Source: Sulfuricella denitrificans skB26 (lineage in GTDB: Bacteria; Pseudomonadota; Gammaproteobacteria; Burkholderiales; Sulfuricellaceae). Taken from it: a stretch of 64,000 nucleotides of DNA. How positions within the stretch are numbered: the stretch's first letter is position 1; every line of letters starts with the position of its first letter. The notes beneath the pieces are model-generated. The model saw only the letters and a program-made list of their open reading frames with translations. It did no database searches and was not told the origin of the DNA. Location: positions 2,367,501 through 2,431,500 of the forward strand of contig NC_022357.1 in NCBI RefSeq assembly GCF_000297055.2. The letters are read 5' to 3'. Positions 1-64,000 of the stretch are shown here, in pieces. The position numbers and the translations under genes were made by a program.

Positions 1-2
1 TC

Positions 3-185
3 GCCCATTGCATCGAAGTTCTGTGCCAGAAAGGCTGCAAGGAGGTTTCCCTGACCATTCTCGCCCTGGAGCGGGGAGAACCCATGGCAGAGGTACAGGA
101 ACTCAACGAGGACGAACGCCAGGTTGTTCTGAATGAGCTCAAGTCCATCATGGCTGTCTATCAGGAAGACGGTACCTGCCGGTAA
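3..185 (+). CDS. Conserved small protein of unknown function (C-terminal part)
   Basis: An open frame enters from the left edge and stops at TAA 183-185, giving the last 60 residues. The tail has three cysteines (CIEVLCQKGC) followed by an acidic helix-rich segment (DERQVVLNELKSIMAVY) and ends in DGTCR. I recognise the pattern only as a short conserved proteobacterial protein without an assigned function. The gene converges on the next one with a 4 bp gap. The N-terminus lies outside the window, so its length and start are unknown. Confidence 0.6.
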   Translation, partial: AHCIEVLCQKGCKEVSLTILALERGEPMAEVQELNEDERQVVLNELKSIMAVYQEDGTCR

Positions 186-189
186 GCGT

Positions 190-645
190 TTATTTCGGCC
201 CTGACCTGCGCCTGAACTCAAATCCGGCAATGCCTCTGACGATCTCGCTGTAAGGCAGATCCTGCAGGCTACCGAACTGCTCCTGCGCTTCCAGCACCAA
301 ACCACGGATATCCTCCACCCGTGCCTCCCCGGCATACTCCGGTTGCAACGCGGCCTGCAGACCGAGCAGTCCACCGCACTGCACTTTCACATACTTGGCA
401 TGGGGCAGCACCGCATCGGCATGGGTCACCTTGAGCGCGAATGCCGCGTTATGTCGCAGCATCCCGACCAGCAACGAGCAATCCCCCTGTGCCTGGGCGT
501 CAAGGCAGTTGACGGTATCCCGCTCCGCGATATTGATACGCGTGGCTTCACGGCATGCACACCGGCAGATCAGGATCGCCTTTTCGAACGGACAGGCGAG
601 CGGATTGGTCGCCCGATAGGCATCCTGAAAAGCTCGCTCGTCCAC
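190..645 (-). CDS. Cys-rich protein of unknown function
   Basis: 151 residues from a GTG start. The N-terminal third holds a cysteine cluster (CPF, then CRCAC, then NC and GDC) that could bind a metal or an Fe-S cluster; this is inference from spacing only. The C-terminal half is a predicted alpha/beta region ending in basic residues. It lies 21 bp downstream of the 75-residue gene at 667-894 on the same strand, so the two are probably co-transcribed. No signal peptide or membrane segment is visible. I do not recognise the family. Confidence 0.6.
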   Translation of the reverse strand: MDERAFQDAYRATNPLACPFEKAILICRCACREATRINIAERDTVNCLDAQAQGDCSLLVGMLRHNAAFALKVTHADAVLPHAKYVKVQCGGLLGLQAALQPEYAGEARVEDIRGLVLEAQEQFGSLQDLPYSEIVRGIAGFEFRRRSGPK

Positions 646-666
646 GACGCCGGATCCGTCGATTAC

Positions 667-894
667 TTAATAATCTTCGCCGGTCATCGGTTCCGGTTCA
701 CGCACTTGAGTCAGCAAGTCCTCGGCTTCCAGTTCGTTCTCGGCAAAAATCACCTTGACGGCGTAGTTATCGGTCTTTGCCATGCCTGTGCGCACCGTTT
801 TGGCAAACGCACTGGCTTCCTTGAAATTGGGGAAGGAATCAATCCTCTCCAGTTGTTTGAAGGGCGGAGTGATTTTATATACAAAATAGGGCAT
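667..894 (-). CDS. Small conserved protein of unknown function (75 aa)
   Basis: 75 residues from ATG with a good Shine-Dalgarno (AGGAGC about 6 nt upstream). The sequence starts MPYFVYKI, has a central EASAFAKTVRTG helix and an acidic tail (ENELEAEDLLTQVREPEPMTGEDY). It is soluble, without cysteines or signal peptide. It is the first gene of a two-gene unit with the Cys-rich protein downstream, and is divergent from the response regulator at 1018. The family looks familiar from betaproteobacteria, but I cannot name a function. Confidence 0.65.
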   Translation of the reverse strand: MPYFVYKITPPFKQLERIDSFPNFKEASAFAKTVRTGMAKTDNYAVKVIFAENELEAEDLLTQVREPEPMTGEDY

Positions 895-971
895 GTGAAG
901 CTCCTGACAGTGTCTTGAGTAATAAATGAATTATAACGGGCTTGTGACCGCAGGCAAGCCGATACGCTTCC

Positions 972-999
972 TTGTGTTATCCATGCTGCGTGGTAAGAT
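972..999 (+). promoter_or_regulatory. Candidate sigma-70 promoter for the two-component pair
   Basis: TTGTGT at 972-977, a 16 bp spacer and TAAGAT at 994-999. The predicted transcription start would be about 12 nt before ATG 1018, and no Shine-Dalgarno is visible there, so the mRNA would have a very short leader. This is pattern matching only. Confidence 0.35.
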
Positions 1000-1017
1000 T
1001 TCTCTATTATTACAAAT

Positions 1018-2712
1018 ATGGCCGCAAAGACGCCAAATCAAGCCATGAACGCGGAAAATTCCCAAGCAATGACATCCAGCACGGGTAGTGCGCCCATCAA
1101 TTTCCAGGAAAAGACTTTTCTGGTCATTGACGACGCAGTCGGCATGCGATCTTCAATGCGCAACACCATCAGCACCCTGGGCGGGACGCGCATCGATATG
1201 GCGGGGAATGGCATCGAGGCCATCAACCGCCTGGAACAGCGCGCTTATGACATCATCCTGTGCGACTATGATCTGGGAGGTGGCAAGGATGGCCAGCAAT
1301 TGCTGGAGGAAGCCAAGCGCCGCAAGCTGATCAAGAACTCCACCATTTTCATGATGGTGACAGCCGAGCGCAGCTATGAAAGGATCGTCAGCGCAGCCGA
1401 GCTGGTACCCGACGATTATCTGATCAAGCCCTTTGCCGGCGAAGTCCTGCGCCTGCGGCTGGAGCGCCTGGCAGAGAAAAAATCCTATTTCTCACCCGTG
1501 TTCGCCCTCATGGATACGCAGAATTACCGCCGCGCGATCCAGGTCTGCGACGATCTGCTGAATTCCCCCAACCAGTACAAACTAGACCTGATGCGGTTGA
1601 AGGCTGAAATCTGCCTGCTGCTAGGTGACTATGACACCGCTGGCAAACTGTACAAGCAAATCCTGGCGATAAGAGAGATTCCCTGGGCGCGCATGGGTCT
1701 CGCCAAGTCCATGTACCACCAAAACAATTTCGGCGATGCCGTGAACACCTTCAAGCAGGTCACGGAAAACGCCCCGAATTACATGGAAGCCTACGACTGG
1801 CTGGCAAAATCCCATTCCGCTGCAGGCGATGAGCAGGCGGCGCAACGCGCACTGATGGCGGTGACGGAAAAGTCGCCGCGCATGCTGCAGCGGCGCAAAA
1901 TGCTCGGTGAAACGGCCTACCGCAACGACGACCTGGAAACAGCACGAGACTCCTATGAGGCGGTGCTCGAATTCGGCAAGCACTCTGCCCTCACCTCGCC
2001 GGAAGACTACGCCAACCTGAGCCGGGTATACATCGACCAAGGCAAGTGCGACCAGGCTATGACGGTACTGAAGGATGCCCGCAAGACCTTCAAAAACTCG
2101 CCGGAGTCCCTGTTGCATGGCGCCGTCATGGACAGCCTGGCCTACCAGAAATCGGGCAACACGGAAGCGGCTGAAGCGGCGCTGAAGCAGGCACTGGAAA
2201 ACTTCGAGGCTTGCGACAACAAACGGGGAAGCGTGTCCCTGGACATCGCGCGCGCCTGCTTCCAGCTCGGAGATGAGGAAACCGGCAAAAAAGTCATCGA
2301 GGATTTCGTCCAGAACAATCATGACGACAGAAAAATCCTCCTCCATGCCGAAGACATGTTCAGAAAAATTGGCATGCACGACAAAGGCAAGGAGATCATC
2401 ACCAACTCCTCGCGCGAAGTGATAGACCTCAACAACCAGGCTGCCCAAATGGCTCAGGCAGGCGACCTGAGAGGATCGGCGGAGCTATTGATGCAAGCAG
2501 TGGCAAAACACCAAGGGAACACAGCGATGGCACTCAACGCTGCCCATGCCATCCTGACCTATATGCAGGCACACGGCTGGGACGAAGAATGGGGAAAATC
2601 AGCGAAAGAATATCTGACTACGGTAAAAAACCAGGAACCCGACAACCAGAAATATCTGATGCTGTCAGATCTGTTCAAGGAAACCGCAAAGAATCACGGA
2701 CTCCAGATATGA
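1018..2712 (+). CDS. Response regulator: REC domain fused to TPR repeats
   Basis: 564 residues. An N-terminal receiver domain (about residues 30-150) has the full phosphorylation set: acidic pair D38/D39, phosphoacceptor D83 in LCDYD, T115 in MMVTA and K137 in IKPF. It is followed by a long array of tetratricopeptide repeats (about 160-560) instead of a DNA-binding domain, so output is probably protein-protein interaction. The ATG at 1018 has no obvious ribosome site; ATG 1045 is an alternative that would leave REC intact. The stop overlaps the start of the histidine kinase (ATGA), so the pair is translationally coupled and very likely cognate. Confidence 0.88.
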   Translation: MAAKTPNQAMNAENSQAMTSSTGSAPINFQEKTFLVIDDAVGMRSSMRNTISTLGGTRIDMAGNGIEAINRLEQRAYDIILCDYDLGGGKDGQQLLEEAKRRKLIKNSTIFMMVTAERSYERIVSAAELVPDDYLIKPFAGEVLRLRLERLAEKKSYFSPVFALMDTQNYRRAIQVCDDLLNSPNQYKLDLMRLKAEICLLLGDYDTAGKLYKQILAIREIPWARMGLAKSMYHQNNFGDAVNTFKQVTENAPNYMEAYDWLAKSHSAAGDEQAAQRALMAVTEKSPRMLQRRKMLGETAYRNDDLETARDSYEAVLEFGKHSALTSPEDYANLSRVYIDQGKCDQAMTVLKDARKTFKNSPESLLHGAVMDSLAYQKSGNTEAAEAALKQALENFEACDNKRGSVSLDIARACFQLGDEETGKKVIEDFVQNNHDDRKILLHAEDMFRKIGMHDKGKEIITNSSREVIDLNNQAAQMAQAGDLRGSAELLMQAVAKHQGNTAMALNAAHAILTYMQAHGWDEEWGKSAKEYLTTVKNQEPDNQKYLMLSDLFKETAKNHGLQI

Positions 2713-3440
2713 CCTCCCAGGAAGGGAAACGCCAGATAGCCACTCGCGGGGAGCTCGATGCCATCGACTTTGCCGCCCTGTTCGCGGCACAAATCCACGA
2801 CCTCAAGAACCTCCTGTTCCTGCTGCTCAATTCCCTCGATGAGACCCTGAACAACTACCACGCCAGTTCCGGGACCAACGACGAAGAGCCGTCCAACCTG
2901 GCGTTGCTGAAATACAACGGCCAGCTGATCAACGACAAGCTGATCCAGATGCTTTCCCTGTTCCGCTTCGCACAGGGGCCGTATGTGATCGACATCGCCT
3001 ACCGCCCGGTGGAAGACCTGATTGAAGAAGTCGTCGCCGAAGCCAAACCGCTGCTTGGCGCCCGATCCATCGCCATCAGCAGCGATGTCGAAACGGGGCT
3101 GTGCTGGTTTTTCGACCGCGACCTCGTCGCCGGCGTGCTCAACAACGCCATACACAACGCACTCCAATGCGCGAAATCGGAAATCCGGCTCAGTGCCGCG
3201 GTGGAAAACGGCTTTCTGGCGATCCGCGTGGAAGATGACGGTGACGGCTTCCCGCAGGAAATCATGGAAAACGGTGGGCGCATGAAAAGCCTCGACCTCT
3301 CCGGCGGCAAGACCGGCCTCGGCCTGTATTTCTCCTCGGTCTGTGCCCGACTGCACACCAACAAGGACAATCCCGGGCGCATAGCGCTGAGTAACGGCAG
3401 CAGTTTGGGTGGGGCGGTGTTTACGCTATTATTGCCTTAG
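2709..3440 (+). CDS. Soluble sensor histidine kinase without sensor domain
   Basis: 243 residues, starting at ATG 2709, which overlaps the TGA of the response regulator. Longer in-frame starts exist inside the upstream gene but the ATGA overlap is more convincing. The phosphoacceptor is H30 in an HDLKN H-box. The ATP-binding region has an N-box (NNAIHNAL), a G1 box (EDDGDGFP) and a G2 box (GKTGLGLYFSS). No transmembrane, PAS or GAF region precedes the H-box, so the stimulus must be cytosolic or supplied by a partner protein. It probably phosphorylates the REC-TPR protein encoded just upstream. Confidence 0.85.
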   Translation: MTSQEGKRQIATRGELDAIDFAALFAAQIHDLKNLLFLLLNSLDETLNNYHASSGTNDEEPSNLALLKYNGQLINDKLIQMLSLFRFAQGPYVIDIAYRPVEDLIEEVVAEAKPLLGARSIAISSDVETGLCWFFDRDLVAGVLNNAIHNALQCAKSEIRLSAAVENGFLAIRVEDDGDGFPQEIMENGGRMKSLDLSGGKTGLGLYFSSVCARLHTNKDNPGRIALSNGSSLGGAVFTLLLP

Positions 3441-3486
3441 CCCGACTATTCATTTCCTTCAGTCCTGCCAAAGTAACCTCTAGCCC

Positions 3487-5199
3487 TTAAGCCTTAAACC
3501 GGCTGACCGCACTCTCCAGTGCACCCGCCAAGCTTTCCAGATGTTGCGCCTCTCCGGCAATTTCATTCGCCGCGACGCTGTTTTCTTCAGTCATTCGCGC
3601 AATCTTTTCCACATTCTGCGCCACTTGGTTGCTGGCGGCGCTTTGCTCGCGCAAGGCAGAAGAAATGTCACTAACGGCGGAAATTACCTGGTTGGCGCCG
3701 TCCCTGATCTGACTCATCGAGTCGCCGGCGCGATTCGCCATCGCCACACCTTCGGTAACACGAGTACTGCCTTCCTGCATGCTCGCCACGGCGTGGTGCG
3801 TGCCGCTCTGGATGCTGCCGATCATCGCGGTGATTTCTTCGGTAGAGCGGGCAGTCCGTTCGGCAAGCTTTCTCACTTCGTCCGCCACCACGGCGAAACC
3901 ACGCCCCTGTTCGCCGGCCCGCGCCGCCTCGATAGCGGCATTGAGCGCCAGCAGGTTGGTCTGGTCGGCGATCTCCTTGATAACGTTTACGATTGTTGAA
4001 ATCTGCGCAGAATGCTCGCCCAGTTCCTGAATGAATTGCGAGGATTGCTTTACTGAATCGGCGATCTTGCTCATTTCCGCCGCAGCGCCTCGCACTACCT
4101 CGCTACCCTGGGCGGATAGTTCGCCCGCTTTGCGGGCAATGTTGTCGGTTTCCTGCGAACTTTCCGCGACATGATCCATACTGGTCGTCACTTCTTCTAC
4201 CGCCGCCGCCATTGACGCCGTTGCTTCGCTCTGGCTCTGCGAACTTATGGCGACGTGATGCGAGGACTCTGAAAGCTTGCCGGCAGCCTGCATGACGCCG
4301 CGCGAGTTGCTAATCACTTGCTGAATAATTTCCTGGAAACTCTGGATCATCTGGTTGAATGAATGGCCGATCTGGCCGATTTCATCATTGGCGCTAACAG
4401 CGACTCGCCGCGACAGATCGTTACTGGTCTGGATCTGGTCCATTGCACTTCCCAGTTCATTCAGAGATTGGCTTATGCGGCGAATAACCATGACCATGAT
4501 CCCGCCGATCAGCGCTGCTATCGCCATAATGATGCCGATCAACCAGGTAGCGTGGTTCCAGAATATTTTGTCCACGTCGTCGAGGTAGATGCCGGAGCCG
4601 ATCAGCCAGTTCCAGCCATCGAATTTTTTGACGAAAGACAGCTTGGTGTAGAGTTCAGTGGTAGTGCCGCCGCCCACTTTGGGTTTAGGCCAGTTGTAAG
4701 TAACGTAACCCTGGCCGCCTTTGTTGGCGACTTCAGTGAAGGCGGCGAACAGATTTTTCTTGCCATCGGTTTTTTCGATGGAGCCATCCAGACCGGCCTG
4801 CATGCTCGTGGCGCAGTTGAATTTTTCGGCATCAGCTACCTTGCCGTCTAGCGCAGGCACGGTTGGGTGCATTAATACTTTCGGTATCGGGGCGGTGAAA
4901 TCGTTGATCCAGAAGTATTCCTTCTGTTCATAGCGTAATGCCTTGATCGCCTTCATCGCAGCATCTTTCGCCGCGTCCTCGGAGAGTACGCCCTTCTGCT
5001 GCAGGTCGTAAAAATGGCCGAGGAGGCTGTGGGCGCCCTCGACCAGGTGGCGGGTCTTGACCTTGCGATCCTCAAGCAGGGTGGCCTTCTCTGACTGCAA
5101 AGCAAAAACCGCGATTAGTATCATGCCTGTCAAGGCAGCGGCCATGATCAATAACAGGCGGATTTTGATGCTGATGCTTTTTGCGGCGGAATGACTCAT
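3487..5199 (-). CDS. Methyl-accepting chemotaxis protein with single-Cache sensor
   Basis: 570 residues. TM1 spans about 12-33, followed by a periplasmic sCache_2-type domain (about 40-210, with YFWIND and [15 protein letters not shown] motifs), TM2 at about 217-240, a HAMP linker, then the cytoplasmic signalling domain. The conserved hairpin tip ([22 protein letters not shown] region) and flanking methylation helices are intact. No CheR-docking pentapeptide is seen at the C-terminus (ends RFKA). sCache_2 domains usually sense small carboxylates; the ligand here is unknown. It converges on the two-component pair with a short gap and no chemotaxis operon is in the window. Confidence 0.93.
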
Positions 5200-5348
5200 C
5201 TGAGGGGACTCCCAAGAGATTGCTTTTTAAGTTGTTTTTTATGCGCGCGAGAGTCTATCTCTTTTTTTCTTGTTTGGAAACAGCGGAGAGTTACGGGGTA
5301 TCGCAATCAAGACATAGCGCTCAATTATTGGCCATTAGATTCTTGTGG

Positions 5349-6299
5349 TTATGCAAGCGCCTTTCCTCCGGATAGCACCATCTCCCTGACCGCTGGCAAC
5401 TTATCCGCCCGCCAGTGAGCGATCGCCCACTTCCAGAAATCATCCAGATCGGCTTCTTTCAATTCTGCCGGCGGAGCTTGGTTGAGGAATGCCAGCGCCT
5501 CGCACAATTGCGCCACAGAGTTGACCATATTCACCGCCGGCGCGAGAGTCTGCTTGCTGAGCTTTTCGCCACGTTCATTCACGGCCACTGGCAAGTGCAG
5601 GTAAGACGGGGTAGGCAGACTCAATAATTTTTGCAGGTAAATCTGGCGCGGAGTGGAATCGAGCAAATCGGCACCGCGCACGATGTGAGTGATCGCTTGC
5701 TCGGCGTCGTCCACCACCACCGCGATCTGGTAGGCGAACAGGCCGTCGGCACGGCGGACTACGAAGTCGCCCACCTCAGATTCCAGAATCTGGCTGATAT
5801 GCCCCTGCAGCGCATCTTCGAAGCCGACCGGCGTGAGGTCAGTGCGCACTCGCACCGCACGTGGGGCTCGACCTTCCGGCAAGCCGGCCCGACATATACC
5901 GGGGTACACCGGGCCATCGATGCCGCTGATGGCGGAATCGGCGATCTCCTTGCGGGTACAGGCGCAGGGGTAGGCTGCGCCAAGCTTTTCCAGTTCATCC
6001 AGGGCGGCGCGGTAAGCTTCGTTGCGAGCGCTCTGGACCATCACCACCCCGTCCCAGTGCAAGCCGAAGGCGTCGAGTGTGCGCAGGATGTCGTCAGCCG
6101 CACCAGGCACTGTGCGGGGCAGATCGAGATCTTCCATCCGTACCAGCCACTCGCCGCTGCGGCTGCGCGCTTCAAGAAAACTGCCGACCGCCGCCACCAG
6201 CGAGCCGAAATGCAGCGGACCGGTCGGTGATGGCGCAAAGCGACCTCGGTAAAGGGGTTTATCTTCTGGCATCTTGAAAATCATGGAGTTCAGTCCCAT
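5349..6299 (-). CDS. gluQ: Glutamyl-Q tRNA(Asp) synthetase
   Basis: Up to 316 residues. It is a truncated class I glutamyl-tRNA synthetase: HIGH-like HFGS at residues 30-33 after RGRFAPSPTGPL, KMSKS-like KLSKQ, and a Zn-type Cys set (CACTRKE, then YPGIC). The length and the lack of an anticodon-binding domain fit GluQRS, which attaches glutamate to queuosine at position 34 of tRNA(Asp). Three in-frame ATGs (6299, 6284, 6272) precede the conserved YRGRF segment and none has a clear ribosome site, so the exact start is uncertain. It is divergent from the pirin gene. Confidence 0.9.
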   Translation of the reverse strand: MGLNSMIFKMPEDKPLYRGRFAPSPTGPLHFGSLVAAVGSFLEARSRSGEWLVRMEDLDLPRTVPGAADDILRTLDAFGLHWDGVVMVQSARNEAYRAALDELEKLGAAYPCACTRKEIADSAISGIDGPVYPGICRAGLPEGRAPRAVRVRTDLTPVGFEDALQGHISQILESEVGDFVVRRADGLFAYQIAVVVDDAEQAITHIVRGADLLDSTPRQIYLQKLLSLPTPSYLHLPVAVNERGEKLSKQTLAPAVNMVNSVAQLCEALAFLNQAPPAELKEADLDDFWKWAIAHWRADKLPAVREMVLSGGKALA

Positions 6300-6333
6300 T
6301 CAAGATCATAACAAACAATAACCGGAGGCAGTC

Positions 6334-7032
6334 ATAATCAACATCCGCAAAGCCCATGAACGCGGCCATGCCGACCACGGCTGGCTGAACACCTGGCATA
6401 CGTTCTCTTTCGCCGATTACCACGATCCCGAGCAGATGGGCTATTCCAGCCTGCGCGTCATCAACGACGACCGGGTGGCGGCGGGCGGCGGCTTTCCTAC
6501 CCATCCCCACCGCGACATGGAGATCGTGACTTATGTCCTGTCTGGCGCGCTGGAACACCAGGACAGCATGGGCAACGGCACTGTGATCCGCCCCGGCGAA
6601 GTTCAGCGCATGAGCGCGGGCACCGGCATCCGGCACAGCGAATTCAATGCTTCCGCCAGCGAGGAAGTGCATCTGCTGCAAATCTGGATCATGCCGGACC
6701 GTAGCGGCCTAACGCCGAGCTATGAACAGAAATTCTTCGATGCCGCCGAAAAACTTGGCAGGCTACGCTTGGTCGCCTCGCCAGACGGCAGAGAAGGCTC
6801 GGTGACTATCCACCAGGACGCGAAGCTGTATGCCGGCCTGATCGACCCCGAGCACCCAGCCGAGCACAATCTGCCACCGGGTCGGCACGTCTATCTCCAC
6901 GTTGCCCGGGGGGCGGCCAGCCTCAACGGGGAAGCTCTGAAAGCGGGCGATGGAGCGCGCATCGAGAGTGAAAGCAAAATTCGTCTAGAATCTAATAGTT
7001 CGGCAGAAATTTTGCTGTTCGATCTGGCCTGA
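6334..7032 (+). CDS. Pirin family protein, apparent AUA start
   Basis: About 232 residues of bicupin pirin (YhaK type). The metal-site region is present (FPTHPHRDMEIVTYVL and RMSAGTGIRHSE). The first ATG in frame is at 6436 and would delete the conserved N-terminal strand encoded by codons reading IINIRKAHERGHADHGW. A strong GGAGG at 6324-6328 sits 5 nt before ATA 6334, exactly where the family's usual MINIRKA start would be, so I set the start at ATA. Family members act as quercetinases or redox/transcription cofactors; the role here is not known. It is followed after 31 bp by an Old Yellow Enzyme gene on the same strand. Confidence 0.82.
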   Translation: MINIRKAHERGHADHGWLNTWHTFSFADYHDPEQMGYSSLRVINDDRVAAGGGFPTHPHRDMEIVTYVLSGALEHQDSMGNGTVIRPGEVQRMSAGTGIRHSEFNASASEEVHLLQIWIMPDRSGLTPSYEQKFFDAAEKLGRLRLVASPDGREGSVTIHQDAKLYAGLIDPEHPAEHNLPPGRHVYLHVARGAASLNGEALKAGDGARIESESKIRLESNSSAEILLFDLA

Positions 7033-7063
7033 CCCTAAACCCACACGCCATGGAACAAATCAC

Positions 7064-8143
7064 ATGACAACTCATCTTTTCACACCGCTGCAAATGGGGC
7101 CCTATACATTGACCAACCGCATCGTCATGGCGCCGCTGACCCGAAACCGGGCAGGCGCCGGCAATGTACCCCAGCCGATGAATATCGAATATTACCGCCA
7201 GCGCGCCTCGGCCGGCCTGATCATCAGCGAGGGCTCGCAGATTTCGCCCTCTGCTGTCGGCTACCCCGCCACGCCCGGCATCCACAGCACCGAGCAGATC
7301 GCCGGCTGGAAGCGGGTGACCGATGCGGTGCATGGCCGCGGTGGGCGCATTTTCCTGCAACTGTGGCACTGCGGTCGGATTTCCCACCCCTCGCTGCTGG
7401 ATGCCGGCACGCTGCCGGTTGCGCCCTCAGCCATAAAGCCGGATGGACAGGCTTTCACCTACCGGGGATTGCAGCCCTTCGTCACGCCGCGCGCCCTGGA
7501 AGCATCCGAGTTGCCAGGCATTGTCGAGGACTACCGCAAGGCGGCGCAGAACGCCATGGAGGCGGGCTTCGATGGCGTCGAAATTCACGCCGCCAACGGC
7601 TACCTGCTCGACCAGTTCCTGCGCGACGGATCCAACCAGCGCACCGACGCCTACGGCGGCTCGCTGGAAAATCGCTGCCGCCTGCTTCTCGAAGTCACCC
7701 GGGCCGTCTCCGATGTATGGGGGGCGAACTGCGTCGGCGTACGACTTTCCCCAATCAACCCGTTCAATGACATGCACGACTCCAACCCGCAGAAGACCTT
7801 CGAGTACGTGGCGGCGGCGCTGGGTTCCTTTGGCCTGGCCTACCTGCACGGCATGGAAGGCACCATCGGCGAGAGCAAGCATGCCCCGCAGGAATTCGAC
7901 TTCACGCCCTTCCGGCGCGCCTTCAAGGGCACCTACATCACCAACGGCGGCTACGACAAGGCGCTCGCCGAAGAAGCCTTGACCACGGGCTATGCCGACC
8001 TGGTGGCCTTCGGGGTACCCTTCATCGCCAACCCGGATTTGCCGGAACGTTTCGCCGAAAATTCTCCACTTAACGAAGCCGACCCGAACACCTTCTACGG
8101 TGGCGACGAAAAAGGCTATACCGACTACCCGTTTCTCTCTTAA
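7064..8143 (+). CDS. Old Yellow Enzyme family alkene reductase (NemA-like)
   Basis: 359-residue FMN-dependent TIM-barrel oxidoreductase. The active-site signature VEIHAANGYLLDQFLRDGSN contains H175, N178 and Y180, with the substrate-anchoring residues and FMN contacts (APLTRNRA, FLQLWHCGR, YGGSLENR) intact. Members reduce activated C=C bonds and nitro or maleimide compounds using NAD(P)H. It follows the pirin gene closely and precedes a nitroreductase, so this stretch looks like a small electrophile or redox-stress group. A 268 bp palindromic repeat separates it from the nitroreductase. Confidence 0.93.
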   Translation: MTTHLFTPLQMGPYTLTNRIVMAPLTRNRAGAGNVPQPMNIEYYRQRASAGLIISEGSQISPSAVGYPATPGIHSTEQIAGWKRVTDAVHGRGGRIFLQLWHCGRISHPSLLDAGTLPVAPSAIKPDGQAFTYRGLQPFVTPRALEASELPGIVEDYRKAAQNAMEAGFDGVEIHAANGYLLDQFLRDGSNQRTDAYGGSLENRCRLLLEVTRAVSDVWGANCVGVRLSPINPFNDMHDSNPQKTFEYVAAALGSFGLAYLHGMEGTIGESKHAPQEFDFTPFRRAFKGTYITNGGYDKALAEEALTTGYADLVAFGVPFIANPDLPERFAENSPLNEADPNTFYGGDEKGYTDYPFLS

Positions 8144-8150
8144 AACACTA

Positions 8151-8418
8151 AGGGCTCGTTAATGAATAAGTTGGACATACGCTGGGGCTGGTTGGGGTGC
8201 AGTCCTAGGCGCGAGACGCGCGGTTGTGTCATTCACAACAAGCGGATCGCAACACCGGAATGCACCCCAACCAGCCCCAGCCAGAAGGGTTGCCGCGTAT
8301 TCGGGCGTCTGCGGCGTTGCAAGGCTTGCGAATGGAACAACCATTCGCCGCGCCTCGCGCCTTGCATCCATCCCGAATATGCGACAACGTATGACCAACT
8401 TATTCATTAACGAGCCCT
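8151..8418. repeat. Large structured palindromic repeat, copy A
   Basis: A 268 bp imperfect palindrome. Outer arms AGGGCTCGTTAATGAATAAG(TTGG) at 8151-8174 match 8395-8418 perfectly (24 bp), with more pairing inward. A second arm pair, 8182-8201 with 8261-8280, is perfect over 20 bp and encloses a small hairpin GTTGTG-tcatt-CACAAC (8223-8239). A third arm pair, 8290-8305 with 8372-8387, encloses a core hairpin GCGAATGG-aacaa-CCATTCGC (8328-8348). Copy B at 27635-27904 has the same five-stem layout with different stem sequences. The spurious ORFs on both strands here are by-products of the palindrome. Confidence 0.9.
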
Positions 8419-8429
8419 AAGGAACAGCA

Positions 8430-9041
8430 ATGCAAACCAAAACCGCCTCAACCCAGGTCGACGTTCACGACATCATCGCCAAGCGCTGGAGCTGCCGCGC
8501 CTTCGACGCAAGCAAACCGGTCAGTCGGGAGCAGATCGTCGCCCTGCTGGAGGCCGCGCGCTGGTCGCCCTCCTGCTTCGGCGACGAGCCGTGGCGCTTC
8601 ATCGTATGGGACAAGAACAGCGATGCCGCTGCCTGGCAGAAAGCCTTCGACTGCCTGGGGGAATGGAACCAGAATTGGGTGAAAAACGCGCCGGTACTGA
8701 TGCTGACCACCGCCAACAGCCTGTTCAGCAAGAACGGCAAACCCAACCGCTGGGGCCAGTACGACACCGGTGCCGCCGCCGAGAATCTATGTCTGCAAGC
8801 AGTAGCTTCGGGCTTGATGGCGCATCAGATGGGTGGCTTCGATGTGGAAAAAACGCGCAGCGCTTTCAACATTCCCAATGAATTCGCATTGATGGCGATG
8901 ATCGCGGTGGGCTACCAGGGCGAGCCGGAAGTACTTAACGACAATGAGGAACTGAAGGAACTGGAACTGGCTGCTCGCGCCAGAACCCCGCTGGGCGTAC
9001 ACTTTTTCGATGGTGACTGGGGCGTACCGGTAAAGGGCTAA
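8430..9041 (+). CDS. Nitroreductase family protein
   Basis: 203-residue FMN-dependent nitroreductase fold. The N-terminal RWSCRAFD motif (phosphate binding) and LLEAARWSPSCFGDEPWRF segment are typical, as is the dimer-interface region around GQYDTGAAAENLCLQAVASGL. A ribosome site (AAGGAAC) lies 6 nt upstream, just outside palindromic copy A, so the repeat forms most of the 5' leader. Substrate is unknown; the family reduces nitro-aromatics, quinones or flavins. Probably co-regulated with the upstream Old Yellow Enzyme unless the repeat terminates transcription. Confidence 0.88.
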   Translation: MQTKTASTQVDVHDIIAKRWSCRAFDASKPVSREQIVALLEAARWSPSCFGDEPWRFIVWDKNSDAAAWQKAFDCLGEWNQNWVKNAPVLMLTTANSLFSKNGKPNRWGQYDTGAAAENLCLQAVASGLMAHQMGGFDVEKTRSAFNIPNEFALMAMIAVGYQGEPEVLNDNEELKELELAARARTPLGVHFFDGDWGVPVKG

Positions 9042-9100
9042 ACGGACACGGCGAGAAGCGCCACCCCGAATTATGGATATCGCTTCTCGCCGTGTCCGTT
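9041..9100. terminator. 20-bp perfect inverted repeat between convergent genes
   Basis: AACGGACACGGCGAGAAGCG at 9041-9060 is repeated inverted at 9081-9100 with a 20 nt loop. It begins at the stop codon of the nitroreductase. No long T-run follows, so it may be a transcript-stabilising hairpin or a bidirectional terminator. A second weaker inverted pair (CTCTCTCC to GGGAGAGAG, about 9101-9135) follows directly. Confidence 0.55.
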
Positions 9101-9164
9101 CTCTCTCTCCTACTTCTCCCCCAGAAGGGAGAGAGTGATGAAGTATCGCTTCGCGATGTTTGCT

Positions 9165-9581
9165 TTAATTCGCGACCTTTCCCCTCGCCTGCTTGGTCTC
9201 GCTACGTTGCTTCTTGGTTTCCAGCCTGCGCCTTTTCGACGCTTTGGTCGGTTTCGTTGCAATACGCGGCTTAGGTTTTTCGGTGGCGTGAAGAATCAGT
9301 TCTACCAGGCGGGCAATTGCGTCCTGCCGGTTGCGCTCCTGCGTGCGATGGCGCTTGGCCTCGATCAGCAGTACGCCCTCGTTGGTCAGGCGGTTTCCCG
9401 CCAGCTTCATCAGGCGAGCTCGCACATCCTCGGGTAGCGAAGGCGAACGCGCCACATCAAAGCGCAACTGCACTGCAGTCGAAACCTTGTTGACGTTCTG
9501 CCCGCCCGGCCCGGAAGCGCGAATGAACTGCAGTTCGATTTCGTTCTCATTGATGGCGAGCCATGAAGTAATCCGTATCAT
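9165..9581 (-). CDS. arfB: Alternative ribosome-rescue factor ArfB (peptidyl-tRNA hydrolase)
   Basis: 138 residues from ATG 9581, the start that matches the family's usual length of about 140 and its MIRITSWLAI opening; an upstream ATG at 9638 would add 19 unconserved residues. The catalytic GGQ is present in ASGPGGQNVNKV. The C-terminal tail is strongly basic (KASKRRRLETKKQRSETKQARGK), matching the ArfB tail that inserts into the empty mRNA channel of stalled ribosomes. It hydrolyses peptidyl-tRNA to free ribosomes on mRNA lacking a stop codon. Confidence 0.92.
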   Translation of the reverse strand: MIRITSWLAINENEIELQFIRASGPGGQNVNKVSTAVQLRFDVARSPSLPEDVRARLMKLAGNRLTNEGVLLIEAKRHRTQERNRQDAIARLVELILHATEKPKPRIATKPTKASKRRRLETKKQRSETKQARGKVAN

Positions 9582-9770
9582 CCCGCCATGGTAGCAACCG
9601 GCTGCTTGCCATGAAAGAAATAAACGCGTTAAATCCAAACGACATGGATTTTTTGCGCACGGGGTTTTCTGGTTTACTGAGAGAAGCCGTATTCAGCGAC
9701 CTGCTGAATCCATGTGGATGTTGGTCTAATGGGCAGATTCATGGTGCCAGTTTCAAATCAGGGAGGATGT

Positions 9771-10061
9771 ATGCGAAATTTATCGGTCGCAGTTCTATTG
9801 TCGATTGCCGCGCATGCGGTGAGTGCAGCGGATGATGTTGGACGATACCAGGCCATTCCGCTCCCCAGGGCCAACAATGACGTATCACAGTCAGTCGTCA
9901 TCATCGACACAAAAGAGGGCTATCTCTGGGAGTGGGTTTCAACACCCCCCGTTGGCCGGATTCCTGATGGATACTATCTCCGGTATCAGGGCAAAGTCAG
10001 ACCAGGCAAAGCCATAGGGGAAGTCGTTGATCAGAAACAATTCACTTCGCCGCTAAAATGA
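9771..10061 (+). CDS. Small secreted protein of unknown function
   Basis: 96 residues from ATG 9771, which is preceded by GGGAGGATGT; an upstream in-frame ATG (9714) would add residues before the signal peptide. A clear Sec signal peptide (MRNLSVAVLLSIAAHAVSA, cleavage before ADD) is followed by a compact 75-residue domain with YLWEWVSTPPVG and GYYLRYQGKV. There is no cysteine or known motif. A periplasmic location is predicted. It stands alone on the plus strand before a DUF924 gene. Confidence 0.7.
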   Translation: MRNLSVAVLLSIAAHAVSAADDVGRYQAIPLPRANNDVSQSVVIIDTKEGYLWEWVSTPPVGRIPDGYYLRYQGKVRPGKAIGEVVDQKQFTSPLK

Positions 10062-10107
10062 AAACACAAGAGGCCGATAAATATCCGAGGTTAAGAAGGC
10101 AGGAAAA

Positions 10108-10662
10108 ATGTCAGCCCAAATAACCCCCCAAAACATTCTCGACTTCTGGTACTCGAAGGAAATGCAAAGCCGCTGGTTTGCATCAACGCCGGCACTGGAT
10201 GACGAGATACGGAACAAATTCGAGGCGTTGTGGCGCAAAGCCGCCACAGGGGAACTCGACGGCTGGAAAGAGACTCCTGTGGGCTGTCTGGCCTTGGTCA
10301 TCGTACTCGACCAGTTGCCGCTGAACATGTTTCGCGGGAAGGCAGAGAGCTTCAGCACCGAGCAACAGGCGGTCGAAATTGCCAAACACGCTATCGGCAA
10401 AGGCTATAACCTGCACTTGCCGGCAGAGCACCTGGCCTTTCTGTACATGCCGTTGATGCACAGCGAGAACCTCGCAGATCAGGATCTCTCAGTCAGGCTG
10501 TTCGAAGCAGCGAAACTCGAAAGCAACCTGCGTTTTGCGCAACATCATCGGGAACTGATCCGGAAATACGGCCGCTTTCCTCATCGCAACGGCATACTTG
10601 GGCGGGAAAATACACCCGAGGAAATCGAGTATCTTGCTTCGAAAGAAGCATTTCTGGGCTAG
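10108..10662 (+). CDS. DUF924 family protein
   Basis: 184-residue all-helical protein. It has the family's opening (ILDFWYSKEMQSRWF), a central LALVIVLDQLPLNMFRGK motif and a HRELIRKYGRFPHRNGILGRENTPEE signature near the C-terminus. The fold resembles TPR-like helices; the biochemical role is not known. The ribosome site GGCAGGAAAA precedes ATG. It is followed by a gene-poor stretch with a decayed gene. Confidence 0.88.
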   Translation: MSAQITPQNILDFWYSKEMQSRWFASTPALDDEIRNKFEALWRKAATGELDGWKETPVGCLALVIVLDQLPLNMFRGKAESFSTEQQAVEIAKHAIGKGYNLHLPAEHLAFLYMPLMHSENLADQDLSVRLFEAAKLESNLRFAQHHRELIRKYGRFPHRNGILGRENTPEEIEYLASKEAFLG

Positions 10663-10808
10663 AACGCCAGTTAGGTGCGTCCCACTCCAATTCGACCCGG
10701 ATTTATCGCCAACTCCGGGTTGAATATAACGTTACGCCAGTTAATTCATCACTAGCCACTTTGAGTGTATTGCCTATTAATACGCGCTGACGGCACAAAT
10801 GTCAGGAG

Positions 10809-11231
10809 CTATTTTGAAAACTCAAACTCATGCGCAATTGTCGCTCCATCGCTGAGAGCTTAATGCCGTAATATTTCTCACCCACCTTGAATATGTACCT
10901 GCACCAATTTTCAGATCGTTTAGGCCAATTAAGCGTAACGCAATAAGTTCCATGTCACCTATATGCCATGTGCCTTGACCGATTGATGACCTACCTAGCT
11001 TGCTGATATTACGACGAATATCGCTTGAAGCAACGAGTTTTCCATCGGGTTCATTCGTCCATCGGCGGGAGCTCCCCTCCTTTTGATGACTGACGACTTT
11101 GGCATTCGGAATTAGCTGCCTTAGCTCGTCCGCAGTTAGCTGAACTTCGTTCTGTGCCTTAAGGTCATTAAGAACCAAGCCACCAGCTTGAGCAACCAAG
11201 GAAAGTGCGAAGCATAAGACCCCCCCAACGT
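10809..11231 (-). pseudogene. Decayed small secreted protein (two single-base deletions)
   Basis: Reading the minus strand, one frame encodes a residue run ending GQGTWHIGD. The homology continues in a second frame as GTYCVTLNWPKRSENWCRY, then FKVGEKYYGIKL, and finishes in a third frame as SDGATIAHEFEFSK and TAG at 10811-10809. Each jump is explained by loss of one base: gac-at-gga for an expected gac-aat-gga, and ctc-tc-agc for an expected extra base near the L-S codons. The pattern GTW...YCV...W...WCRY.FK.G..YYG is that of a family of short secreted proteins (DUF995-like, from memory). The N-terminal end is also unclear, with a run of seven C at 11220-11226. Confidence 0.72.
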
Positions 11232-11536
11232 ACCAAATTTGAGGGGCTGGCCGAGGAAAAGCCTAAGCTGAAAACCCATGAACCCGCCAATATGAATAGA
11301 ACTCAGGGCAGAGTACTGGGGTGGCAAACCGATGAACTTAGGCATGTAAAAAGGCGTGCTCAAGCGCCAGAGCGAACTGCCGCAGTTGATGCGAACAGAT
11401 CAGGCACACCGAGTTGCTTAAAGCCGTACTTGCTTATTCCATGAAAATTCAGGTCAAATAGTCCTCTGTTTCTGTCCCATATTCAATCACGTCGAGCTGG
11501 GACGAGGATGTACAAAACATAATTGCGGAGGAATCC
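11232..11536. other. Intergenic stretch, no supported gene
   Basis: About 300 bp of mixed composition between the decayed gene and the decarboxylase. It has short open frames on both strands but none with a ribosome site and family resemblance. The last bases (GCGGAGGAATCC) form the ribosome site of the next gene. Confidence 0.5.
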
Positions 11537-12505
11537 ATGCAACGCGGCTGCCATACACGTAAACGTATTCTCGTTACCGGGGGTGCAGGATTTATCGGTT
11601 CGCACCTGTGCGAACGACTGCTCTCGGATGGTCACGATATCCTGTGTGTGGACAATTTTTATACTGGCACCCGCGACAACATCACTCACCTGCTCGATCA
11701 CCCGCACTTTGAGCTGCTGCGTCACGACATCACTTTCCCGCTGTTTGTGGAAGTAGATGAAATATACAACTTGGCCTGCCCAGCCTCACCGATTCACTAT
11801 CAGAACGACCCAGTGCAGACCACTAAAACCAGCGTGCACGGTTCGATCAACATGCTGGGGCTGGCCAAACGCGTGCATGCTAAAATCCTGCTCGCCTCGA
11901 CTAGCGAGGTCTATGGCGATCCCGCCATGCACCCTCAACAGGAATCATACTGGGGACACGTTAATCCGATCGGCCCGCGCGCCTGCTACGACGAGGGCAA
12001 GCGCTGTGCCGAAACGCTTTTCTTCGATTATCATCGCCAGCATGGCCTGCACATCAAAGTTGCGCGCATCTTTAACACCTATGGCCCGCGTATGCATCCT
12101 GACGACGGCAGGGTGGTTTCCAACTTTATCGTGCAGACCCTTCGGGGTTTACCCATTACCATTTATGGCGATGGCCAGCAGACCCGCTCATTTTGCTATA
12201 TAGACGACATGATCGAGGCGTTAGTTCGCCTCATGAATACATCTGATGATTTCACCGGACCCGTCAACCTGGGTAATCCAGTGGAATTCACGATATACGA
12301 GCTGGCACAGCACATTTTGCGCTTGGTCGGCTCCACCGCCGACCCGATATTCCATCTTTTGCCCGAAGATGATCCCCGCCAGCGTTGCCCCGACATCACG
12401 CTGGCCAAAAAGATAATGGAATGGCAACCTGGCATAGCCTTGGACACCGGGCTGAAACAAACCATCGACTATTTCCGCAATCAGTTCCAATTCGCCACTG
12501 ACTGA
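11537..12505 (+). CDS. UDP-glucuronate decarboxylase / NAD-dependent sugar epimerase
   Basis: 322-residue short-chain dehydrogenase of the extended type. The NAD-binding glycine motif [10 protein letters not shown] is at residues 14-23, the STSE segment at 121-124, and the catalytic Y151-x3-K155 (YDEGK). The region [21 protein letters not shown] and [14 protein letters not shown] are typical of UDP-xylose synthase, which oxidises and decarboxylates UDP-glucuronate to UDP-xylose. A strong GGAGGA ribosome site precedes ATG. A glycosyltransferase starts 9 bp downstream, so UDP-xylose probably feeds a surface polysaccharide or glycan. Confidence 0.9.
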
Positions 12506-12514
12506 CTTCCGTCC

Positions 12515-13444
12515 ATGCCAGCACATGTCAGCATCGTCATCCCGGCGCACAATGCCGCGCGCTACCTGGCTGCAACGCTGGAAAGCGCACTAGGGCAAAC
12601 CTACGCAGAGCGAGAAATCATCGTGATAGACGATGGCTCTACCGACTCCACGCCTGCCCTGCTGCAGGGCTACGGCACCCGTATACGTGTGGCCCAGCAG
12701 AAGAATGCTGGACAGGCAGCAGCACGCAATCACGGCGCTCGTCTGGCGCAGGGCGATCTGCTGCTGTTTCTGGATAGTGATGATCTGCTGGATGCCGACT
12801 TGCTCACCCAGCAGGTCGCGCTGCTGAATCGCTTTGCAGGTGCGGATGCGGTGTATTGCGACCATCGTACCATTGATGATGAAGGCCAGATTACCGCAGA
12901 CACGGGTGCGCTGAGTTACCCTCGTCCTTCAGGCGATATTCTGCGCGCCTTGCTGCATGGCCCCTGCATCGTCACACCGGCTCTGGTGCTGATACGTCGT
13001 GCGGCTTTCGAGTCCAGCGGGGGTTTCAACCAGATCGAATTGATGCGCGGCTACGAAGATTACGACCTGTGGCTGCGCATGGCGGCACACAGTTACTTTA
13101 TCTACAACCCACGTACCCTGGTGTCATACCGGCGCCATCCGGCGCAGGCAACCCGACAGGAAGCTTACCGGCTCAAGGCAAGTCTGGCGACCCTGTCCGC
13201 ACTGGAAGGCATTGGCGAAACCGTGCGCGCCAGAGGTACCGCGGACTTGCTGTGCTTTTACGCCGCGCGCTTGCGCGAAAGCCATCTCTCCGCCGCCTGG
13301 GCGCAAGGGCAATTGGGTGACTATCCAGGCGCGTTGCGCACTTCGTGGCACAGTCTGGTAGCGCAACCCACTTCCTTGCGGGCATGGCGCACCTGGACGC
13401 ATGCCTTGACTAACCGGTTTGCCAGGCCGTGGAGACGACCATGA
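12515..13444 (+). CDS. Family 2 glycosyltransferase
   Basis: 309 residues with a GT-A fold: SIVIPAHNAARYL at the start, IVIDDGSTDSTP (nucleotide binding) and LLFLDSDDLLD (DxD-type metal site). A C-terminal helical part with RGYEDYDLWLRMA follows. No transmembrane segment is seen, so it acts at the cytoplasmic face. It lies 9 bp behind the UDP-xylose-synthase-like gene and its TGA overlaps an ATG of a third, truncated frame (13441), pointing to a once larger glycan operon. Confidence 0.9.
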   Translation: MPAHVSIVIPAHNAARYLAATLESALGQTYAEREIIVIDDGSTDSTPALLQGYGTRIRVAQQKNAGQAAARNHGARLAQGDLLLFLDSDDLLDADLLTQQVALLNRFAGADAVYCDHRTIDDEGQITADTGALSYPRPSGDILRALLHGPCIVTPALVLIRRAAFESSGGFNQIELMRGYEDYDLWLRMAAHSYFIYNPRTLVSYRRHPAQATRQEAYRLKASLATLSALEGIGETVRARGTADLLCFYAARLRESHLSAAWAQGQLGDYPGALRTSWHSLVAQPTSLRAWRTWTHALTNRFARPWRRP

Positions 13445-13482
13445 AAACATTGCCCCTCAGCTTCTCGGTAGTGATCCTCTAG
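13441..13482 (+). pseudogene. Truncated start of a second glycosyltransferase
   Basis: ATG at 13441 overlaps the TGA of the preceding gene (ATGA). The frame reads MKTLPLSFSVVIL and then stops at TAG 13480-13482. SFSVVI followed by P-T-Y-N is the usual opening of family 2 glycosyltransferases. I infer that this operon had a third gene whose body was deleted just after the first beta strand. The following 160 bp show no glycosyltransferase remains. Confidence 0.5.
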
Positions 13483-13642
13483 TCTGCACCGTACCAATTT
13501 TCTGTTGCGCCTGCTGACTGGCGTACTAAAATTTACACAATTCAGCCGGTAGCCTCCAGTCTAAAACCAGCCATCCACTATCGTAGTGGGCTCTGCACTG
13601 GCTATGGGGCATAATGATGCTTCCTGATTAGCTCCATCTGAC

Positions 13643-15352
13643 ATGAACCTGATCGACGCCCTTTCACACCGGTTGAGAAGCACCCGAATCCGCCTTTCCG
13701 CCTTGCTGGCGAAAAAATGGAAGCGCAGCTTCTATCTCTATCTGGCCGGAATTTTCACCCTCCTGATCATGGCCGACGCGCTGTTTCTGCATCTCGCCAC
13801 CGACATGAAGCAGACCACGTTCGACATGATGGTGCGTTACCGCGTTGTCGTGCCCAAGCCCGACCCGGACATCGTCATCGTCGACATCAACGAGGCGAGC
13901 CTGGCCGCGATGGCGAAAGACTACGGCCGCTGGCCGTGGCCTCGACAGGTACTGGGAGAGTTTGTCGAACAGATTGAAAAACAGCGGCCCAAGGCCATCG
14001 TGTTCGACATCCTGTTCAGCGACCCGGATGTGTACAACCCGGACAGCGATGCCTATTTCGATGCCGCCATCGCCGCCACCGGCAACACTTTTTTCCCGAT
14101 GCTTCGGCTGGATCCGGCAAGCGACACCCTGAGCCAGATCAAGCCGGGCATGATCCCGGGCGTGATCGCCATGAGCGGCGAGGCACAGCGCGATGCCACG
14201 GTGGCAATGGTGCTGCCGCACTTCAAGGCGGTGCTGGAAGGCGGCCGGATCGGGCTGCACAATATCTACCCAGATACCGATGGTATCGCCCGCCAGTACC
14301 CGGTTTACCGCGACGATTACGGCTGGAAAATTCCCTCTCTGCCGCTGCGTATTGCCCAGCAACTGAAGTTTCCCCAGCCCGAGGCGCAGCGGGTGCTGCT
14401 CAACTGGCGCGGCAGGCCATTTACCTACCACTCGGTAAGCTTCAGTGACGTTTTTGCTGATCTGACCAGCAAAAACAAACAGCGTCCGGCAGACGAATTC
14501 ACCGGCAAGATTGTGATCATCGGTTCGACCGCACCCAGCCTGTTCGATATCAAGCCGACGCCGCTCAGCCGTATGCATCCCGGCGTGGAAATTCTCGCCA
14601 CCGCCATCGACAATTTCAAGCACGGTGACTACCTGCGCTTCCCCGATGCCCGCATCGCCTACCTGCTGCTGACGCTCTCCATTGTGTGGGCGACCGCCTG
14701 GGGGTTCTACCACAGCGTTGGCCAGGACAAATTCGACAGGCTGTTCGGCGCTTCGCAGTTCATTCTTCTGGCTGTCTCCTACGCCAGCATCAACTTCACC
14801 ACCACCTACATCAACCTGACCGGCCCGATCACCCTCGGTCTGGCCTACTTCACTCTGGCCCGGCTGTACGCCTTCGCTACCGGCAGGGCGCTGGAGAAAA
14901 GCACGGTACGGACTTCGCAGGAGCGCGACGGAGAACTTCATGGCGTGCTGATGCTGATCAGCCTTGGCGTAAAGGCAGATACTCTGAGCGAAGGCGCGCG
15001 CGAAACAATCCGCAGGCAACTGGAAAAAACCGGCAGTGCAGCAAAGAGCGTGGAGATCCTGAATGGCCGGCAAAAAGGCATCTGGAATCTGTTTGAGAAC
15101 ACCCTGGCAATTTCCTGGCTGCGCCCGGCAGATGACGAGGACAATCGGCTACGCATCCTCCGCGACATCAACACGATCGTGCAAGTGGCCGGATCTCTCT
15201 TGCAAAAACACGCTGCAACTGCGGATAATGAGGTGAACTGGTTCGTCCACGAAGGGTCGATTACCGGCGGAGAGCAAGCATCCGACAGCTGGCGCACATT
15301 GTTCGCAGAAACGCTGCTACGCTGGAAAGAGACGGAAAAAAGGAAATCATGA
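13643..15352 (+). CDS. CHASE2-domain membrane protein
   Basis: 569 residues. One N-terminal transmembrane helix (about 28-52) leads to an extracytoplasmic CHASE2 sensor (about 55-330; motifs PDPDIVIVDINEASL and GRWPWPRQ, plus a late KIVIIGSTAPSLFD). Three clustered transmembrane helices (about 335-420) follow, then a cytoplasmic C-terminal region of about 150 residues. That tail has no cyclase, kinase or GGDEF motif, so it is an atypical output. It overlaps the SH3 gene (ATGA) and heads a coupled envelope operon. Confidence 0.88.
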   Translation: MNLIDALSHRLRSTRIRLSALLAKKWKRSFYLYLAGIFTLLIMADALFLHLATDMKQTTFDMMVRYRVVVPKPDPDIVIVDINEASLAAMAKDYGRWPWPRQVLGEFVEQIEKQRPKAIVFDILFSDPDVYNPDSDAYFDAAIAATGNTFFPMLRLDPASDTLSQIKPGMIPGVIAMSGEAQRDATVAMVLPHFKAVLEGGRIGLHNIYPDTDGIARQYPVYRDDYGWKIPSLPLRIAQQLKFPQPEAQRVLLNWRGRPFTYHSVSFSDVFADLTSKNKQRPADEFTGKIVIIGSTAPSLFDIKPTPLSRMHPGVEILATAIDNFKHGDYLRFPDARIAYLLLTLSIVWATAWGFYHSVGQDKFDRLFGASQFILLAVSYASINFTTTYINLTGPITLGLAYFTLARLYAFATGRALEKSTVRTSQERDGELHGVLMLISLGVKADTLSEGARETIRRQLEKTGSAAKSVEILNGRQKGIWNLFENTLAISWLRPADDEDNRLRILRDINTIVQVAGSLLQKHAATADNEVNWFVHEGSITGGEQASDSWRTLFAETLLRWKETEKRKS

Positions 15353-15876
15353 TGCACTCAACACGCTATCTTCATATACTGCTGGCCGCTGTTCTGCTGG
15401 CAGCGCCCATCGCCCACGCAGGCGAGAGCGGCACCGCAGTCAAGGCCGATGAACTGAAAGCGGAACCGTTCCGCGACGCCAAAACCGTCGGCAAGCTGAC
15501 TGCCGGCGACAAGGTGGAGATCCTGAAGAAGGACGGCGGCTGGTTTCAGGTAAAAAGCGCCCGGGGCAACGGCTGGGTGCGCATGCTCAGCATCCGCCGC
15601 GGCGTAGCGCGCAAGACATCGACAAGCAGTGAAATCTCTGGGCTGGCCGGCCTCGCTTCGGGCAGGGCCGGGACTGGGCGGGTAGTCGCCACCACCGGCA
15701 TCCGCGGCCTCAACGAGGAAGAACTCAAGGCCGCCAAATACAACGAAGCCGAACTGAAGCTGGCTGAATCCAGCCTCACCAGCCGGGCGGAGGCGAAAAA
15801 ATTCGCCTCCAAAGGCAAACTGACGGCGCGCAAGCTGGATTACCTGCCCGACCCGGCTGAAGGAGAACAGCCATGA
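15349..15876 (+). CDS. Secreted SH3-domain protein
   Basis: 175 residues. The start ATG overlaps the TGA of the CHASE2 gene; a second ATG directly follows. A signal peptide (ends AHAGES, cleavage about residue 25) precedes a bacterial SH3 domain (about 30-80, with EPFRDAKTVGKLTAGDKVEILKKDGGWFQVK split over the domain). The C-terminal part is rich in Ala, Glu and Lys. Bacterial SH3 domains often bind cell-wall peptides. It is coupled (ATGA) to the M48 protease gene, so the two may work together in the periplasm. Confidence 0.85.
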   Translation: MMHSTRYLHILLAAVLLAAPIAHAGESGTAVKADELKAEPFRDAKTVGKLTAGDKVEILKKDGGWFQVKSARGNGWVRMLSIRRGVARKTSTSSEISGLAGLASGRAGTGRVVATTGIRGLNEEELKAAKYNEAELKLAESSLTSRAEAKKFASKGKLTARKLDYLPDPAEGEQP

Positions 15877-16712
15877 ACCGCATGATAGTCAGATGGCTGA
15901 CCGGGCTGGGACTGCTGCTATTCCTCGGCGCCGCACACGGCTTCAATCTCGGCCAGGAGCTGAGAAATGCAACGGAAGCGTTACAAAAACCGGGCAAGTC
16001 AGCGGAACTGGGTGGCTATTCCGAGGAGGAAGAAACTGCCATAGGCCGCCAAATTGCCGGCAGTCTGCTCGGCGCTGCGCCGCTGGTGAAAGACAAACAG
16101 CTGCAAAAATACGTCAACAATGTCGGGCGCTGGGTCGCCAGCCAAAGCGAACGGCCCGATCTCGCCTGGCACTTCGGCGTAATCGAATCGAAAGACATCA
16201 ATGCCTTCGCTGCGCCCGGCGGCTACATCTTCGTCACTCGCGGGCTGTACCAGCTGCTCGACAACGAAGCTGAACTGGCGGGCGTGCTGGCGCACGAAAT
16301 CGGCCACGTCATCCGCAAGCACCACCTGAAAATCCTGCAGCAAAGCAAGCTGGTGGATCTGGGCGGTAAAATGCTGGCGAAGCAGGTGGGCGGCGACGAA
16401 AAAATCCACAACCTGATCGGCAGCGGTGCGGAAATCGTCTCGCGCTCGCTCGACAAGAACGCCGAATTCGAAGCCGACCGCATCGCCGTGGTGCTGGCGG
16501 CGCGCGCCGGCTACGACGCCTTCGGCCTGCCTGAAGTCCTGCAGGAAATCGGCCATTCTGCTACCGGCAACAGCGGCAGTGTGGCGCTGCTGTTCAAGAC
16601 CCACCCCCACCCCGACGAACGTCTGACCAAACTCAGCGATGCGGTAGGAAGCCGTTTCGACGGGTTGAAGGGGCTGACCCTGGACAATCGCTTCTATCGC
16701 CTGAAGCCTTAA
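15873..16712 (+). CDS. Periplasmic M48-family zinc metalloprotease
   Basis: 279 residues with an N-terminal signal peptide (hydrophobic 9-24, ending AHG). The zinc site HEIGHVIRKHH (HExxH) and the third ligand in NAEFEADRIA are intact, and GGYIFVTRGLYQLL is typical of BepA/YcaL-like proteases. Such proteases handle misassembled outer-membrane proteins or lipoproteins. The start overlaps the upstream stop (ATGA). A periplasmic cyclophilin follows at 31 bp, which fits an envelope protein-quality role. Confidence 0.92.
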   Translation: MNRMIVRWLTGLGLLLFLGAAHGFNLGQELRNATEALQKPGKSAELGGYSEEEETAIGRQIAGSLLGAAPLVKDKQLQKYVNNVGRWVASQSERPDLAWHFGVIESKDINAFAAPGGYIFVTRGLYQLLDNEAELAGVLAHEIGHVIRKHHLKILQQSKLVDLGGKMLAKQVGGDEKIHNLIGSGAEIVSRSLDKNAEFEADRIAVVLAARAGYDAFGLPEVLQEIGHSATGNSGSVALLFKTHPHPDERLTKLSDAVGSRFDGLKGLTLDNRFYRLKP

Positions 16713-16743
16713 CTTTTTTCAACCAACTCTGGAGAGAAAATCA

Positions 16744-17310
16744 ATGAAAATACGCCTGATTACCCTCGTTTGCGGGCTGCTGCTCAGCCTGAATGTTTAC
16801 GCCGCCAATCCCATGGTAGAGATGAAAACCAATCTTGGCAGCTTCACCCTCGAACTCTACCCGGACAAGTCGCCGAAGACGGTCGAAAATTTTCTCAAAT
16901 ACGTCAAGGGCGGCTTCTACAAAGGTACGGTATTTCACCGCGTGATCGATAACTTCATGATCCAGGGCGGCGGTTTCGATACCAGGCTAATGGAAAAAGA
17001 AACTTTTTACCCGATCCGGAACGAGGCCACCAATGGCCTGAAAAACGAGACTTACACCATCGCCATGGCACGCACCAATGACCCGCATTCCGCCAAGGCG
17101 CAGTTCTTCATCAATGTGAAGGACAACGTCTTCCTCGACCATACCGTTCCCAAAATGCAAGGCTGGGGCTACGCTGTGTTCGGCAAGGTGGTGAAAGGCC
17201 AGGATGTGGTAATGAAGATTTCCAAGGTCAAAACCGGGCCACGCGATCCCCTGCCCTCGGATGTGCCGCTGGAGAATGTGGTGATCGAGGACGTGAAGCT
17301 GCTGCCTTAA
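16744..17310 (+). CDS. ppiA: Periplasmic peptidyl-prolyl cis-trans isomerase (cyclophilin)
   Basis: 188 residues. A signal peptide (ends NVYA, cleavage before ANPMV) is followed by a cyclophilin domain: VEMKTNLGSFTLELYPDKSPKTVENF, FHRVIDNFMIQGGGF and the AQFFINVKDN active-site strand. It isomerises Xaa-Pro bonds during folding of exported proteins. The ribosome site GGAGAGAAAATCA precedes ATG. It sits between the M48 protease and an ABC exporter on the same strand. Confidence 0.93.
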   Translation: MKIRLITLVCGLLLSLNVYAANPMVEMKTNLGSFTLELYPDKSPKTVENFLKYVKGGFYKGTVFHRVIDNFMIQGGGFDTRLMEKETFYPIRNEATNGLKNETYTIAMARTNDPHSAKAQFFINVKDNVFLDHTVPKMQGWGYAVFGKVVKGQDVVMKISKVKTGPRDPLPSDVPLENVVIEDVKLLP

Positions 17311-17314
17311 CCTG

Positions 17315-19093
17315 ATGTCCGTCCCATACACCTGGACCTCCATCCTCGGCATCGTCCGCGAGCATAAGAAGGATCTGATCAGCGCCCATATCGTCGCCAT
17401 CCTGGCAGCGGTGGCGAGCGTGCCAATTCCGCTCCTGATGCCGCTGCTGGTGGACGAAGTACTTTTGCACCAGCCTGGTCGAATGGTGGCGTGGCTGAAC
17501 AGCCATTTCGCCCCCACTTGGCACGGACCGGCACTGTATATCGGCGGAGTACTGGCGCTGACGCTGGTGCTGCGGCTGACAGCGCTGATCCTGAGCGTAT
17601 GGCACGGCCGCAGCTTCACCTTGATTGCCAAGGATGTGGTCTTCCGCATGCGCGAACAGATGCTGCTGCGTTTGAGCCGCATCGCCATGTCGGAGTACGA
17701 GACGCTGGGCAGCGGTGCAGTCGCTTCCCACTTCGTCAAAGACCTCGATGCGGTGGACAATTTCATCGGCGCCTCGGTGTCAAAATTTCTGGTGGCGCTG
17801 CTGACCATCATCGGCACCGCCATCATCTTGCTGTGGATGCACTGGCAACTGGCGCTGTTCATCCTGCTGCTCAATCCGGCGGTGATCTATTTCACCACGG
17901 TGCTGGGCAAGCGCGTGAAGGATTTGAAGAAGCGTGAAAACAGCGCCTTCGAGTTGTTCCAGCAGGCGCTCACCGAAACTCTGGACGCAATCCAGCAAAT
18001 CCGCGCCATTAACCGCGAACGCCACTACATCAGCCGGGTAATAGACACGGCGCGCGACATCCGCACCCATGCCGCCGCTTTCTCATGGAAAAGCGATGCC
18101 GCTGGGCGGCTGTCGTTCATGGTATTTCTATTCGGCTTCGACGTATTCCGCGCCATCAGCATGCTGATGGTGGTGTATTCCAATCTCAGCATTGGCCAGA
18201 TGATGGCGGTGTTCGGCTACCTCTGGTTCATGATGGGGCCAGTGCAGGAAATCCTCGGCATCCAGTACGCTTTTTATGCCGCCAAGGCGGCTCTGGGGCG
18301 CATCAACCGCCTGCTCGAACTGAAGGAAGAGCCACACTACCCGCACCTGAAGGATCCCTTCACCGGCAAAAACACGGTCGGCGTCGAGGTGGAGAACGTC
18401 TGCTTCAGCTATGGTGAAACGCCTGTGCTCAACGGCGTCAGCCTGACCATCCAGCCGGGAGAAAAAGTGGCGCTGGTAGGAGCTTCCGGCGGCGGCAAGT
18501 CAACCCTGGTGCAGGTAATCCTCGGTCTCTATCCACCCGACTCAGGCACGGTGAATTTCGATGGCGTGCCGATGACCGAAATCGGCATGGAAGTGGTACG
18601 CAGCCACGTCGCCACCGTGCTTCAACATCCGGCACTATTCAACGACACGGTACGCATGAACCTGACTTTGGGACGCGAACTCACCGACGAACAACTGTGG
18701 CAGGCGCTGGAAGTGGCGCAGCTGGCCGTTACCGTACGCGAGTTGCCACACGGCCTCGACACCATCGTCGGCCGCCAGGGCGTGCGCCTCTCCGGCGGCC
18801 AGCGCCAGCGCCTGGCGATCGCGCGCATGGTACTGTGCGACCCTCAAGTCGTCATTCTGGACGAGGCCACCTCGGCGCTCGACGCAGAAACCGAGGCGAA
18901 ACTGCATGACGCGCTGCGCTCGTTTCTGAAAAACCGCACCACGCTGATCATCGCCCACCGCCTCTCCGCTGTAAAACAGGCCGACCGGGCCTATGTCTTC
19001 GACGACGGCCATATCATTGAGGAAGGCGTACACGAGGAACTGATCAAGGGTGATGGGCTTTACAGCCGGCTGTATGGGCGGCTTCAGCACTGA
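17315..19093 (+). CDS. ABC exporter, fused membrane and ATPase domains
   Basis: 592-residue half-transporter (type IV/MsbA-like). Six transmembrane helices occupy about 20-310. The ATPase domain follows, with Walker A GASGGGKST, signature LSGGQRQRLAIAR, Walker B VVILDEATSALD and H-loop IIAHRLS. It probably works as a homodimer in the inner membrane; the cargo (lipid, peptide or glycan) is unknown. It starts 4 bp after the cyclophilin stop and is followed at 9 bp by a small lipoprotein gene, so it belongs to the same operon. Confidence 0.92.
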   Translation: MSVPYTWTSILGIVREHKKDLISAHIVAILAAVASVPIPLLMPLLVDEVLLHQPGRMVAWLNSHFAPTWHGPALYIGGVLALTLVLRLTALILSVWHGRSFTLIAKDVVFRMREQMLLRLSRIAMSEYETLGSGAVASHFVKDLDAVDNFIGASVSKFLVALLTIIGTAIILLWMHWQLALFILLLNPAVIYFTTVLGKRVKDLKKRENSAFELFQQALTETLDAIQQIRAINRERHYISRVIDTARDIRTHAAAFSWKSDAAGRLSFMVFLFGFDVFRAISMLMVVYSNLSIGQMMAVFGYLWFMMGPVQEILGIQYAFYAAKAALGRINRLLELKEEPHYPHLKDPFTGKNTVGVEVENVCFSYGETPVLNGVSLTIQPGEKVALVGASGGGKSTLVQVILGLYPPDSGTVNFDGVPMTEIGMEVVRSHVATVLQHPALFNDTVRMNLTLGRELTDEQLWQALEVAQLAVTVRELPHGLDTIVGRQGVRLSGGQRQRLAIARMVLCDPQVVILDEATSALDAETEAKLHDALRSFLKNRTTLIIAHRLSAVKQADRAYVFDDGHIIEEGVHEELIKGDGLYSRLYGRLQH

Positions 19094-19102
19094 TCGGACA
19101 TC

Positions 19103-19507
19103 ATGCTCAGTAAAATAAAATCCCTCATTCTAATCGTGACCCTGTCCGGCTGCGCGGCCATGCCGTGGACCGACACGCGGGAGGACGCGCTGCGGCAGGA
19201 GGCGGGATACCTGGCCGGGCTGGTCAAGAAAAACAAGATCAACAAGGTGCAGGCCGCGGACCGGCTCAACATCAAGCGCATCAATCTGATCGGCCAGAAC
19301 CCCTACGATGACGAGGTGTTCGCCTATTACCGTCATCTTGCCGGGGAGCGCGACCGCAAGCGCATCGACCAGGACGAGGCCCAGTCGCTGATGCAAAAAA
19401 AACTGTCCGAGGTGCGCGCCCGCTACCGGCAAGACCCAGGAAAATCCGGCAAGACCCCGGTGTTCACCAATTTTATGATGGAGCTGTACGGGCTGCCGTC
19501 ACTGTGA
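19103..19507 (+). CDS. Small predicted lipoprotein
   Basis: 134 residues with a lipoprotein signal: hydrophobic SLILIVTLSGC with lipobox LSGC and acylated Cys at about residue 17, followed by AAMPW. The mature part is charged and helical (KNKINKVQAADRLNIKR, RKRIDQDEAQSLMQKK). Its function is unknown. It follows the ABC exporter by 9 bp and overlaps the next gene (GTGA), so it is part of the envelope operon. Confidence 0.75.
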   Translation: MLSKIKSLILIVTLSGCAAMPWTDTREDALRQEAGYLAGLVKKNKINKVQAADRLNIKRINLIGQNPYDDEVFAYYRHLAGERDRKRIDQDEAQSLMQKKLSEVRARYRQDPGKSGKTPVFTNFMMELYGLPSL

Positions 19508-20404
19508 CCATTTTGGCGACCACCGTATTGCTGATCATTGCCGCAATGGTCGCCGCCTTCCCCTTGCTCGTCCGCATCGGCTTCCGCGCGCCGCGCATCA
19601 TCGAACGGGGCAGTCCGGAACAGTACGGTCTGGCATACCGGGAAGTCTCGATCCCGACCGAGAACGACAAGCATCTGTTCGCCTGGTTTGTCCCGCCTCC
19701 GGCTACCGGCTCCGCTCCGGCCGTGGCCGTGCTGCATGGCTGGTGGCAACGCCGAAATGATGCTGCCGCTGGCGCAACCGCTGCATAGTGCCGGCTATGC
19801 CGTACTCCTGTTCGATTCGCGCAACCATGGCAAGAGCGATAGCGACGACTTTTCTTCCCTGCCGCGCTTCGCCGACGACTTGGAACACGCACTCGACTGG
19901 CTTGCGTTGCAGCCCGATGTGGAGGCCACCAAGCTGGCCGCGCTGGGGCATTCGGTGGGTGCCGCAGCGGCACTGCTGGTCGCATCGCGCCGCCGCGATC
20001 TGGCCGCGGTGACAAGCATTGCCGCCTTTGCCGATCCGGAAAGCATGATGCGGAGATTCCTCACCGCGCATCACGTTCCCTATTTCCCGCTCGGCCGCCC
20101 CGTGCTGTGCTACGTCCAGCACGCCATCGGCCACCGCTTCAGCGACATCGCCCCGCGCAACACCATCCGACAGATCCGTTGCCCGGTGCTGCTGATTCAC
20201 GGCAGCGACGACACCATCGTGCCGGCCGAGGAGGCCATGGAGATCTACGCCCGGCGGTCCGGCGACCAGGTTCGTTTGCTGATCCTGGCCGGCGACCACG
20301 ACTCGTCCCGCGAAGCAGAGCGCCATGCCGATGAATTGATTGATTTCCTCGATCAGGCGATCGATCAGAAAAACGCCGAGCAGTTCAAACTCAGCGCCAT
20401 ATAA
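19504..20404 (+). pseudogene. Alpha/beta hydrolase, frameshifted
   Basis: A GTG at 19504 overlapping the lipoprotein stop opens a frame with a transmembrane anchor and a cap strand up to AVAVLHGW. The homology then continues in the next frame with GGNAEMMLPLAQPL, the nucleophile elbow LGHSVGAA, the acid region LIHGSDDTIVP and the histidine in LAGDHDSS. Around 19741-19747 the DNA reads tgg-tggc where tgg-ggN-ggc is expected, so two bases appear lost. Either the gene is broken or there is a sequence error. If intact it would be a membrane-anchored serine hydrolase of about 299 residues. Confidence 0.72.
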
Positions 20405-20533
20405 TTGTGACGGACCCTTCGTTTCAATACCATCACCACACCGTTTCGGGTAAAAAAACCTATTTATAAACTGCTAGGACCAATCCCAACGCAGGGGATT
20501 ACTGAATGTGGATTCAAAGCAAGGCGATAAAAG

Positions 20534-20551
20534 CGTCGGAATTCTTTACGA
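20534..20551 (+). promoter_or_regulatory. Candidate activator box of the PEP-CTERM regulon (site 1)
   Basis: CGTCGGAATTCTTTACGA, of the form GTCG-N6-TTTAC(G/A), lies about 63 bp upstream of the sigma-54 box at 20614. The same form occurs upstream of the two other sigma-54 boxes in this locus (25115-25134 and 26734-26753). I infer a PrsR-like enhancer site. Confidence 0.5.
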
Positions 20552-20613
20552 TAGTACCTGTAATCCACTTCACACAAAACGCAGGCTACTGAATATGAAT
20601 GAATTAATATAAT

Positions 20614-20631
20614 TGGCATGAAGCATGCTTA
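20614..20631 (+). promoter_or_regulatory. Sigma-54 promoter of PEP-CTERM gene 1
   Basis: TGGCATGAAGCATGCTTA: GG and GC are exactly 10 bp apart, as in the -24/-12 consensus TGGCAC-N5-TTGC. It lies 73 bp before the start codon. It is nearly identical to the box upstream of the second PEP-CTERM gene (26626-26643). Confidence 0.7.
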
Positions 20632-20703
20632 TCATCAATACAAGTGGCCGGAACTCGGCCCCAAAGCTCCCTGCTTAAACACTTGCTCTGTCTGGAGGAC
20701 ATC

Positions 20704-21426
20704 ATGAAACTCAATAAACTTGCTACCGCCACCGCGTTGGCCGCCACGCTGATTACCAGCAGCAGCGCTTTCGCACTCGCCATTACGCCTACTGTCTCCT
20801 TCAATCCTGGCACAACGCTGAATACCACCGGCATAAGCACCTTCACGACAAGCGGGGCGCAAATGGCAGGTATGTTGGTAACAGCCTATTTCAGTGGCGG
20901 CACAAGTGAAAGCGTTTCCTGGGCTGCCGGTGTCGGTAGTGCTGGGGCCGCAACCGGCACTAATTGGTCCCTGGGTTTTGCGGGTGCCACAACTTTTAGC
21001 CCCTTCTGGGAATTGCTGACTACCGGCAATTTGTCTGCCGACATCACACGACTGGTCATTGATGCTCAACCTGGCGATACGATTTTTGACACTATTACGG
21101 GTATTGAAACAACGCCTGGTTCTGCGCAGGGCTGGCCTTTCTCGGATGTCGACGGCCCTGCCGGCTTGGGTGTAACGGCTGCCTATTTGAACCAGGTAGC
21201 GCTTAACGGTACGGTTTATGGAGATCTATTTACCGTGCTGGATATCGGTTTTTTCACAGCAACCGGTGCGGCTGGCGGATTGGGCGCAAATAGCCGGCTG
21301 ATTTTTACGGCTGACACAGACAACACTACTGTCCGGGGTGACCTCAATCCCATCCCAGAGCCCGCCACCTTGGCTCTGCTTGGTCTGGGTCTGTTCGGTC
21401 TGGGCGCCATGCGCCGCAAGGCCTGA
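20704..21426 (+). CDS. PEP-CTERM sorting-domain protein
   Basis: 240 residues from ATG 20704, which has a good ribosome site (CTGGAGGACATC); a longer frame to 20644 is less likely. A signal peptide (ends SSSAFA) precedes a low-cysteine, Gly/Thr/Ala-rich extracellular region. The C-terminus carries the sorting signal: PEPATLALLGLGLFGLGAMRRKA, that is PEP, hydrophobic helix and basic tail (given in parts). Such proteins are cleaved by exosortase and anchored or released with exopolysaccharide. The exosortase itself is not in the window. A terminator follows directly. Confidence 0.9.
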   Translation: MKLNKLATATALAATLITSSSAFALAITPTVSFNPGTTLNTTGISTFTTSGAQMAGMLVTAYFSGGTSESVSWAAGVGSAGAATGTNWSLGFAGATTFSPFWELLTTGNLSADITRLVIDAQPGDTIFDTITGIETTPGSAQGWPFSDVDGPAGLGVTAAYLNQVALNGTVYGDLFTVLDIGFFTATGAAGGLGANSRLIFTADTDNTTVRGDLNPIPEPATLALLGLGLFGLGAMRRKA

Positions 21427-21455
21427 AACACTCACTGTCGAAAAATCTGACAGTC

Positions 21456-21483
21456 AACGGCGGCCAGCAGGCCGCCGTTTTTA
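21456..21483 (+). terminator. Rho-independent terminator of PEP-CTERM gene 1
   Basis: AACGGCGGCC-agca-GGCCGCCGTT followed by TTTT. A 10 bp GC-rich stem with a 4 nt loop and T-tail, 30 bp after the stop codon. Confidence 0.9.
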
Positions 21484-21798
21484 TTGTCTGGCCGAACAGT
21501 TCCTATCTCCACTGCCGTTCTCGGCGACGAGCAGACTCACCCCATGTATGGCGGTGGCGTTAACTATACAGCGCTCTGGAATTTGGAGCTGTTCGTGGAC
21601 GTCACGCCAAATACTGCTCAGACGTGGAGAGCCTCATTTGAGCAGTTTGGGCCTGCAAACTACAATGCCTCTGGTCCACGAATTCTTGAACTTGATGGTT
21701 ACGCATGCGCGGGTCCGGTGCCGGAACCAGCAACCCTTCTTCTCCTGAGTCTAGATCTGACGGGTATACCGGGAATCCGCAGAAAGATGAAAAGATAG
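21484..21798 (+). pseudogene. PEP-CTERM protein remnant
   Basis: An open frame of about 104 codons that ends in a PEP-CTERM-like tail (VPEPATLLLLSL, then IPGIRRKMKR) and contains WNLELFVDVTPNTAQTW. It has no signal peptide, no ribosome site and begins inside the terminator of the upstream gene, so it is best read as the 3' remnant of a second PEP-CTERM gene. The tail lacks the usual glycine run. Confidence 0.55.
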
Positions 21799-21822
21799 AT
21801 GCATCAATTGTTTCAAAAATCA

Positions 21823-21854
21823 AAAGGCAGAGCCTCTATGCAGGTTCTGCCTTT
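21823..21854. terminator. Bidirectional terminator hairpin
   Basis: AAAGGCAGAGCCT-ctatgc-(A)GGTTCTGCCTTT, a 13 bp stem with one G-U pair. On the minus strand it is followed by T-rich sequence, so it can end the HPr-rel-A operon that stops at 21916. Confidence 0.65.
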
Positions 21855-21915
21855 CTTGTGCGTTGTTCCGCACGCAATGCGCTTCGCTTCTTGGTTCTCT
21901 TACCCAGATTAGCCC

Positions 21916-22995
21916 TTACGAGCGTTTGGGCGACAGGAAAGCTTTGTGGAACAGGTGGTAAATGAGCTGCCAAGGCGACATGCGCAGCCAGTGTGCGCGT
22001 ACATAGAGCAGCCAGCGGGCGGTGCCTGTCAGCCAATCGGAACAGCTCGGGTGAATAGGGGCGAGCGCGCGGCCGTAAAGTGCGTCCATGATGGCTACCA
22101 ATAGCCAAGAAGGCCTGGACACTGCCTGGTTGATAGCGGCAGATTCAGGGATGGGCGTGCCAAGCACCAGATTAGCATAACGCAGCGCATAAAAAAGAGG
22201 GCGAGTGAGTTCCAGTTCCTGCGCTCGACTCACTAGCGCTGACCAGAATGACGGCGAATCGCCGAAGTGACGCAGCAGGCTATCCAGGTCGGCGAGGTCG
22301 CGCAACCCGTGATCCAGCTCGCCTTCATGAAACAAATGGGTGGCGCTATGTAGCACCATGTCTACCGGCGCTAACACTTTGATGGACTGATCTTCCCCAA
22401 CCGGCACGGCGGCTTCAATTAATTTAACGGGGTCCGGATGAACGCGTGCACTTTCCGGCAGAATATTGTGGTGCACGTCCAGTACGCTTTGGCGCTTAAG
22501 GTGCATCATGGGCGGCAGTTCGTGCATCCAGATCCGGTAATAGCGCTGGTCGTAGGCATCGTGATGGCTACTGGCCCAGCCGTGGAGGCGCAGCGCGGCC
22601 TCTGCCTGATTGAGTTGGCCTTTGGGAACGAGGATATCCACATCTGAAAAAATGCGCCCTCTTGACGGTGGCAGGTCTGCCATGAGATAGGCTGCGCCTT
22701 TGAGCATGATGACCTGAAGGTCGATGGTTGCCAGCGCCTTACGAAGACAGAGAGTTTCCCATCGTATCGCTTGAGCATGTCGTTGGACCACGGTGTCTGC
22801 TGATTCCAGGTGTGCGCGGGGTCTGGCCGGAATACTGTCGATCAGACCTTGATCATCGAGCATGGTGTAGATGCGCGCCAGCAAATCGGCATGCCTTGCC
22901 TGGCGTATCAGCAGATCCCATTCGGTGTGGCTAAGCGATACAGCAGTTTTGGGTTGCCGCAGCACTTGCGCCACCAGGTTGTGTGTGGCCTTCAT
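21916..22995 (-). CDS. Nucleotidyltransferase family protein of the HPr-rel-A cassette
   Basis: 359 residues. The nucleotidyltransferase core is VIMLKGAAYLM followed by GRIFSDVDILVP, the G-x-S-D-x-D type metal site of pol-beta-like transferases (NTP_transf_5 type). Downstream helices contain HSATHLFHEGELDHGLRDLADLD. It may transfer a nucleotide or phosphoryl group to a small molecule or peptide; the substrate is unknown. Its ATG overlaps the TGA of the HprK-like gene. It is the last gene of the operon starting at 24913. Confidence 0.85.
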   Translation of the reverse strand: MKATHNLVAQVLRQPKTAVSLSHTEWDLLIRQARHADLLARIYTMLDDQGLIDSIPARPRAHLESADTVVQRHAQAIRWETLCLRKALATIDLQVIMLKGAAYLMADLPPSRGRIFSDVDILVPKGQLNQAEAALRLHGWASSHHDAYDQRYYRIWMHELPPMMHLKRQSVLDVHHNILPESARVHPDPVKLIEAAVPVGEDQSIKVLAPVDMVLHSATHLFHEGELDHGLRDLADLDSLLRHFGDSPSFWSALVSRAQELELTRPLFYALRYANLVLGTPIPESAAINQAVSRPSWLLVAIMDALYGRALAPIHPSCSDWLTGTARWLLYVRAHWLRMSPWQLIYHLFHKAFLSPKRS

Positions 22996-23906
22996 GGGGC
23001 GGGGAGCTTCAGGTCGGCAAAGACAGCAACGGCCTCGTCGAGGTTACTGTAGGTGAATTCGTAGCAATCGCACGCGTCGATCAGGTTTTCCATCATTTGA
23101 AAACCCTGTGGGCCAAGCTGGCTATAGTTAAATGCGCTCTCCACCATGCGCATAAAAGCGCGGGCCTTGGGTTGCGGTTCCAGGCGCGTGACTGCTCCGG
23201 GTTGGTACTTGGGAAAAACAATCCAGGCAGGCCGAGCGGTTACGTGGCTTTGCACGACGCTCCCGGCGGGCGGTTTCATGTGAGCAACCGTCCCTTTCAT
23301 CGTGTCGCGCACCTCGCGGCTAAGGACTGCGCCCGGCTCAAATTTCCGGATCACGTGTATGGATTCATTCTTGAGGCTCACGGGGCGGCACAACGGAACG
23401 AGTGCGTTGTCTGCTTTGTCGATCAGGGCGAGTTCATCAGAGAGCAGGCGCCACTCACGGTTGATTAAAGCGGCGCACAAGGTGCTTTTCCCTGCGCCGG
23501 GCGGAGCCGGCATGATCACGGCACCACCCTGTTTTTCCATAACCGCAGCATGCAGGATGAGATACTGATGTGAGTGTCCTGATACGCACCAATTCATTCC
23601 CCATTCGAGCATCGGGAAAGCTTGGTCCAAAGGCAGGGGCTTGAAGGGGATTCGACCATCAAAAGAAAATAAAACCTGAGGACGAAACCAACGCCGCAAA
23701 TTTCCAGGCGGGGTAAGACAGACGTGGAAATCGGCAAAGCCGGTTTCTTCAGCTATCGGGTAGTCCGCATAGAGCAGACCGATGCCCTCCGCCACACTGC
23801 GGATCGAGGTTTGTATATGTGTAATGAAGGGGCCGGCCTGGAGGAATAATCCCGCTTCTTTGAGCCGGGAACCAAGCTCCGAGGGTGTTAACGCAGAAAC
23901 ATTCAA
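22992..23906 (-). CDS. HprK-related kinase A (HPr-rel-A system)
   Basis: 304 residues from a TTG start that overlaps the TGA of the PqqD-like gene (TTGA). The Walker A APPGAGKST (134-142) follows an HPr-kinase-like strand HAAVMEKQGGAVIMP. The next acid motif is LLSDELALID (155-164). The family is related to HPr kinase/phosphorylase but the HPr partner is absent. From memory it defines a cassette with a PqqD-like protein and a nucleotidyltransferase, often in exosortase genomes. Here the four genes are contiguous. The phosphorylated target is unknown. Confidence 0.87.
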   Translation of the reverse strand: MNVSALTPSELGSRLKEAGLFLQAGPFITHIQTSIRSVAEGIGLLYADYPIAEETGFADFHVCLTPPGNLRRWFRPQVLFSFDGRIPFKPLPLDQAFPMLEWGMNWCVSGHSHQYLILHAAVMEKQGGAVIMPAPPGAGKSTLCAALINREWRLLSDELALIDKADNALVPLCRPVSLKNESIHVIRKFEPGAVLSREVRDTMKGTVAHMKPPAGSVVQSHVTARPAWIVFPKYQPGAVTRLEPQPKARAFMRMVESAFNYSQLGPQGFQMMENLIDACDCYEFTYSNLDEAVAVFADLKLPAP

Positions 23907-24193
23907 AGTTGAGTATGTTCGATAATGCCAAGACTATCGAAATCCGTAAGAATTTGTTCTATGAAAAATACGAACTCATCATCCGGCTCAATTTGCTGCA
24001 ATGGGGCAATCCATTCGGCCAGGCTTACTGTATCCGCAGGCGCTTGCTGCAATTTCAGTAGCACCTGTGCCGCAGCCAGGCCGAGCAGATGGGTATCCCC
24101 CGTAGCGCCGTTGTAGACGACGAACTCATCGCCCCAGGAATGGTAAAGCAGTTCGTTTTCGGCGGCTACTTGCCACTTCTGATTTAAGCGCAT
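23903..24193 (-). CDS. PqqD-like peptide chaperone of the HPr-rel-A cassette
   Basis: 96 residues. The fold pattern fits PqqD: an N-terminal strand pair (LLYHSWGDEFVVYNGATGDTHLLG), then AAQVLLKLQQ and a C-terminal helical part (IEQILTDFDSLGIIEHTQL). PqqD-type domains bind leader peptides of ribosomally made precursors. This suggests that the upstream 218-residue product, or an unseen peptide, is recognised and modified. ATG with coupling to the kinase downstream; 63 bp after the upstream gene. Confidence 0.85.
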   Translation of the reverse strand: MRLNQKWQVAAENELLYHSWGDEFVVYNGATGDTHLLGLAAAQVLLKLQQAPADTVSLAEWIAPLQQIEPDDEFVFFIEQILTDFDSLGIIEHTQL

Positions 24194-24256
24194 TCAGTAT
24201 TTTAATACGGGCCGACCGCTGATGTCTCTGCGAAGGGGGAGAGGCTCAGGAATATA

Positions 24257-24913
24257 TCAAAGAGTCATCGTGGTTTTCAAATAGGTTACGATGTCTGCGC
24301 CGTACCACTTTATGCCGGCGCTCGGCTCATAATAGCCTTTAGAGGCCCAATCGTTGAACATGTCTTTCACGGCCTGTTCAGTCAGCACGGGACTCGTCCA
24401 ACCCATTTTTGCATTCAGGAGCGCGGAGACGATGTGTGCGCCCAACTGGTCAGGGTCCCCGCCCCCCCCCAGCCAAATCACCTTAAACATAGTGTAATTG
24501 TAGTAAATCGACCCACCGCCGCTGCAATTAAATTTATTTCTAAACAGGGTGGCGTTGGTAGTCGTCCAGTTTTCGGGATGATTGCAGTAATTCGCGTCAC
24601 CTACACATGTTCCTGCCTTGTATGGCAGAGGCCATTCCTCAGGTTTGTTGCCCCAGTAGCCTGGCGTACGACCCATACACGTTGTGGGCTGTCCATGCGA
24701 GCTGACATTGCCGGACTGGAAACCGGATGGTGACTGACATGCCCACGCGCCCAGCACCGGTCGACTGGCGAGGGTAATAATCACCCCTCCTGCTGCTAAC
24801 CCCGATTTGCCAAAGCGCCTGCGCGATTCATCAACAGATTGCGCTGGAGAGGTGGCACCCTGTGGCAGGCTTTGTTCCACCACCTTGCCATCTGGATGTT
24901 CTTTTGTGGTCAT
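24257..24913 (-). CDS. Tat-type secreted protein, putative substrate of the HPr-rel-A cassette
   Basis: 218 residues with a strong ribosome site (AAGGAGAGTACGTC). After about 30 hydrophilic residues comes a twin-arginine-like signal, RRRFGKSGLAAGGVIITLAS (31-50). The mature part is Cys- and Trp-containing with GRTPGYWGNKPEEW (81-94), a GYWKNH-like motif of secreted proteins, and a C-terminal part that includes SALLNAKMGW and GYYEPSAGIKWYGADIV. It is the first gene of the operon and has its own sigma-54 promoter. The PqqD-like and kinase genes behind it make it a candidate target for modification, which is inference. Confidence 0.8.
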   Translation of the reverse strand: MTTKEHPDGKVVEQSLPQGATSPAQSVDESRRRFGKSGLAAGGVIITLASRPVLGAWACQSPSGFQSGNVSSHGQPTTCMGRTPGYWGNKPEEWPLPYKAGTCVGDANYCNHPENWTTTNATLFRNKFNCSGGGSIYYNYTMFKVIWLGGGGDPDQLGAHIVSALLNAKMGWTSPVLTEQAVKDMFNDWASKGYYEPSAGIKWYGADIVTYLKTTMTL

Positions 24914-25014
24914 GACGTACTCTCCTTGATAAGGTCACTTCCTAACCCGCGTACTTTGCTCTGTAGGCCTATGAGTCATGGTATGAGGAAATATTGTACT
25001 GATTATTCAATATA

Positions 25015-25032
25015 TGAGCAAAATTCGTACCA
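25015..25032 (-). promoter_or_regulatory. Sigma-54 promoter of the HPr-rel-A operon
   Basis: On the minus strand TGGTACGAATTTTGCTCA, with GG and GC 10 bp apart and a TTGCT -12 element; 102 bp before ATG 24913. It is close to the consensus TGGCACG-N4-TTGC(A/T). Confidence 0.7.
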
Positions 25033-25114
25033 TCTCTCTACGTAACCCCATATCACCCAAATAATCAGTGTATTAGACATATGCTTGATTCCGTATTACG
25101 CATCATACCTCAAT

Positions 25115-25134
25115 CAGTGTAAACTTTTTCGACA
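25115..25134 (-). promoter_or_regulatory. Candidate activator box of the PEP-CTERM regulon (site 3)
   Basis: On the minus strand TGTCGAAAAAGTTTACACTG, of the form TGTCG-N6-TTTACA. It lies 83 bp upstream of the sigma-54 box at 25015-25032, matching the distance and form of sites 1 and 2. Confidence 0.55.
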
Positions 25135-25479
25135 CCCACCTATTTTAAGAAGAAGTTGTCCAACGAGGTGAGACGAATTGGGCGATGGGTACACTGAGTT
25201 CATGCCCATCCCTTAACATTAGCGGCTAGCTAATTTAAATGTAGTCGTATCTGGAACATCGTACAAGGTAGATATCGGATCGCCGGCAATCCGTAATGTA
25301 ATAAATCCCGACATTCAACACGATAAAATAAAAGCAAATGGAGTTTAAGACTCCAATGGCACCAAAACTTAAAACCTGTTTCCAGAAGTGGCTGCTGCCG
25401 CTTTAGCAGCGGCGCACGCACAATTTGACGCGGCTTAGGGAAATGGCTCGACAGATTCAACAACTCAGGCCTGAGAAAT
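25135..25479. other. AT-rich intergenic stretch, no supported gene
   Basis: About 345 bp between the HPr-rel-A operon promoter and the second PEP-CTERM gene's terminator. A 77-codon frame on the minus strand (25230-25463) lacks a ribosome site and any recognisable motif. It has lower GC than the surroundings. Confidence 0.5.
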
Positions 25480-25511
25480 GAAAAACCCTGCCGTCAGAAA
25501 AAACAGCAGGG
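25480..25511 (-). terminator. Terminator of PEP-CTERM gene 2
   Basis: Stem CCCTGC/GCAGGG (25486-25491 with 25506-25511) with a T-run on the minus strand (complement of AAAAA at 25481-25485). It lies 70 bp after the stop of the gene ending at 25581. Confidence 0.65.
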
Positions 25512-25580
25512 AAAGTTTGGTTTTACCTTTGACACGGAACCGGCAAGTGAATGGCCCCGTTTATTCTCTACAGATAAGCC

Positions 25581-26525
25581 TCACACCTTGCGCCTACGTA
25601 TCACCCAACCCATTCCGCTCAGGCCAATGCCGAACAGCGCTAGACTGATGGGCTCTGGTACAGTCACTTCCTGTTGCAGTTGACCGCCTCCGATCTCCTG
25701 CAGATAAGTGCCTGTCCCTGCCCAGAAGTGGTCGAGTGCGCCAAAACCCAGGCCTTCGAGTGCGGCGGCTGTCCCGTCAGTGTATTGGAACAGGTTCACC
25801 TTGGACCATGTGCCGTCTGCGTTCTTTTTTGCTTGCAGCAGGAAATCTGACGTCATGTCCGAGACAAACATATAGCCGTTCACAAACGACATGCCGTCCA
25901 TGTGACCGCCAGCCAAGTTACCGAAGGTGAATTCCTGCATCCAGGCAGAGCCGTCCCAGCTGTACACTGCGCGCGCGCCTTCGCTCGCGGTATACCAAGT
26001 CCCGGTCGCGGTGTCCTGGGTCACGAACGACCCGACTGTCGATAGCACAGTGCTTGTAACCCCCGTGCCAAGGTCATACTTTATTAGCCCCGCACCGCCA
26101 ATACCGCCCCACGTGCCACCTGCCCCGCGATAATAGAGCGCGTCTGCCGTGGCAAACATGCCGGATTGACTCTGGCCGTCTATACCTGTATTGCCGTAAA
26201 TTGTAGGGGCGCTAAAGGTGCGCGCCACCATGGGCCCAGTGTCGAGCGGATTATCGGGATGAACATTGGCGTCAGTCCCCCCCGACAGGCTTACGGTCCA
26301 GCGCGCAATCTGGCCATTGCCGACGTTGGCATAGACATAATTGCCATAGGAAGCGGTGTCATAAATCGAACCAGTCCCCAAACTGGTGTAGGTCGGACTG
26401 GCATAGACATAGTAGTTGCCATCGACAGCACCTGGAGTAATTAAATTCGCCATTGCGCTTGCGCTCATCAAGGCCATCGCGCCCGCTACAGCCACCGCGA
26501 TTCGATTTGCCTGAGTCTTTTTCAT
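25581..26525 (-). CDS. PEP-CTERM sorting-domain protein, large
   Basis: 314 residues from ATG 26525, preceded by GAAAGGAAAAATC; a TTG 15 bp further out is not needed. A signal peptide (ends SASAMA) leads into a beta-rich extracellular region with repeated Tyr/Gly/Ser/Thr stretches (GNYYVYASPTY, YGNYVYANVGNG, GAVYSWDGSAW-like). The C-terminal sorting signal is VPEPISLALFGIGLSGMGW followed by VIRRRKV. It is predicted to be processed by exosortase at the cell surface. It has its own sigma-54 promoter and activator box. Confidence 0.9.
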   Translation of the reverse strand: MKKTQANRIAVAVAGAMALMSASAMANLITPGAVDGNYYVYASPTYTSLGTGSIYDTASYGNYVYANVGNGQIARWTVSLSGGTDANVHPDNPLDTGPMVARTFSAPTIYGNTGIDGQSQSGMFATADALYYRGAGGTWGGIGGAGLIKYDLGTGVTSTVLSTVGSFVTQDTATGTWYTASEGARAVYSWDGSAWMQEFTFGNLAGGHMDGMSFVNGYMFVSDMTSDFLLQAKKNADGTWSKVNLFQYTDGTAAALEGLGFGALDHFWAGTGTYLQEIGGGQLQQEVTVPEPISLALFGIGLSGMGWVIRRRKV

Positions 26526-26625
26526 GATTTTTCCTTTCAATATAAAAAATAACGGAAAAACATATAGAGGTTAGACACGATTAATGTATTCGCCAATTGC
26601 TATCGTACTATCCTTACCAATTCAT

Positions 26626-26643
26626 TAAGCATTACCCATGCCA
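26626..26643 (-). promoter_or_regulatory. Sigma-54 promoter of PEP-CTERM gene 2
   Basis: On the minus strand TGGCATGGGTAATGCTTA, with 10 bp between GG and GC. It differs from the box of PEP-CTERM gene 1 (20614-20631) only in the central four positions; about 100 bp before the start codon. Confidence 0.7.
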
Positions 26644-26733
26644 GCAGAGCACATCTCAATAATACCATTCATAAACAGTAAGTTAAATTAATATTGAGTG
26701 ACTTCATCCTTTTTTTAAAAGCTTTCAAAGTTA

Positions 26734-26753
26734 CACTGTAATAAATGTCGACA
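26734..26753 (-). promoter_or_regulatory. Candidate activator box of the PEP-CTERM regulon (site 2)
   Basis: On the minus strand TGTCGACATTTATTACAGTG, of the form TGTCG-N6-ATTACA. It lies 91 bp upstream of the sigma-54 box at 26626-26643. Confidence 0.5.
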
Positions 26754-27060
26754 TTCAGATCTGTTTAGTCAGAGATCAGCCGTTCCTACACTTGAGCATC
26801 CTCAATACGATGATGAAATACACGCCGAAGCCAATAGAATTGAGCCCTCTCAGGGAAGTCGAAAGTAAGGGTACGCATGACACGCGGATGAGAGAAGAAG
26901 GTTTTTAACAAGAAAATGGCGAATTTACTGGCTGTTGGCTGTCAAATATTCCGACACCATGACGGAGGCGATGGGGGGGGTGTGGACTGCTACAGCACTC
27001 AGGAGGCCATGATCACCCCTCTTCATAAGGGCAGGAAGCATGGACTTGGTCAGCGCTTCC
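26754..27060. other. Intergenic stretch, no supported gene
   Basis: About 300 bp between the PEP-CTERM gene 2 control region and the greB stop. A short plus-strand frame from 26916 runs into the antisense of greB and is not supported. A G8 run lies at 26971-26978. Confidence 0.5.
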
Positions 27061-27633
27061 CTAGGCAGCCAAATTCGTATTCAACGTCACGTAACGCACC
27101 TCAAGGATTTCCATCTCATCCACCCCTCCCGGCGTGCGCAGCGTCACCGTGTCTCCCTCGCGCGCCTTGAGCAGCGCCCGCGCCAGTGGCGAAACCCAGC
27201 TGATCATGCCCTGTCCGGCATCAGCCTCGTCCACGCCGACGATGCTGTAGGTGTGCTCCTCTCCATCCTGGCCGCACACCGTCACGGTGGCGCCGAAGAA
27301 CACCTGGTCGCATTCCTCGCGCTCACCCGGGTCGACCACCTCGGCGTTATCCAGGCGTTTGGAAAGAAAACGGATGCGCCTGTCGATCTCGCGCAACCGC
27401 TTCTTGCCATAGATGTAATCGCCGTTTTCCGAACGGTCACCGTTTGAAGCTGCCCAGGTAATGGTTTTTACCAGCGCCGGACGCTCGGTCTTCCATAGCT
27501 GATCAAACTCGTCCTTGAGGCGCTGGTATCCCGTCGGGGTGATGTAGTTCTTCAGCCCCAGCGGCAGTTGCTGCGCCGGCTCGATCTCTTCCTCTTCCGC
27601 ATCGTCGTTCTCGCGGGTAAACGCTTTGCTCAT
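27061..27633 (-). CDS. greB: Transcription elongation factor GreB
   Basis: 190 residues. The N-terminal coiled coil has the Gre signature TWAASNGDRSENGDY (acidic tip D/E residues) and YGKKRLREIDRRIRFL; the C-terminal FKBP-like domain has FGATVTV and GQGMISWVSPLARALL. GreB stimulates transcript cleavage in backtracked RNA polymerase. The length is more than E. coli GreB because of an acidic N-terminal extension (EEEEIEPAQQ). The ATG is one base from the end of palindromic repeat B and no Shine-Dalgarno sequence remains upstream. Confidence 0.93.
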   Translation of the reverse strand: MSKAFTRENDDAEEEEIEPAQQLPLGLKNYITPTGYQRLKDEFDQLWKTERPALVKTITWAASNGDRSENGDYIYGKKRLREIDRRIRFLSKRLDNAEVVDPGEREECDQVFFGATVTVCGQDGEEHTYSIVGVDEADAGQGMISWVSPLARALLKAREGDTVTLRTPGGVDEMEILEVRYVTLNTNLAA

Positions 27634-27634
27634 T

Positions 27635-27904
27635 AGGGCGTGTTAACATTAATTTCGCGTCTGCGACGGGGGCGATTTGGGATGCAGCCCGCGAAGCAAG
27701 ACGCGCAGTGGTGCAAGCCACCACAAGCGGCTTGCGACAAAGGGGGGCGCCCAAATCGCCCCCGTCCCGAAGGGTTGTTGCGAGAAATGCGCGTCTGCGT
27801 TGTTGCAAAGCTTGCGAATGGAGCAACCATTCGCCGCGCCTCGCGCCTAGCATCCATCGCTTTCTCGCAACAACGCAGGCGTGAAATTAATGTTAACACG
27901 CCCT
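27635..27904. repeat. Large structured palindromic repeat, copy B
   Basis: 270 bp. Outer arms AGGGCGTGTTAACATTAATT(TC) at 27635-27656 pair perfectly with 27883-27904. Second arms 27666-27681 and 27750-27765 (16 bp, perfect) enclose GTGGTG-caagc-CACCAC (27708-27724). Third arms 27774-27787 and 27861-27874 (14 bp, perfect) enclose the core hairpin GCGAATGG-agcaa-CCATTCGC (27814-27834). The core region is nearly identical to copy A, while the arm sequences differ but remain self-complementary. It fills the whole gap between greB and the upstream gene, overlapping the latter's TAG. Confidence 0.9.
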
Positions 27905-28547
27905 AGTTCTGTTCCAGTTCTTCCAGTGCCTCGGTGGCGATTTCACGCACCTCTTTGTCTTCGTCATCGAGACAGGCGCGCAACCACGGTGCCACTTGCT
28001 GGCCGCCAATCAGTGACAGAAAATGGCAGGCATCGGCCCGGGTGAGCGCATCGCCATTTTTGGTCAACGCGCCCAAATCGGGGATCATCGTCTCGGCGAG
28101 TCCACTGCCCTGCAGCTCTTCAAGCACCGCTCCTATCCCCAGACGCACCGCCATGCTGGAATCCGGCCGTTCCATCAAGCGCACCAACGCCCGCAACCGT
28201 GACGGCTCCTGCCGCGCCATCTCCTCGACCTTGGCGCGACGACCACTGGTCAACATCTGAAAAAAATAGTCTGCCATGCCGTCAAGGCTCCCAGCCTGTT
28301 CGGCCCAGCGACGCAGTTCGGCGGGAGGCTGCACGCCCTCCAGTTCGAACGGGCCGATTCTGGTCCACGGCACCGTCCTTACCCCAAGTTCTGACGCGCG
28401 CTCTGGGTGAACAGCAACATTAACCGCTTCCAGCCGCCCGATAGCGCCCTCCTTGAGCAGGCTGCTCAAGCCTTCTAGCACTGCTGGGCAATGCGGACAA
28501 CCGGGTGCAAGCAGCAGCAAGGCATCGGGAATAGCGTTTTGATTCAT
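27903..28547 (-). CDS. Thioredoxin-fold protein with HEAT-like C-terminal domain
   Basis: 214 residues from ATG 28547, preceded by AGGTG; a GTG at 28556 is an alternative. The N-terminal domain is thioredoxin-like with a CPHC active site (APGCPHCPAVLEGL) and a cis-Pro strand (VRTVPWTRIG). The C-terminal half consists of short helical repeats (RLRALVRLMERPDSSMAVRLGIG, ADACHFLSLIGG, DDEDKEVREIATEALEEL) like HEAT/PBS-lyase repeats. The combination suggests a redox protein with a docking module. Its TAG overlaps palindromic repeat B. It is divergent from a thioredoxin gene. Confidence 0.85.
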   Translation of the reverse strand: MNQNAIPDALLLLAPGCPHCPAVLEGLSSLLKEGAIGRLEAVNVAVHPERASELGVRTVPWTRIGPFELEGVQPPAELRRWAEQAGSLDGMADYFFQMLTSGRRAKVEEMARQEPSRLRALVRLMERPDSSMAVRLGIGAVLEELQGSGLAETMIPDLGALTKNGDALTRADACHFLSLIGGQQVAPWLRACLDDEDKEVREIATEALEELEQN

Positions 28548-28580
28548 GGCGTTCACCTGACAACAATCTCGAAAGTAGAA

Positions 28581-28608
28581 TTGACGCGACAGTAGATCAT
28601 ATTAGCAT
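28581..28608 (+). promoter_or_regulatory. Candidate sigma-70 promoter for the thioredoxin gene
   Basis: TTGACG, a 16 bp spacer and TAGCAT in the divergent region, about 80 bp before the thioredoxin start codon. Confidence 0.4.
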
Positions 28609-28688
28609 TTAATGATATTTTATCGAATTGCGCCGGGAAGATAGAATCCCTTGCCTCGGCGCCCATCACTTTTCTGGAGAAACCAAGT

Positions 28689-29060
28689 ATGGCAACAGTT
28701 GACCTTAACCAGGGCAATTTCGAGAGTACCGTCATTGGCAATGATATCGTGATCGTGGATTTCTGGGCGCCGTGGTGCGGTCCATGCCGCTCCTTCGCCC
28801 CCACCTACGAGCAAATGTCGGAAAAATACCCCGACATCACCTTTGCCAAGGTCAATACCGAAGCCGAAACCGATCTTGCCGGCTATTTCCAGATCCGCTC
28901 GATCCCGACCCTGATGGTGTTTCGCGAAAAAGTGGTGATCTACTCCGAGGCTGGCGCCTTGCCTGCCTCCGGGCTGGAGCAACTGATCGAGCAAGTGAAG
29001 GGGCTCGACATGGTTGAAGTGCATAAGCAGATCGCGGCCGAAGAAGCCAAGGGCAGCTAG
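28689..29060 (+). CDS. Thioredoxin family protein
   Basis: 123 residues with the classical active site WAPWCGPC and the cis-proline loop SIPTLMVF. The ribosome site TCTGGAGAAACC precedes ATG. A short C-terminal extension (EVHKQIAAEEAKGS) goes beyond the usual 108 residues. It is a cytosolic disulfide reductase of the TrxA/TrxC type. The last four bases overlap the end of the convergent gene at 29057. Confidence 0.93.
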   Translation: MATVDLNQGNFESTVIGNDIVIVDFWAPWCGPCRSFAPTYEQMSEKYPDITFAKVNTEAETDLAGYFQIRSIPTLMVFREKVVIYSEAGALPASGLEQLIEQVKGLDMVEVHKQIAAEEAKGS

Positions 29061-30130
29061 TCTAGCAAATTCTGCAGAAAATCCGCGGCCTGCGCTATCC
29101 CTTCGGGCTGGACCGGCGTCGTGGGCGGCAACGCCCACAGCGCCTCCAGTTGTGCGGCAATGGCACCCTGTTCCAGCGCGGCACGCTCCACTTCCATGCA
29201 ACGGCCCTGCCGCTTCAGCCATTCCACCAGATACTGCGCCTCCGGCCAGTCTTTACGGTCGAGATACAGCACCGGCACCCCATTGCAGGCCGCCTCGGCA
29301 AAACTGCCATAGCCTGGCTTGGTCAACAGCGCATCGCAGGAAGCCAGCACATCGGTAAAATCCATGCCCAGGGATTCCAGTTCCACCGCGTCGGGATGAC
29401 GCACCTGCCATGAGGATTGCACCACCCAGCGCACGCCGGGAATGCGTGGCCAGCTATCCAGCGCCAGGCGGAAGGCAATGCCGCCCATGGCGATCAGCAC
29501 CAGCCGGTCGTCGTTTGATATCCCCAGCCGGGCCGCCATTTCGGCACGGCGGCTGCGTCCCAACCGGGCGATGGGGCCGATAGTGCGACTATTTGCCAAA
29601 TTCTCCATCGGCATAGCGGGCAGTGGCCTGAGAAAATACGCGGCGCTGTTGTAGGCATCGAGCATCTGGCTGTGAATTTCTGGCGCTTCCGGCCGGTCAT
29701 GGCAGTAATGGCCGTAGATATCCGCCCAGTTGAGGGAACACATCCCCACCGAGGGAATTCCCGCACTGGCTGCGGCAGCAAGGCTGAGGTAGGGCACGTT
29801 GGCAAACAACAAATCAGGCGCGAGCGCGGCCATGGTCTCTGCTTCACGTGCCACCATGCCCTTCCAGTCACGGTGAAAATTCCGATAGGCCTCGGCACTT
29901 TCCTCCACATTCACCGCCACTGCATCCACCATCTCCATGCCGAAATCGAGCGCCTTGGAAATCAGCGTGAAATCGCAGTGAAAACGCCGCGCCAGCACCT
30001 CGTGTGGCGCCCCGCTACGCAGTGTCACTCGCATGCCGGGCAGACGTTCTGCCAGCGCGTTGACCACCGGCGCGGTCTGCGCGATATGGCCGAAGCCGTG
30101 ATAGGAAAGATCGACCAGCAGATGGGGCAT
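29057..30130 (-). CDS. GT-B-fold glycosyltransferase-like protein
   Basis: 357 residues from ATG 30130 (a TTG at 30133 is an alternative). The N-terminal half has the MurG-like opening VDLSYHGFGHIAQTAPVVNAL, and the C-terminal half has a nucleotide-sugar binding region (LASCDALLTKPGYGSFAEAACNGVPVLYL). This layout is shared with a group of unassigned glycosyltransferases near the L-arabinokinase N-terminal domain. No membrane segment is present. It is 9 bp downstream of hda on the same strand, a pairing I cannot explain functionally. Confidence 0.75.
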   Translation of the reverse strand: MPHLLVDLSYHGFGHIAQTAPVVNALAERLPGMRVTLRSGAPHEVLARRFHCDFTLISKALDFGMEMVDAVAVNVEESAEAYRNFHRDWKGMVAREAETMAALAPDLLFANVPYLSLAAAASAGIPSVGMCSLNWADIYGHYCHDRPEAPEIHSQMLDAYNSAAYFLRPLPAMPMENLANSRTIGPIARLGRSRRAEMAARLGISNDDRLVLIAMGGIAFRLALDSWPRIPGVRWVVQSSWQVRHPDAVELESLGMDFTDVLASCDALLTKPGYGSFAEAACNGVPVLYLDRKDWPEAQYLVEWLKRQGRCMEVERAALEQGAIAAQLEALWALPPTTPVQPEGIAQAADFLQNLLD

Positions 30131-30139
30131 CAATCGGGA

Positions 30140-30811
30140 TCAGACTTCCATCTGCAGCGTTTCACGCAACAGCGGTACGGTGATGGGGCGCTTGGTTTCG
30201 AGGGAGTAGCGGTCGAGCGTATCCAGCGCCCCCAGCAGCGACGGCAGGTCGCGCCGCCAGTGGCGAAGCAGGTATTCCGCCACACCAGCCCCGAGTCGGA
30301 AGCCGCGGCTTGCGGCGTGGGCGTGCAGCGCCTGCACCTTCTCGTCGTCGCTGAGGCCATGAATTTGATAAATCAGCCCCCAGCCGAGTCGGGTCACCAC
30401 ATCGGGACGCATCGGGAGCTGTGCCGGGGCACACTGCCCGCTGGTCAGGAGACGCCCCCGCCCTTCGCGCAGCCGGTTGTAAAGATTGAACAGCGCGATC
30501 TGACCCTCGCCGTCCAGCTGGCCGACATCGTCCAGCGCCACCGCATCGTAACCTTCCAGATGATCCGGTAGCGCCGCACCGCACTGCACGTAAACCGATT
30601 TCAACCCGTACCGCGAAACGGCCCCCACAAACGCATGCAGCAAATGCGTCTTGCCGCTACTAGGCTCGCCCCAAAGGTAAATAAAACGCTCCGGTTGCGC
30701 GCCAGCAGCACTTTCGCTCAAGGCTTGCAGCACTTCCACATTGCGCCCGGCAACAAAATTGTCCAGCGTGGGGGTGAAGTCGGGGGAGATTTCGAGCAGT
30801 AGCTGTTTCAT
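30140..30811 (-). CDS. hda: DnaA regulatory inactivator Hda
   Basis: 223 residues. An N-terminal clamp-binding motif (QLLLEI, residues 3-8) is followed by a AAA+ domain homologous to DnaA domain III: Walker A GEPSSGKTHL and Walker B-like DAVALDDVGQL. No DNA-binding domain IV is present. With the beta clamp, Hda stimulates hydrolysis of DnaA-ATP and limits re-initiation. Its position close to perM and purM-purN is the usual betaproteobacterial synteny. Confidence 0.92.
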   Translation of the reverse strand: MKQLLLEISPDFTPTLDNFVAGRNVEVLQALSESAAGAQPERFIYLWGEPSSGKTHLLHAFVGAVSRYGLKSVYVQCGAALPDHLEGYDAVALDDVGQLDGEGQIALFNLYNRLREGRGRLLTSGQCAPAQLPMRPDVVTRLGWGLIYQIHGLSDDEKVQALHAHAASRGFRLGAGVAEYLLRHWRRDLPSLLGALDTLDRYSLETKRPITVPLLRETLQMEV

Positions 30812-30921
30812 TTTTTAACGGAAAATCAGGTTATCCGTATTTTAGCAGCTTGAGCAGCGCCTGCAGCGGTTTGTAAAAACCGGGTATGATTCAGCGTTTC
30901 ATTCATCCAGTTTTCTCGCCG

Positions 30922-31239
30922 ATGGATTTCACGGATTTGCTTTTCATTCTGTTACTTGCCGCGCTCGCCGGATTCTGGCTCGACAGCCTGCGCGCCCTCG
31001 AAACCGCGCGAAATGCGGGCAAACGCGCCTGTAACAGCGCAGGGGTCCAATTTCTCGACGACACAGTCACTGTCACCGCCTTGGCTCTGAAACGTAACAC
31101 GGGGGGGCAACTGGCAATCCGGCGGACCTATCATTTCGAATTCAGCGATACCGGAGATAACCGACTGGAAGGCACTCTCGTATTGCTGGGTGCTCGTGTT
31201 GAATCGGTGGAAATGGAGCCGTTCCGGTTCATGCAATAA
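30922..31239 (+). CDS. DUF3301 family membrane-anchored protein
   Basis: 105 residues from ATG 30922, giving the family's MDFTDLLFILLLAALAGFWLD opening (given in parts of a longer hydrophobic helix); ATG 30886 would add 12 unconserved residues. One N-terminal transmembrane helix is followed by a soluble part with CNSAGVQFLDDTVTVTAL and a beta-rich C-terminus. The function is not known. It is divergent from hda and not obviously coupled to the cold-shock gene 224 bp away. Confidence 0.8.
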   Translation: MDFTDLLFILLLAALAGFWLDSLRALETARNAGKRACNSAGVQFLDDTVTVTALALKRNTGGQLAIRRTYHFEFSDTGDNRLEGTLVLLGARVESVEMEPFRFMQ

Positions 31240-31320
31240 CCCTCTTATTATTTCTTGCTGCCAAAACGAAACAAACTTCACCCCAGGACCAGCCATGAAA
31301 TCGTTCAGATTAATAATCGC

Positions 31321-31349
31321 TTGACTTGTCAAAATATAAGGCGTAAAAA
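31321..31349 (+). promoter_or_regulatory. Candidate sigma-70 promoter of the cold-shock gene
   Basis: TTGACT, a 17 bp spacer and TAAAAA. It leaves a 5' leader of roughly 105 nt before ATG 31464, typical of cold-inducible csp mRNAs. Confidence 0.5.
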
Positions 31350-31463
31350 CTCTCTGGTGTTTGGATTCAAGTTTTTTGCACTATCGGTTTCGCCGTTTGC
31401 AGTCTTGGAATTCAGGCATTTTCGCGGGATTTCCCGTTTTTTTATTAGCAAGGGACTACGTAA

Positions 31464-31667
31464 ATGGCAACTGGTACTGTAAAATGGTTTAACGATTCCA
31501 AGGGTTTCGGCTTCATCACTCCGGACGACGGCAGCGAAGATCTGTTCGCGCACTTCTCCGCGATTCAGATGGGCGGATTCAAAACCTTGAAAGAAGGTCA
31601 AAAGGTGCAGTTTGAAATCACCCAAGGCCCCAAGGGTAAGCAAGCTTCCAACATCCAAGCCGCCTAA
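31464..31667 (+). CDS. Cold-shock protein (CspA family)
   Basis: 67 residues with both RNA-binding motifs, KGFGFI (RNP1) and DLFAHFS (RNP2), and the usual opening [11 protein letters not shown]. It is an RNA chaperone that melts mRNA secondary structure in the cytoplasm. The leader is long and A/T-rich and a strong terminator follows, so the gene is monocistronic. Whether it is cold-induced cannot be told from sequence. Confidence 0.95.
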
Positions 31668-31687
31668 GTATTAGCGCTTGAATGCTA

Positions 31688-31718
31688 CGCCCCGGAGCCA
31701 CGGCTCCGGGGCGTTTTT
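31688..31718 (+). terminator. Rho-independent terminator of the cold-shock gene
   Basis: CGCCCCGGAGCC-ac-GGCTCCGGGGCG followed by TTTTT. A 12 bp stem, 20 bp after the stop. Confidence 0.93.
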
Positions 31719-31763
31719 ACTTGTACTATGCACCACGGAGTGGGGCGTAGTGTTTGTGCCGAC

Positions 31764-32831
31764 CTACCGGTACAAACTGCTCTTCAGATAGCTCTTCCGC
31801 AACAACCGCAAGCCCACCAGCAGCACTGCGCTGATCGGCAATGCCAGTAGCACACCGAAGAAACCGAACAACTGCCCGAATGCCAATACCGCAAAAATCA
31901 CTGCGACCGGATGCAGGCCGATACGATCGCCAACCAACCAGGGCGTCACTACCACTCCCTCCAACATCTGACCTGCGCCGAATACGATCCACACCGGAAT
32001 CATTCCGCCCAGGCTCTGGAACTGCATCAGTCCTGCTAGCGTCGCCAGAGTCAGGCCGACGATCATGCCGAGGTAGGGCACGAACACCAGCAAGCCGGCG
32101 ATAATTCCGATCGGCAATGCCAGTTCCAGCCCGACCAGCCATAAACCGAGCGCGTAAAACAGGCTCATCAACAGCATCACCGAGATCTGGCCACGCAAAA
32201 AACTGCCCAGCACTTCATCCACTTCCCGAACTACCGCACTGACCTGTTCGTGCCAGCGGCGCGGAATCACCCCGTCGATGCGGGCGACGATCAGGTTCCA
32301 GTCGCGCAGCACGTAAAACAGCACCACCGGCACCAGCACCAGATTGACGAAAAAGCCTACCAGTGCCAGCCCCCCGCTTTTAATTGAAGGCAGGAATTGC
32401 GCCGCAAAGCCGCCGGCGCTTTGCCAATGTTCGGCCAACGCCTGTTTGAGATATGCACTGTCAAACTGCAATTCCACGTCGAACCGGGACTTCAGCCAAG
32501 GCGCCAGATGCTGCCTGAACCAGTCAAGGTAGCCCGGCAAGCGCTCTATGAACAATGACACCTGCTTCTCGAATAGCGGGATCATGATCAGCAGCAGAGC
32601 GGAAAATAAACCAAACAGGAACACCATGACCAGGATTGTGCTGAGGGTGCGGGGTATTTTCAGGCCAGCCAGCCGTTCCACCAGCGGGTTGCAAATATAG
32701 GCGAGAATAGCCGCGAACAGGAACGGCGCGAGGATAGGACTGAGCAGGTAAAACAGTCCACCCACCGCGACGACCGGCAACAGCCACCACAGGTGTCGGA
32801 GATTGAGTTCTTCAAGGCGTTTCGTGTCCAT
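31764..32831 (-). CDS. AI-2E/PerM family membrane protein
   Basis: 355 residues with about eight transmembrane helices in the family layout: two N-terminal pairs, a long periplasmic or amphipathic middle (FEKQVSLFIERLPGYLDWFRQHL), then clustered helices with LVFVPYLGMIVG and a late LVGDRIGLHPVAVIFAVLAFGQLFGF signature. Members are proposed transporters (AI-2, Na+/H+) or permeases; the substrate is unknown here. It is divergent from purM, as in many betaproteobacteria. Confidence 0.9.
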   Translation of the reverse strand: MDTKRLEELNLRHLWWLLPVVAVGGLFYLLSPILAPFLFAAILAYICNPLVERLAGLKIPRTLSTILVMVFLFGLFSALLLIMIPLFEKQVSLFIERLPGYLDWFRQHLAPWLKSRFDVELQFDSAYLKQALAEHWQSAGGFAAQFLPSIKSGGLALVGFFVNLVLVPVVLFYVLRDWNLIVARIDGVIPRRWHEQVSAVVREVDEVLGSFLRGQISVMLLMSLFYALGLWLVGLELALPIGIIAGLLVFVPYLGMIVGLTLATLAGLMQFQSLGGMIPVWIVFGAGQMLEGVVVTPWLVGDRIGLHPVAVIFAVLAFGQLFGFFGVLLALPISAVLLVGLRLLRKSYLKSSLYR

Positions 32832-32972
32832 TTGGGATAAACCTATAAACGGCAGTTAACCGCTTCACTATGCATTTAATACAATGATTATAAATAATTT
32901 CTTTATTAGCTCCGCGTTCACCTGCTTAGTGAGTACGCTACGAGGCGAATTGCACAATTATTTGAACACGTG

Positions 32973-33035
32973 ACTGCGTTATAACTTCTTGGAATGGAAC
33001 GACCATTCCGCGTCGTTATGCCTTGCCCTGTATCC
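32973..33035. repeat. Degenerate core of the palindromic repeat family (copy C)
   Basis: CTGCGTT...GGAATGG-aacga-CCATTCC...GCCTTGCCC...TATCC aligns by eye with the core of copies A and B (CTGCG..GTTGC..GCGAATGG-RRCAA-CCATTCGC..GCGCCT.GCATCC). Only the core hairpin is clear; the outer arms are not. It lies in the divergent region between perM and purM. Confidence 0.55.
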
Positions 33036-33116
33036 AAAAAATCGCACACTTCGCCCCGTCCAACTGCTGTTTCTAGGTTAAAATACCACAATTTACAAAT
33101 TTACGCGGAGCCTCCC

Positions 33117-34166
33117 TTGAACCAGCCCGACTCAACCAAAAATTCCCTGAGCTACCGCGATGCAGGCGTGGACATCGATGCCGGTGACGCTCTGGTAGAG
33201 AACATCAAGCCATTCGCCAAGCGCACCATGCGTCCTGAAGTACTCGGCGGCCTCGGCGGCTTCGGCGCATTGTTCGAAATCTCAAAGAAATACAAAAACC
33301 CGGTACTGGTCTCCGGCACCGACGGTGTCGGCACCAAACTCAAGCTCGCCTTCATGCTCGACAAACACGACACCGTCGGCATCGACCTGGTGGCGATGAG
33401 CGTCAACGACATCCTGGTGCAGGGCGCGGAGCCGCTGTTCTTCCTCGACTACTTCGCCTGCGGCAAGCTCGATGTCACCACCGCCACCGATGTCATCAAG
33501 GGCATCGCGGCGGGCTGCGAACAAGCCGGCTGCGCGCTGATCGGCGGCGAAACCGCCGAGATGCCCGGCATGTACCCAGCGGGCGAGTACGACCTCGCCG
33601 GCTTCGCTGTGGGCGCAGCGGAAAAAGACAAACTCATCAACGGTTCGACCATCGCCGCCGGCGATGCGGTACTCGGCCTAGCCTCCAGCGGCGCGCACTC
33701 GAACGGCTATTCGCTGATCCGCAAGATCATCGAGCGCAGCGGGATTGACCTCAACTCGGATTTCCACGGCCAGCCGTTACGTGACGTGGTGCTGGCGCCG
33801 ACGCGCATCTACGTCAAACCGATGCTAGCGCTGATGGAACAGCTGCCGGTCAAAGGCATGGCCCACATTACCGGCGGTGGCCTGCTCGAAAACATCCCGC
33901 GTGTGCTGCCGGAAAACCTGACGGCAGTACTGAACAAAAACAGCTGGGACATGCCGCCACTGTTTTCCTGGATGCAACAGGAAGGCAACGTGGCCGAGAA
34001 GGAAATGCACCGCACTTTCAACTGCGGTATCGGCATGGCGGTAATCGTCGCCGCTGCGGATGCCGAGCGCGCCATGCAGCTGCTGCGCGATGCAGGCGAA
34101 ACAATATGGCAGATAGGCAGCGTCGAGAAACGCGCCGAAGGGCAGCCGCAAACCGTGGTGCAATGA
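33117..34166 (+). CDS. purM: Phosphoribosylformylglycinamidine cyclo-ligase (AIR synthetase)
   Basis: 349 residues from TTG 33117, chosen because GGAG lies 6 nt upstream and the length then fits the family (E. coli 345); a further in-frame ATG would add 41 unrelated residues. Motifs: [64 protein letters not shown] and [13 protein letters not shown]. It makes aminoimidazole ribotide in purine synthesis using ATP. Its TGA overlaps the purN ATG. Confidence 0.96.
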
Positions 34167-34804
34167 AGTCCATCGTCATCCTCATCTCCGGGCGCGGCAG
34201 CAACATGCAAGCGATCCTGGAGGCCAGACTGCCGGTCAAAATCGCCGCGGTCATCAGCAGCAGCCCCAACGCCCATGGCCTGGAAATCGCCAGGCAGCAC
34301 GGCATTCCCGCCCATGCACTGAACCACCGCGACCACGAAACCCGCGAGGAATTCGACACCGCCCTGGCTGCTAAGATCAATGAATTCAACCCCGATCTGG
34401 TCGTACTAGCCGGTTTCATGCGCATTCTCACACCGAAATTCGTCCATGATTACAATGCCCGGCTGATCAATATCCACCCCTCGCTGCTGCCGGCATTCAC
34501 GGGCCTCAACACTCACGCCCGCGCCCTGACCGAGGGGGTGAAAATCCATGGCTGCACCGTGCATTTCGTCACCCCCAACCTCGACAAAGGTCCGATCATC
34601 GTTCAGGCAGCCGTACCGGTACTACCCGGCGACACCGAAGAGACGCTGGGCGCAAGGGTGCTGGAACAGGAGCACCAGATCTACCCCCAGGCAATCCGCT
34701 GGTTTGCCGAAGACCGGTTAACCGTCACCCCGGATTGCAACGTCATCCTTCAAAACCAACAGCCAGTTGAATCCGCGCTACGCTCGCCGTGGGAAGCGCC
34801 ATGA
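34163..34804 (+). CDS. purN: Phosphoribosylglycinamide formyltransferase 1
   Basis: 213 residues from ATG 34163 (ATGA overlap with purM). Substrate-binding loop SGRGSN, active site [14 protein letters not shown] and [21 protein letters not shown], and the conserved catalytic [18 protein letters not shown] are present. It formylates GAR with 10-formyl-THF in purine synthesis. The stop again overlaps the next gene's start (ATGA at 34801), so purM, purN and the DUF3108 gene are one coupled operon. Confidence 0.96.
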
Positions 34805-35499
34805 AGAAATTATTGATCGTGCTTTGCAGCCTGTGGATGGGGACGGTCCTGGCCGCTGCCCCGCAGCAAGTTGCCGCCACCTACAGCCTCTCAAAACAAG
34901 GCCAGCAAATCGGCACCGTCACGGAAAACTTCAAACAAACAGAAGTCCGCTATCAGCTTGAGAGCGTCACCTCCGCCATCGGCGTTTACGCCCTGTTCAT
35001 GAAAGGAAAAATCCGCCTGATCAGCAGCGGAGAGGTGACCGACCATGGCCTGCGTCCACTGCACTTCGAGCATCATCGCGCCGCCGATCCGGCCAAGACT
35101 GTCCAGGCCGATTTCGACTGGGAGAAGATGAATCTCACCCACAGCTTCGACGGCAAAACTGAGAGCGTCGCCCTTGAACCCGGCAGCCAGGACCGCATCA
35201 GCCTGCAATACCAGTTCATGTTCGCGCCTCCGGTAAAAGAGGATATCCGGCTGTTCATGACCACCGGCAAGAAACTCAACCTCTACCATTACAAACTGGC
35301 CGGGGAAGAGAAAATCACCACGCCGGCAGGGCAGTTCCAGACGATACACCTGATCAAGCAGCGCACGGGAGATGAGGATGGCACGGAAATCTGGTTGGCG
35401 AAGAAACGTCATTTCTTCCCGGTACGTATCATCGTCGAGGAACACAATGGCGGCAAGATGGAACAGAACCTGACCTCCCTGACCTTCGAGGGTGAGTAA
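34801..35499 (+). CDS. DUF3108 periplasmic protein, paralogue 1
   Basis: 232 residues with a signal peptide ([19 protein letters not shown], cleavage near AAAPQ). The mature beta-rich domain has YSLSKQGQQIGTVTENF, QYQFMFAPPVKEDI and LAGEEKITTPAGQFQTIHL, characteristic of DUF3108. The family is periplasmic and of unknown function. It is coupled to purN by ATGA. A second, longer DUF3108 gene follows after 24 bp. Confidence 0.85.
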   Translation: MKKLLIVLCSLWMGTVLAAAPQQVAATYSLSKQGQQIGTVTENFKQTEVRYQLESVTSAIGVYALFMKGKIRLISSGEVTDHGLRPLHFEHHRAADPAKTVQADFDWEKMNLTHSFDGKTESVALEPGSQDRISLQYQFMFAPPVKEDIRLFMTTGKKLNLYHYKLAGEEKITTPAGQFQTIHLIKQRTGDEDGTEIWLAKKRHFFPVRIIVEEHNGGKMEQNLTSLTFEGE

Positions 35500-35523
35500 T
35501 TCGGTGGGCGGGCACGTCAAGCC

Positions 35524-36507
35524 ATGCCGGATCGGGTAAAAATACTTCTTTGGGTACTGGGGCTTTCCCTGGCGGTGCACCTCGCCTTGTTGTTGGGCCC
35601 GCATTTCTCCCTGCCCGTCAACCTGGCTCCCGCTCCAGTTCTGGAAGCCAGGCTCAGCCCACCTCCGCCTCCATCAGCGAGGCTGACGAAGCCCAAGCCG
35701 CCGCGTGCCACTCAACCCAAACCCAACCCCGTGAAAAAAACCTCCACTCCGCCCGTGGAAGCTGCGCCCGCACCCGAGGTCCAACCCCATACTACCGCAC
35801 CACCACTCGCCGAAACGCCGCCTGCCGTGGAGCCCGAACCGGCCGTTCCCGATTCACCCACCATGCCGCAGCGGGTAACGACACGATTCACCGTATTCAA
35901 GGGGCTGAACGGCATCCGTGTGGGTCGTGCCGAGCAGGTATGGAAGCTCGACGGAGAACGCTATACAATTTCCAGCATAGCTGAAGCCAGCGGCCTGTTC
36001 TCTCTGTTTGCTACTGGCAAGTTCGTCCAGGAAAGCCAGGGGGAAATCTCGCCGGCCGGGCTGAAACCCTCGAACTACCGTGTGGAACGAGGAAAGGGCG
36101 GCGCGGACAAGACCGATACCGCCCAGTTCGACTGGAATGCCATGACACTCACCCTCGCCAGCGGAGGCAGCAAACAGACACTGAAACTGCCGGAAGGAAC
36201 CCAGGATCTGTTAAGCTTCATGTATCAACTCGCCTTCGCACCGCCACAGAGCAGCGCAGTTAAATTACAGATGACCAATGGCAGAAAACTCGACAGCTAT
36301 ACTTACTGGGTCGTGGAAGAAGCGCTGGAAACCCCGATGGGGGTGCTGAATACCCTGCACCTCGGCAAGCAGCGCGAAGAAGGTGAAAAAGATACCGAAG
36401 TCTGGCTAGCCGCCGACTACCATTACCTGCCGGTCAAAATCAGCCAGATCGATAAGGATGGCGATGGGCTGGTGCTGCTGGCGAACGAAATCGAATTGAC
36501 TAAGTGA
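35524..36507 (+). CDS. DUF3108 protein with TonB-like proline-rich N-terminus, paralogue 2
   Basis: 327 residues. An uncleaved N-terminal transmembrane helix (about 8-30) is followed by a Pro-rich, Lys/Glu-rich segment (about 45-115, PPPPP, PKPP, PKPNPVKK, PEPAVP) of the kind that spans the periplasm in TonB and TolA. The C-terminal DUF3108 domain (about 120-327) has FTVFKGLNGIRVGRAEQVW and MYQLAFAPPQSSAVK. It may present the same domain near the outer membrane that paralogue 1 provides in soluble form. Confidence 0.83.
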   Translation: MPDRVKILLWVLGLSLAVHLALLLGPHFSLPVNLAPAPVLEARLSPPPPPSARLTKPKPPRATQPKPNPVKKTSTPPVEAAPAPEVQPHTTAPPLAETPPAVEPEPAVPDSPTMPQRVTTRFTVFKGLNGIRVGRAEQVWKLDGERYTISSIAEASGLFSLFATGKFVQESQGEISPAGLKPSNYRVERGKGGADKTDTAQFDWNAMTLTLASGGSKQTLKLPEGTQDLLSFMYQLAFAPPQSSAVKLQMTNGRKLDSYTYWVVEEALETPMGVLNTLHLGKQREEGEKDTEVWLAADYHYLPVKISQIDKDGDGLVLLANEIELTK

Positions 36508-36510
36508 GGA

Positions 36511-36593
36511 GTTAGGGGTGAGGGGTGAGGCGAAAAAACAAAAGCCGCACCATCGCGGGTTTTCCGCCTCACCCCTCACGCCTCACCCCTAAC
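36511..36593. repeat. GT-rich inverted repeat (TAGGGGTGAGG family)
   Basis: GTTAGGGGTGAGGGGTGAGG(CG) at 36511-36532 is complementary to 36565-36593, the right arm carrying one extra 7 bp unit. The loop is about 32 nt. It sits between the DUF3108 gene and rsmB. It resembles dispersed REP-like repeats and may act as a terminator without T-tail. Confidence 0.75.
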
Positions 36594-36626
36594 CAAAATA
36601 AGCTACCCACTGGAATGATATAGCTC

Positions 36627-37886
36627 ATGCAACTCTCCACTACTCGCCTCGGCCACGCCGTACACGCCCTGATCGATATCCTGCCGCTAAACCACCCGGC
36701 CGATGCGAGCTTGAGCCGCTATTTCCGCAACAACCACGAATTGGGCCCCAAGGATCGCGCCTTCGTCGCCGAAACAGTTTATGCCGTACTGCGTCGCAAG
36801 CGCCTTCTGGAGCACCTCGCCGCGCCTCACACCTCGCCGCGCCACCTGATTCTGGCCTTGCTGGCGAAGGTACAGGGCCTGAGCCTGCGCGAGCTGGAAC
36901 CGCTACTGCACAAGGAAGAAAACGAGTGGCTGAAGCAGGTCAAGGCGGTGCCCACGGACAATCTGCCATTAGCGGTCCGGGTGGACTTCCCCGACTGGCT
37001 GACGGAAAGACTGGTCGAGCGTATGCCGGAAGAAGAAATTCTCGCCCTGGCGCGCGGCATGCAGCATTCCGCCCCGCTCGATCTGCGAGTCAACACCGTG
37101 CGCGCCAACCGCGATGAAGTGCTGGCCATTCTGAAGCGTGACGGCATCCCCGCCGAAGCGACACCGTTTTCCCCGGTCGGCGTGCGTATCATGGAAAAGC
37201 CGGCGATCAACCGTCACCCCCTGTTCCTCACCGGCAAGATCGAAGTGCAGGACGAGGGCAGCCAGTTGCTTGGATACCTGGTTGCGCCAAAACGTGGTGA
37301 GATGATCGCGGACTTCTGCGCCGGAGCCGGTGGCAAGACCCTGCTACTGGGCGCGCTGATGCACTCCCAGGGACGGATCTACGCCTTCGATGTGTCGGAA
37401 AAGCGCCTCACCCAGCTTAAACCACGCCTGAAACGCTCCGGCCTGTCCAACCTGCATCCCCAGCTGATCAGCAACGAAAATGACATCAAGATCAAGCGTC
37501 TCGCCGGCAAGCTCGACCGTGTGCTGGTCGATGCGCCCTGCAGCGGGCTCGGCACCCTGCGCCGCAACCCCGATCTAAAATGGCGCCAGAAACCGCAGGA
37601 TATCGAGGAGCTGACGCAGAAACAGGCCGCCATTCTCACTGCCGCCGCCCGCCTGGTCAAAGTCGGTGGACGACTGGTGTACGCCACTTGCAGCATACTT
37701 GAAGAAGAAAATGAGCGGATCGTCGAAGCCTTTCTCGCCACGCATCCAGAATTCGAATTGCGTGCAGCCAGCGAGGTGCTGGCGCAGCAGAACATCCCGC
37801 TGGACACGGGCAAATACTTCAAGCTCGCGCCACATCTGCATGGCACGGATGGATTCTTTGCTGCGGTGATGGAAAGAAAGAGCTAG
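36627..37886 (+). CDS. rsmB: 16S rRNA (cytosine967-C5)-methyltransferase RsmB
   Basis: 419 residues. An N-terminal NusB-like helical domain (to about residue 145; YFRNNHELGPKDRAFVAETVY) is followed by a SAM-dependent methyltransferase domain: ADFCAGAGGKTLLLGALM (SAM motif), DAPCSGLGTLRRNPDLKW (motif IV) and YATCSILEEEN (motif VI catalytic Cys). It methylates C967 of 16S rRNA. No clear Shine-Dalgarno precedes ATG. Confidence 0.93.
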   Translation: MQLSTTRLGHAVHALIDILPLNHPADASLSRYFRNNHELGPKDRAFVAETVYAVLRRKRLLEHLAAPHTSPRHLILALLAKVQGLSLRELEPLLHKEENEWLKQVKAVPTDNLPLAVRVDFPDWLTERLVERMPEEEILALARGMQHSAPLDLRVNTVRANRDEVLAILKRDGIPAEATPFSPVGVRIMEKPAINRHPLFLTGKIEVQDEGSQLLGYLVAPKRGEMIADFCAGAGGKTLLLGALMHSQGRIYAFDVSEKRLTQLKPRLKRSGLSNLHPQLISNENDIKIKRLAGKLDRVLVDAPCSGLGTLRRNPDLKWRQKPQDIEELTQKQAAILTAAARLVKVGGRLVYATCSILEEENERIVEAFLATHPEFELRAASEVLAQQNIPLDTGKYFKLAPHLHGTDGFFAAVMERKS

Positions 37887-37961
37887 GGTAAAGCGAACTG
37901 GCCTGGATACTTCATAAATTTGCGTGACGATCACGCAAATAGGACATCCCGCGCACAGCTA

Positions 37962-39815
37962 TCATGCCCGGCTACGGTAGTAAGCGTCGAATTGCTCTTT
38001 CGGCAGCGGCTTTGAATAGTAATACCCCTGGAATATGTGGCAATCGTAACGGAGGAGAAAGTCGAGCTGCTCTGCCGTCTCCACGCCTTCGGCCACAATA
38101 TTCAGTTTAAGAATATTTGCCATATTCAGAATAGTCACCACCATCATCCGATCCCCCTCTTTCTGGTCAAGCGCACCGACGAAGGAGCGATCAATCTTGA
38201 TCTCGTCAAGAGGAAGCCGGTTCAGATAGCTGAGGGATGAGTAGCCGGTGCCGAAATCGTCCATGGAGAAACGGATTCCTGATTCCTTCAACCTGTTCAT
38301 CACCGAAATGACGCGCTTGATATCCTCGGCCACTATCGATTCCGTGATCTCGAATATGAGCTTGTGACACAATTCTTCGTCGAGATAACGTTGAACCAGA
38401 TCTTCGACCTGCTCCACGAAGGCATGGTGGGTAAACTGCCGCATGCTGATGTTGATGGAGAACTGATCAAGACAGATACCCTCATCTCGCCACTCGCGCA
38501 GAGTCCTGAACCCTGTTTCAAGGATATAGTGTCCCAGTTCAACAATCAGTCCTGTCTGTTCGGCGATGGGAATAAATTGGGCGGGCGAAACGGAACCGAG
38601 TGTCGGATTGTTCCAGCGTGCCAGAGATTCGGCGCCGATGATACGCCCCTCGCGGTCGAACTGCGGCTGGAAGTGAAGCGTGATTTCATTGTTGGCCAGA
38701 GCAAAGTGGAGCAGACGTTCAATCTCCAGATGGCTCTCGACCCGGTTGGACATTTCTTCATTGAACATGAAAACGCCGTCGCGCCCCTTCGCCTTTACCT
38801 CGTACATCGCAATATCGGCTTCCTTGATGAAGCTGTGGGCATTGGCGCTACGCCCGCTGAGGATGCTTACGCCGATGCTGGCGCTGATGCACATATGATG
38901 CTGGTCGACCACATAGGTCTCTTTCAGTCTTGCGATAAGTTGCTCGGATATTTCTAACGCGGCGCGCTCGCACGCCTCCCGGTCGACAAAATTGCTTCCG
39001 GCAATGATGAACTCGTCCCCCCCAAGGCGCGCGACAATACACCCTTGGGGAACACGTTCCTGTAGACGCGACACGACGCTTTGCAGGAGCCGATCGCCGA
39101 CATCGTGCCCCAGGGAGTCGTTGACGTTCTTGAAGTGATCCAGGTCGATGAGCAGGAGGTAGGAGAACTCGCCGCTCTCATTCAGGGAATTCATCCGTTT
39201 CTGCAGGTGTTCGATAAAGTACTGCCGGTTATGCAGGCCTGTAAGCGCGTCGTGCGTGGCCTGATGGTTCGCCTGCATCAGCAGTTGGTGAGCGCTGTTG
39301 GCGGCGTAGAGTAAAACCCAGGTGAGGGTGCAGGCAAAGAGGGTGAGGACATAGCCATACCACTCGCCGATGAAGAAAAAGTAGACGATCAGCGGAACCA
39401 TCAGGATGAAGATGGTCGGCCTGAAAAGTCGCTTATCCGAAGCCAGCAGCGAAGAGGCGACCACCGAGGCGCCGATTTCGGTGAAGATGGCGATGTAGTG
39501 GAGCTTGTAGGCGTTCTGCCCGACATAGAGCAGGAAAATCAATGTCCACAACAGAAAGAAAGCGTAGAAAAACCATGAACACTGTCGGTACCAGCGATCA
39601 CGCCGGTTCTCACTCATCGCGTCAAAGTCGAAACCCCGGTAAAGAGAATACCCCCAAACTGACGCCGCAATGACCAGCAGATACCAGACGAAAGCCGGAG
39701 CGAAAACCCCATTTAACCAGCCAAGGAAGAGATAGCCAAGGCCGGGCAAGAGCGAAAGCGCCATGAACACCGGAATCTGGCGATGCAAAAATATGTAGAA
39801 GCACTTGTTTCTCAT
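37962..39815 (-). CDS. Membrane GGDEF-EAL protein
   Basis: 617 residues. About six transmembrane helices (about 15-200) form an uncharacterised sensor. GGDEF (about 215-350) has the intact RLGGDEF, and EAL (about 370-617) has the ESLARW variant of EAL together with EITES, DDFGTGYSSL, KIDRSFV and EGVET, so both cyclic-di-GMP synthesis and hydrolysis residues look usable. Net activity cannot be told from sequence. It converges on rsmB, with no partner gene nearby. Confidence 0.93.
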   Translation of the reverse strand: MRNKCFYIFLHRQIPVFMALSLLPGLGYLFLGWLNGVFAPAFVWYLLVIAASVWGYSLYRGFDFDAMSENRRDRWYRQCSWFFYAFFLLWTLIFLLYVGQNAYKLHYIAIFTEIGASVVASSLLASDKRLFRPTIFILMVPLIVYFFFIGEWYGYVLTLFACTLTWVLLYAANSAHQLLMQANHQATHDALTGLHNRQYFIEHLQKRMNSLNESGEFSYLLLIDLDHFKNVNDSLGHDVGDRLLQSVVSRLQERVPQGCIVARLGGDEFIIAGSNFVDREACERAALEISEQLIARLKETYVVDQHHMCISASIGVSILSGRSANAHSFIKEADIAMYEVKAKGRDGVFMFNEEMSNRVESHLEIERLLHFALANNEITLHFQPQFDREGRIIGAESLARWNNPTLGSVSPAQFIPIAEQTGLIVELGHYILETGFRTLREWRDEGICLDQFSINISMRQFTHHAFVEQVEDLVQRYLDEELCHKLIFEITESIVAEDIKRVISVMNRLKESGIRFSMDDFGTGYSSLSYLNRLPLDEIKIDRSFVGALDQKEGDRMMVVTILNMANILKLNIVAEGVETAEQLDFLLRYDCHIFQGYYYSKPLPKEQFDAYYRSRA

Positions 39816-40095
39816 GGAATAAGTATCAAGCCATTTTGCTTATTGATGTAGCCAATATACTTTATCTGTCTGAGTGATGACCACTAATTATTGCGCCTGC
39901 ACTTAAATTCGACTGTAGAAACAATGGACTTTCTCAACATTGGGATGTATGTCTTGGCTTACCCTCTGTTGTCGCTATCATTAAACAGTGCCATACCCGT
40001 CAAACGAGAAAACACGCTGATGACGCCGTATTTATTTAAGCTTAATATTCCAGATGAGAACATTCCCACATTATCAACTCTCTCAAGGAGCAATC

Positions 40096-40647
40096 ATGAA
40101 ATGCAGATTCGACACCCGTAGAATTTTCTCCCTGCTGCTGCTCGGCTTGGCTGCCGCCTCGCTGGCGGGAGGCGCGCTCGCCGCCGACACGCCCAAACGC
40201 AAGTCGGGTCTGTGGGAAATAAACACGCAGATGGAGGGAATACCCAACATGGGCGCCATGCAGCAGTGCATCGACCAGAACACCGACAATCTTATGCAAC
40301 AGCAAGCAAAGAAGGAAAAAGTCGACTGCAGCGTGATGGATTTCAAGGCCCAGGGCAACAAGTTCACCCTGCATTCGGTCTGCAAGTTCGAGGGCACCAC
40401 AGCCACGACCGATGCCGTGTTTATCGGCACCTTTGATTCAGCCTACAAGGGTGACATGAATATTCGCTACAATCCGCCGATGCATGGCATAAGTGAATCG
40501 AAAATGACCATGGAAGCCAAATGGCTCGGCCCCTGCAAACCCGGCCAGAAACCCGGTGACGTGATCATGCCGAACATGAAAAATATGAACTTTAATGAAA
40601 TGATGAAGGATCCGAAAATTCGGGAGATGATGAAACAACAGAAATAA
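40096..40647 (+). CDS. DUF3617 secreted protein
   Basis: 183 residues from ATG 40096 with ribosome site CTCAAGGAGCAATC. A signal peptide (ends GGALAA, cleavage before DTPKR) precedes the DUF3617 core KSGLWEINTQMEG, QQCIDQNTD and CKFEGTTATTDAVF. The C-terminal tail is Met/Lys-rich (MPNMKNMNFNEMMKDPKIREMMKQQK, given as a trend). Cysteines likely form disulfides. Periplasmic; function unknown. Confidence 0.87.
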   Translation: MKCRFDTRRIFSLLLLGLAAASLAGGALAADTPKRKSGLWEINTQMEGIPNMGAMQQCIDQNTDNLMQQQAKKEKVDCSVMDFKAQGNKFTLHSVCKFEGTTATTDAVFIGTFDSAYKGDMNIRYNPPMHGISESKMTMEAKWLGPCKPGQKPGDVIMPNMKNMNFNEMMKDPKIREMMKQQK

Positions 40648-40731
40648 GCAACTCACAGGGGTGGGCGGCAAGCTGCCCGGCCCTGATTATCTTGAATCTC
40701 GGCGAACTCTCTGGCTTACATCTGCCGTTTT

Positions 40732-41649
40732 TTAATCCCGCAGAGCCAGCCGCGCCATTTCAACAGCTCCGCCTTTCGTCTTGTGCCCTGCGACAAAACG
40801 ACCTCTGTGGCAGAACACGCAACCCTCCATGCCGATGACGGCGTCCAGTTCCTCGCCATCCAGTCCGGCCCAGGCTGAAGGCAGGGATTTTCGGTTATTA
40901 AAGCTTCCCGCGCGATCCGGAACGGCGGTCACATGCCATTTCGCCTGGGCATCCGGTGTAATTACGTACAGAAGATGCTCGTACTCAGACGATCCCAATA
41001 CGGCATCCTTCCATGGCACGTCGTGCTCCAACACCAGCAACCGCCCCGCTTCCTGCAATATCCCTTGCGCCACAGCGGCGCGCGCCTTTTCAAATCCGTT
41101 TGCGTCCCTGATCGTGTTTTGCAAAACGGTGGTTGCCATGCTGACAGCACGTTCGAAGGCCTCGTTCCTGGCTGAAGCGGACGTGACATCCTGCCAGCCG
41201 GGATTGAACCCTCCAAGGACCGTGGAAATGGACATCAGCGTGACGGGCAGAGTTTCCTTGCTTAAGTTAATGCCGCAATCCATGGCATCCACGCCTTGCA
41301 CCAGCCAGCGATCGACCTTGGCCGCCGCAGCCGCCGATTCACAAAGCTGCGCTCCCAATTCACACCATACCAGGCCGAACGAACTGTACGGGATGCCGTT
41401 TTCGCGCGCTTCCTTGTATTCCAGTTGATGATGGTCGAAACGGCAGGTCGCCGAGTCAAAAACACGTCCCACATCGAATATGACATCCGCTGCGTCCAGT
41501 TGCCCCTGATCGCGCGTACGCAGGATGGGCAAAGCCGGATTTACCAGGCGTAGAGTCGCTGCCGCCAACACATCATCGGCATGAAAGGACCCGGAGTGGG
41601 TGGCTGCAACAGCGCCGGGGCGCTGGAGGATAGTATAAAGATTCGACAC
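40732..41649 (-). CDS. MYG1 family protein (DHH-like metal-dependent hydrolase)
   Basis: 305 residues from GTG 41649, supported by AGAGGT 6 nt upstream. It has the metal-binding motifs THSGSFHADDVLAAATL, IFDVGRVFD and RFDHHQLE (DHH) near the N-terminus, and GCVFCHRGRFVAGHKTKGGAVEMA at the end. Members are 3'-5' RNA exonuclease-like (eukaryotic MYG1) or uncharacterised phosphohydrolases. It stands alone, convergent with the DUF3617 gene. Confidence 0.88.
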   Translation of the reverse strand: MSNLYTILQRPGAVAATHSGSFHADDVLAAATLRLVNPALPILRTRDQGQLDAADVIFDVGRVFDSATCRFDHHQLEYKEARENGIPYSSFGLVWCELGAQLCESAAAAAKVDRWLVQGVDAMDCGINLSKETLPVTLMSISTVLGGFNPGWQDVTSASARNEAFERAVSMATTVLQNTIRDANGFEKARAAVAQGILQEAGRLLVLEHDVPWKDAVLGSSEYEHLLYVITPDAQAKWHVTAVPDRAGSFNNRKSLPSAWAGLDGEELDAVIGMEGCVFCHRGRFVAGHKTKGGAVEMARLALRD

Positions 41650-41819
41650 GTTACCTCTTTAAATTGTTAGTTGTTCCATGGCCAGTATCCTAACAGAATG
41701 GCAAATCAAGTTGCGAAACCGGCAACACTGGACGCCAGTCATTGTTTATACTTCAGCCACCCGGAACGTAATATAGATCACATCCGCCGGAAAATTATCC
41801 CTGACTTGAAGAAATCGTT

Positions 41820-42479
41820 TTGAAAAAAATACTCATTACTATACAGGGCAAGACCCTGATCCTACATTACCAAGTCAAGCATGGGCTGGTGCGCAAAGGC
41901 TCTGGCTGGGCAACCTATATTGAGGTTTTGCCTTCCGCCGAGCTAGCCCGATTCGACCTGAAAGGGCTGACCCCTGAAATGTTCTGCGTGAATATTACCG
42001 ACATGGCGAATATTCGCGGTCTGTTTTCCGGGCAGGTTGAAAATGAACGGCAGGTTCCCGTTGCGCGATGGGACATGAATTACGAAGATTACCTGCATGC
42101 GACCAGCTCCCATGTGGCGAAATTGACGCATCTGCAAATTGTGGATTTGCTTGCCTCATTGCCGGGTTACATTCAGGAAATGGACAACCAATTTATCGAT
42201 TTCGCAGGCAGCGTCGTCCCTCACGAAACGGGAGAAACCGCCACTTTCAGCGGTTATCGGCTGACTATCGTGACAGAAGACATCGAAGACAAGGTCGCTC
42301 CTTACGCCGATTACAACCTGGACACTCACACGCCGGAAGGATGGCAAGGCTACCCGCCACCGCAAGCGGATTACGAGCCGATACGAACCGCACTGGAGAA
42401 CCAGCTTCAGGCCATCAGAGACGCCGGCGTGCAGCTCACGCAGGTTTATGATGAAACCGATTACGCCATAGCAAGTTAA
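41820..42479 (+). CDS. Protein of unknown function (219 aa)
   Basis: 219 residues from TTG 41820 (the next Met is at residue 54 and would lose a strand-forming MKKILITIQGKTLILHYQVK opening). The protein is soluble, without signal peptide. Notable parts are ATYIEVLPSAELARFDLKG, MANIRGLFSG and a C-terminal Tyr/Pro-rich tail (APYADYNLDTHTPEGWQGYPPPQADYEP in parts). I do not recognise the family. It lies 62 bp before rdgC on the same strand. Confidence 0.6.
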   Translation: MKKILITIQGKTLILHYQVKHGLVRKGSGWATYIEVLPSAELARFDLKGLTPEMFCVNITDMANIRGLFSGQVENERQVPVARWDMNYEDYLHATSSHVAKLTHLQIVDLLASLPGYIQEMDNQFIDFAGSVVPHETGETATFSGYRLTIVTEDIEDKVAPYADYNLDTHTPEGWQGYPPPQADYEPIRTALENQLQAIRDAGVQLTQVYDETDYAIAS

Positions 42480-42541
42480 TTGCACATCCGTTTATTTACT
42501 TTTGGGCTGTATAATCGCCCCCTTTTTTCGAGCACCCTGCC

Positions 42542-43447
42542 ATGTGGTTTAAAAACATCTTCCTTTATCGCCTTCCTGCCGATTTGGCCATAAGCGCCGC
42601 CACGCTGGAGGAAAAGCTCTCCCGCCAACCACTGCAGCCCTGCGGCGGATTGGACAAGCAAAGCCGTGGCTGGGTTTCCCCTCAAGGTAATGGGCCTTTC
42701 GTCCACGCATTGAACCGGCAGCTGTTGATCGCCATGGGCGTAGAGCAGAAACTGCTGCCCGCCGCCATCATCAACCAGTTTGCCAAGGATCGCATCGCCG
42801 AACTCGAAGCGCAGCAGGGCCACCGCGTCGGGCGCAAGGAGATCAAGGAGATCAAGGAACGTATCACCGACGAGCTCCTCCCTCGTGCATTCGCACATCG
42901 ACGCACGACCTTCGTCTGGATCGATCCGGTCAACGGCTGGCTGGTTGTGGACGCGGCCTCCCCGGCCAAGGCGGATGAAGTTCTGGAACTGCTCGGCAAA
43001 ACTCTGGACGACCTGCCGCTCAAGCTGCTGCATACCAGACTCTCGCCCGTCGCAGCCATGACTGGCTGGCTCGCCGCCGGTGATGCGCCGCCCGGGTTTA
43101 CCATCGATCGCGAACTGGAGCTCCGCTCCATCGACGAGGGCAAGGCCACGGTTCGCTATGTCCGCCATGACCTGGAGGGAGATGAAATCCGTGCGCACAT
43201 TGCTGCCGGCAAGAGCGCCACCCGGCTGGGAATGACCTGGAACGACAAAATCTCCTTCGTCCTCACCGAACAGCTCCAGATCAAGCGCCTCGCCTTTCTG
43301 GACATACTCAAGGAAGAAGCCGAATCCGAAGCTGAAACCACCGAAGAGTTATTCGATATCGACTTTACCCTCATGACCGGCGAACTGGCCCGCTTACTGG
43401 CCGATCTGGTCGAGGCGCTGGGCGGCGAGAACCTTCAGCAGGCGTAA
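42542..43447 (+). CDS. rdgC: Recombination-associated protein RdgC
   Basis: 301 residues, the usual length. The N-terminal MWFKNIFLYRL opening, GWVSPQGN, LPAAIINQFAKDRI, GRKEIKEIKERITDELLPRAFA and LGMTWNDKISFVLTEQLQIKRL are characteristic. RdgC forms a ring-shaped dimer that encircles DNA and restrains RecA loading. No clear ribosome site; a DUF455 gene follows 31 bp downstream. Confidence 0.95.
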   Translation: MWFKNIFLYRLPADLAISAATLEEKLSRQPLQPCGGLDKQSRGWVSPQGNGPFVHALNRQLLIAMGVEQKLLPAAIINQFAKDRIAELEAQQGHRVGRKEIKEIKERITDELLPRAFAHRRTTFVWIDPVNGWLVVDAASPAKADEVLELLGKTLDDLPLKLLHTRLSPVAAMTGWLAAGDAPPGFTIDRELELRSIDEGKATVRYVRHDLEGDEIRAHIAAGKSATRLGMTWNDKISFVLTEQLQIKRLAFLDILKEEAESEAETTEELFDIDFTLMTGELARLLADLVEALGGENLQQA

Positions 43448-43478
43448 CCCTGTTTGTGTCTTGTCCTGACCTTTACGC

Positions 43479-44288
43479 ATGATTGACAACTCTGAACCCA
43501 AAGAACTACGCCAGGCGGCGCTATTCTGGCTGTCAGAGCCGGACCCCGCCAGCAAAGCCGAAGGAGTACGCCTCCTGGCGCAAGCATGGCAGTCTGGTGA
43601 TGTCATGCTGGACGCGCATGCCACCTTGTCAGCACAACCTCCCATACCCGGCCAGCCGCTCAAGCCCGAACTGGTATCGCCACGCCTGGTCAAGCACCGT
43701 TCGATGAACACCCTGGAGGGTCGCGCCACATTGATCCATGCCTTGGTGCACATCGAATTCACGGCCATCAACCTGGCGCTGGATGCACTCTGGCGCTACC
43801 CCGACATGCCGCGCGAATATTACGCGGATTGGCTGCAGGTCGCGCAGGAGGAAGCACTGCATTTCTCCTTGCTTGCCGACCACTTGCGCGGCATGGGCTA
43901 CGCCTATGGTGATTTTCCGGCGCATAACAGCCTGTGGGAGATGGCGGCAAAAACCCAGGACGACATCCTGGCCCGAATCGCTCTGGTGCCTCGAACCATG
44001 GAGGCGCGCGGTCTGGATGCCGCCCCGCCGGTGCGGGCAAAGCTGGCGCAGGCGGGTGACATGGCTGCCGCCGCTATCCTCGACATCATCCTGCGCGATG
44101 AAATCGGTCACGTCGGCATCGGCAACCGCTGGTATGGATGGCTGTGTGAGCAGCGTGGACTGGAGCCGGTAAACACCTACGCCCGCCTGGCAGCCGAGTA
44201 CCATGCGCCGGTCATGCGCGGTCCGTTCAATCTTGAAGCAAGGCGGGCAGCAGGCTTCAGTGAGATTGAATTGGCGGCATTAAAATAA
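43479..44288 (+). CDS. DUF455 ferritin-like domain protein
   Basis: 269 residues with a four-helix ferritin-like core: HALVHIEFTAINLALDALWR (E), VAQEEALHFSLLADHLRGMGYAYGDFPAH (E-x2-H) and ILRDEIGHVGIGNRWYGWL (E-x2-H). The four carboxylates and two histidines fit a di-iron site. The function is unknown; the family is annotated near tRNA-modifying MiaE-like proteins. It follows rdgC on the same strand by 31 bp. Confidence 0.88.
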   Translation: MIDNSEPKELRQAALFWLSEPDPASKAEGVRLLAQAWQSGDVMLDAHATLSAQPPIPGQPLKPELVSPRLVKHRSMNTLEGRATLIHALVHIEFTAINLALDALWRYPDMPREYYADWLQVAQEEALHFSLLADHLRGMGYAYGDFPAHNSLWEMAAKTQDDILARIALVPRTMEARGLDAAPPVRAKLAQAGDMAAAAILDIILRDEIGHVGIGNRWYGWLCEQRGLEPVNTYARLAAEYHAPVMRGPFNLEARRAAGFSEIELAALK

Positions 44289-44379
44289 AACTGGCGAATC
44301 GGGAGAGATGAAACAGTCATGGCAAGTTTTATCATCGCGCCATGATTGTCGGGTCAGTAACCAATACAACGCCAGCATG

Positions 44380-44892
44380 TCACGACGGCCAAGACAGCTT
44401 GCCGCACAGATCGATGTGCGTCAGGTACAGCCGCAGATCAAATTCAATCTGATGATATTCCGGCTCCATGTGGATACAGAGCTGATAGAAGGCCTTGTCG
44501 TGCTCTTTTTCCTTCAGGTGCGCAAGTTCATGCACGACGATCATCCTGAGAAACTCCAGCGGCACTTCCCTGAATAAAGAGGCAATGCGTATTTCACGAT
44601 TGGCCTTGAGCTTGCTGCCCTGCACGCGGGAAATGGCGGTGTGCAGCCCAAGCGCGTGCTGAATGACCTGAATCCGGCGGTCGAAAGCGACTTTGTTGAT
44701 GGGTGCAGCGTTGCGCAGGAAACGGTTCTTCAGAGTGAATACATAGTCATACAGCGCTTTGTCGGTGCGGATATCGTGCGCGGCGCGGTATTTTTTCTGC
44801 AGGATGTCGCCCAGGCGGCCCTGCTGTATAAGCTGCCGAACCTGGACTTTGACATCCTCGGGGTAGCCGGTGAGGTATTTCAGGGTAGGCAT
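44380..44892 (-). CDS. YgjP-type metallopeptidase
   Basis: 170 residues. The zinc motif HELAHLKEKEHDKAFY (HExxH plus a histidine nine residues on) is near the C-terminus, preceded by REVPLEFLRMIVV. This is the M48/DUF45-like YgjP group, which lacks a signal peptide and is cytosolic. It converges on the DUF455 gene. The physiological substrate is unknown. Confidence 0.88.
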   Translation of the reverse strand: MPTLKYLTGYPEDVKVQVRQLIQQGRLGDILQKKYRAAHDIRTDKALYDYVFTLKNRFLRNAAPINKVAFDRRIQVIQHALGLHTAISRVQGSKLKANREIRIASLFREVPLEFLRMIVVHELAHLKEKEHDKAFYQLCIHMEPEYHQIEFDLRLYLTHIDLCGKLSWPS

Positions 44893-45160
44893 CGGTTTTT
44901 ATGCGGTACATAAAGAAAGAAATAACATCGAAAATTTGCTTTACACTTAGGTCTAATTTCGCTCAAATCATCGCCCTGATAGTATAACCATGGCAACCCA
45001 GTGCTGCTTGATGAACAATCGAAATAACAGGCAGGAGAAACCCCTCTATTTTATTATTTTGGGAGGGTTCGGTTAAAATGCCTGTCCCGATGCAGATCAA
45101 TGCAAACATTGCCTCGATTAAAGTTCCGATAACAGTGGGTTGCGACCACGACGAGACGAC

Positions 45161-46828
45161 ATGAAAATAACGGTCAGTGAATTAATCGTAAGATATTTGG
45201 AGCGCCTGGGGATAGAAGTAATCTTCGGGATACCGGGCGCACATATCTTGCCGGTTTATGACAGCTTGTATGACTCGAAAATCAAGAGCGTATTGGTCAA
45301 GCATGAACAGGGAGCGGCGTTCATGGCCGGGGGCTATGCCAGAGCTTCAGGGAAGATTGCTGCCTGCATTACCACTGCAGGGCCTGGGGCGACCAATCTG
45401 GTCACGGGGATCGCCAATGCCTACGCCGACAAGCAGCCTATTCTGGTCATCACCGGCGAAACATCGACCCATATTTTTGGCAAGGGTGGCCTGCAGGAGA
45501 GTTCCGGCGAAGGCGGCAGCATTGACCAGGTCGCGCTATTTTCCGGCATCACGCGCTACCACAAACTGATCGAACGTACGGATTACCTGCCCACTGTACT
45601 GAATCAGGCGACCAAACATCTGCTTTCCACGACACCCGGCCCCGTGGTGTTGAGCATCCCCTATAACGTACAGAAAGAAATGGTGGATGCATCCGTCCTC
45701 GATCAGGTTTCCTTCACACGCATGACCGGCGGATGCCTGCTCGCCGAGCAGTACATCGACAAGAGCGTGGAGTTGATCCGCGAAGCTAAGCGCCCACTGA
45801 TCATCGCAGGCTATGGCTGCATCCGTTCGGGTGCGCAGGAACACTTACGCCGCATCAGCGAGCGTCTCAATATTCCGGTAACCAGCAGCCTCAAGGCTAA
45901 AGGCGCGATCGACGAACGCTCCGCGCTGTCGCTGGGCAGCCTTGGCGTCACCTCCGGCGGTTACGCCATGCGCTATCTGGAACAGGAAGCCGACCTGGTG
46001 CTGGTGCTGGGGGCGGGCTTCAATGAAAGAACCAGCTATGTCTGGGACAAGCATCTGTTGGCGGGCAAGACGCTCATCCAGGTGGATAACAGCGACCAGC
46101 AACTGGAAAAGGTCTTCCGCGCCGACCTGGTGGTGCATGCCGACCTTGGCACCTATCTGCAAACGCTGGATACAGCCATTCAGGCGCAAAAGGTGGCGGA
46201 GAAAGGTCCTGTGGATATCGCCACTTTTATCGCAGCCACACAAGCCCAGGCGGATGCTGCCGGCAAGACGATTTTCAACCGGCAGTTCGACCACGTGCGC
46301 GCCTTTTATAGCTGGCTGGAACATCGGTTTCCGGACGGCCTGGTCATGTTCGACGACAACATCGTTTTTGCTCAGAACTTCTACCGTGTGTCCGCCAAGG
46401 ACCGTTTCTACCCCAACACCGGCGTCTCCTCACTGGGCCACGCCATCCCGGCGGCCATTGGCACCAGCTTCGAAGTCGACCAACCCCTGTTCGCCATGAT
46501 CGGCGACGGCGGGTTCCAGATGTGCGCGATGGAGATCATGACGGCGGTGAATTACGACATCCCGTTGAACATCATCCTGTTCAACAACAACACCATGGGA
46601 TTGATCCGCAAGAACCAGCACCATCTCTACCAGGATCGCTTCATTGACTGCGATTTCACCAACCCGGACTTCGCATTGCTGGCACAGTCCTTCGGCATCA
46701 AGCATTGCCGGGTGGACAGCGAGCAGGACCTGACCAAGTTGGAGGCAATCGATTTTTATCATGGCATCAATCTCATCGAGATCATGATCGATCAGGATGC
46801 GTATCCGAATTATTCCTCAAGACGCTAG
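45161..46828 (+). CDS. ThDP-dependent enzyme, acetolactate-synthase-like
   Basis: 555 residues from ATG 45161; a TTG at 45140 would add seven residues. The N-terminal PYR domain has the catalytic Glu in VKHEQGAAFMAGGYA, a central domain lies at about 190-330, and the C-terminal PP domain has the ThDP/Mg motif GDGGFQMCAME...NIILFNNNTMG. The substrate-side segment GKGGLQESSGEGGSIDQV differs from the usual acetolactate synthase text and no ilvH small subunit follows. Its product is uncertain. A glycosyltransferase-like gene starts 6 bp after the stop. Confidence 0.83.
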   Translation: MKITVSELIVRYLERLGIEVIFGIPGAHILPVYDSLYDSKIKSVLVKHEQGAAFMAGGYARASGKIAACITTAGPGATNLVTGIANAYADKQPILVITGETSTHIFGKGGLQESSGEGGSIDQVALFSGITRYHKLIERTDYLPTVLNQATKHLLSTTPGPVVLSIPYNVQKEMVDASVLDQVSFTRMTGGCLLAEQYIDKSVELIREAKRPLIIAGYGCIRSGAQEHLRRISERLNIPVTSSLKAKGAIDERSALSLGSLGVTSGGYAMRYLEQEADLVLVLGAGFNERTSYVWDKHLLAGKTLIQVDNSDQQLEKVFRADLVVHADLGTYLQTLDTAIQAQKVAEKGPVDIATFIAATQAQADAAGKTIFNRQFDHVRAFYSWLEHRFPDGLVMFDDNIVFAQNFYRVSAKDRFYPNTGVSSLGHAIPAAIGTSFEVDQPLFAMIGDGGFQMCAMEIMTAVNYDIPLNIILFNNNTMGLIRKNQHHLYQDRFIDCDFTNPDFALLAQSFGIKHCRVDSEQDLTKLEAIDFYHGINLIEIMIDQDAYPNYSSRR

Positions 46829-46834
46829 TTCCGC

Positions 46835-48778
46835 ATGACCGATTTCGTGACGACGCATCTGGTGGAATGCATCTCGCGCTACCCATCCGTCATTCCCGGC
46901 ATGGCTGATCTCGGCAAGCAACTGCAAGGCCTGCTGAAATGCTCAGCTAGTGGATCCCCTCTCCCCTTGTGGGAGAGGGCTAGGGAGAGGGGTGAATCCT
47001 GCACCGAACCACCCTCACCCCAACCCTCTCCCATCAAGGGAGAGGGGGCAAAATCTCTCGATACGCTCATCGACCTGTATGAGCAGTGTTACCCCTTGCT
47101 GGAAAAGGCGATGTGGTCCACCGAGCCGGACTTTGCACCGCTGCTGGCTTGTTATCAGGCCCTGTTCCGCGAGCAGGAGGCCCTGATCCAGCAACGCCCA
47201 ACAGATGATCGCCATCACTTCATCCTCAGCATCCCGGTGGCGGATCGGCCGCCCCACCTGCGTGCCTGCCTGGAAAGCATTTACCAGGTCTGCACGCTGT
47301 TCAACTATGGCGGGAATGCGTCCGGCGCGTGGGATAAGATCAGGATCATCGTCGCCGAGGACAGCCGCGATGAAAACAACATCTGCCGGCATATCGACCT
47401 GGTGGAGGAATACCGGCAAAAAGGCTTGCAGGTCTTTTACTTCGGACTGGCGGAGCAGTATGAATTGCTGCAATCACTGCCCCAGCGCCAGCGTGAGCAA
47501 TTAGGCAATCTGCTCACCACCCAACCCAAAGAAAAATTTTATCTCAAGGGACAGGCCGCCAATCGCAACCTGAGTTACCTGAAGTTTCTGCAGCTGACGG
47601 AAGATAAAAACAGAACACTGTATTATCTGGTCGATAGCGACCAGCATTTTTGCGTGAACCGGCAGACCGAATCCGGCGAAGAGATGGTGGCTGCGCTGAA
47701 TTATTTTCACGCCATCGACAAGATCTTTCGCACCAGCGACACACTGATGCTCACCGGCAAGATGGTGGGCGACCCACCCGTCTCGCCATCCGTGATGGCC
47801 GGCAATTTCCTCGACGACGTGACGGCCTTCTTTACCCGGCTGGCCACCTTGACCGGCGATCAGGCCTGCCAGTTTCATGGCGCACAGGGGCCACTTGCCG
47901 GCGATGCCGCCTATCACGACATGGCCGGGCTGTTCGGTTTCGAAAACCGGCCGGCAACATTTTCCTACCCCTGCCGGCTCGAAGGCGAGCATGGCCATGG
48001 CGCGTGCCTGATGGATTTTGCACGACGGCTCAACGCCTTCTTCTTTGGTGAACATCTCTTCCGCAAGACCTGGTTTTCCTACGGCAGCGGCTTTGCCGAG
48101 CTCTCTCCCGCGCGAACGATTTACCCCGGCAATTACATCGTCAACTACTCGGGGCTGAAATACATCATCCCTTTTGGTCACCTGCGGCTGCGTATGTCGG
48201 GCCCCACGGCCGGGCGGCTGATCGCTGCCGAAATCAAGGAACACTTCGCCTCTTTCAACATGCCCAATCTGCACCGGCGCACCACCGAGGCGGGATTGGA
48301 CGACGATTTCCGACCCGGCGTGGAACTGGATGGAGCACAACAAAGCGTCGATCTCTCCAACGAATTCGAACGCCAGTTCTTCGGCGACCTCATGCTGTTT
48401 TCTACCGAAGAGCTAGTCAAGCAGGCAGACGTGAACCAGCCCTTTGCCCAGGATGTAATTGAGACAGTCATCGCCCGGAAAGAGGCCGAACTGCTGGCGC
48501 TGTACCAACAAAAGCATGAAGCCATCGTCGGCAAAAACAAGCAATTGCATGACCTCGTGTTCAACGCCGGGCATTGGTGGTTGCGCTCGCCCGAGTTGGC
48601 TATTGCGCTGCGGCAAGTCCAGGCCTTCATCGATAATATCGACCGCAATTTTGGCGAGCACGCCCTGGCTTGGCGCCAGATCCAGTCAGCCGAGCATCGC
48701 GCACAACGCAAAAGGCAGATCGTCGAGGCATTGATAAATTACCGAGCGGAGCAGGATGCCTGGGATAGGCTGTTCTAA
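46835..48778 (+). CDS. Large glycosyltransferase-like protein with inserted repeat
   Basis: 647 residues. A GT-A-like core (about 125-330) has FILSIPVADRPPHLRACLESIY, IIVAEDSRDENN and YYLVDSDQHFCVN, the last resembling a DxD metal site. A C-terminal part of about 300 residues has TWFSYGSGFAELSPARTIYPGNY and HLRLRMSGPTAGRL, then a helical tail. Residues about 41-71 come from a palindromic repeat that keeps the frame (SPLPLWERARERG and PSPQPSPIKGEGA). No close family comes to mind. It probably forms a two-gene operon with the ThDP enzyme. Confidence 0.72.
   Translation: MTDFVTTHLVECISRYPSVIPGMADLGKQLQGLLKCSASGSPLPLWERARERGESCTEPPSPQPSPIKGEGAKSLDTLIDLYEQCYPLLEKAMWSTEPDFAPLLACYQALFREQEALIQQRPTDDRHHFILSIPVADRPPHLRACLESIYQVCTLFNYGGNASGAWDKIRIIVAEDSRDENNICRHIDLVEEYRQKGLQVFYFGLAEQYELLQSLPQRQREQLGNLLTTQPKEKFYLKGQAANRNLSYLKFLQLTEDKNRTLYYLVDSDQHFCVNRQTESGEEMVAALNYFHAIDKIFRTSDTLMLTGKMVGDPPVSPSVMAGNFLDDVTAFFTRLATLTGDQACQFHGAQGPLAGDAAYHDMAGLFGFENRPATFSYPCRLEGEHGHGACLMDFARRLNAFFFGEHLFRKTWFSYGSGFAELSPARTIYPGNYIVNYSGLKYIIPFGHLRLRMSGPTAGRLIAAEIKEHFASFNMPNLHRRTTEAGLDDDFRPGVELDGAQQSVDLSNEFERQFFGDLMLFSTEELVKQADVNQPFAQDVIETVIARKEAELLALYQQKHEAIVGKNKQLHDLVFNAGHWWLRSPELAIALRQVQAFIDNIDRNFGEHALAWRQIQSAEHRAQRKRQIVEALINYRAEQDAWDRLF
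46957..47046. repeat. In-frame palindromic repeat inside a coding region
   Basis: Two 9 bp hairpins, CCCTCTCCC-cttgt-GGGAGAGGG (46957-46979) and CCCTCTCCC-atcaa-GGGAGAGGG (47024-47046), flank a further complementary pair AGGGGTGA/TCACCCC. This is a dispersed proteobacterial repeat recognised by its protein shadow PLPLWERARERG ... PSPQPSPIKGEG. Here it lies within the N-terminal linker of the 647-residue protein, in frame. Confidence 0.88.
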
Positions 48779-48800
48779 GGAGTTGTCTAACCGGGCTCAG

Positions 48801-48837
48801 ATAGCAATGCACTATCGGTCACATTGCTAAAACCAAT
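48801..48837 (+). promoter_or_regulatory. OxyR-type operator upstream of katG
   Basis: ATAG-N7-CTAT-N7-ATTG-N7-CAAT, four 4 bp elements exactly one helical turn apart, as in the OxyR consensus (ATAG-N7-CTAT-N7-ATAG-N7-CTAT). It ends where the -35 region of a promoter with -10 TACACT (48861-48866) would begin, the usual class I activation position. Confidence 0.7.
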
Positions 48838-48885
48838 TAGATTAATTGATTCCAAGAATCTACACTGAATTGTGCATTCAATTAA

Positions 48886-51073
<2,188 letters not shown>

Positions 51074-51150
51074 TCTTGGAAAACAGGTCTTAAAATCCTA
51101 AATCGCGCAGCCTCGGCTTGGCGTGGGTTATCCCGAATCAGGTTGAGTCG

Positions 51151-51222
51151 AGTAGGGTGGGCACGTCCTTGTGCTCACGCAGATTCAAACGCGTGGGCAG
51201 ATAAAACCTTGCCCACCCTACT
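51151..51222. repeat. Inverted repeat AGTAGGGTGGGCA / TGCCCACCCTACT
   Basis: 13 bp arms at 51151-51163 and 51210-51222 around a partly self-complementary 46 bp centre (GTGCTCACGC, GCGTGGGCAG). The GTAGGGTGGGCA arm is a dispersed repeat seen in several proteobacteria and cyanobacteria (from memory). It lies between katG and the toxin-antitoxin promoter. Confidence 0.75.
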
Positions 51223-51278
51223 TGGCTGGGATAGCCATAGCTAGACGCCTTGGTTCGAAGTTGACTGTCGAAATTGAC

Positions 51279-51306
51279 TTGCAAAATATACAATATTTTG
51301 TATAAT
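51279..51306 (+). promoter_or_regulatory. Promoter with palindromic operator for the toxin-antitoxin pair
   Basis: TTGCAA, a 16 bp spacer and TATAAT at 51301-51306. A palindrome TATACAA-tatt-TTGTATA (51287-51304) covers the spacer and most of the -10 box, a typical autorepressor operator. Only 6 bp separate -10 from ATG 51313, so the transcript would be leaderless. Confidence 0.6.
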
Positions 51307-51312
51307 TCGTTC

Positions 51313-51651
51313 ATGAGCAAATTAAAACCCGTCGAGTTCTGCGGTAGCGCGCTTGATGATCTGCGCGCATTTCCAGTATCAGCGAGACGTGAAGCTGGCC
51401 ACCAACTTGACCGGGTGCAGCACGGTCTGGAAGCTGACGACTGGAAGCCGATACCGACGATTGGACAAGGGGTGCGGGAAATCCGAATTTGTGACGCAGC
51501 CGGAGCATTTCGAATCGTCTACGTGGCAAAGTTCACCAATGCAATCTATGTGATTCACTGTTTCCAGAAAAAGACTCAGAAAACCAGTAAAACAGACTTG
51601 GATTTAGCCGAGAGCAGATACCGCGATTTAATTAAGGAGTCAGGCAAATGA
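51313..51651 (+). CDS. HigB/RelE-superfamily toxin (phage Gp49-like)
   Basis: 112 residues from ATG 51313. The fold pattern fits HigB2/Gp49-like mRNA interferases: LDDLRAFPVSARREAGHQL, then IGQGVREIRI, FRIVYVAKFTNAIYVIHCFQKKTQKT and a C-terminal helix. In the first-gene position, toxin before antitoxin, as in HigBA systems. Its TGA overlaps the antitoxin ATG. A palindromic operator lies at the promoter. Confidence 0.88.
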   Translation: MSKLKPVEFCGSALDDLRAFPVSARREAGHQLDRVQHGLEADDWKPIPTIGQGVREIRICDAAGAFRIVYVAKFTNAIYVIHCFQKKTQKTSKTDLDLAESRYRDLIKESGK

Positions 51652-51929
51652 GCAATAAACAATTCGCCAGTGTGTGGGATGCAATCGAAGACACACCAGA
51701 GGAAGCCGAGAACATGAAGCTGCGTTCTGCTTTAATGATTGCCCTTAAGGAGCATCTTACCCGCACAGGCCTGAACCAGTCTGAAGCAGCCAAACTGTTC
51801 GGCATCACGCAACCGCGTGTATCAGACCTGATGCGCGGAAAGATTGGCCTTTTCGGTTTGGATGCCTTGGTCAATATGGTGGTAGCAGCTGGATTGCACA
51901 TCGAAATGCGCATACTTGAAGCCGCTTGA
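51648..51929 (+). CDS. XRE-family antitoxin (HigA-like)
   Basis: 93 residues. A helix-turn-helix of the XRE type (LNQSEAAKLFGITQPRVSDLMRGKI) is followed by FGLDALVNMVVAAGLHIEM, the usual layout of short HigA-like antitoxins paired with Gp49-like toxins. It neutralises the toxin and probably represses the operon through the TATACAA palindrome. The ATG overlaps the toxin stop. Confidence 0.88.
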   Translation: MSNKQFASVWDAIEDTPEEAENMKLRSALMIALKEHLTRTGLNQSEAAKLFGITQPRVSDLMRGKIGLFGLDALVNMVVAAGLHIEMRILEAA

Positions 51930-51996
51930 ATAATGAGAGCCCGTCCCGAATGGCATACATTTGTTGCTGCATAGCTTGACCTGGCCCCGGATTTCT

Positions 51997-53061
51997 ATGA
52001 GCTTGGAGAACAAAAAAATCACTTTAGTGGTGGGCGCCGGGGCGAGCAGGGAGCTAGGCCTTCCTACGGGCGCGGAATTGAAGGCAAAGATTGCCTCGCT
52101 GCTAGATATTCAATTCCCGGACGGCTATCGGCAAAAGAGTGGTGACTACCAGATATGTGATGCCCTCAAGGCTGAGGCGCTTCTATCAGGAGATTCAAGA
52201 CAAGACATCAATCCACATCTGCATGCCGCATGGCGCATTAGGGACGCGATGCCGCAGGCTATTTCAATAGACAACTTTATTGATACGCACCAAGGTGACA
52301 AACTAATAGAACTCTGCGGGAAACTCGCAATCACCAGAAGTATATTGGAGGCGGAGCGAAGCAGTATTCTGTATTTAAATCCGCAGGACGGAAAAGAGAA
52401 TTTAAACTTTTCTAAAACGGAGGCGTGCTGGTTAAATCCATTCGTTAGGATTCTTACAGAAAACTGCAAGGAATCCGAGCTGGAAAAGCGACTCTCAAGC
52501 ATCACTTTGATTGTCTTTAACTATGATCGCTGCATAGAGCACTATTTGTATCTGTCGCTTCAGAATTACTACGGAATCAGTAAGGAGAAGGCAGCGGCTC
52601 TAGTTAAAAAGATCGAAATTTACCATCCATACGGAACGGTGGGCCCTCTGCCTTGGCAGGCACAATCGGATGCCGTTCCGTATGGTACAGAGCTCAATCC
52701 GGATCGGCTGTTGGCGATTGCAAAAGGAATAAAGACATTTACCGAAGGAACAGATCCAGATTCTTCTGAGATCGTTCAAATAAAACACGCTGTTGGTACA
52801 TCAAGCAGGGTATTGTTCCTCGGGTTTGCATTTCATAGGCTAAACCTGCAGCTCATTAGCCCACAGGAAAACATGTCAACCGAGAAGCTTGCGCAGCGCT
52901 TTTTAGCCACAGCAAAGGGCATATCCAAGAGCGATTGCGATGAAATCCGCCTTGAGCTCGCCACTCTTGGACACTGCAGCCCCATGCAGGTCGAATTGCG
53001 GAATGACTTGGCATGCCGCGACATATTCTTTGAATACACTAGGGGTCTTTCACTTCTATAG
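51997..53061 (+). CDS. SIR2-like NAD-binding protein, possible defence effector
   Basis: 354 residues from ATG 51997 (a TTG at 51961 is an alternative). A Rossmann-type motif LVVGAGASRELGLPTG at the N-terminus, IVFNYDRCIEHYL in the middle (the N-x-D/H region), and YHPYGTVG and VLFLGFAFHRLN late in the protein match SIR2-like domains used in antiphage NADases. No zinc Cys pairs of sirtuin deacetylases are seen. The gene is visibly lower in GC than its neighbours and sits behind a toxin-antitoxin pair. No helicase, Argonaute, TIR or NLR partner is next to it. Function is inferred. Confidence 0.78.
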   Translation: MSLENKKITLVVGAGASRELGLPTGAELKAKIASLLDIQFPDGYRQKSGDYQICDALKAEALLSGDSRQDINPHLHAAWRIRDAMPQAISIDNFIDTHQGDKLIELCGKLAITRSILEAERSSILYLNPQDGKENLNFSKTEACWLNPFVRILTENCKESELEKRLSSITLIVFNYDRCIEHYLYLSLQNYYGISKEKAAALVKKIEIYHPYGTVGPLPWQAQSDAVPYGTELNPDRLLAIAKGIKTFTEGTDPDSSEIVQIKHAVGTSSRVLFLGFAFHRLNLQLISPQENMSTEKLAQRFLATAKGISKSDCDEIRLELATLGHCSPMQVELRNDLACRDIFFEYTRGLSLL

Positions 53062-53163
53062 GGCATGCAGATCCGGGGTCTAAATAAGATGCAAAACAGC
53101 CCCTCATTCGCACCAACCCCCTCCCTTACCAAACCTACCCACCATCACTCAGGATAACCTGCT

Positions 53164-53904
53164 CTAATCCAAGCAGGCCGAATCCACTGCATTCCCGATA
53201 ATCTGTCGGCGGCATTCCCGGCAAACCTCCCGCGCCGTATGCAGCACGTCCTCCGGAATGGCGATATGGGCGTAATCGACCGGTGTCCTGTCAATTACTC
53301 CGCTATGCATGCGCTTGGACGAGTCGCCTTTTCTGGCCTGCCCAGTCTGGCTTAAAATTTGATACCGCTCGCTTAACGGCGAGTCCAACTCCAGCCAGTC
53401 CGATAGCCGGGGAAGCAATTTCTCCGGCGCGCGTTGAAACAGCTCGGCATCGAAATAGTAATAGGGCTGATTGGCCGTGCGGCTAAAGTCGGCGAGTGCC
53501 TGGACGCGCGCGATATAGTAGTTCGCCGCCTCAACGGGCGAGGCATAAAGATCCTCGATTTCCTTTTGTGCAAACAGATGGACGATACTTTTGATCGTGT
53601 GTTCCGGCTCCAGCAGGGAGATCAGTATCTTCATATTCGCCAGACCAAGCTGCCCGGGCTTCAACAGATAGTCGTTGTGCAGCAGCTTGTCGAAAAGATA
53701 ACGGCTGTTCTCCTTGAACACATCACCTTCCAGGAACACATCAAGCTGCTTGTCCAGCGCGGATGCGTCCTCATAGCTGATATGCATTTCATAGTAGCCA
53801 TTGATCTGCGGGTGCGAACCGAGGATATGCCCTGCCAGACTGGTAAAGGCGCGCATATGGCTCAGCAGGAAAATTCTGGAGAGGGGGTCAGACGAAGCAT
53901 TCAT
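53164..53904 (-). CDS. Sulfotransferase-like protein
   Basis: 246 residues. The opening RIFLLSHMRAFTSLAGHILGSHPQI matches the 5'-PAPS binding loop pattern (normally S/PRSGST..L..L..HP.I) but the central Arg-Ser-Gly is degraded to RAFTS. Later segments (HTIKSIVHLFAQKEIEDLY, YYYFDAELFQRAPEKLLPRL) fit the sulfotransferase 3'-phosphate region loosely. It may be a divergent glycan sulfotransferase. It is monocistronic and convergent with the SIR2-like gene. Confidence 0.65.
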   Translation of the reverse strand: MNASSDPLSRIFLLSHMRAFTSLAGHILGSHPQINGYYEMHISYEDASALDKQLDVFLEGDVFKENSRYLFDKLLHNDYLLKPGQLGLANMKILISLLEPEHTIKSIVHLFAQKEIEDLYASPVEAANYYIARVQALADFSRTANQPYYYFDAELFQRAPEKLLPRLSDWLELDSPLSERYQILSQTGQARKGDSSKRMHSGVIDRTPVDYAHIAIPEDVLHTAREVCRECRRQIIGNAVDSACLD

Positions 53905-54047
53905 ACAATCAGATAGGTCGGTTCACTTAAACACTTGCTACGAGTCTAGCATTCGGAGAGCAGCGCAATCTACATCGACAGCATCGAGGGGGTTCTTTGG
54001 AGTTCAACTCCGGCAAGCACCGCTTCGTCATCTGCAACCCGGCCTGA

Positions 54048-54476
54048 CTATCGCAGCAGGATCAGCCGTGGCGTTGCATCGCTGCCTGCGTAAACGAACC
54101 CGTTCTGGCGGAATTGTCTAGCCAGCTTTTTGGCAGCCTCCAGCGAAATACCGAAGACCAGAAAACTCGGTTCCCCGGGCCATCGCCCTGATGGATCCCT
54201 GCCCTCCCCATCCAGATAAGGCAAACCCAGGGCCTTGATCTCGGCAAGCAGTTCTTGCTGGGCGGCATGATTGTCCGAATCTGATGTCAGTTCACCGAAG
54301 GGATTCCATGCGGTGATGTAGGCAGCGCTGTCTGTCCGGTCAAGATTGAATCTTAGCGCAAGTTCGGGGCTGGCACGGCCAATATTCAGGACAAATGACT
54401 CTGCAGCCATCACCTTGTAGTCAGTCGCAAGGTAGGCCTTGATGGTTGCGGCGGGGATAGCCGATTCAGAAAACAA
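54048..54476 (-). CDS. DUF3293 family protein
   Basis: 142 residues from TTG 54476, supported by GGGAG 6 nt upstream. It has the family segment AAYITAWNPFGELTSDSDNHAAQQELLAEI and GEPSFLVFGISLEAAKKLARQFRQNGFVYA. No known catalytic motif. It follows msrA by 15 bp on the same strand and may be co-expressed. Confidence 0.85.
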   Translation of the reverse strand: MFSESAIPAATIKAYLATDYKVMAAESFVLNIGRASPELALRFNLDRTDSAAYITAWNPFGELTSDSDNHAAQQELLAEIKALGLPYLDGEGRDPSGRWPGEPSFLVFGISLEAAKKLARQFRQNGFVYAGSDATPRLILLR

Positions 54477-54491
54477 TCGATCTCCCGCCGG

Positions 54492-55022
54492 CTAGGCCGA
54501 CCCGCTCTTCAGCCTGGCCTTGAATTTCTCCTTCAGTTTTGCCACCTTGGGAGCAACCACGGATCGGCAATAGGGTTGATTGCCGTGGCCTCTGAAATAC
54601 TCCTGGTGATAGTCTTCAGCCACGTAAAAAATTCCGGCGGGCACAATTTCAGTCACGGCGGACGGAATCCCGGCGACCACTTCTTCCGCTATCGCCTTCT
54701 GTTCCGGGCTGTGGGTGAATATGGCGGAGCGGTACTGGGTGCCCGCATCGTTTCCTTGGCGGTTCAGGGTCGTGGGATCGTGAATCGTGAAAAAAACTTC
54801 CAGCAAATCCCGGCAGGAAATCACTGCCGGGTCGAAGGCGATCCGCACCGCCTCGGCATGGCCGGTGGTGCCGCTGCAAATCTCTTCGTAGCTGGGATTG
54901 ACGGTGCTTCCGGCGGTATAACCCGACTCGACCTTCTCCACGCCATCAAGCAGTTCGAACACCGCCTCCAGGCACCAGAAGCACCCACCCGCGAGGGTGG
55001 CGGTTTCCCTGTTTTGACTCAT
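54492..55022 (-). CDS. msrA: Peptide methionine sulfoxide reductase A
   Basis: 176 residues from ATG 55022 with AAGGA 6 nt upstream (a GTG three bases earlier is possible). The catalytic motif GCFWCLE is at about residues 12-18; HAEAVRIAFDP, NDAGTQYRSAIF and EDYHQEYF are conserved. It reduces methionine-S-sulfoxide in proteins and free methionine. No signal peptide, so cytosolic. It fits the oxidative-stress flavour of the katG neighbourhood. Confidence 0.95.
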   Translation of the reverse strand: MSQNRETATLAGGCFWCLEAVFELLDGVEKVESGYTAGSTVNPSYEEICSGTTGHAEAVRIAFDPAVISCRDLLEVFFTIHDPTTLNRQGNDAGTQYRSAIFTHSPEQKAIAEEVVAGIPSAVTEIVPAGIFYVAEDYHQEYFRGHGNQPYCRSVVAPKVAKLKEKFKARLKSGSA

Positions 55023-55121
55023 CACTCATCCTTCGCTGTTATTCCGTATCATGCATAATAGCCGATCTTCGGGTGTTCGGCTCCACCCGGGAACCGCACC
55101 CAACAGCCAAGGAAAATCCCG

Positions 55122-55703
55122 ATGAAAAAAAGCTCCCTGCGTATTTTGCCGCTCTTGTCCCTGGCGCTCCTTTTCACCACTTCGGCTCCCGCCTTCGAGC
55201 AGGCGCAAGACATCAGAAGTCACGCCGCCGCTGTCAGCGGCACGGTGCAGGTACTGTTCACCCCGGAGGACGACGCCACCGGTCAGATCGTACAAGCCAT
55301 CGAACATGCGCAGAGGCAGGTGCTGGTGCAAACATTCAGCTTCACCAGCCGGGAAATCTCCGAGGCACTGATCAGTGCCAAGCAGCGCGGTGTGGATGTC
55401 CGCGTCGTCACGGACGCGGATCAGATAAGAAGAATGGAGCGCAGCAAGGTGCCGACGGTTGCGGCCGGCGGGGTACCGGTATTCGTCGACAGTCTGCACG
55501 ACAGCGCCCACAACAAGGTGATGGTGATCGATGCCGGCAGCGCCAACCCGGTGGTAATCACCGGCAGCTTCAACTTCACCCATGCCGCGCAGTTCAAGAA
55601 TGCGGAGAATCTGCTGATCTTCCGCGGCAACCGGGAACTGACAGCCGCCTACCTTGAGAACTGGCTGCGTCATCGCGAGCATTCGCAACCGCTGGTAAAG
55701 TAA
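55122..55703 (+). CDS. Secreted phospholipase-D-like nuclease
   Basis: 193 residues with a signal peptide (ends SAPAFE) and one HKD motif: HDSAHNKVMVIDAG followed by VVITGSFNFTHAAQFKNAENL. A single HKD per chain means it acts as a homodimer, as in the bacterial Nuc endonuclease. The probable activity is a periplasmic or extracellular non-specific nuclease or phosphodiesterase. Ribosome site AAGGAAAATCCCG. A palindromic repeat follows. Confidence 0.88.
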   Translation: MKKSSLRILPLLSLALLFTTSAPAFEQAQDIRSHAAAVSGTVQVLFTPEDDATGQIVQAIEHAQRQVLVQTFSFTSREISEALISAKQRGVDVRVVTDADQIRRMERSKVPTVAAGGVPVFVDSLHDSAHNKVMVIDAGSANPVVITGSFNFTHAAQFKNAENLLIFRGNRELTAAYLENWLRHREHSQPLVK

Positions 55704-55724
55704 ATGTGCGTAGATGGATTGAAA

Positions 55725-55773
55725 ATGCAGGTTGGGTTAGGCGCGTCTTTTTGCGCCGTAACCCAACCTGCAT
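55725..55773. repeat. Inverted repeat GGTTGGGTTA / TAACCCAACC
   Basis: ATGCAGGTTGGGTTA (55725-55739) pairs perfectly with 55759-55773; an inner GGCGC/GCGCC extends the stem. It is a REP-like repeat (GTTGGGTTA...TAACCCAAC is widespread) between two convergent genes and could work as a bidirectional terminator, with TTTTT in the loop. Confidence 0.8.
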
Positions 55774-55790
55774 GACTGCGGTTCAAGCCC

Positions 55791-57272
55791 TTACTTCAAC
55801 GCCACCTCGATTTTTTCGCACAGGGTCTTCAAAATCTTGATGCGGGCGAAATTCTTGTCGTTGGCCTCAACCAGGACCCATGGCGACATTTCCGAGCTGG
55901 TGCGGTCCACCATGTCGCATACCGCAGTCTCGTACTCCTCCCATTTCTCGCGATTGCGCCAGTCCTCGTCGGTAATCTTGAAGCGCTTGAAGCCGGTCTT
56001 CTGGCGCTCTTCGAAGCGCCTGAGCTGCTCTTCCTTGCTGATCGACAGCCAGAACTTCAGCACTACGGTGTTGTTCCGCACCAACTGCTCCTCGAAATCG
56101 TTGATCTCGCTGTAGGCACGCATCCAGTCGACATTGGAACAGTAGCCTTCGACCCGCTCAACCAGCACACGTCCGTACCAGGAACGGTCGAAAATCGTGA
56201 CCCGGCCCTTGCGCGGAATATGGCGCCAGAATCGCCACAGGTAGGGCTGTGCGCGCTCCTCCTCGGTCGGCGCGGCGATCGGGATTACCTGGTAGTAACG
56301 TGCGTCCAGCGCACTGGTTACGCGGCGGATGCTGCCGCCCTTGCCGGCCGCATCGTTGCCCTCGAACACCGCGATGACGGTCATCTCCTTGAATTTCGGA
56401 TTGCGCGTCAGCAGGTTCAGCTTGCCCTGGTATTTTTCCAGATCCAGATCGTATTTCTTCTTCGTCAGCTTCTGGTTGAGGTCGAGGGTTTTCAGAATAT
56501 GCAGCTTGTCGATCGAGGGCAGCAGCGGCGGCGCATGAACTTCATGGGGTGGCAACTCGGCTGCGTCGAGGCGCTTGCGGATCGCTTCCAGGATGACTTT
56601 CCCCACCGTCAGGCTGCGGTAGCGCTCATCCTCGCCTTCGACGATCATCCATGGCGCTTCGGCCGTGCTGGTCTGGCGCATGACCCGTTCCGCCACCTTG
56701 CGAAACTTGTCGTACATCTTGAAGTGTATCCAGTCGCGCTCGGTCACGCGCCAGCGTGTCTTGGGATTTTTCTCCATGGCCTTGAGGCGCTTTTCCTGCT
56801 TGTCCTTGGACAAATGCAGCCAGAACTTGATGACCAACGCACCCTCGTCGTTGAGCATCTTTTCGAAGCGCACATTGCGATCCATGCTTTGGTCGAGTTC
56901 GGCATTCTTGATTCTGTTGAACACCCGGTTGAGAATGTCCCAGGTGTACCACGAGCCGAGAAAAATGCCGATCTTGCCCTTGGGCGGCAGAGCGCGCCAG
57001 AAGCGCCACATGATCGGGCGCTCCAATTCCTCGTCCGAGGGAATACCCATGCCATGGCTCTGGATATGGCGCGGGTCCATCCACTCGTTGATCAGGTTTA
57101 CGGTCTCCCCCCGACCGGCGCCATCCACCCCGCCGATCAGAATCACGACCTGGAAATTTGCCGTCTTCGCCAGATCGAGCTGAGCTTCAAGCAGTGCCTC
57201 GCGCAGTACCGGCACTTCCTTGTCGTAGGTGGCTTTATCGATTTTGTGGCCTAATTCAGCTGACTCGAACAT
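55791..57272 (-). CDS. pap: Polyphosphate:AMP phosphotransferase (two-domain PPK2)
   Basis: 493 residues from ATG 57272, with AAGGGG upstream; the family has about 496. Two PPK2 domains: the first has GGVDGAGRGE with a degenerate lid (LGSWYTWDIL), the second has the full GNDAAGKGG Walker A and FDRSWYGRVLVERVEGY. Only the second domain should be catalytic, as known for Pap proteins. It phosphorylates AMP to ADP with polyphosphate. It is the last gene of the coupled sixA-parA-CYTH/CHAD-pap operon, two bases after the preceding stop. Confidence 0.95.
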   Translation of the reverse strand: MFESAELGHKIDKATYDKEVPVLREALLEAQLDLAKTANFQVVILIGGVDGAGRGETVNLINEWMDPRHIQSHGMGIPSDEELERPIMWRFWRALPPKGKIGIFLGSWYTWDILNRVFNRIKNAELDQSMDRNVRFEKMLNDEGALVIKFWLHLSKDKQEKRLKAMEKNPKTRWRVTERDWIHFKMYDKFRKVAERVMRQTSTAEAPWMIVEGEDERYRSLTVGKVILEAIRKRLDAAELPPHEVHAPPLLPSIDKLHILKTLDLNQKLTKKKYDLDLEKYQGKLNLLTRNPKFKEMTVIAVFEGNDAAGKGGSIRRVTSALDARYYQVIPIAAPTEEERAQPYLWRFWRHIPRKGRVTIFDRSWYGRVLVERVEGYCSNVDWMRAYSEINDFEEQLVRNNTVVLKFWLSISKEEQLRRFEERQKTGFKRFKITDEDWRNREKWEEYETAVCDMVDRTSSEMSPWVLVEANDKNFARIKILKTLCEKIEVALK

Positions 57273-57274
57273 GA

Positions 57275-58810
57275 TTACCCCTTTTTCCAGAAAGTCCTGC
57301 AATGCCTGAAACGCTTCCATTCCTGTGCCATATCGGCAAGCTGGAGGTGAGTTTTACATGCGTACCAGCCGATTATCACGCCGCTGGCGCGATCGCGCAA
57401 TCGACTCCCCGTGCCGATCTGCGCCAGCAAAGTCCCGGCCACAGCCTGGTCGTTGAGCGCCCCGAACTCATCTTGCAGGCGCGACAATGCCTGTATATAG
57501 CGCTTCGTCGTCTTGCCCGGATAAAGACCGGAAAAGAACTCCGCAGCGTAGCGCAACTTCTTCGCGGCAATCCTCAGCTCGTGGCGCTGCGCCACCGTCA
57601 GCGCCATGAGATGGCGACCACGTCGGCACACTTGACGATAACGCCGATCCAGCATTTTCGCAGCAAAAACAGACACCGGCATATCCAGGTCTGTGGCGAC
57701 CTCCGAGGTGCGCCAAGGCGCGCGCCACAGCCAGGCACCCAGCCTCAACATGATTTCGTTATAGCGTTGCCCAGCCGCCGCCACGCAAGCCTGCTCGCGT
57801 TTTTCACGGCAAATATTTTCAGCCTGCCGCTGTAACCAGACCAGGCCTTCTTCCTCGGGCAAGGCCATAACCACTGGCGGTAACATTTCGCCGAGAAACA
57901 CGTCCCAGTCCCGCGCCGGGCCGAGTTCACCGACCAGCCAGCGCAGCGCCTCGGTCAACACTGCATCCTGTATGCCGGGAGCAGCTGCGGCAAACAGGCC
58001 GAGCGCGCTGCGCAAGCGTCTCACCGCCACCCGCATCTGGTGGATAAGCTCGGGATCGTAACCCTGAAGCAGCCGATTCCGGTTGCCCTGCAACTGGTCG
58101 ATGCAATTCCAGGCAATGGCGTGAAACGCCTCGTTCACGGTCATTTCCCGCCTCACTTCAGGCGCCGCCGCCCTGACCGGCAGCGCCACTTCCTGCGGTG
58201 CGCACAGAGCGTATCCGCGGTCGGCCTTGCTGGCGTTCTCGGGATGCAGCGGCACCGCTTCCTGCAGTGCCAGCGCCAGTTCGTAAAGCACTGCCGGGTT
58301 ACCGACCTTCAGTTCCAATTCCACTTCACAGATCGGCACACTGCCCTGGTCGGAACGGATTTCACCCTGATCCAGCGCCATCTCGACCTGATCGCCAGCT
58401 TCTGTTTCCAGCAGCCAGATAGTGCGACTGAACTCGGTCACGAATACGGAATGCAGGCGCTGGCGCAGACCGTCACTGGCAAATAGCCGGATCAGACCGG
58501 GATCGATGATCTTGGTAAAGTCTGGCGTACTGTGAGCTACCGGCGCCTCCCATTCGTCGCGCTGGTGCAGCCCGGCCTGCACGCTGCCGCCGCCCTTGAC
58601 GGTCTGGATCCACTGCCGGCCGCTGCGGCGCACGCGCAGCGCGATGCCCCGGTTCTTCAGGAAAAAATCATCGGTATCGAAGTAGATACTGGTGAGCTTG
58701 CGTGTCTTCGGCCCGGACGGGCATAGTGCCTTGAGCAAGGAGTGGCGCTGCAACCTGGGAATATCGGAGGAGTCGATCAGGAGTTTGAGTTCAACTTCGG
58801 TATTGCTCAC
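57275..58810 (-). CDS. CYTH-CHAD domain protein
   Basis: 511 residues from GTG 58810, which overlaps the TGA of the ParA gene (GTGA). The N-terminal CYTH domain (about 1-200) has the EVELKLLID ExExK-type motif and the YFDTDDFFLKNRGIALRVR strand. The C-terminal CHAD domain (about 215-511) has conserved histidines and arginines (HQMRVAVRRLRSALGLF, HELRIAAKKLRYAAEFF). CHAD domains bind polyphosphate granules and CYTH domains act on tripolyphosphate-like substrates. Its place between a ParA ATPase and a polyP kinase suggests a granule-associated role. Confidence 0.9.
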   Translation of the reverse strand: MSNTEVELKLLIDSSDIPRLQRHSLLKALCPSGPKTRKLTSIYFDTDDFFLKNRGIALRVRRSGRQWIQTVKGGGSVQAGLHQRDEWEAPVAHSTPDFTKIIDPGLIRLFASDGLRQRLHSVFVTEFSRTIWLLETEAGDQVEMALDQGEIRSDQGSVPICEVELELKVGNPAVLYELALALQEAVPLHPENASKADRGYALCAPQEVALPVRAAAPEVRREMTVNEAFHAIAWNCIDQLQGNRNRLLQGYDPELIHQMRVAVRRLRSALGLFAAAAPGIQDAVLTEALRWLVGELGPARDWDVFLGEMLPPVVMALPEEEGLVWLQRQAENICREKREQACVAAAGQRYNEIMLRLGAWLWRAPWRTSEVATDLDMPVSVFAAKMLDRRYRQVCRRGRHLMALTVAQRHELRIAAKKLRYAAEFFSGLYPGKTTKRYIQALSRLQDEFGALNDQAVAGTLLAQIGTGSRLRDRASGVIIGWYACKTHLQLADMAQEWKRFRHCRTFWKKG

Positions 58811-59430
58811 GCGTCGAGCCAATCCAGCAGCGGCTGCCACTGCTCCATCTCCCTGACGATCCGCGATGGCGCCATATCGAACAGGCTCAAACCCTCGCCG
58901 GCAGCCTGGACGTAGATTTGCGCATCGCGCAGCAGGGTGAGTACCGGAAAACCGACTTCATCGAGGAACGAGGAGAGATCAGCCGCTGCACGAGTGCGCG
59001 CATCCACGCGCATGCCGATCATCGCCACTTCGATCTTTTCCTTGCGCACCGATTTCTGCGCACGTAGTTCTTCGAGAAAATTTCGCGTTGCTTCCATATC
59101 GAACGCGGACGGCTGCACCGGCACAATCACTTGCCCGGCGCGCTTGAGCGCATTGGTCAGCTTGTCGCCGTGCATACCTGCGGGGGAGTCCACCACCAGC
59201 CAGTCCGGCTTGGCTTCGCCCATGGATTTCTTGTCGAGCTGACTGTTCCAGCCACGTATGGTGGGCAGAAATTCCGGCCGGCGTCCCAGCCAGTCGCTGG
59301 CGGAACGCTGGCGGTCGAGATCGACCAGGAGCACGCGGCCACCCTTGCTGGCCAGATAGCCGGCGAGATTTGTTGCCAGCGTGGTTTTACCGCTGCCGCC
59401 CTTGGGATTGGCGATCAGGATTGTTTTCAT
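58807..59430 (-). CDS. ParA/MinD-type ATPase
   Basis: 207 residues. The deviant Walker A PKGGSGKTT is at residues 9-17, with VDLDRQRSASDW (switch), VVDSPAG (Walker B) and no membrane-targeting tail. No ParB or parS sequence is visible nearby, so it is an orphan ParA of the kind that positions cellular cargo on the nucleoid. The start overlaps the sixA stop (ATGA) and its stop overlaps the CYTH-CHAD start (GTGA). Confidence 0.9.
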   Translation of the reverse strand: MKTILIANPKGGSGKTTLATNLAGYLASKGGRVLLVDLDRQRSASDWLGRRPEFLPTIRGWNSQLDKKSMGEAKPDWLVVDSPAGMHGDKLTNALKRAGQVIVPVQPSAFDMEATRNFLEELRAQKSVRKEKIEVAMIGMRVDARTRAAADLSSFLDEVGFPVLTLLRDAQIYVQAAGEGLSLFDMAPSRIVREMEQWQPLLDWLDA

Positions 59431-59879
59431 AGAAATTCAGGCGACATCACCGCCTTCAGGATGGTTTGAGTCTCGTCCAGGCGAGCGCGGTTAGTGAACC
59501 ACCACACACTACCCTTTTTCACGCTCCAGCTTTCCTGCGTATTGCTGAGCAGATAGGCGGCCACCTGCCCCAGCGTCGGCTGATGGCCCACCACGACCAC
59601 GGCTCCCTTGGCATCCGGCCAACCGGCAGCGCCTAACAGGGAGGCCACGGATGCGCCTGGCCCCACCTCCTTGACGACGATTCCATCCCGCGTCAGCGCC
59701 GCAGCAGTCTGCTGGGTACGTGTAGTCGGGCTGACAATAATGCGCGCCCCCTCAGGCAGGTGCGCTTTCAACCACGCAGCCATCCTCAAAGCCTGCTTCT
59801 CGCCCTTTTCGGTCAGCTTGCGCCCCTGGTCGGGGAATCCATCCTCGGCCTCGGCATGCCGCCACAGAATCAAATCCAT
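59427..59879 (-). CDS. sixA: SixA-type phosphohistidine phosphatase
   Basis: 150 residues from ATG 59879, preceded by GGAGTGA; longer in-frame starts lack the conserved MDLILWRHAEAED opening. The RHAE motif and GHQPTLGQVAAYL contain the catalytic histidines of the histidine-phosphatase superfamily. SixA removes phosphate from phosphohistidine proteins, for example phosphotransfer relays. Here it is the first gene of the polyphosphate-linked operon, so its substrate may instead be a protein of that system. Confidence 0.9.
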   Translation of the reverse strand: MDLILWRHAEAEDGFPDQGRKLTEKGEKQALRMAAWLKAHLPEGARIIVSPTTRTQQTAAALTRDGIVVKEVGPGASVASLLGAAGWPDAKGAVVVVGHQPTLGQVAAYLLSNTQESWSVKKGSVWWFTNRARLDETQTILKAVMSPEFL

Positions 59880-59979
59880 GCTCACTCCATTGTATTTATA
59901 CAGGCTATCAGTTTTATTAGAATCATGGAATAATTCATTGATCGCATACGGTAACAATCGATAATAACTAGGCAGTTCG

Positions 59980-60228
59980 ATGAAACAACCCTTCTGGAAA
60001 GCAGACCGGTTTCCGGGTCTTCTGATTGCCCCCGCTTTTCTTTTCGCTGCCCGATCCGATCTGCTGCAAAGCCTGGAACGCAAAGCTTACGACCTGGGGG
60101 TACAGACATCCAACCGCACGCTGGGACTGGCTTTTTTGCAGAAGCAGCCGGAACTACGCTTCCAAACCGGGGCTGACTTGGCACGTGCCATCCGGGCATG
60201 CGCTGCCTTCGCGGCCAAGGAGAAATAA
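59980..60228 (+). CDS. Short ORF resembling the fused ends of a CHASE2-Ser/Thr kinase
   Basis: 82 residues. The first half has one transmembrane helix and SDLLQSLERKAYDLGVQTSN, which looks like the start of a CHASE2 sensor. The second half, LGLAFLQKQPELRFQTGADL and ARAIRACA, looks like the last helices of a Ser/Thr protein kinase domain. I infer an in-frame internal deletion of a CHASE2-kinase gene. The ORF is intact and its TAA overlaps the start of the PP2C gene (TAATG), so it would still be translated. No catalytic kinase residue remains. Confidence 0.6.
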   Translation: MKQPFWKADRFPGLLIAPAFLFAARSDLLQSLERKAYDLGVQTSNRTLGLAFLQKQPELRFQTGADLARAIRACAAFAAKEK

Positions 60229-61046
60229 TGGATCTACGCCTGGCCCTCGAAATCGTCAACCTGACCGACGCCGGCAAGGTCCGCTCGCAAAACGAAGACA
60301 GCATCATCACGGACAATGAAGCTGGCTTCGCTATCCTGGCCGATGGCATGGGCGGCTACAATGCCGGTGAAGTGGCCAGCGGGATTGCCGTGACGCTGCT
60401 GGCAGATGGCCTGAAAAAAGCACTGCATGCCAGACTGCCGGAACAGGATCAGTGCCTGCTGGTCAAAAGCGAAATCGAGAAAACCAACGGCGCGATCTAC
60501 CAGACGGCACAAAGCCAGCCACAGCTCTCGGGAATGGGCACCACACTGGTATGCGCACTATTCCACGACAATCGTATCATCGTCGCCCATGTCGGCGATT
60601 CGAGACTGTATCGCTATAGACAAAAGGGAATTGAGCACGCACAGCTCGAACAGATCACACGCGACCATTCCCTGCTGCAGGAGCAGATCGACAGCGGCAT
60701 GCTCAGCCGGGAAGAGGCGCTCCTGTCCAGCAACAAGAATCTGGTGACGCGCGCACTCGGCGTCGACCCCACGGTAAATGTGGAAGTCCAGGAGCACGAA
60801 GCCCTGCCCGGTGACATCTACCTGTTGTGCTCCGACGGGCTCAACGACATGGTCGACGACGAGAAAATTCTACTGACCCTGAGCGTGCTCGGCACCAACA
60901 TCAAACTGGCCGCGCAACAACTGGTTCAGATGGCCAACGATAATGGCGGACGGGACAATGTTTCGGTTATTCTGGTACGGGTATTGCGTCATTTTCCAGC
61001 CAGACGCGGCTTTTTTGCCTGGCTTTCTGCGTGGCTCAAGAAATAA
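60228..61046 (+). CDS. PP2C-type Ser/Thr phosphatase
   Basis: 272 residues from ATG 60228, overlapping the previous stop by one base. It has the metal-dependent phosphatase motifs VRSQNEDS, LADGMGGYNAGEVAS, VGDSRLYRYR, CSDGLNDMVDD and GGRDNVSVILV. It removes phosphate from Ser/Thr residues, in such clusters usually on substrates of a partner kinase and on FHA proteins. The partner kinase is missing here (see the 82-residue ORF upstream). Confidence 0.94.
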   Translation: MDLRLALEIVNLTDAGKVRSQNEDSIITDNEAGFAILADGMGGYNAGEVASGIAVTLLADGLKKALHARLPEQDQCLLVKSEIEKTNGAIYQTAQSQPQLSGMGTTLVCALFHDNRIIVAHVGDSRLYRYRQKGIEHAQLEQITRDHSLLQEQIDSGMLSREEALLSSNKNLVTRALGVDPTVNVEVQEHEALPGDIYLLCSDGLNDMVDDEKILLTLSVLGTNIKLAAQQLVQMANDNGGRDNVSVILVRVLRHFPARRGFFAWLSAWLKK

Positions 61047-61067
61047 ATTTAGAAACGAGGAAAACTC

Positions 61068-61847
61068 ATGGCGAAGCTGATTATTACCTTGGACGGCCTG
61101 TTGCTCAGTGAATTCGAGATCGACAAGGAGCGGATCACCATTGGGCGCAATCCGCACAACGACATCCCTATCGACAACCTGGCGATCAGCGGCGAACACG
61201 CTGCCATCACCACGGTCAACAATGAATTTTTCGTTGAAGATCTGGGCAGCACCAATGGCACTCTGGTAAACGAGCAACCGATCACGAAACACACATTGCA
61301 CCACGGAGATGAGATTGAGATCGGCAAGTACCGTCTGAAGTATGTCAACGTTCAGGAGCTCGGCAGCAAGATAGAAGCCCACGAAACAGGGGCGCAAGGA
61401 TTTGAAAAACCCCCGATCTTGCACCCGAATCAAATTCCGACCATGCTGTCTGGCGAAAAACCGACCAGTGACATGATGGCTCACACCATTCCCCTGATCA
61501 TGCCCGAAGAGGCACGGCGCGCCGAAACAGCACGGCTCGCCAAAACCGCCGCCGAGTCCGACTTGCCTCCCGCAGAAGCAGTGGAATCCCATGGCGTTGT
61601 CCAGATTCTAAATGGCCCGAACGCGAGCAAAGAACTGGCGCTGACCAAGACTCTGACCTCGCTGGGCAAGCCCGGCGTTCAAGTCGCGGTCATCACCCGA
61701 CGCCCCCACGGCTATTTCCTCACCCATGTTCAGGGCGATCACTATCCGACAGTGAACGGCCAGGATCTCGACGCTCACCCGCGCCAATTGGAAGATCATG
61801 ATGTAATCGAACTGGCCGGAGTAAAAATGGAGTTTTACCTGAAGTGA
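61068..61847 (+). CDS. FHA-domain protein
   Basis: 259 residues with ribosome site AACGAGGAAAACTC. The N-terminal FHA domain (about 1-90) has ITIGRNPHNDIPIDNLAISGEHA and GSTNGTLVN, the phosphothreonine-binding loops. A second FHA-like domain (about 180-259; GKPGVQVAVITRRPHGYFLTH, TVNGQDL) is weaker and lacks the Arg-Asn pair. It probably relays a phosphorylation signal from the upstream phosphatase/kinase module to pilus or secretion functions. Confidence 0.9.
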   Translation: MAKLIITLDGLLLSEFEIDKERITIGRNPHNDIPIDNLAISGEHAAITTVNNEFFVEDLGSTNGTLVNEQPITKHTLHHGDEIEIGKYRLKYVNVQELGSKIEAHETGAQGFEKPPILHPNQIPTMLSGEKPTSDMMAHTIPLIMPEEARRAETARLAKTAAESDLPPAEAVESHGVVQILNGPNASKELALTKTLTSLGKPGVQVAVITRRPHGYFLTHVQGDHYPTVNGQDLDAHPRQLEDHDVIELAGVKMEFYLK

Positions 61848-62169
61848 TGCTGGAGGCAGCCCCGAAAAAACACACCATCCCAAAACCCCTGAAAATCAAA
61901 TAATCATCGCCCAATGAAGTTAAATAATGCCTTTTTTATTTCAGTGAATAATGTTTATCCGGAGTTTGCCAAGCAGATTATCGATGTAGGGCAAATCGAC
62001 GAAGTGGATGTGACGAATATCCCAGAGCTTCGGTTTCATGCGCAAAGTGACGAAAAACGTCACTTTGTGCCGAATGCCCGCCGCAATTCTGCAACAGAAA
62101 TCCAGACTTTCTGCCGAAACATACACGTTTGGCCATAAAACCAAGGGCTCAAGACCCTATCACTCAAAC
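61848..62169. other. Intergenic region before pilA with a short hairpin
   Basis: About 320 bp. A 74-codon frame from 61914 has no ribosome site and no recognisable motif, so I do not call it a gene. A perfect 10 bp hairpin CAAAGTGACG-aaaaa-CGTCACTTTG lies at 62043-62067 and could be a terminator-like or regulatory element. Confidence 0.5.
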
Positions 62170-62185
62170 TGGCACGCAGATTGCT
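62170..62185 (+). promoter_or_regulatory. Sigma-54 promoter of pilA
   Basis: TGGCACGCAGATTGCT matches the -24/-12 consensus TGGCACG-N4-TTGCT exactly, 61 bp before the start codon. This is typical of PilS/PilR-controlled pilin genes. Confidence 0.85.
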
Positions 62186-62245
62186 CTGTTAGATAACAGA
62201 CACTTCCATGTGTTGGCAATTTGATCATTCCACAAGGAGCTCGAC

Positions 62246-62692
62246 ATGAATAAAGTACAACAAGGTTTTACCCTGATCGAACTGATGATCGTTATCGCGA
62301 TTATCGGCATTCTGGCTGCAGTGGCACTGCCGGCCTACCAGGACTACATGATCCGCGCCAAGGTTTCCGAGGCTGTGCTGGCAGCATCTTCCGGCCGTAC
62401 TGCGGTTTCTGAAACATTCTCCCAAAAAGGAACGATGGCACTATCGCAAGCTTCCATGGGTGTGCAAACGCAAGATTCTAAATATGTTGCTTCAGTAACG
62501 TACACGGGAACCAGTCCGACAGTCGGTGACATTACCGTACTTACCAAGACCCTCACCGACTTGGGCGGCGCGTCAAATACCACCATGATTCTGCGCGGAA
62601 CGGGAACCGTAGGTACCGGCTCGGTTGCGTGGCAGTGCGGCAAGGGCACCATGCCCGCAAAGTACCTGCCGAGCTCCTGCAAAGACTTCTAA
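62246..62692 (+). CDS. pilA: Type IV pilin PilA
   Basis: 148 residues. The prepilin peptidase site is after G7 (MNKVQQG then [18 protein letters not shown]), with the processed Phe and E5 of class IVa pilins. The C-terminal part has the disulfide pair (WQCGKG ... SSCKDF). Ribosome site AAGGAGCTCGAC. It is the major pilin subunit; a strong terminator follows. The upstream FHA/PP2C pair may link pilus function to Ser/Thr phosphorylation, which is inference. Confidence 0.95.
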
Positions 62693-62707
62693 TCGGCTGA
62701 GTTGATG

Positions 62708-62741
62708 AAAAGCCCCTTGGCAACCCCAAGGGGCTTTTTCT
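62708..62741 (+). terminator. Rho-independent terminator of pilA
   Basis: AAAAGCCCCTTGG-caacc-CCAAGGGGCTTTTT: a 13 bp stem and T-run just after the pilin stop. Confidence 0.93.
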
Positions 62742-62755
62742 TTGGCTTTCCTCCT

Positions 62756-64000
62756 ATGCGAACCCCTTACCTCATTGCGCTGGCGGCATTCTTAGCGAGC
62801 GCATTCCTCGTCGCCATCTACTGGCCGGGCTTGCATGGCGAATTTTTCTTCGATGACGGGCCAAGCATCCTCAAGGCAGAAGGTGTGCGCATCGAGAATC
62901 TGTCCGTCGAATCGCTACGGCAGGTTTTCCTAAACGGCCACGCCAGCCCCTCAGGCCGTCCCGTGGCCCAGTTGAGCTTCGCACTCAATTATTATTTCAG
63001 CGGCTTCGACCCTTTCGCATTCAAGGCAACCAATCTCGCCATCCACCTTGCCAGCGGTCTTCTGGTGTTGTACCTGGCGCTTCACCTGCTAACCGCAGCT
63101 ATGCCGCAGACGAGGCAGCGTAACATTCTGATTGCAAGTGGCGGGGTTGTAGCGCTGTGGCTGCTGCACCCGATCCAGCTTCTTCCTGTCTTGCACGTCG
63201 TGCAGCGCATGACCAGCCTGTCGGCTTTTTTTCTCCTCGCCGCACTGCTGCTCCACGTTCTGGGCCGTAAACGAGGCGGCCGCACAGGTGCAACTCAGCT
63301 GGTTTTGGCGTGGGGAATATTGTGGCCGCTGTCTTTTTTCAGCAAGGAAACCGGCGCTCTGTTCCCCTTGTTCGTGCTCGCCTGGGAGTTAATCCTCCGC
63401 AGGAGCGCCTGCGGCAGGCTCGACCGTTTTGCGCGCGGCTTTGTCGCCTTGGCCAGCCTGGCCTTTATCGCGGGGATGGCTTATGCCGTCTCCCCCTCTA
63501 TGCAGTGGTTGTGGGCCGGCTACGATATTCGTCCGTTTTCGCTCGTCGAGCGCGTGCTGACCGAGGGACGCGTGCTCTGGTTTTATCTCGGTCTCATCCT
63601 GTTTCCACGGCTGGAAGCCCTCGGTCTGTATCACGACGATATCGTGATCTCCACCGGCCTGCTCTCTCCGTGGACAACGCTGCCTGCACTTGCCGGGCTG
63701 GCTAGCCTTGTCTGGCTGGCCTGGCGGATGCGAACACGCGCACCACTCGTTTCGTTCGGACTTGCGTGGTTCCTGATCGGGCATACGATGGAATCCACCG
63801 TCCTGCCCCTTGAGATTGCCCACGAGCACCGCAACTATTTGCCGATCCTCGGCATTCTTCTGGCAGCAGCCTGGGTGCTGCTCCGTTCACTGGAAAGCAC
63901 AGGCCCGCGCAAGACTATCGCCGTTACTCTTGCGCTTGCAGCGCTGGCCTATTTTCCTTTCGTAACTGCACTGCGCTCGCAGCAGTTCGGCGAAGAGGGG
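62756..64000 (+). CDS. GT-C-type membrane glycosyltransferase (C-terminus cut by window edge)
   Basis: An open frame of 415 codons from ATG 62756 to the window end with no stop. It is very hydrophobic with about nine or ten helices. Motifs are EFFFDDGPSIL near the N-terminus (a DD motif in the first loop, as in GT-C enzymes), LNYYFSG, ATNLAIHLASGLLVLYL, HVVQRMTSLSAFF and HEHRNYLPILG. This resembles the TMTC-like glycosyltransferases that in some genomes carry TPR domains at the C-terminus. Directly behind pilA, it is a candidate pilin glycosyltransferase. Confidence 0.75.
   Translation, partial: MRTPYLIALAAFLASAFLVAIYWPGLHGEFFFDDGPSILKAEGVRIENLSVESLRQVFLNGHASPSGRPVAQLSFALNYYFSGFDPFAFKATNLAIHLASGLLVLYLALHLLTAAMPQTRQRNILIASGGVVALWLLHPIQLLPVLHVVQRMTSLSAFFLLAALLLHVLGRKRGGRTGATQLVLAWGILWPLSFFSKETGALFPLFVLAWELILRRSACGRLDRFARGFVALASLAFIAGMAYAVSPSMQWLWAGYDIRPFSLVERVLTEGRVLWFYLGLILFPRLEALGLYHDDIVISTGLLSPWTTLPALAGLASLVWLAWRMRTRAPLVSFGLAWFLIGHTMESTVLPLEIAHEHRNYLPILGILLAAAWVLLRSLESTGPRKTIAVTLALAALAYFPFVTALRSQQFGEEG

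Follow-up and report, generated by a model that had tools for sequence, protein, structure and literature searches.

The structured repeats A and B, together with a decayed third copy starting at position 32841, are best read as members of a superfamily of short, non-autonomous, MITE-like DNA transposons. All three lie in a 64,000-nucleotide stretch of the Sulfuricella denitrificans skB26 genome, referred to below as the window. These elements insert precisely with a short target duplication, and they combine matching ends with a constant plan consisting of either one bulged hairpin unit (termed U) or two such units, inverted and back to back, approximately 107 nt apart. The stems of U turn over by paired changes and its bulges are mostly kept. 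The role of the hairpins is a matter that we infer: we put at about even chances the reading that they are maintained as a folded single-stranded DNA signal for the mobility of elements mobilized in trans.

Elements A, B and a third copy

An earlier note on this DNA had described A and B as repeats sharing a layout of five stems, with arms that differ between the two copies and are complementary within each. Both repeats were present (with slightly refined bounds, 8152–8417 and 27636–27903), and the paired change cited as an example, GTTGTG/CACAAC in A versus GTGGTG/CACCAC in B, was confirmed in the letters. The proposed layout needs one correction: the two inner structures are each a long hairpin interrupted by conserved bulges, and they are inverted copies of one unit. 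The features of the three elements are listed here, with bit scores from R1, a covariance model of U built from 13 sequences and containing 14 pairs.

8152–8417: element A, double-U type, 266 nt; site empty in L320, L321 and L322; one of nine A-type elements
8149–8151 and 8418–8420: left and right copies of the target duplication TAA of A
8152–8181, plus strand: left terminal inverted repeat of A, 30 nt, pairing with 8388–8417 at 29 of 30 positions
8388–8417, minus strand: right terminal inverted repeat of A
8195–8266, minus strand: left U of A, 83.5 bits; outer arms 8182–8201 and 8261–8280, inner hairpin 8223–8239
8281–8289: linker between the U units of A, CCAGAAGGG
8303–8374, plus strand: right U of A, 80.2 bits; outer arms 8290–8304 and 8373–8387, inner hairpin 8328–8348
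27636–27903: element B, double-U type, 268 nt, flanked by TA on either side and situated between two reading frames of the minus strand
27680–27751, minus strand: left U of B, 62.6 bits
27767–27774: linker of B, CCGAAGGG
27789–27860, plus strand: right U of B, 69.3 bits
32841–33078, plus strand: third element, decayed, single-U type C, 238 nt; U at 32965–33035
32838–32840 and 33079–33081: TAA flanks of the type C copy

The site of A is empty in three relatives (L320, L321 and L322) that carry the same gene pair, and reading across the junction gives the TAA duplication, which can also be read as CTAAG (5 bp) when the target is taken to include the G/C pair at the very ends of the element. Two additional relatives (L325 and L326) likewise have no element at this junction; in L323, L324 and L327 it is occupied by other sequence, which in the first two (genomes G005 and G009) includes a palindrome-like repeat of another kind, GGCCTGTCAGCCACGGAT.... 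An empty site for B with a clean junction alignment was observed in L336 and L338 only and corresponds to a TA duplication, readable as well as TTAG/CTAG (4 bp with one mismatch), with one G/C pair ambiguous; L340, L341 and L342 also carry no B, but are more diverged at the junction. The 30-nt terminal arms of B match at 28 of 30 positions.

Both elements fold far better as single-stranded DNA than their shuffled counterparts (z of −15.8 for A and −13.5 for B, with 0 of 200 shuffles as good in either case). The longest stop-free stretches within A, B and the type C copy comprise 85, 89 and 52 codons, respectively (reading-frame lengths only). No transposase lies inside, as the earlier note had also observed, and its description of a dispersed non-autonomous element with arms that change in pairs is borne out.

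The only Rfam match above its gathering score in the window is the cspA thermoregulator at 31399–31717 (plus strand; 82.5 bits versus a gathering score of 78); none was found at A or B, and the region of A fell below all cut-offs. The window also contains a further imperfect palindrome at 36504–36593, with GGGGTGAGG-type repeats and 34-nt arms that are 85% complementary.

A bulged hairpin unit shared across genomes

BLAST searches of the host genome (3.2 Mb in two contigs, 99.99% complete) returned two more A-type copies (93–94%), one more B-type copy (95%) and pieces of others. The R1 model identified 23 U units in 16 elements in the same genome (E ≤ 0.5) and more in relatives, so that the refuting condition named in the earlier note, a lack of further copies, does not apply. 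A plain sequence search thus detects only near copies (for A, its own-genome kin), whereas the covariance model detects elements widely, since almost nothing apart from the fold is conserved. At E ≤ 1e-4, R1 matched all 22 family genomes searched (the host included) and 5 of 19 other genomes of the order; at E ≤ 1e-5, it matched 39 genomes in a class-wide sample of 274, again including the host.

Scanning of named genomes with a degenerate pattern yielded at least 118 stretches; hits outside Proteobacteria were taken at face value as regards contamination. Record titles among the matches listed include Acidovorax, Variovorax, Thiobacillus, Nitrosomonas halophila, Methylobacillus, Microbulbifer and Pseudomonas. 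Most of these loci were also recognized by R1: 77 of the first 80 scored at E ≤ 0.01, and 37 of 43 (the remaining pattern loci plus five other loci) at E ≤ 0.001. A virus collection gave four pattern matches, two of which (L331 and L333) score as U and two of which, judged by reading, look like chance. An element from a virus-collection contig matched one plasmid record and no phage record, a Variovorax element had partial matches to two plasmid records, and A had no match among plasmid records.

The plan of the elements is constant across lineages, with an end repeat, a U, a short linker, an inverted U and a second end repeat; U also occurs singly in some elements, with other ends. The spacing of divergent U pairs was 106–109 nt in 35 of 40 cases (on 174 of 203 matches). 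The nine A-type elements, A included, are 264–267 nt long, and seven of nine aligned copies have the linker CCCGAAGGG (A itself has CCAGAAGGG). The stretch shared around U measured 119–308 nt in 12 genomes (two to five copies compared in each), which is too short for a transposase gene. The ends vary widely, from GGGCTCGTTAATG in A, GGGCGTGTTAACA in B and TCCTAGAAACC in type C to CTAG-flanked TGTCCCTTAACAG, TACTCTTTCAAGG, AACCTATCTCA and others in other genomes. That U is common to elements with such unrelated ends, and has recurring bulges of its own, led us to reject the possibility, raised in the earlier note, that the repeats are simply what is left of a single insertion sequence with ordinary inverted ends.

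Type C elements are especially uniform. Among 24 of them (from 27 loci, three with no ends found being omitted), 19 are exactly 238 nt long, and 19 are flanked on both sides by an identical 3-bp TNA. Other loci depart from this plan: L090 combines an A-type end with one U of another type, L089 consists of A-type ends without a U (a perfect palindrome of 46 nt, flanked on each side by TAA), and L028 is a U-free palindrome built from B-type ends alone. L089 and L028 may be either deletion products or empty relatives. In the recently active genome G065, 33 end matches within three mismatches (versus three for a control pattern) fall into two main end types. Elements of one type share about 90% overall identity with those of the other, and each of the seven copies with both ends assembled has the same end type on its left and right. 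At the start of contig 11 of that genome (L306), the right U is broken by an extra hairpin-rich stretch.

The claim that the arms had undergone compensatory change was supported by the alignment of the nine A-type elements, in which column identity averages 94% and 97.3% of cells are paired. Of 96 pairs, 11 have changed on both sides, amounting to 22 cells; shuffles averaged 6.3 such cells, and slid partners gave no more than 2; four of the 11 paired changes fall in the terminal repeats. Within U, covariation scores for three alignments (A2, A3 and A5, with 92, 111 and 51 matches) were 0.593, 0.571 and 0.556, compared to 0.152, 0.133 and 0.140 after shuffling and at most 0.107 after sliding, controls that guard against the leaning of these alignments toward the model structure to which they were fitted. 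The count of further pair types in A2 and A3 was no greater than in shuffles (106 and 371 of 500 shuffles, respectively, reached it), and we therefore place weight on the score and on the cells changed on both sides.

The bulges behave differently from the stems. In the 89 distinct sequences of A2 (a set selected independently of these letters, found mostly by R1, but including its 13 training sequences), the 5′-side GTTGC was present in 70 and the 3′-side GCGCCTWG in 65; a CTT preceded the inner hairpin in 77, and all three motifs occurred together in 53. The corresponding counts for the 248 sequences of all three sets were 212, 197, 218 and 174, although A3 and most of A5 had been pre-selected by a pattern that fixes core letters belonging to two of the motifs. 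Read on the other strand, the conserved stretches form a hairpin whose bulges are fixed, TGC-AA-GGCG ... CAA-CGCC-GCA.

The probable folding strand

A strand whose hairpin is under selection for its fold should tolerate G.T (or G.U) mismatches but not A.C, so that an excess of one over the other would indicate which strand is folded. On the strand that was modelled, A.C exceeded G.T in each of the three sets (40:6, 57:9 and, for loci unused before, 29:5). Counted by sequence, A.C was the more frequent in 103 and G.T in 11, with 134 ties; restricted to well-paired positions, the count by sequence was 31:7 in favor of A.C (p = 1.2e-4, a value that serves as a guide only, given the kinship among sequences). 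Covariance models favor G.U, yet an excess of A.C was seen.

The outer arms were examined in a model-free alignment, which took in 87 of the 92 matches of one set and 87 of the 111 of another; 148 had scored arms and 19 had none, the rest being duplicates or too near an end. The arms contained 134 A.C and 36 G.T mismatches, with more A.C in 61, more G.T in 22 and ties in 65. However, 66 of the 134 A.C cells belong to single-U loci that were assigned to type C by end motif, a crude criterion, and that have inherited mismatches in common; removal of the C-labelled loci left 68 A.C and 29 G.T. The polarity of type C rests on a few inherited, non-independent positions, and the outer arms of double elements from the host's own family had no such bias (8 G.T and 5 A.C).

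The strong excess of A.C on the modelled strand makes its complement the likelier folding strand, which in double elements would correspond to the U adjoining the 5′ end of each strand. The mismatch pattern points to a single folding strand and would fit DNA or RNA equally, which leaves room for the earlier note's alternative of a regulatory RNA or DNA structure.

Mobilization, alternative explanations and known systems

The mechanism that we favor would involve a transposase that works in trans on the element ends. Each U would be recognized in folded, single-stranded form and with a fixed polarity (5′-TGC-AA-GGCG...hairpin...CAA-CGCC-GCA-3′), probably while exposed as single-stranded DNA during replication or transposition, by a protein that would recognize the bulges and not the stem sequence. 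Such recognition of shape would leave arms and ends free to drift, provided that both sides change together. The existence of U-free palindromes with the same ends suggests that U may be dispensable for mobility, unless they are deletion products.

The same hairpins might instead act as RNA, with a transcribed U altering RNA stability, termination or translation and so softening the effect of an insertion, an explanation that we regard as possible but doubtful. The transcript would originate from the host operon or from a promoter in the element, and the inverted pair would place one U in the right sense either way. A single strand that looks folded is what G.U-paired RNA would produce, A and B both sit between reading frames pointing one way, and type C copies are found near stop/start junctions, with an ATG formed in some of them (see below). 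Against this, wobble pairs make up only about 3–4% of cells on the presumed folding strand, and the Rfam search gave no family above cut-off at A or B. Furthermore, type C elements are co-oriented with the frame starting at their right end in 10 cases and opposed to it in 3 (11 of 24 being ambiguous), so that the strand present in mRNA is mostly the one lacking wobble pairs. This argues mildly against a function in mRNA, and for folded DNA or antisense RNA. A separate explanation, which we consider improbable, is quasi-palindrome correction, in which replication copies one arm from the other and generates paired changes without selection on the fold. It would account for the terminal repeats also changing in concert, including the replacement of both ends in G065 (a matched replacement that either shape recognition or arm-to-arm copying would permit), and for the U-free perfect palindromes. 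Correction should, however, erase mismatched bulges, whereas the bulges show recurring motifs throughout the class; the U–U spacing is nearly fixed, and the observed polarity linked to U orientation is not predicted by it.

The mover proposed in the earlier note, a RAYT/REP-type enzyme, was not supported for A and B, and we judge it very unlikely that they are REPIN-like elements moved by a RAYT/Y1 transposase. The host genome (G000), in spite of its 99.99% completeness, gave 0 matches to Y1_Tnp (PF01797). GTAG/CTAC is absent from A and B (the type C copy contains one), and the elements have short target duplications and long terminal repeats (20–30 nt) that to our knowledge are not REP features. 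The resemblance lies in inverted hairpins with conserved bulges, of which one defined strand folds. Y1_Tnp was present in all 15 of the other U-bearing genomes examined versus 8 of 16 U-free genomes, which leaves room for a past RAYT-like role, and the E. coli enzyme TnpAREP is described as recognizing a single-stranded hairpin with a conserved bulge in a strand-specific manner (PMC8266576).

Searches for a partner transposon were directed at the ends. No transposase with A-type ends was seen in 22 genomes using the exact end pattern, and none with C-type ends in two genomes, a result based on the paired ends, which lie 238–316 nt apart (four further ends in G014 are unpaired). A longer element with the G065 ends was not seen in that one genome, where 13 contig ends all read inside a short element and none inside a longer one. 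The host genome contains one DDE_Tnp_1 match.

The elements resemble MITEs in being short and gene-less, with terminal inverted repeats, target duplications and several dispersed copies; they differ in that U is shared by elements with unrelated-looking ends across many bacterial families, and in that these searches showed no partner transposon sharing their ends. We take certain ends (GGGCCTGTTCA.. / GAACCTGTTTA..) and the TNA, TA or CTAG flanks to resemble those of IS5-type insertion sequences, a likeness that is confined to the ends and that several of them, such as TCCTAGAAACC, do not obviously fit. Integron attC sites are recombination sites that are likewise specified not by sequence but by a strand that folds and leaves certain bases unpaired, and their signature is a pair of RYYYAAC / GTTRRRY boxes. 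A contains one GTTRRRY and no RYYYAAC, B contains neither, and the type C copy contains one RYYYAAC only; A and B thus have no box pair, and they differ further in their terminal repeats and target duplications. Readings as attC or as IHF sites were set aside, as the elements do not match the respective motifs. So was a presumed likeness to primosome sites of AAGCGG in the left U of A, a motif that is not conserved. QMITE2 of Coxiella burnetii is a MITE that similarly carries an inner palindrome, and it is set apart by the description of that palindrome as a GTAG-type REP (PMC10969869). A full-text literature search, assessed by titles and the starts of abstracts, found no description of elements such as those reported here, which is weak evidence given that subscription papers were mostly outside its reach.

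A broader proposal, which we think unlikely but worth stating, is that these sequences represent a class of transposable elements recognized by shape, in which a protein shared among hosts would read a strand-polar, bulged, single-stranded DNA hairpin while ends and arms turn over in pairs, so that one system would have spread through much of Gammaproteobacteria under unrelated-looking sequences. The elements offer a natural data set on structure-based recognition of mobile DNA, for which the systems investigated to date are REPs, IS200/IS605 and integron attC sites. They also raise the puzzle of which enzyme lies behind elements with such diverse ends.

Some type C copies also supply a start codon on landing in the stop/start junction of an operon. 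In five of 24 (L042, L048, L070, L073 and L216), inserted at TGA, the terminal A of the element and the TGA duplication together form the ATG of an open frame. Several of these type C ends have GAGG or AAGG about 8 nt upstream, resembling a ribosome-binding site.
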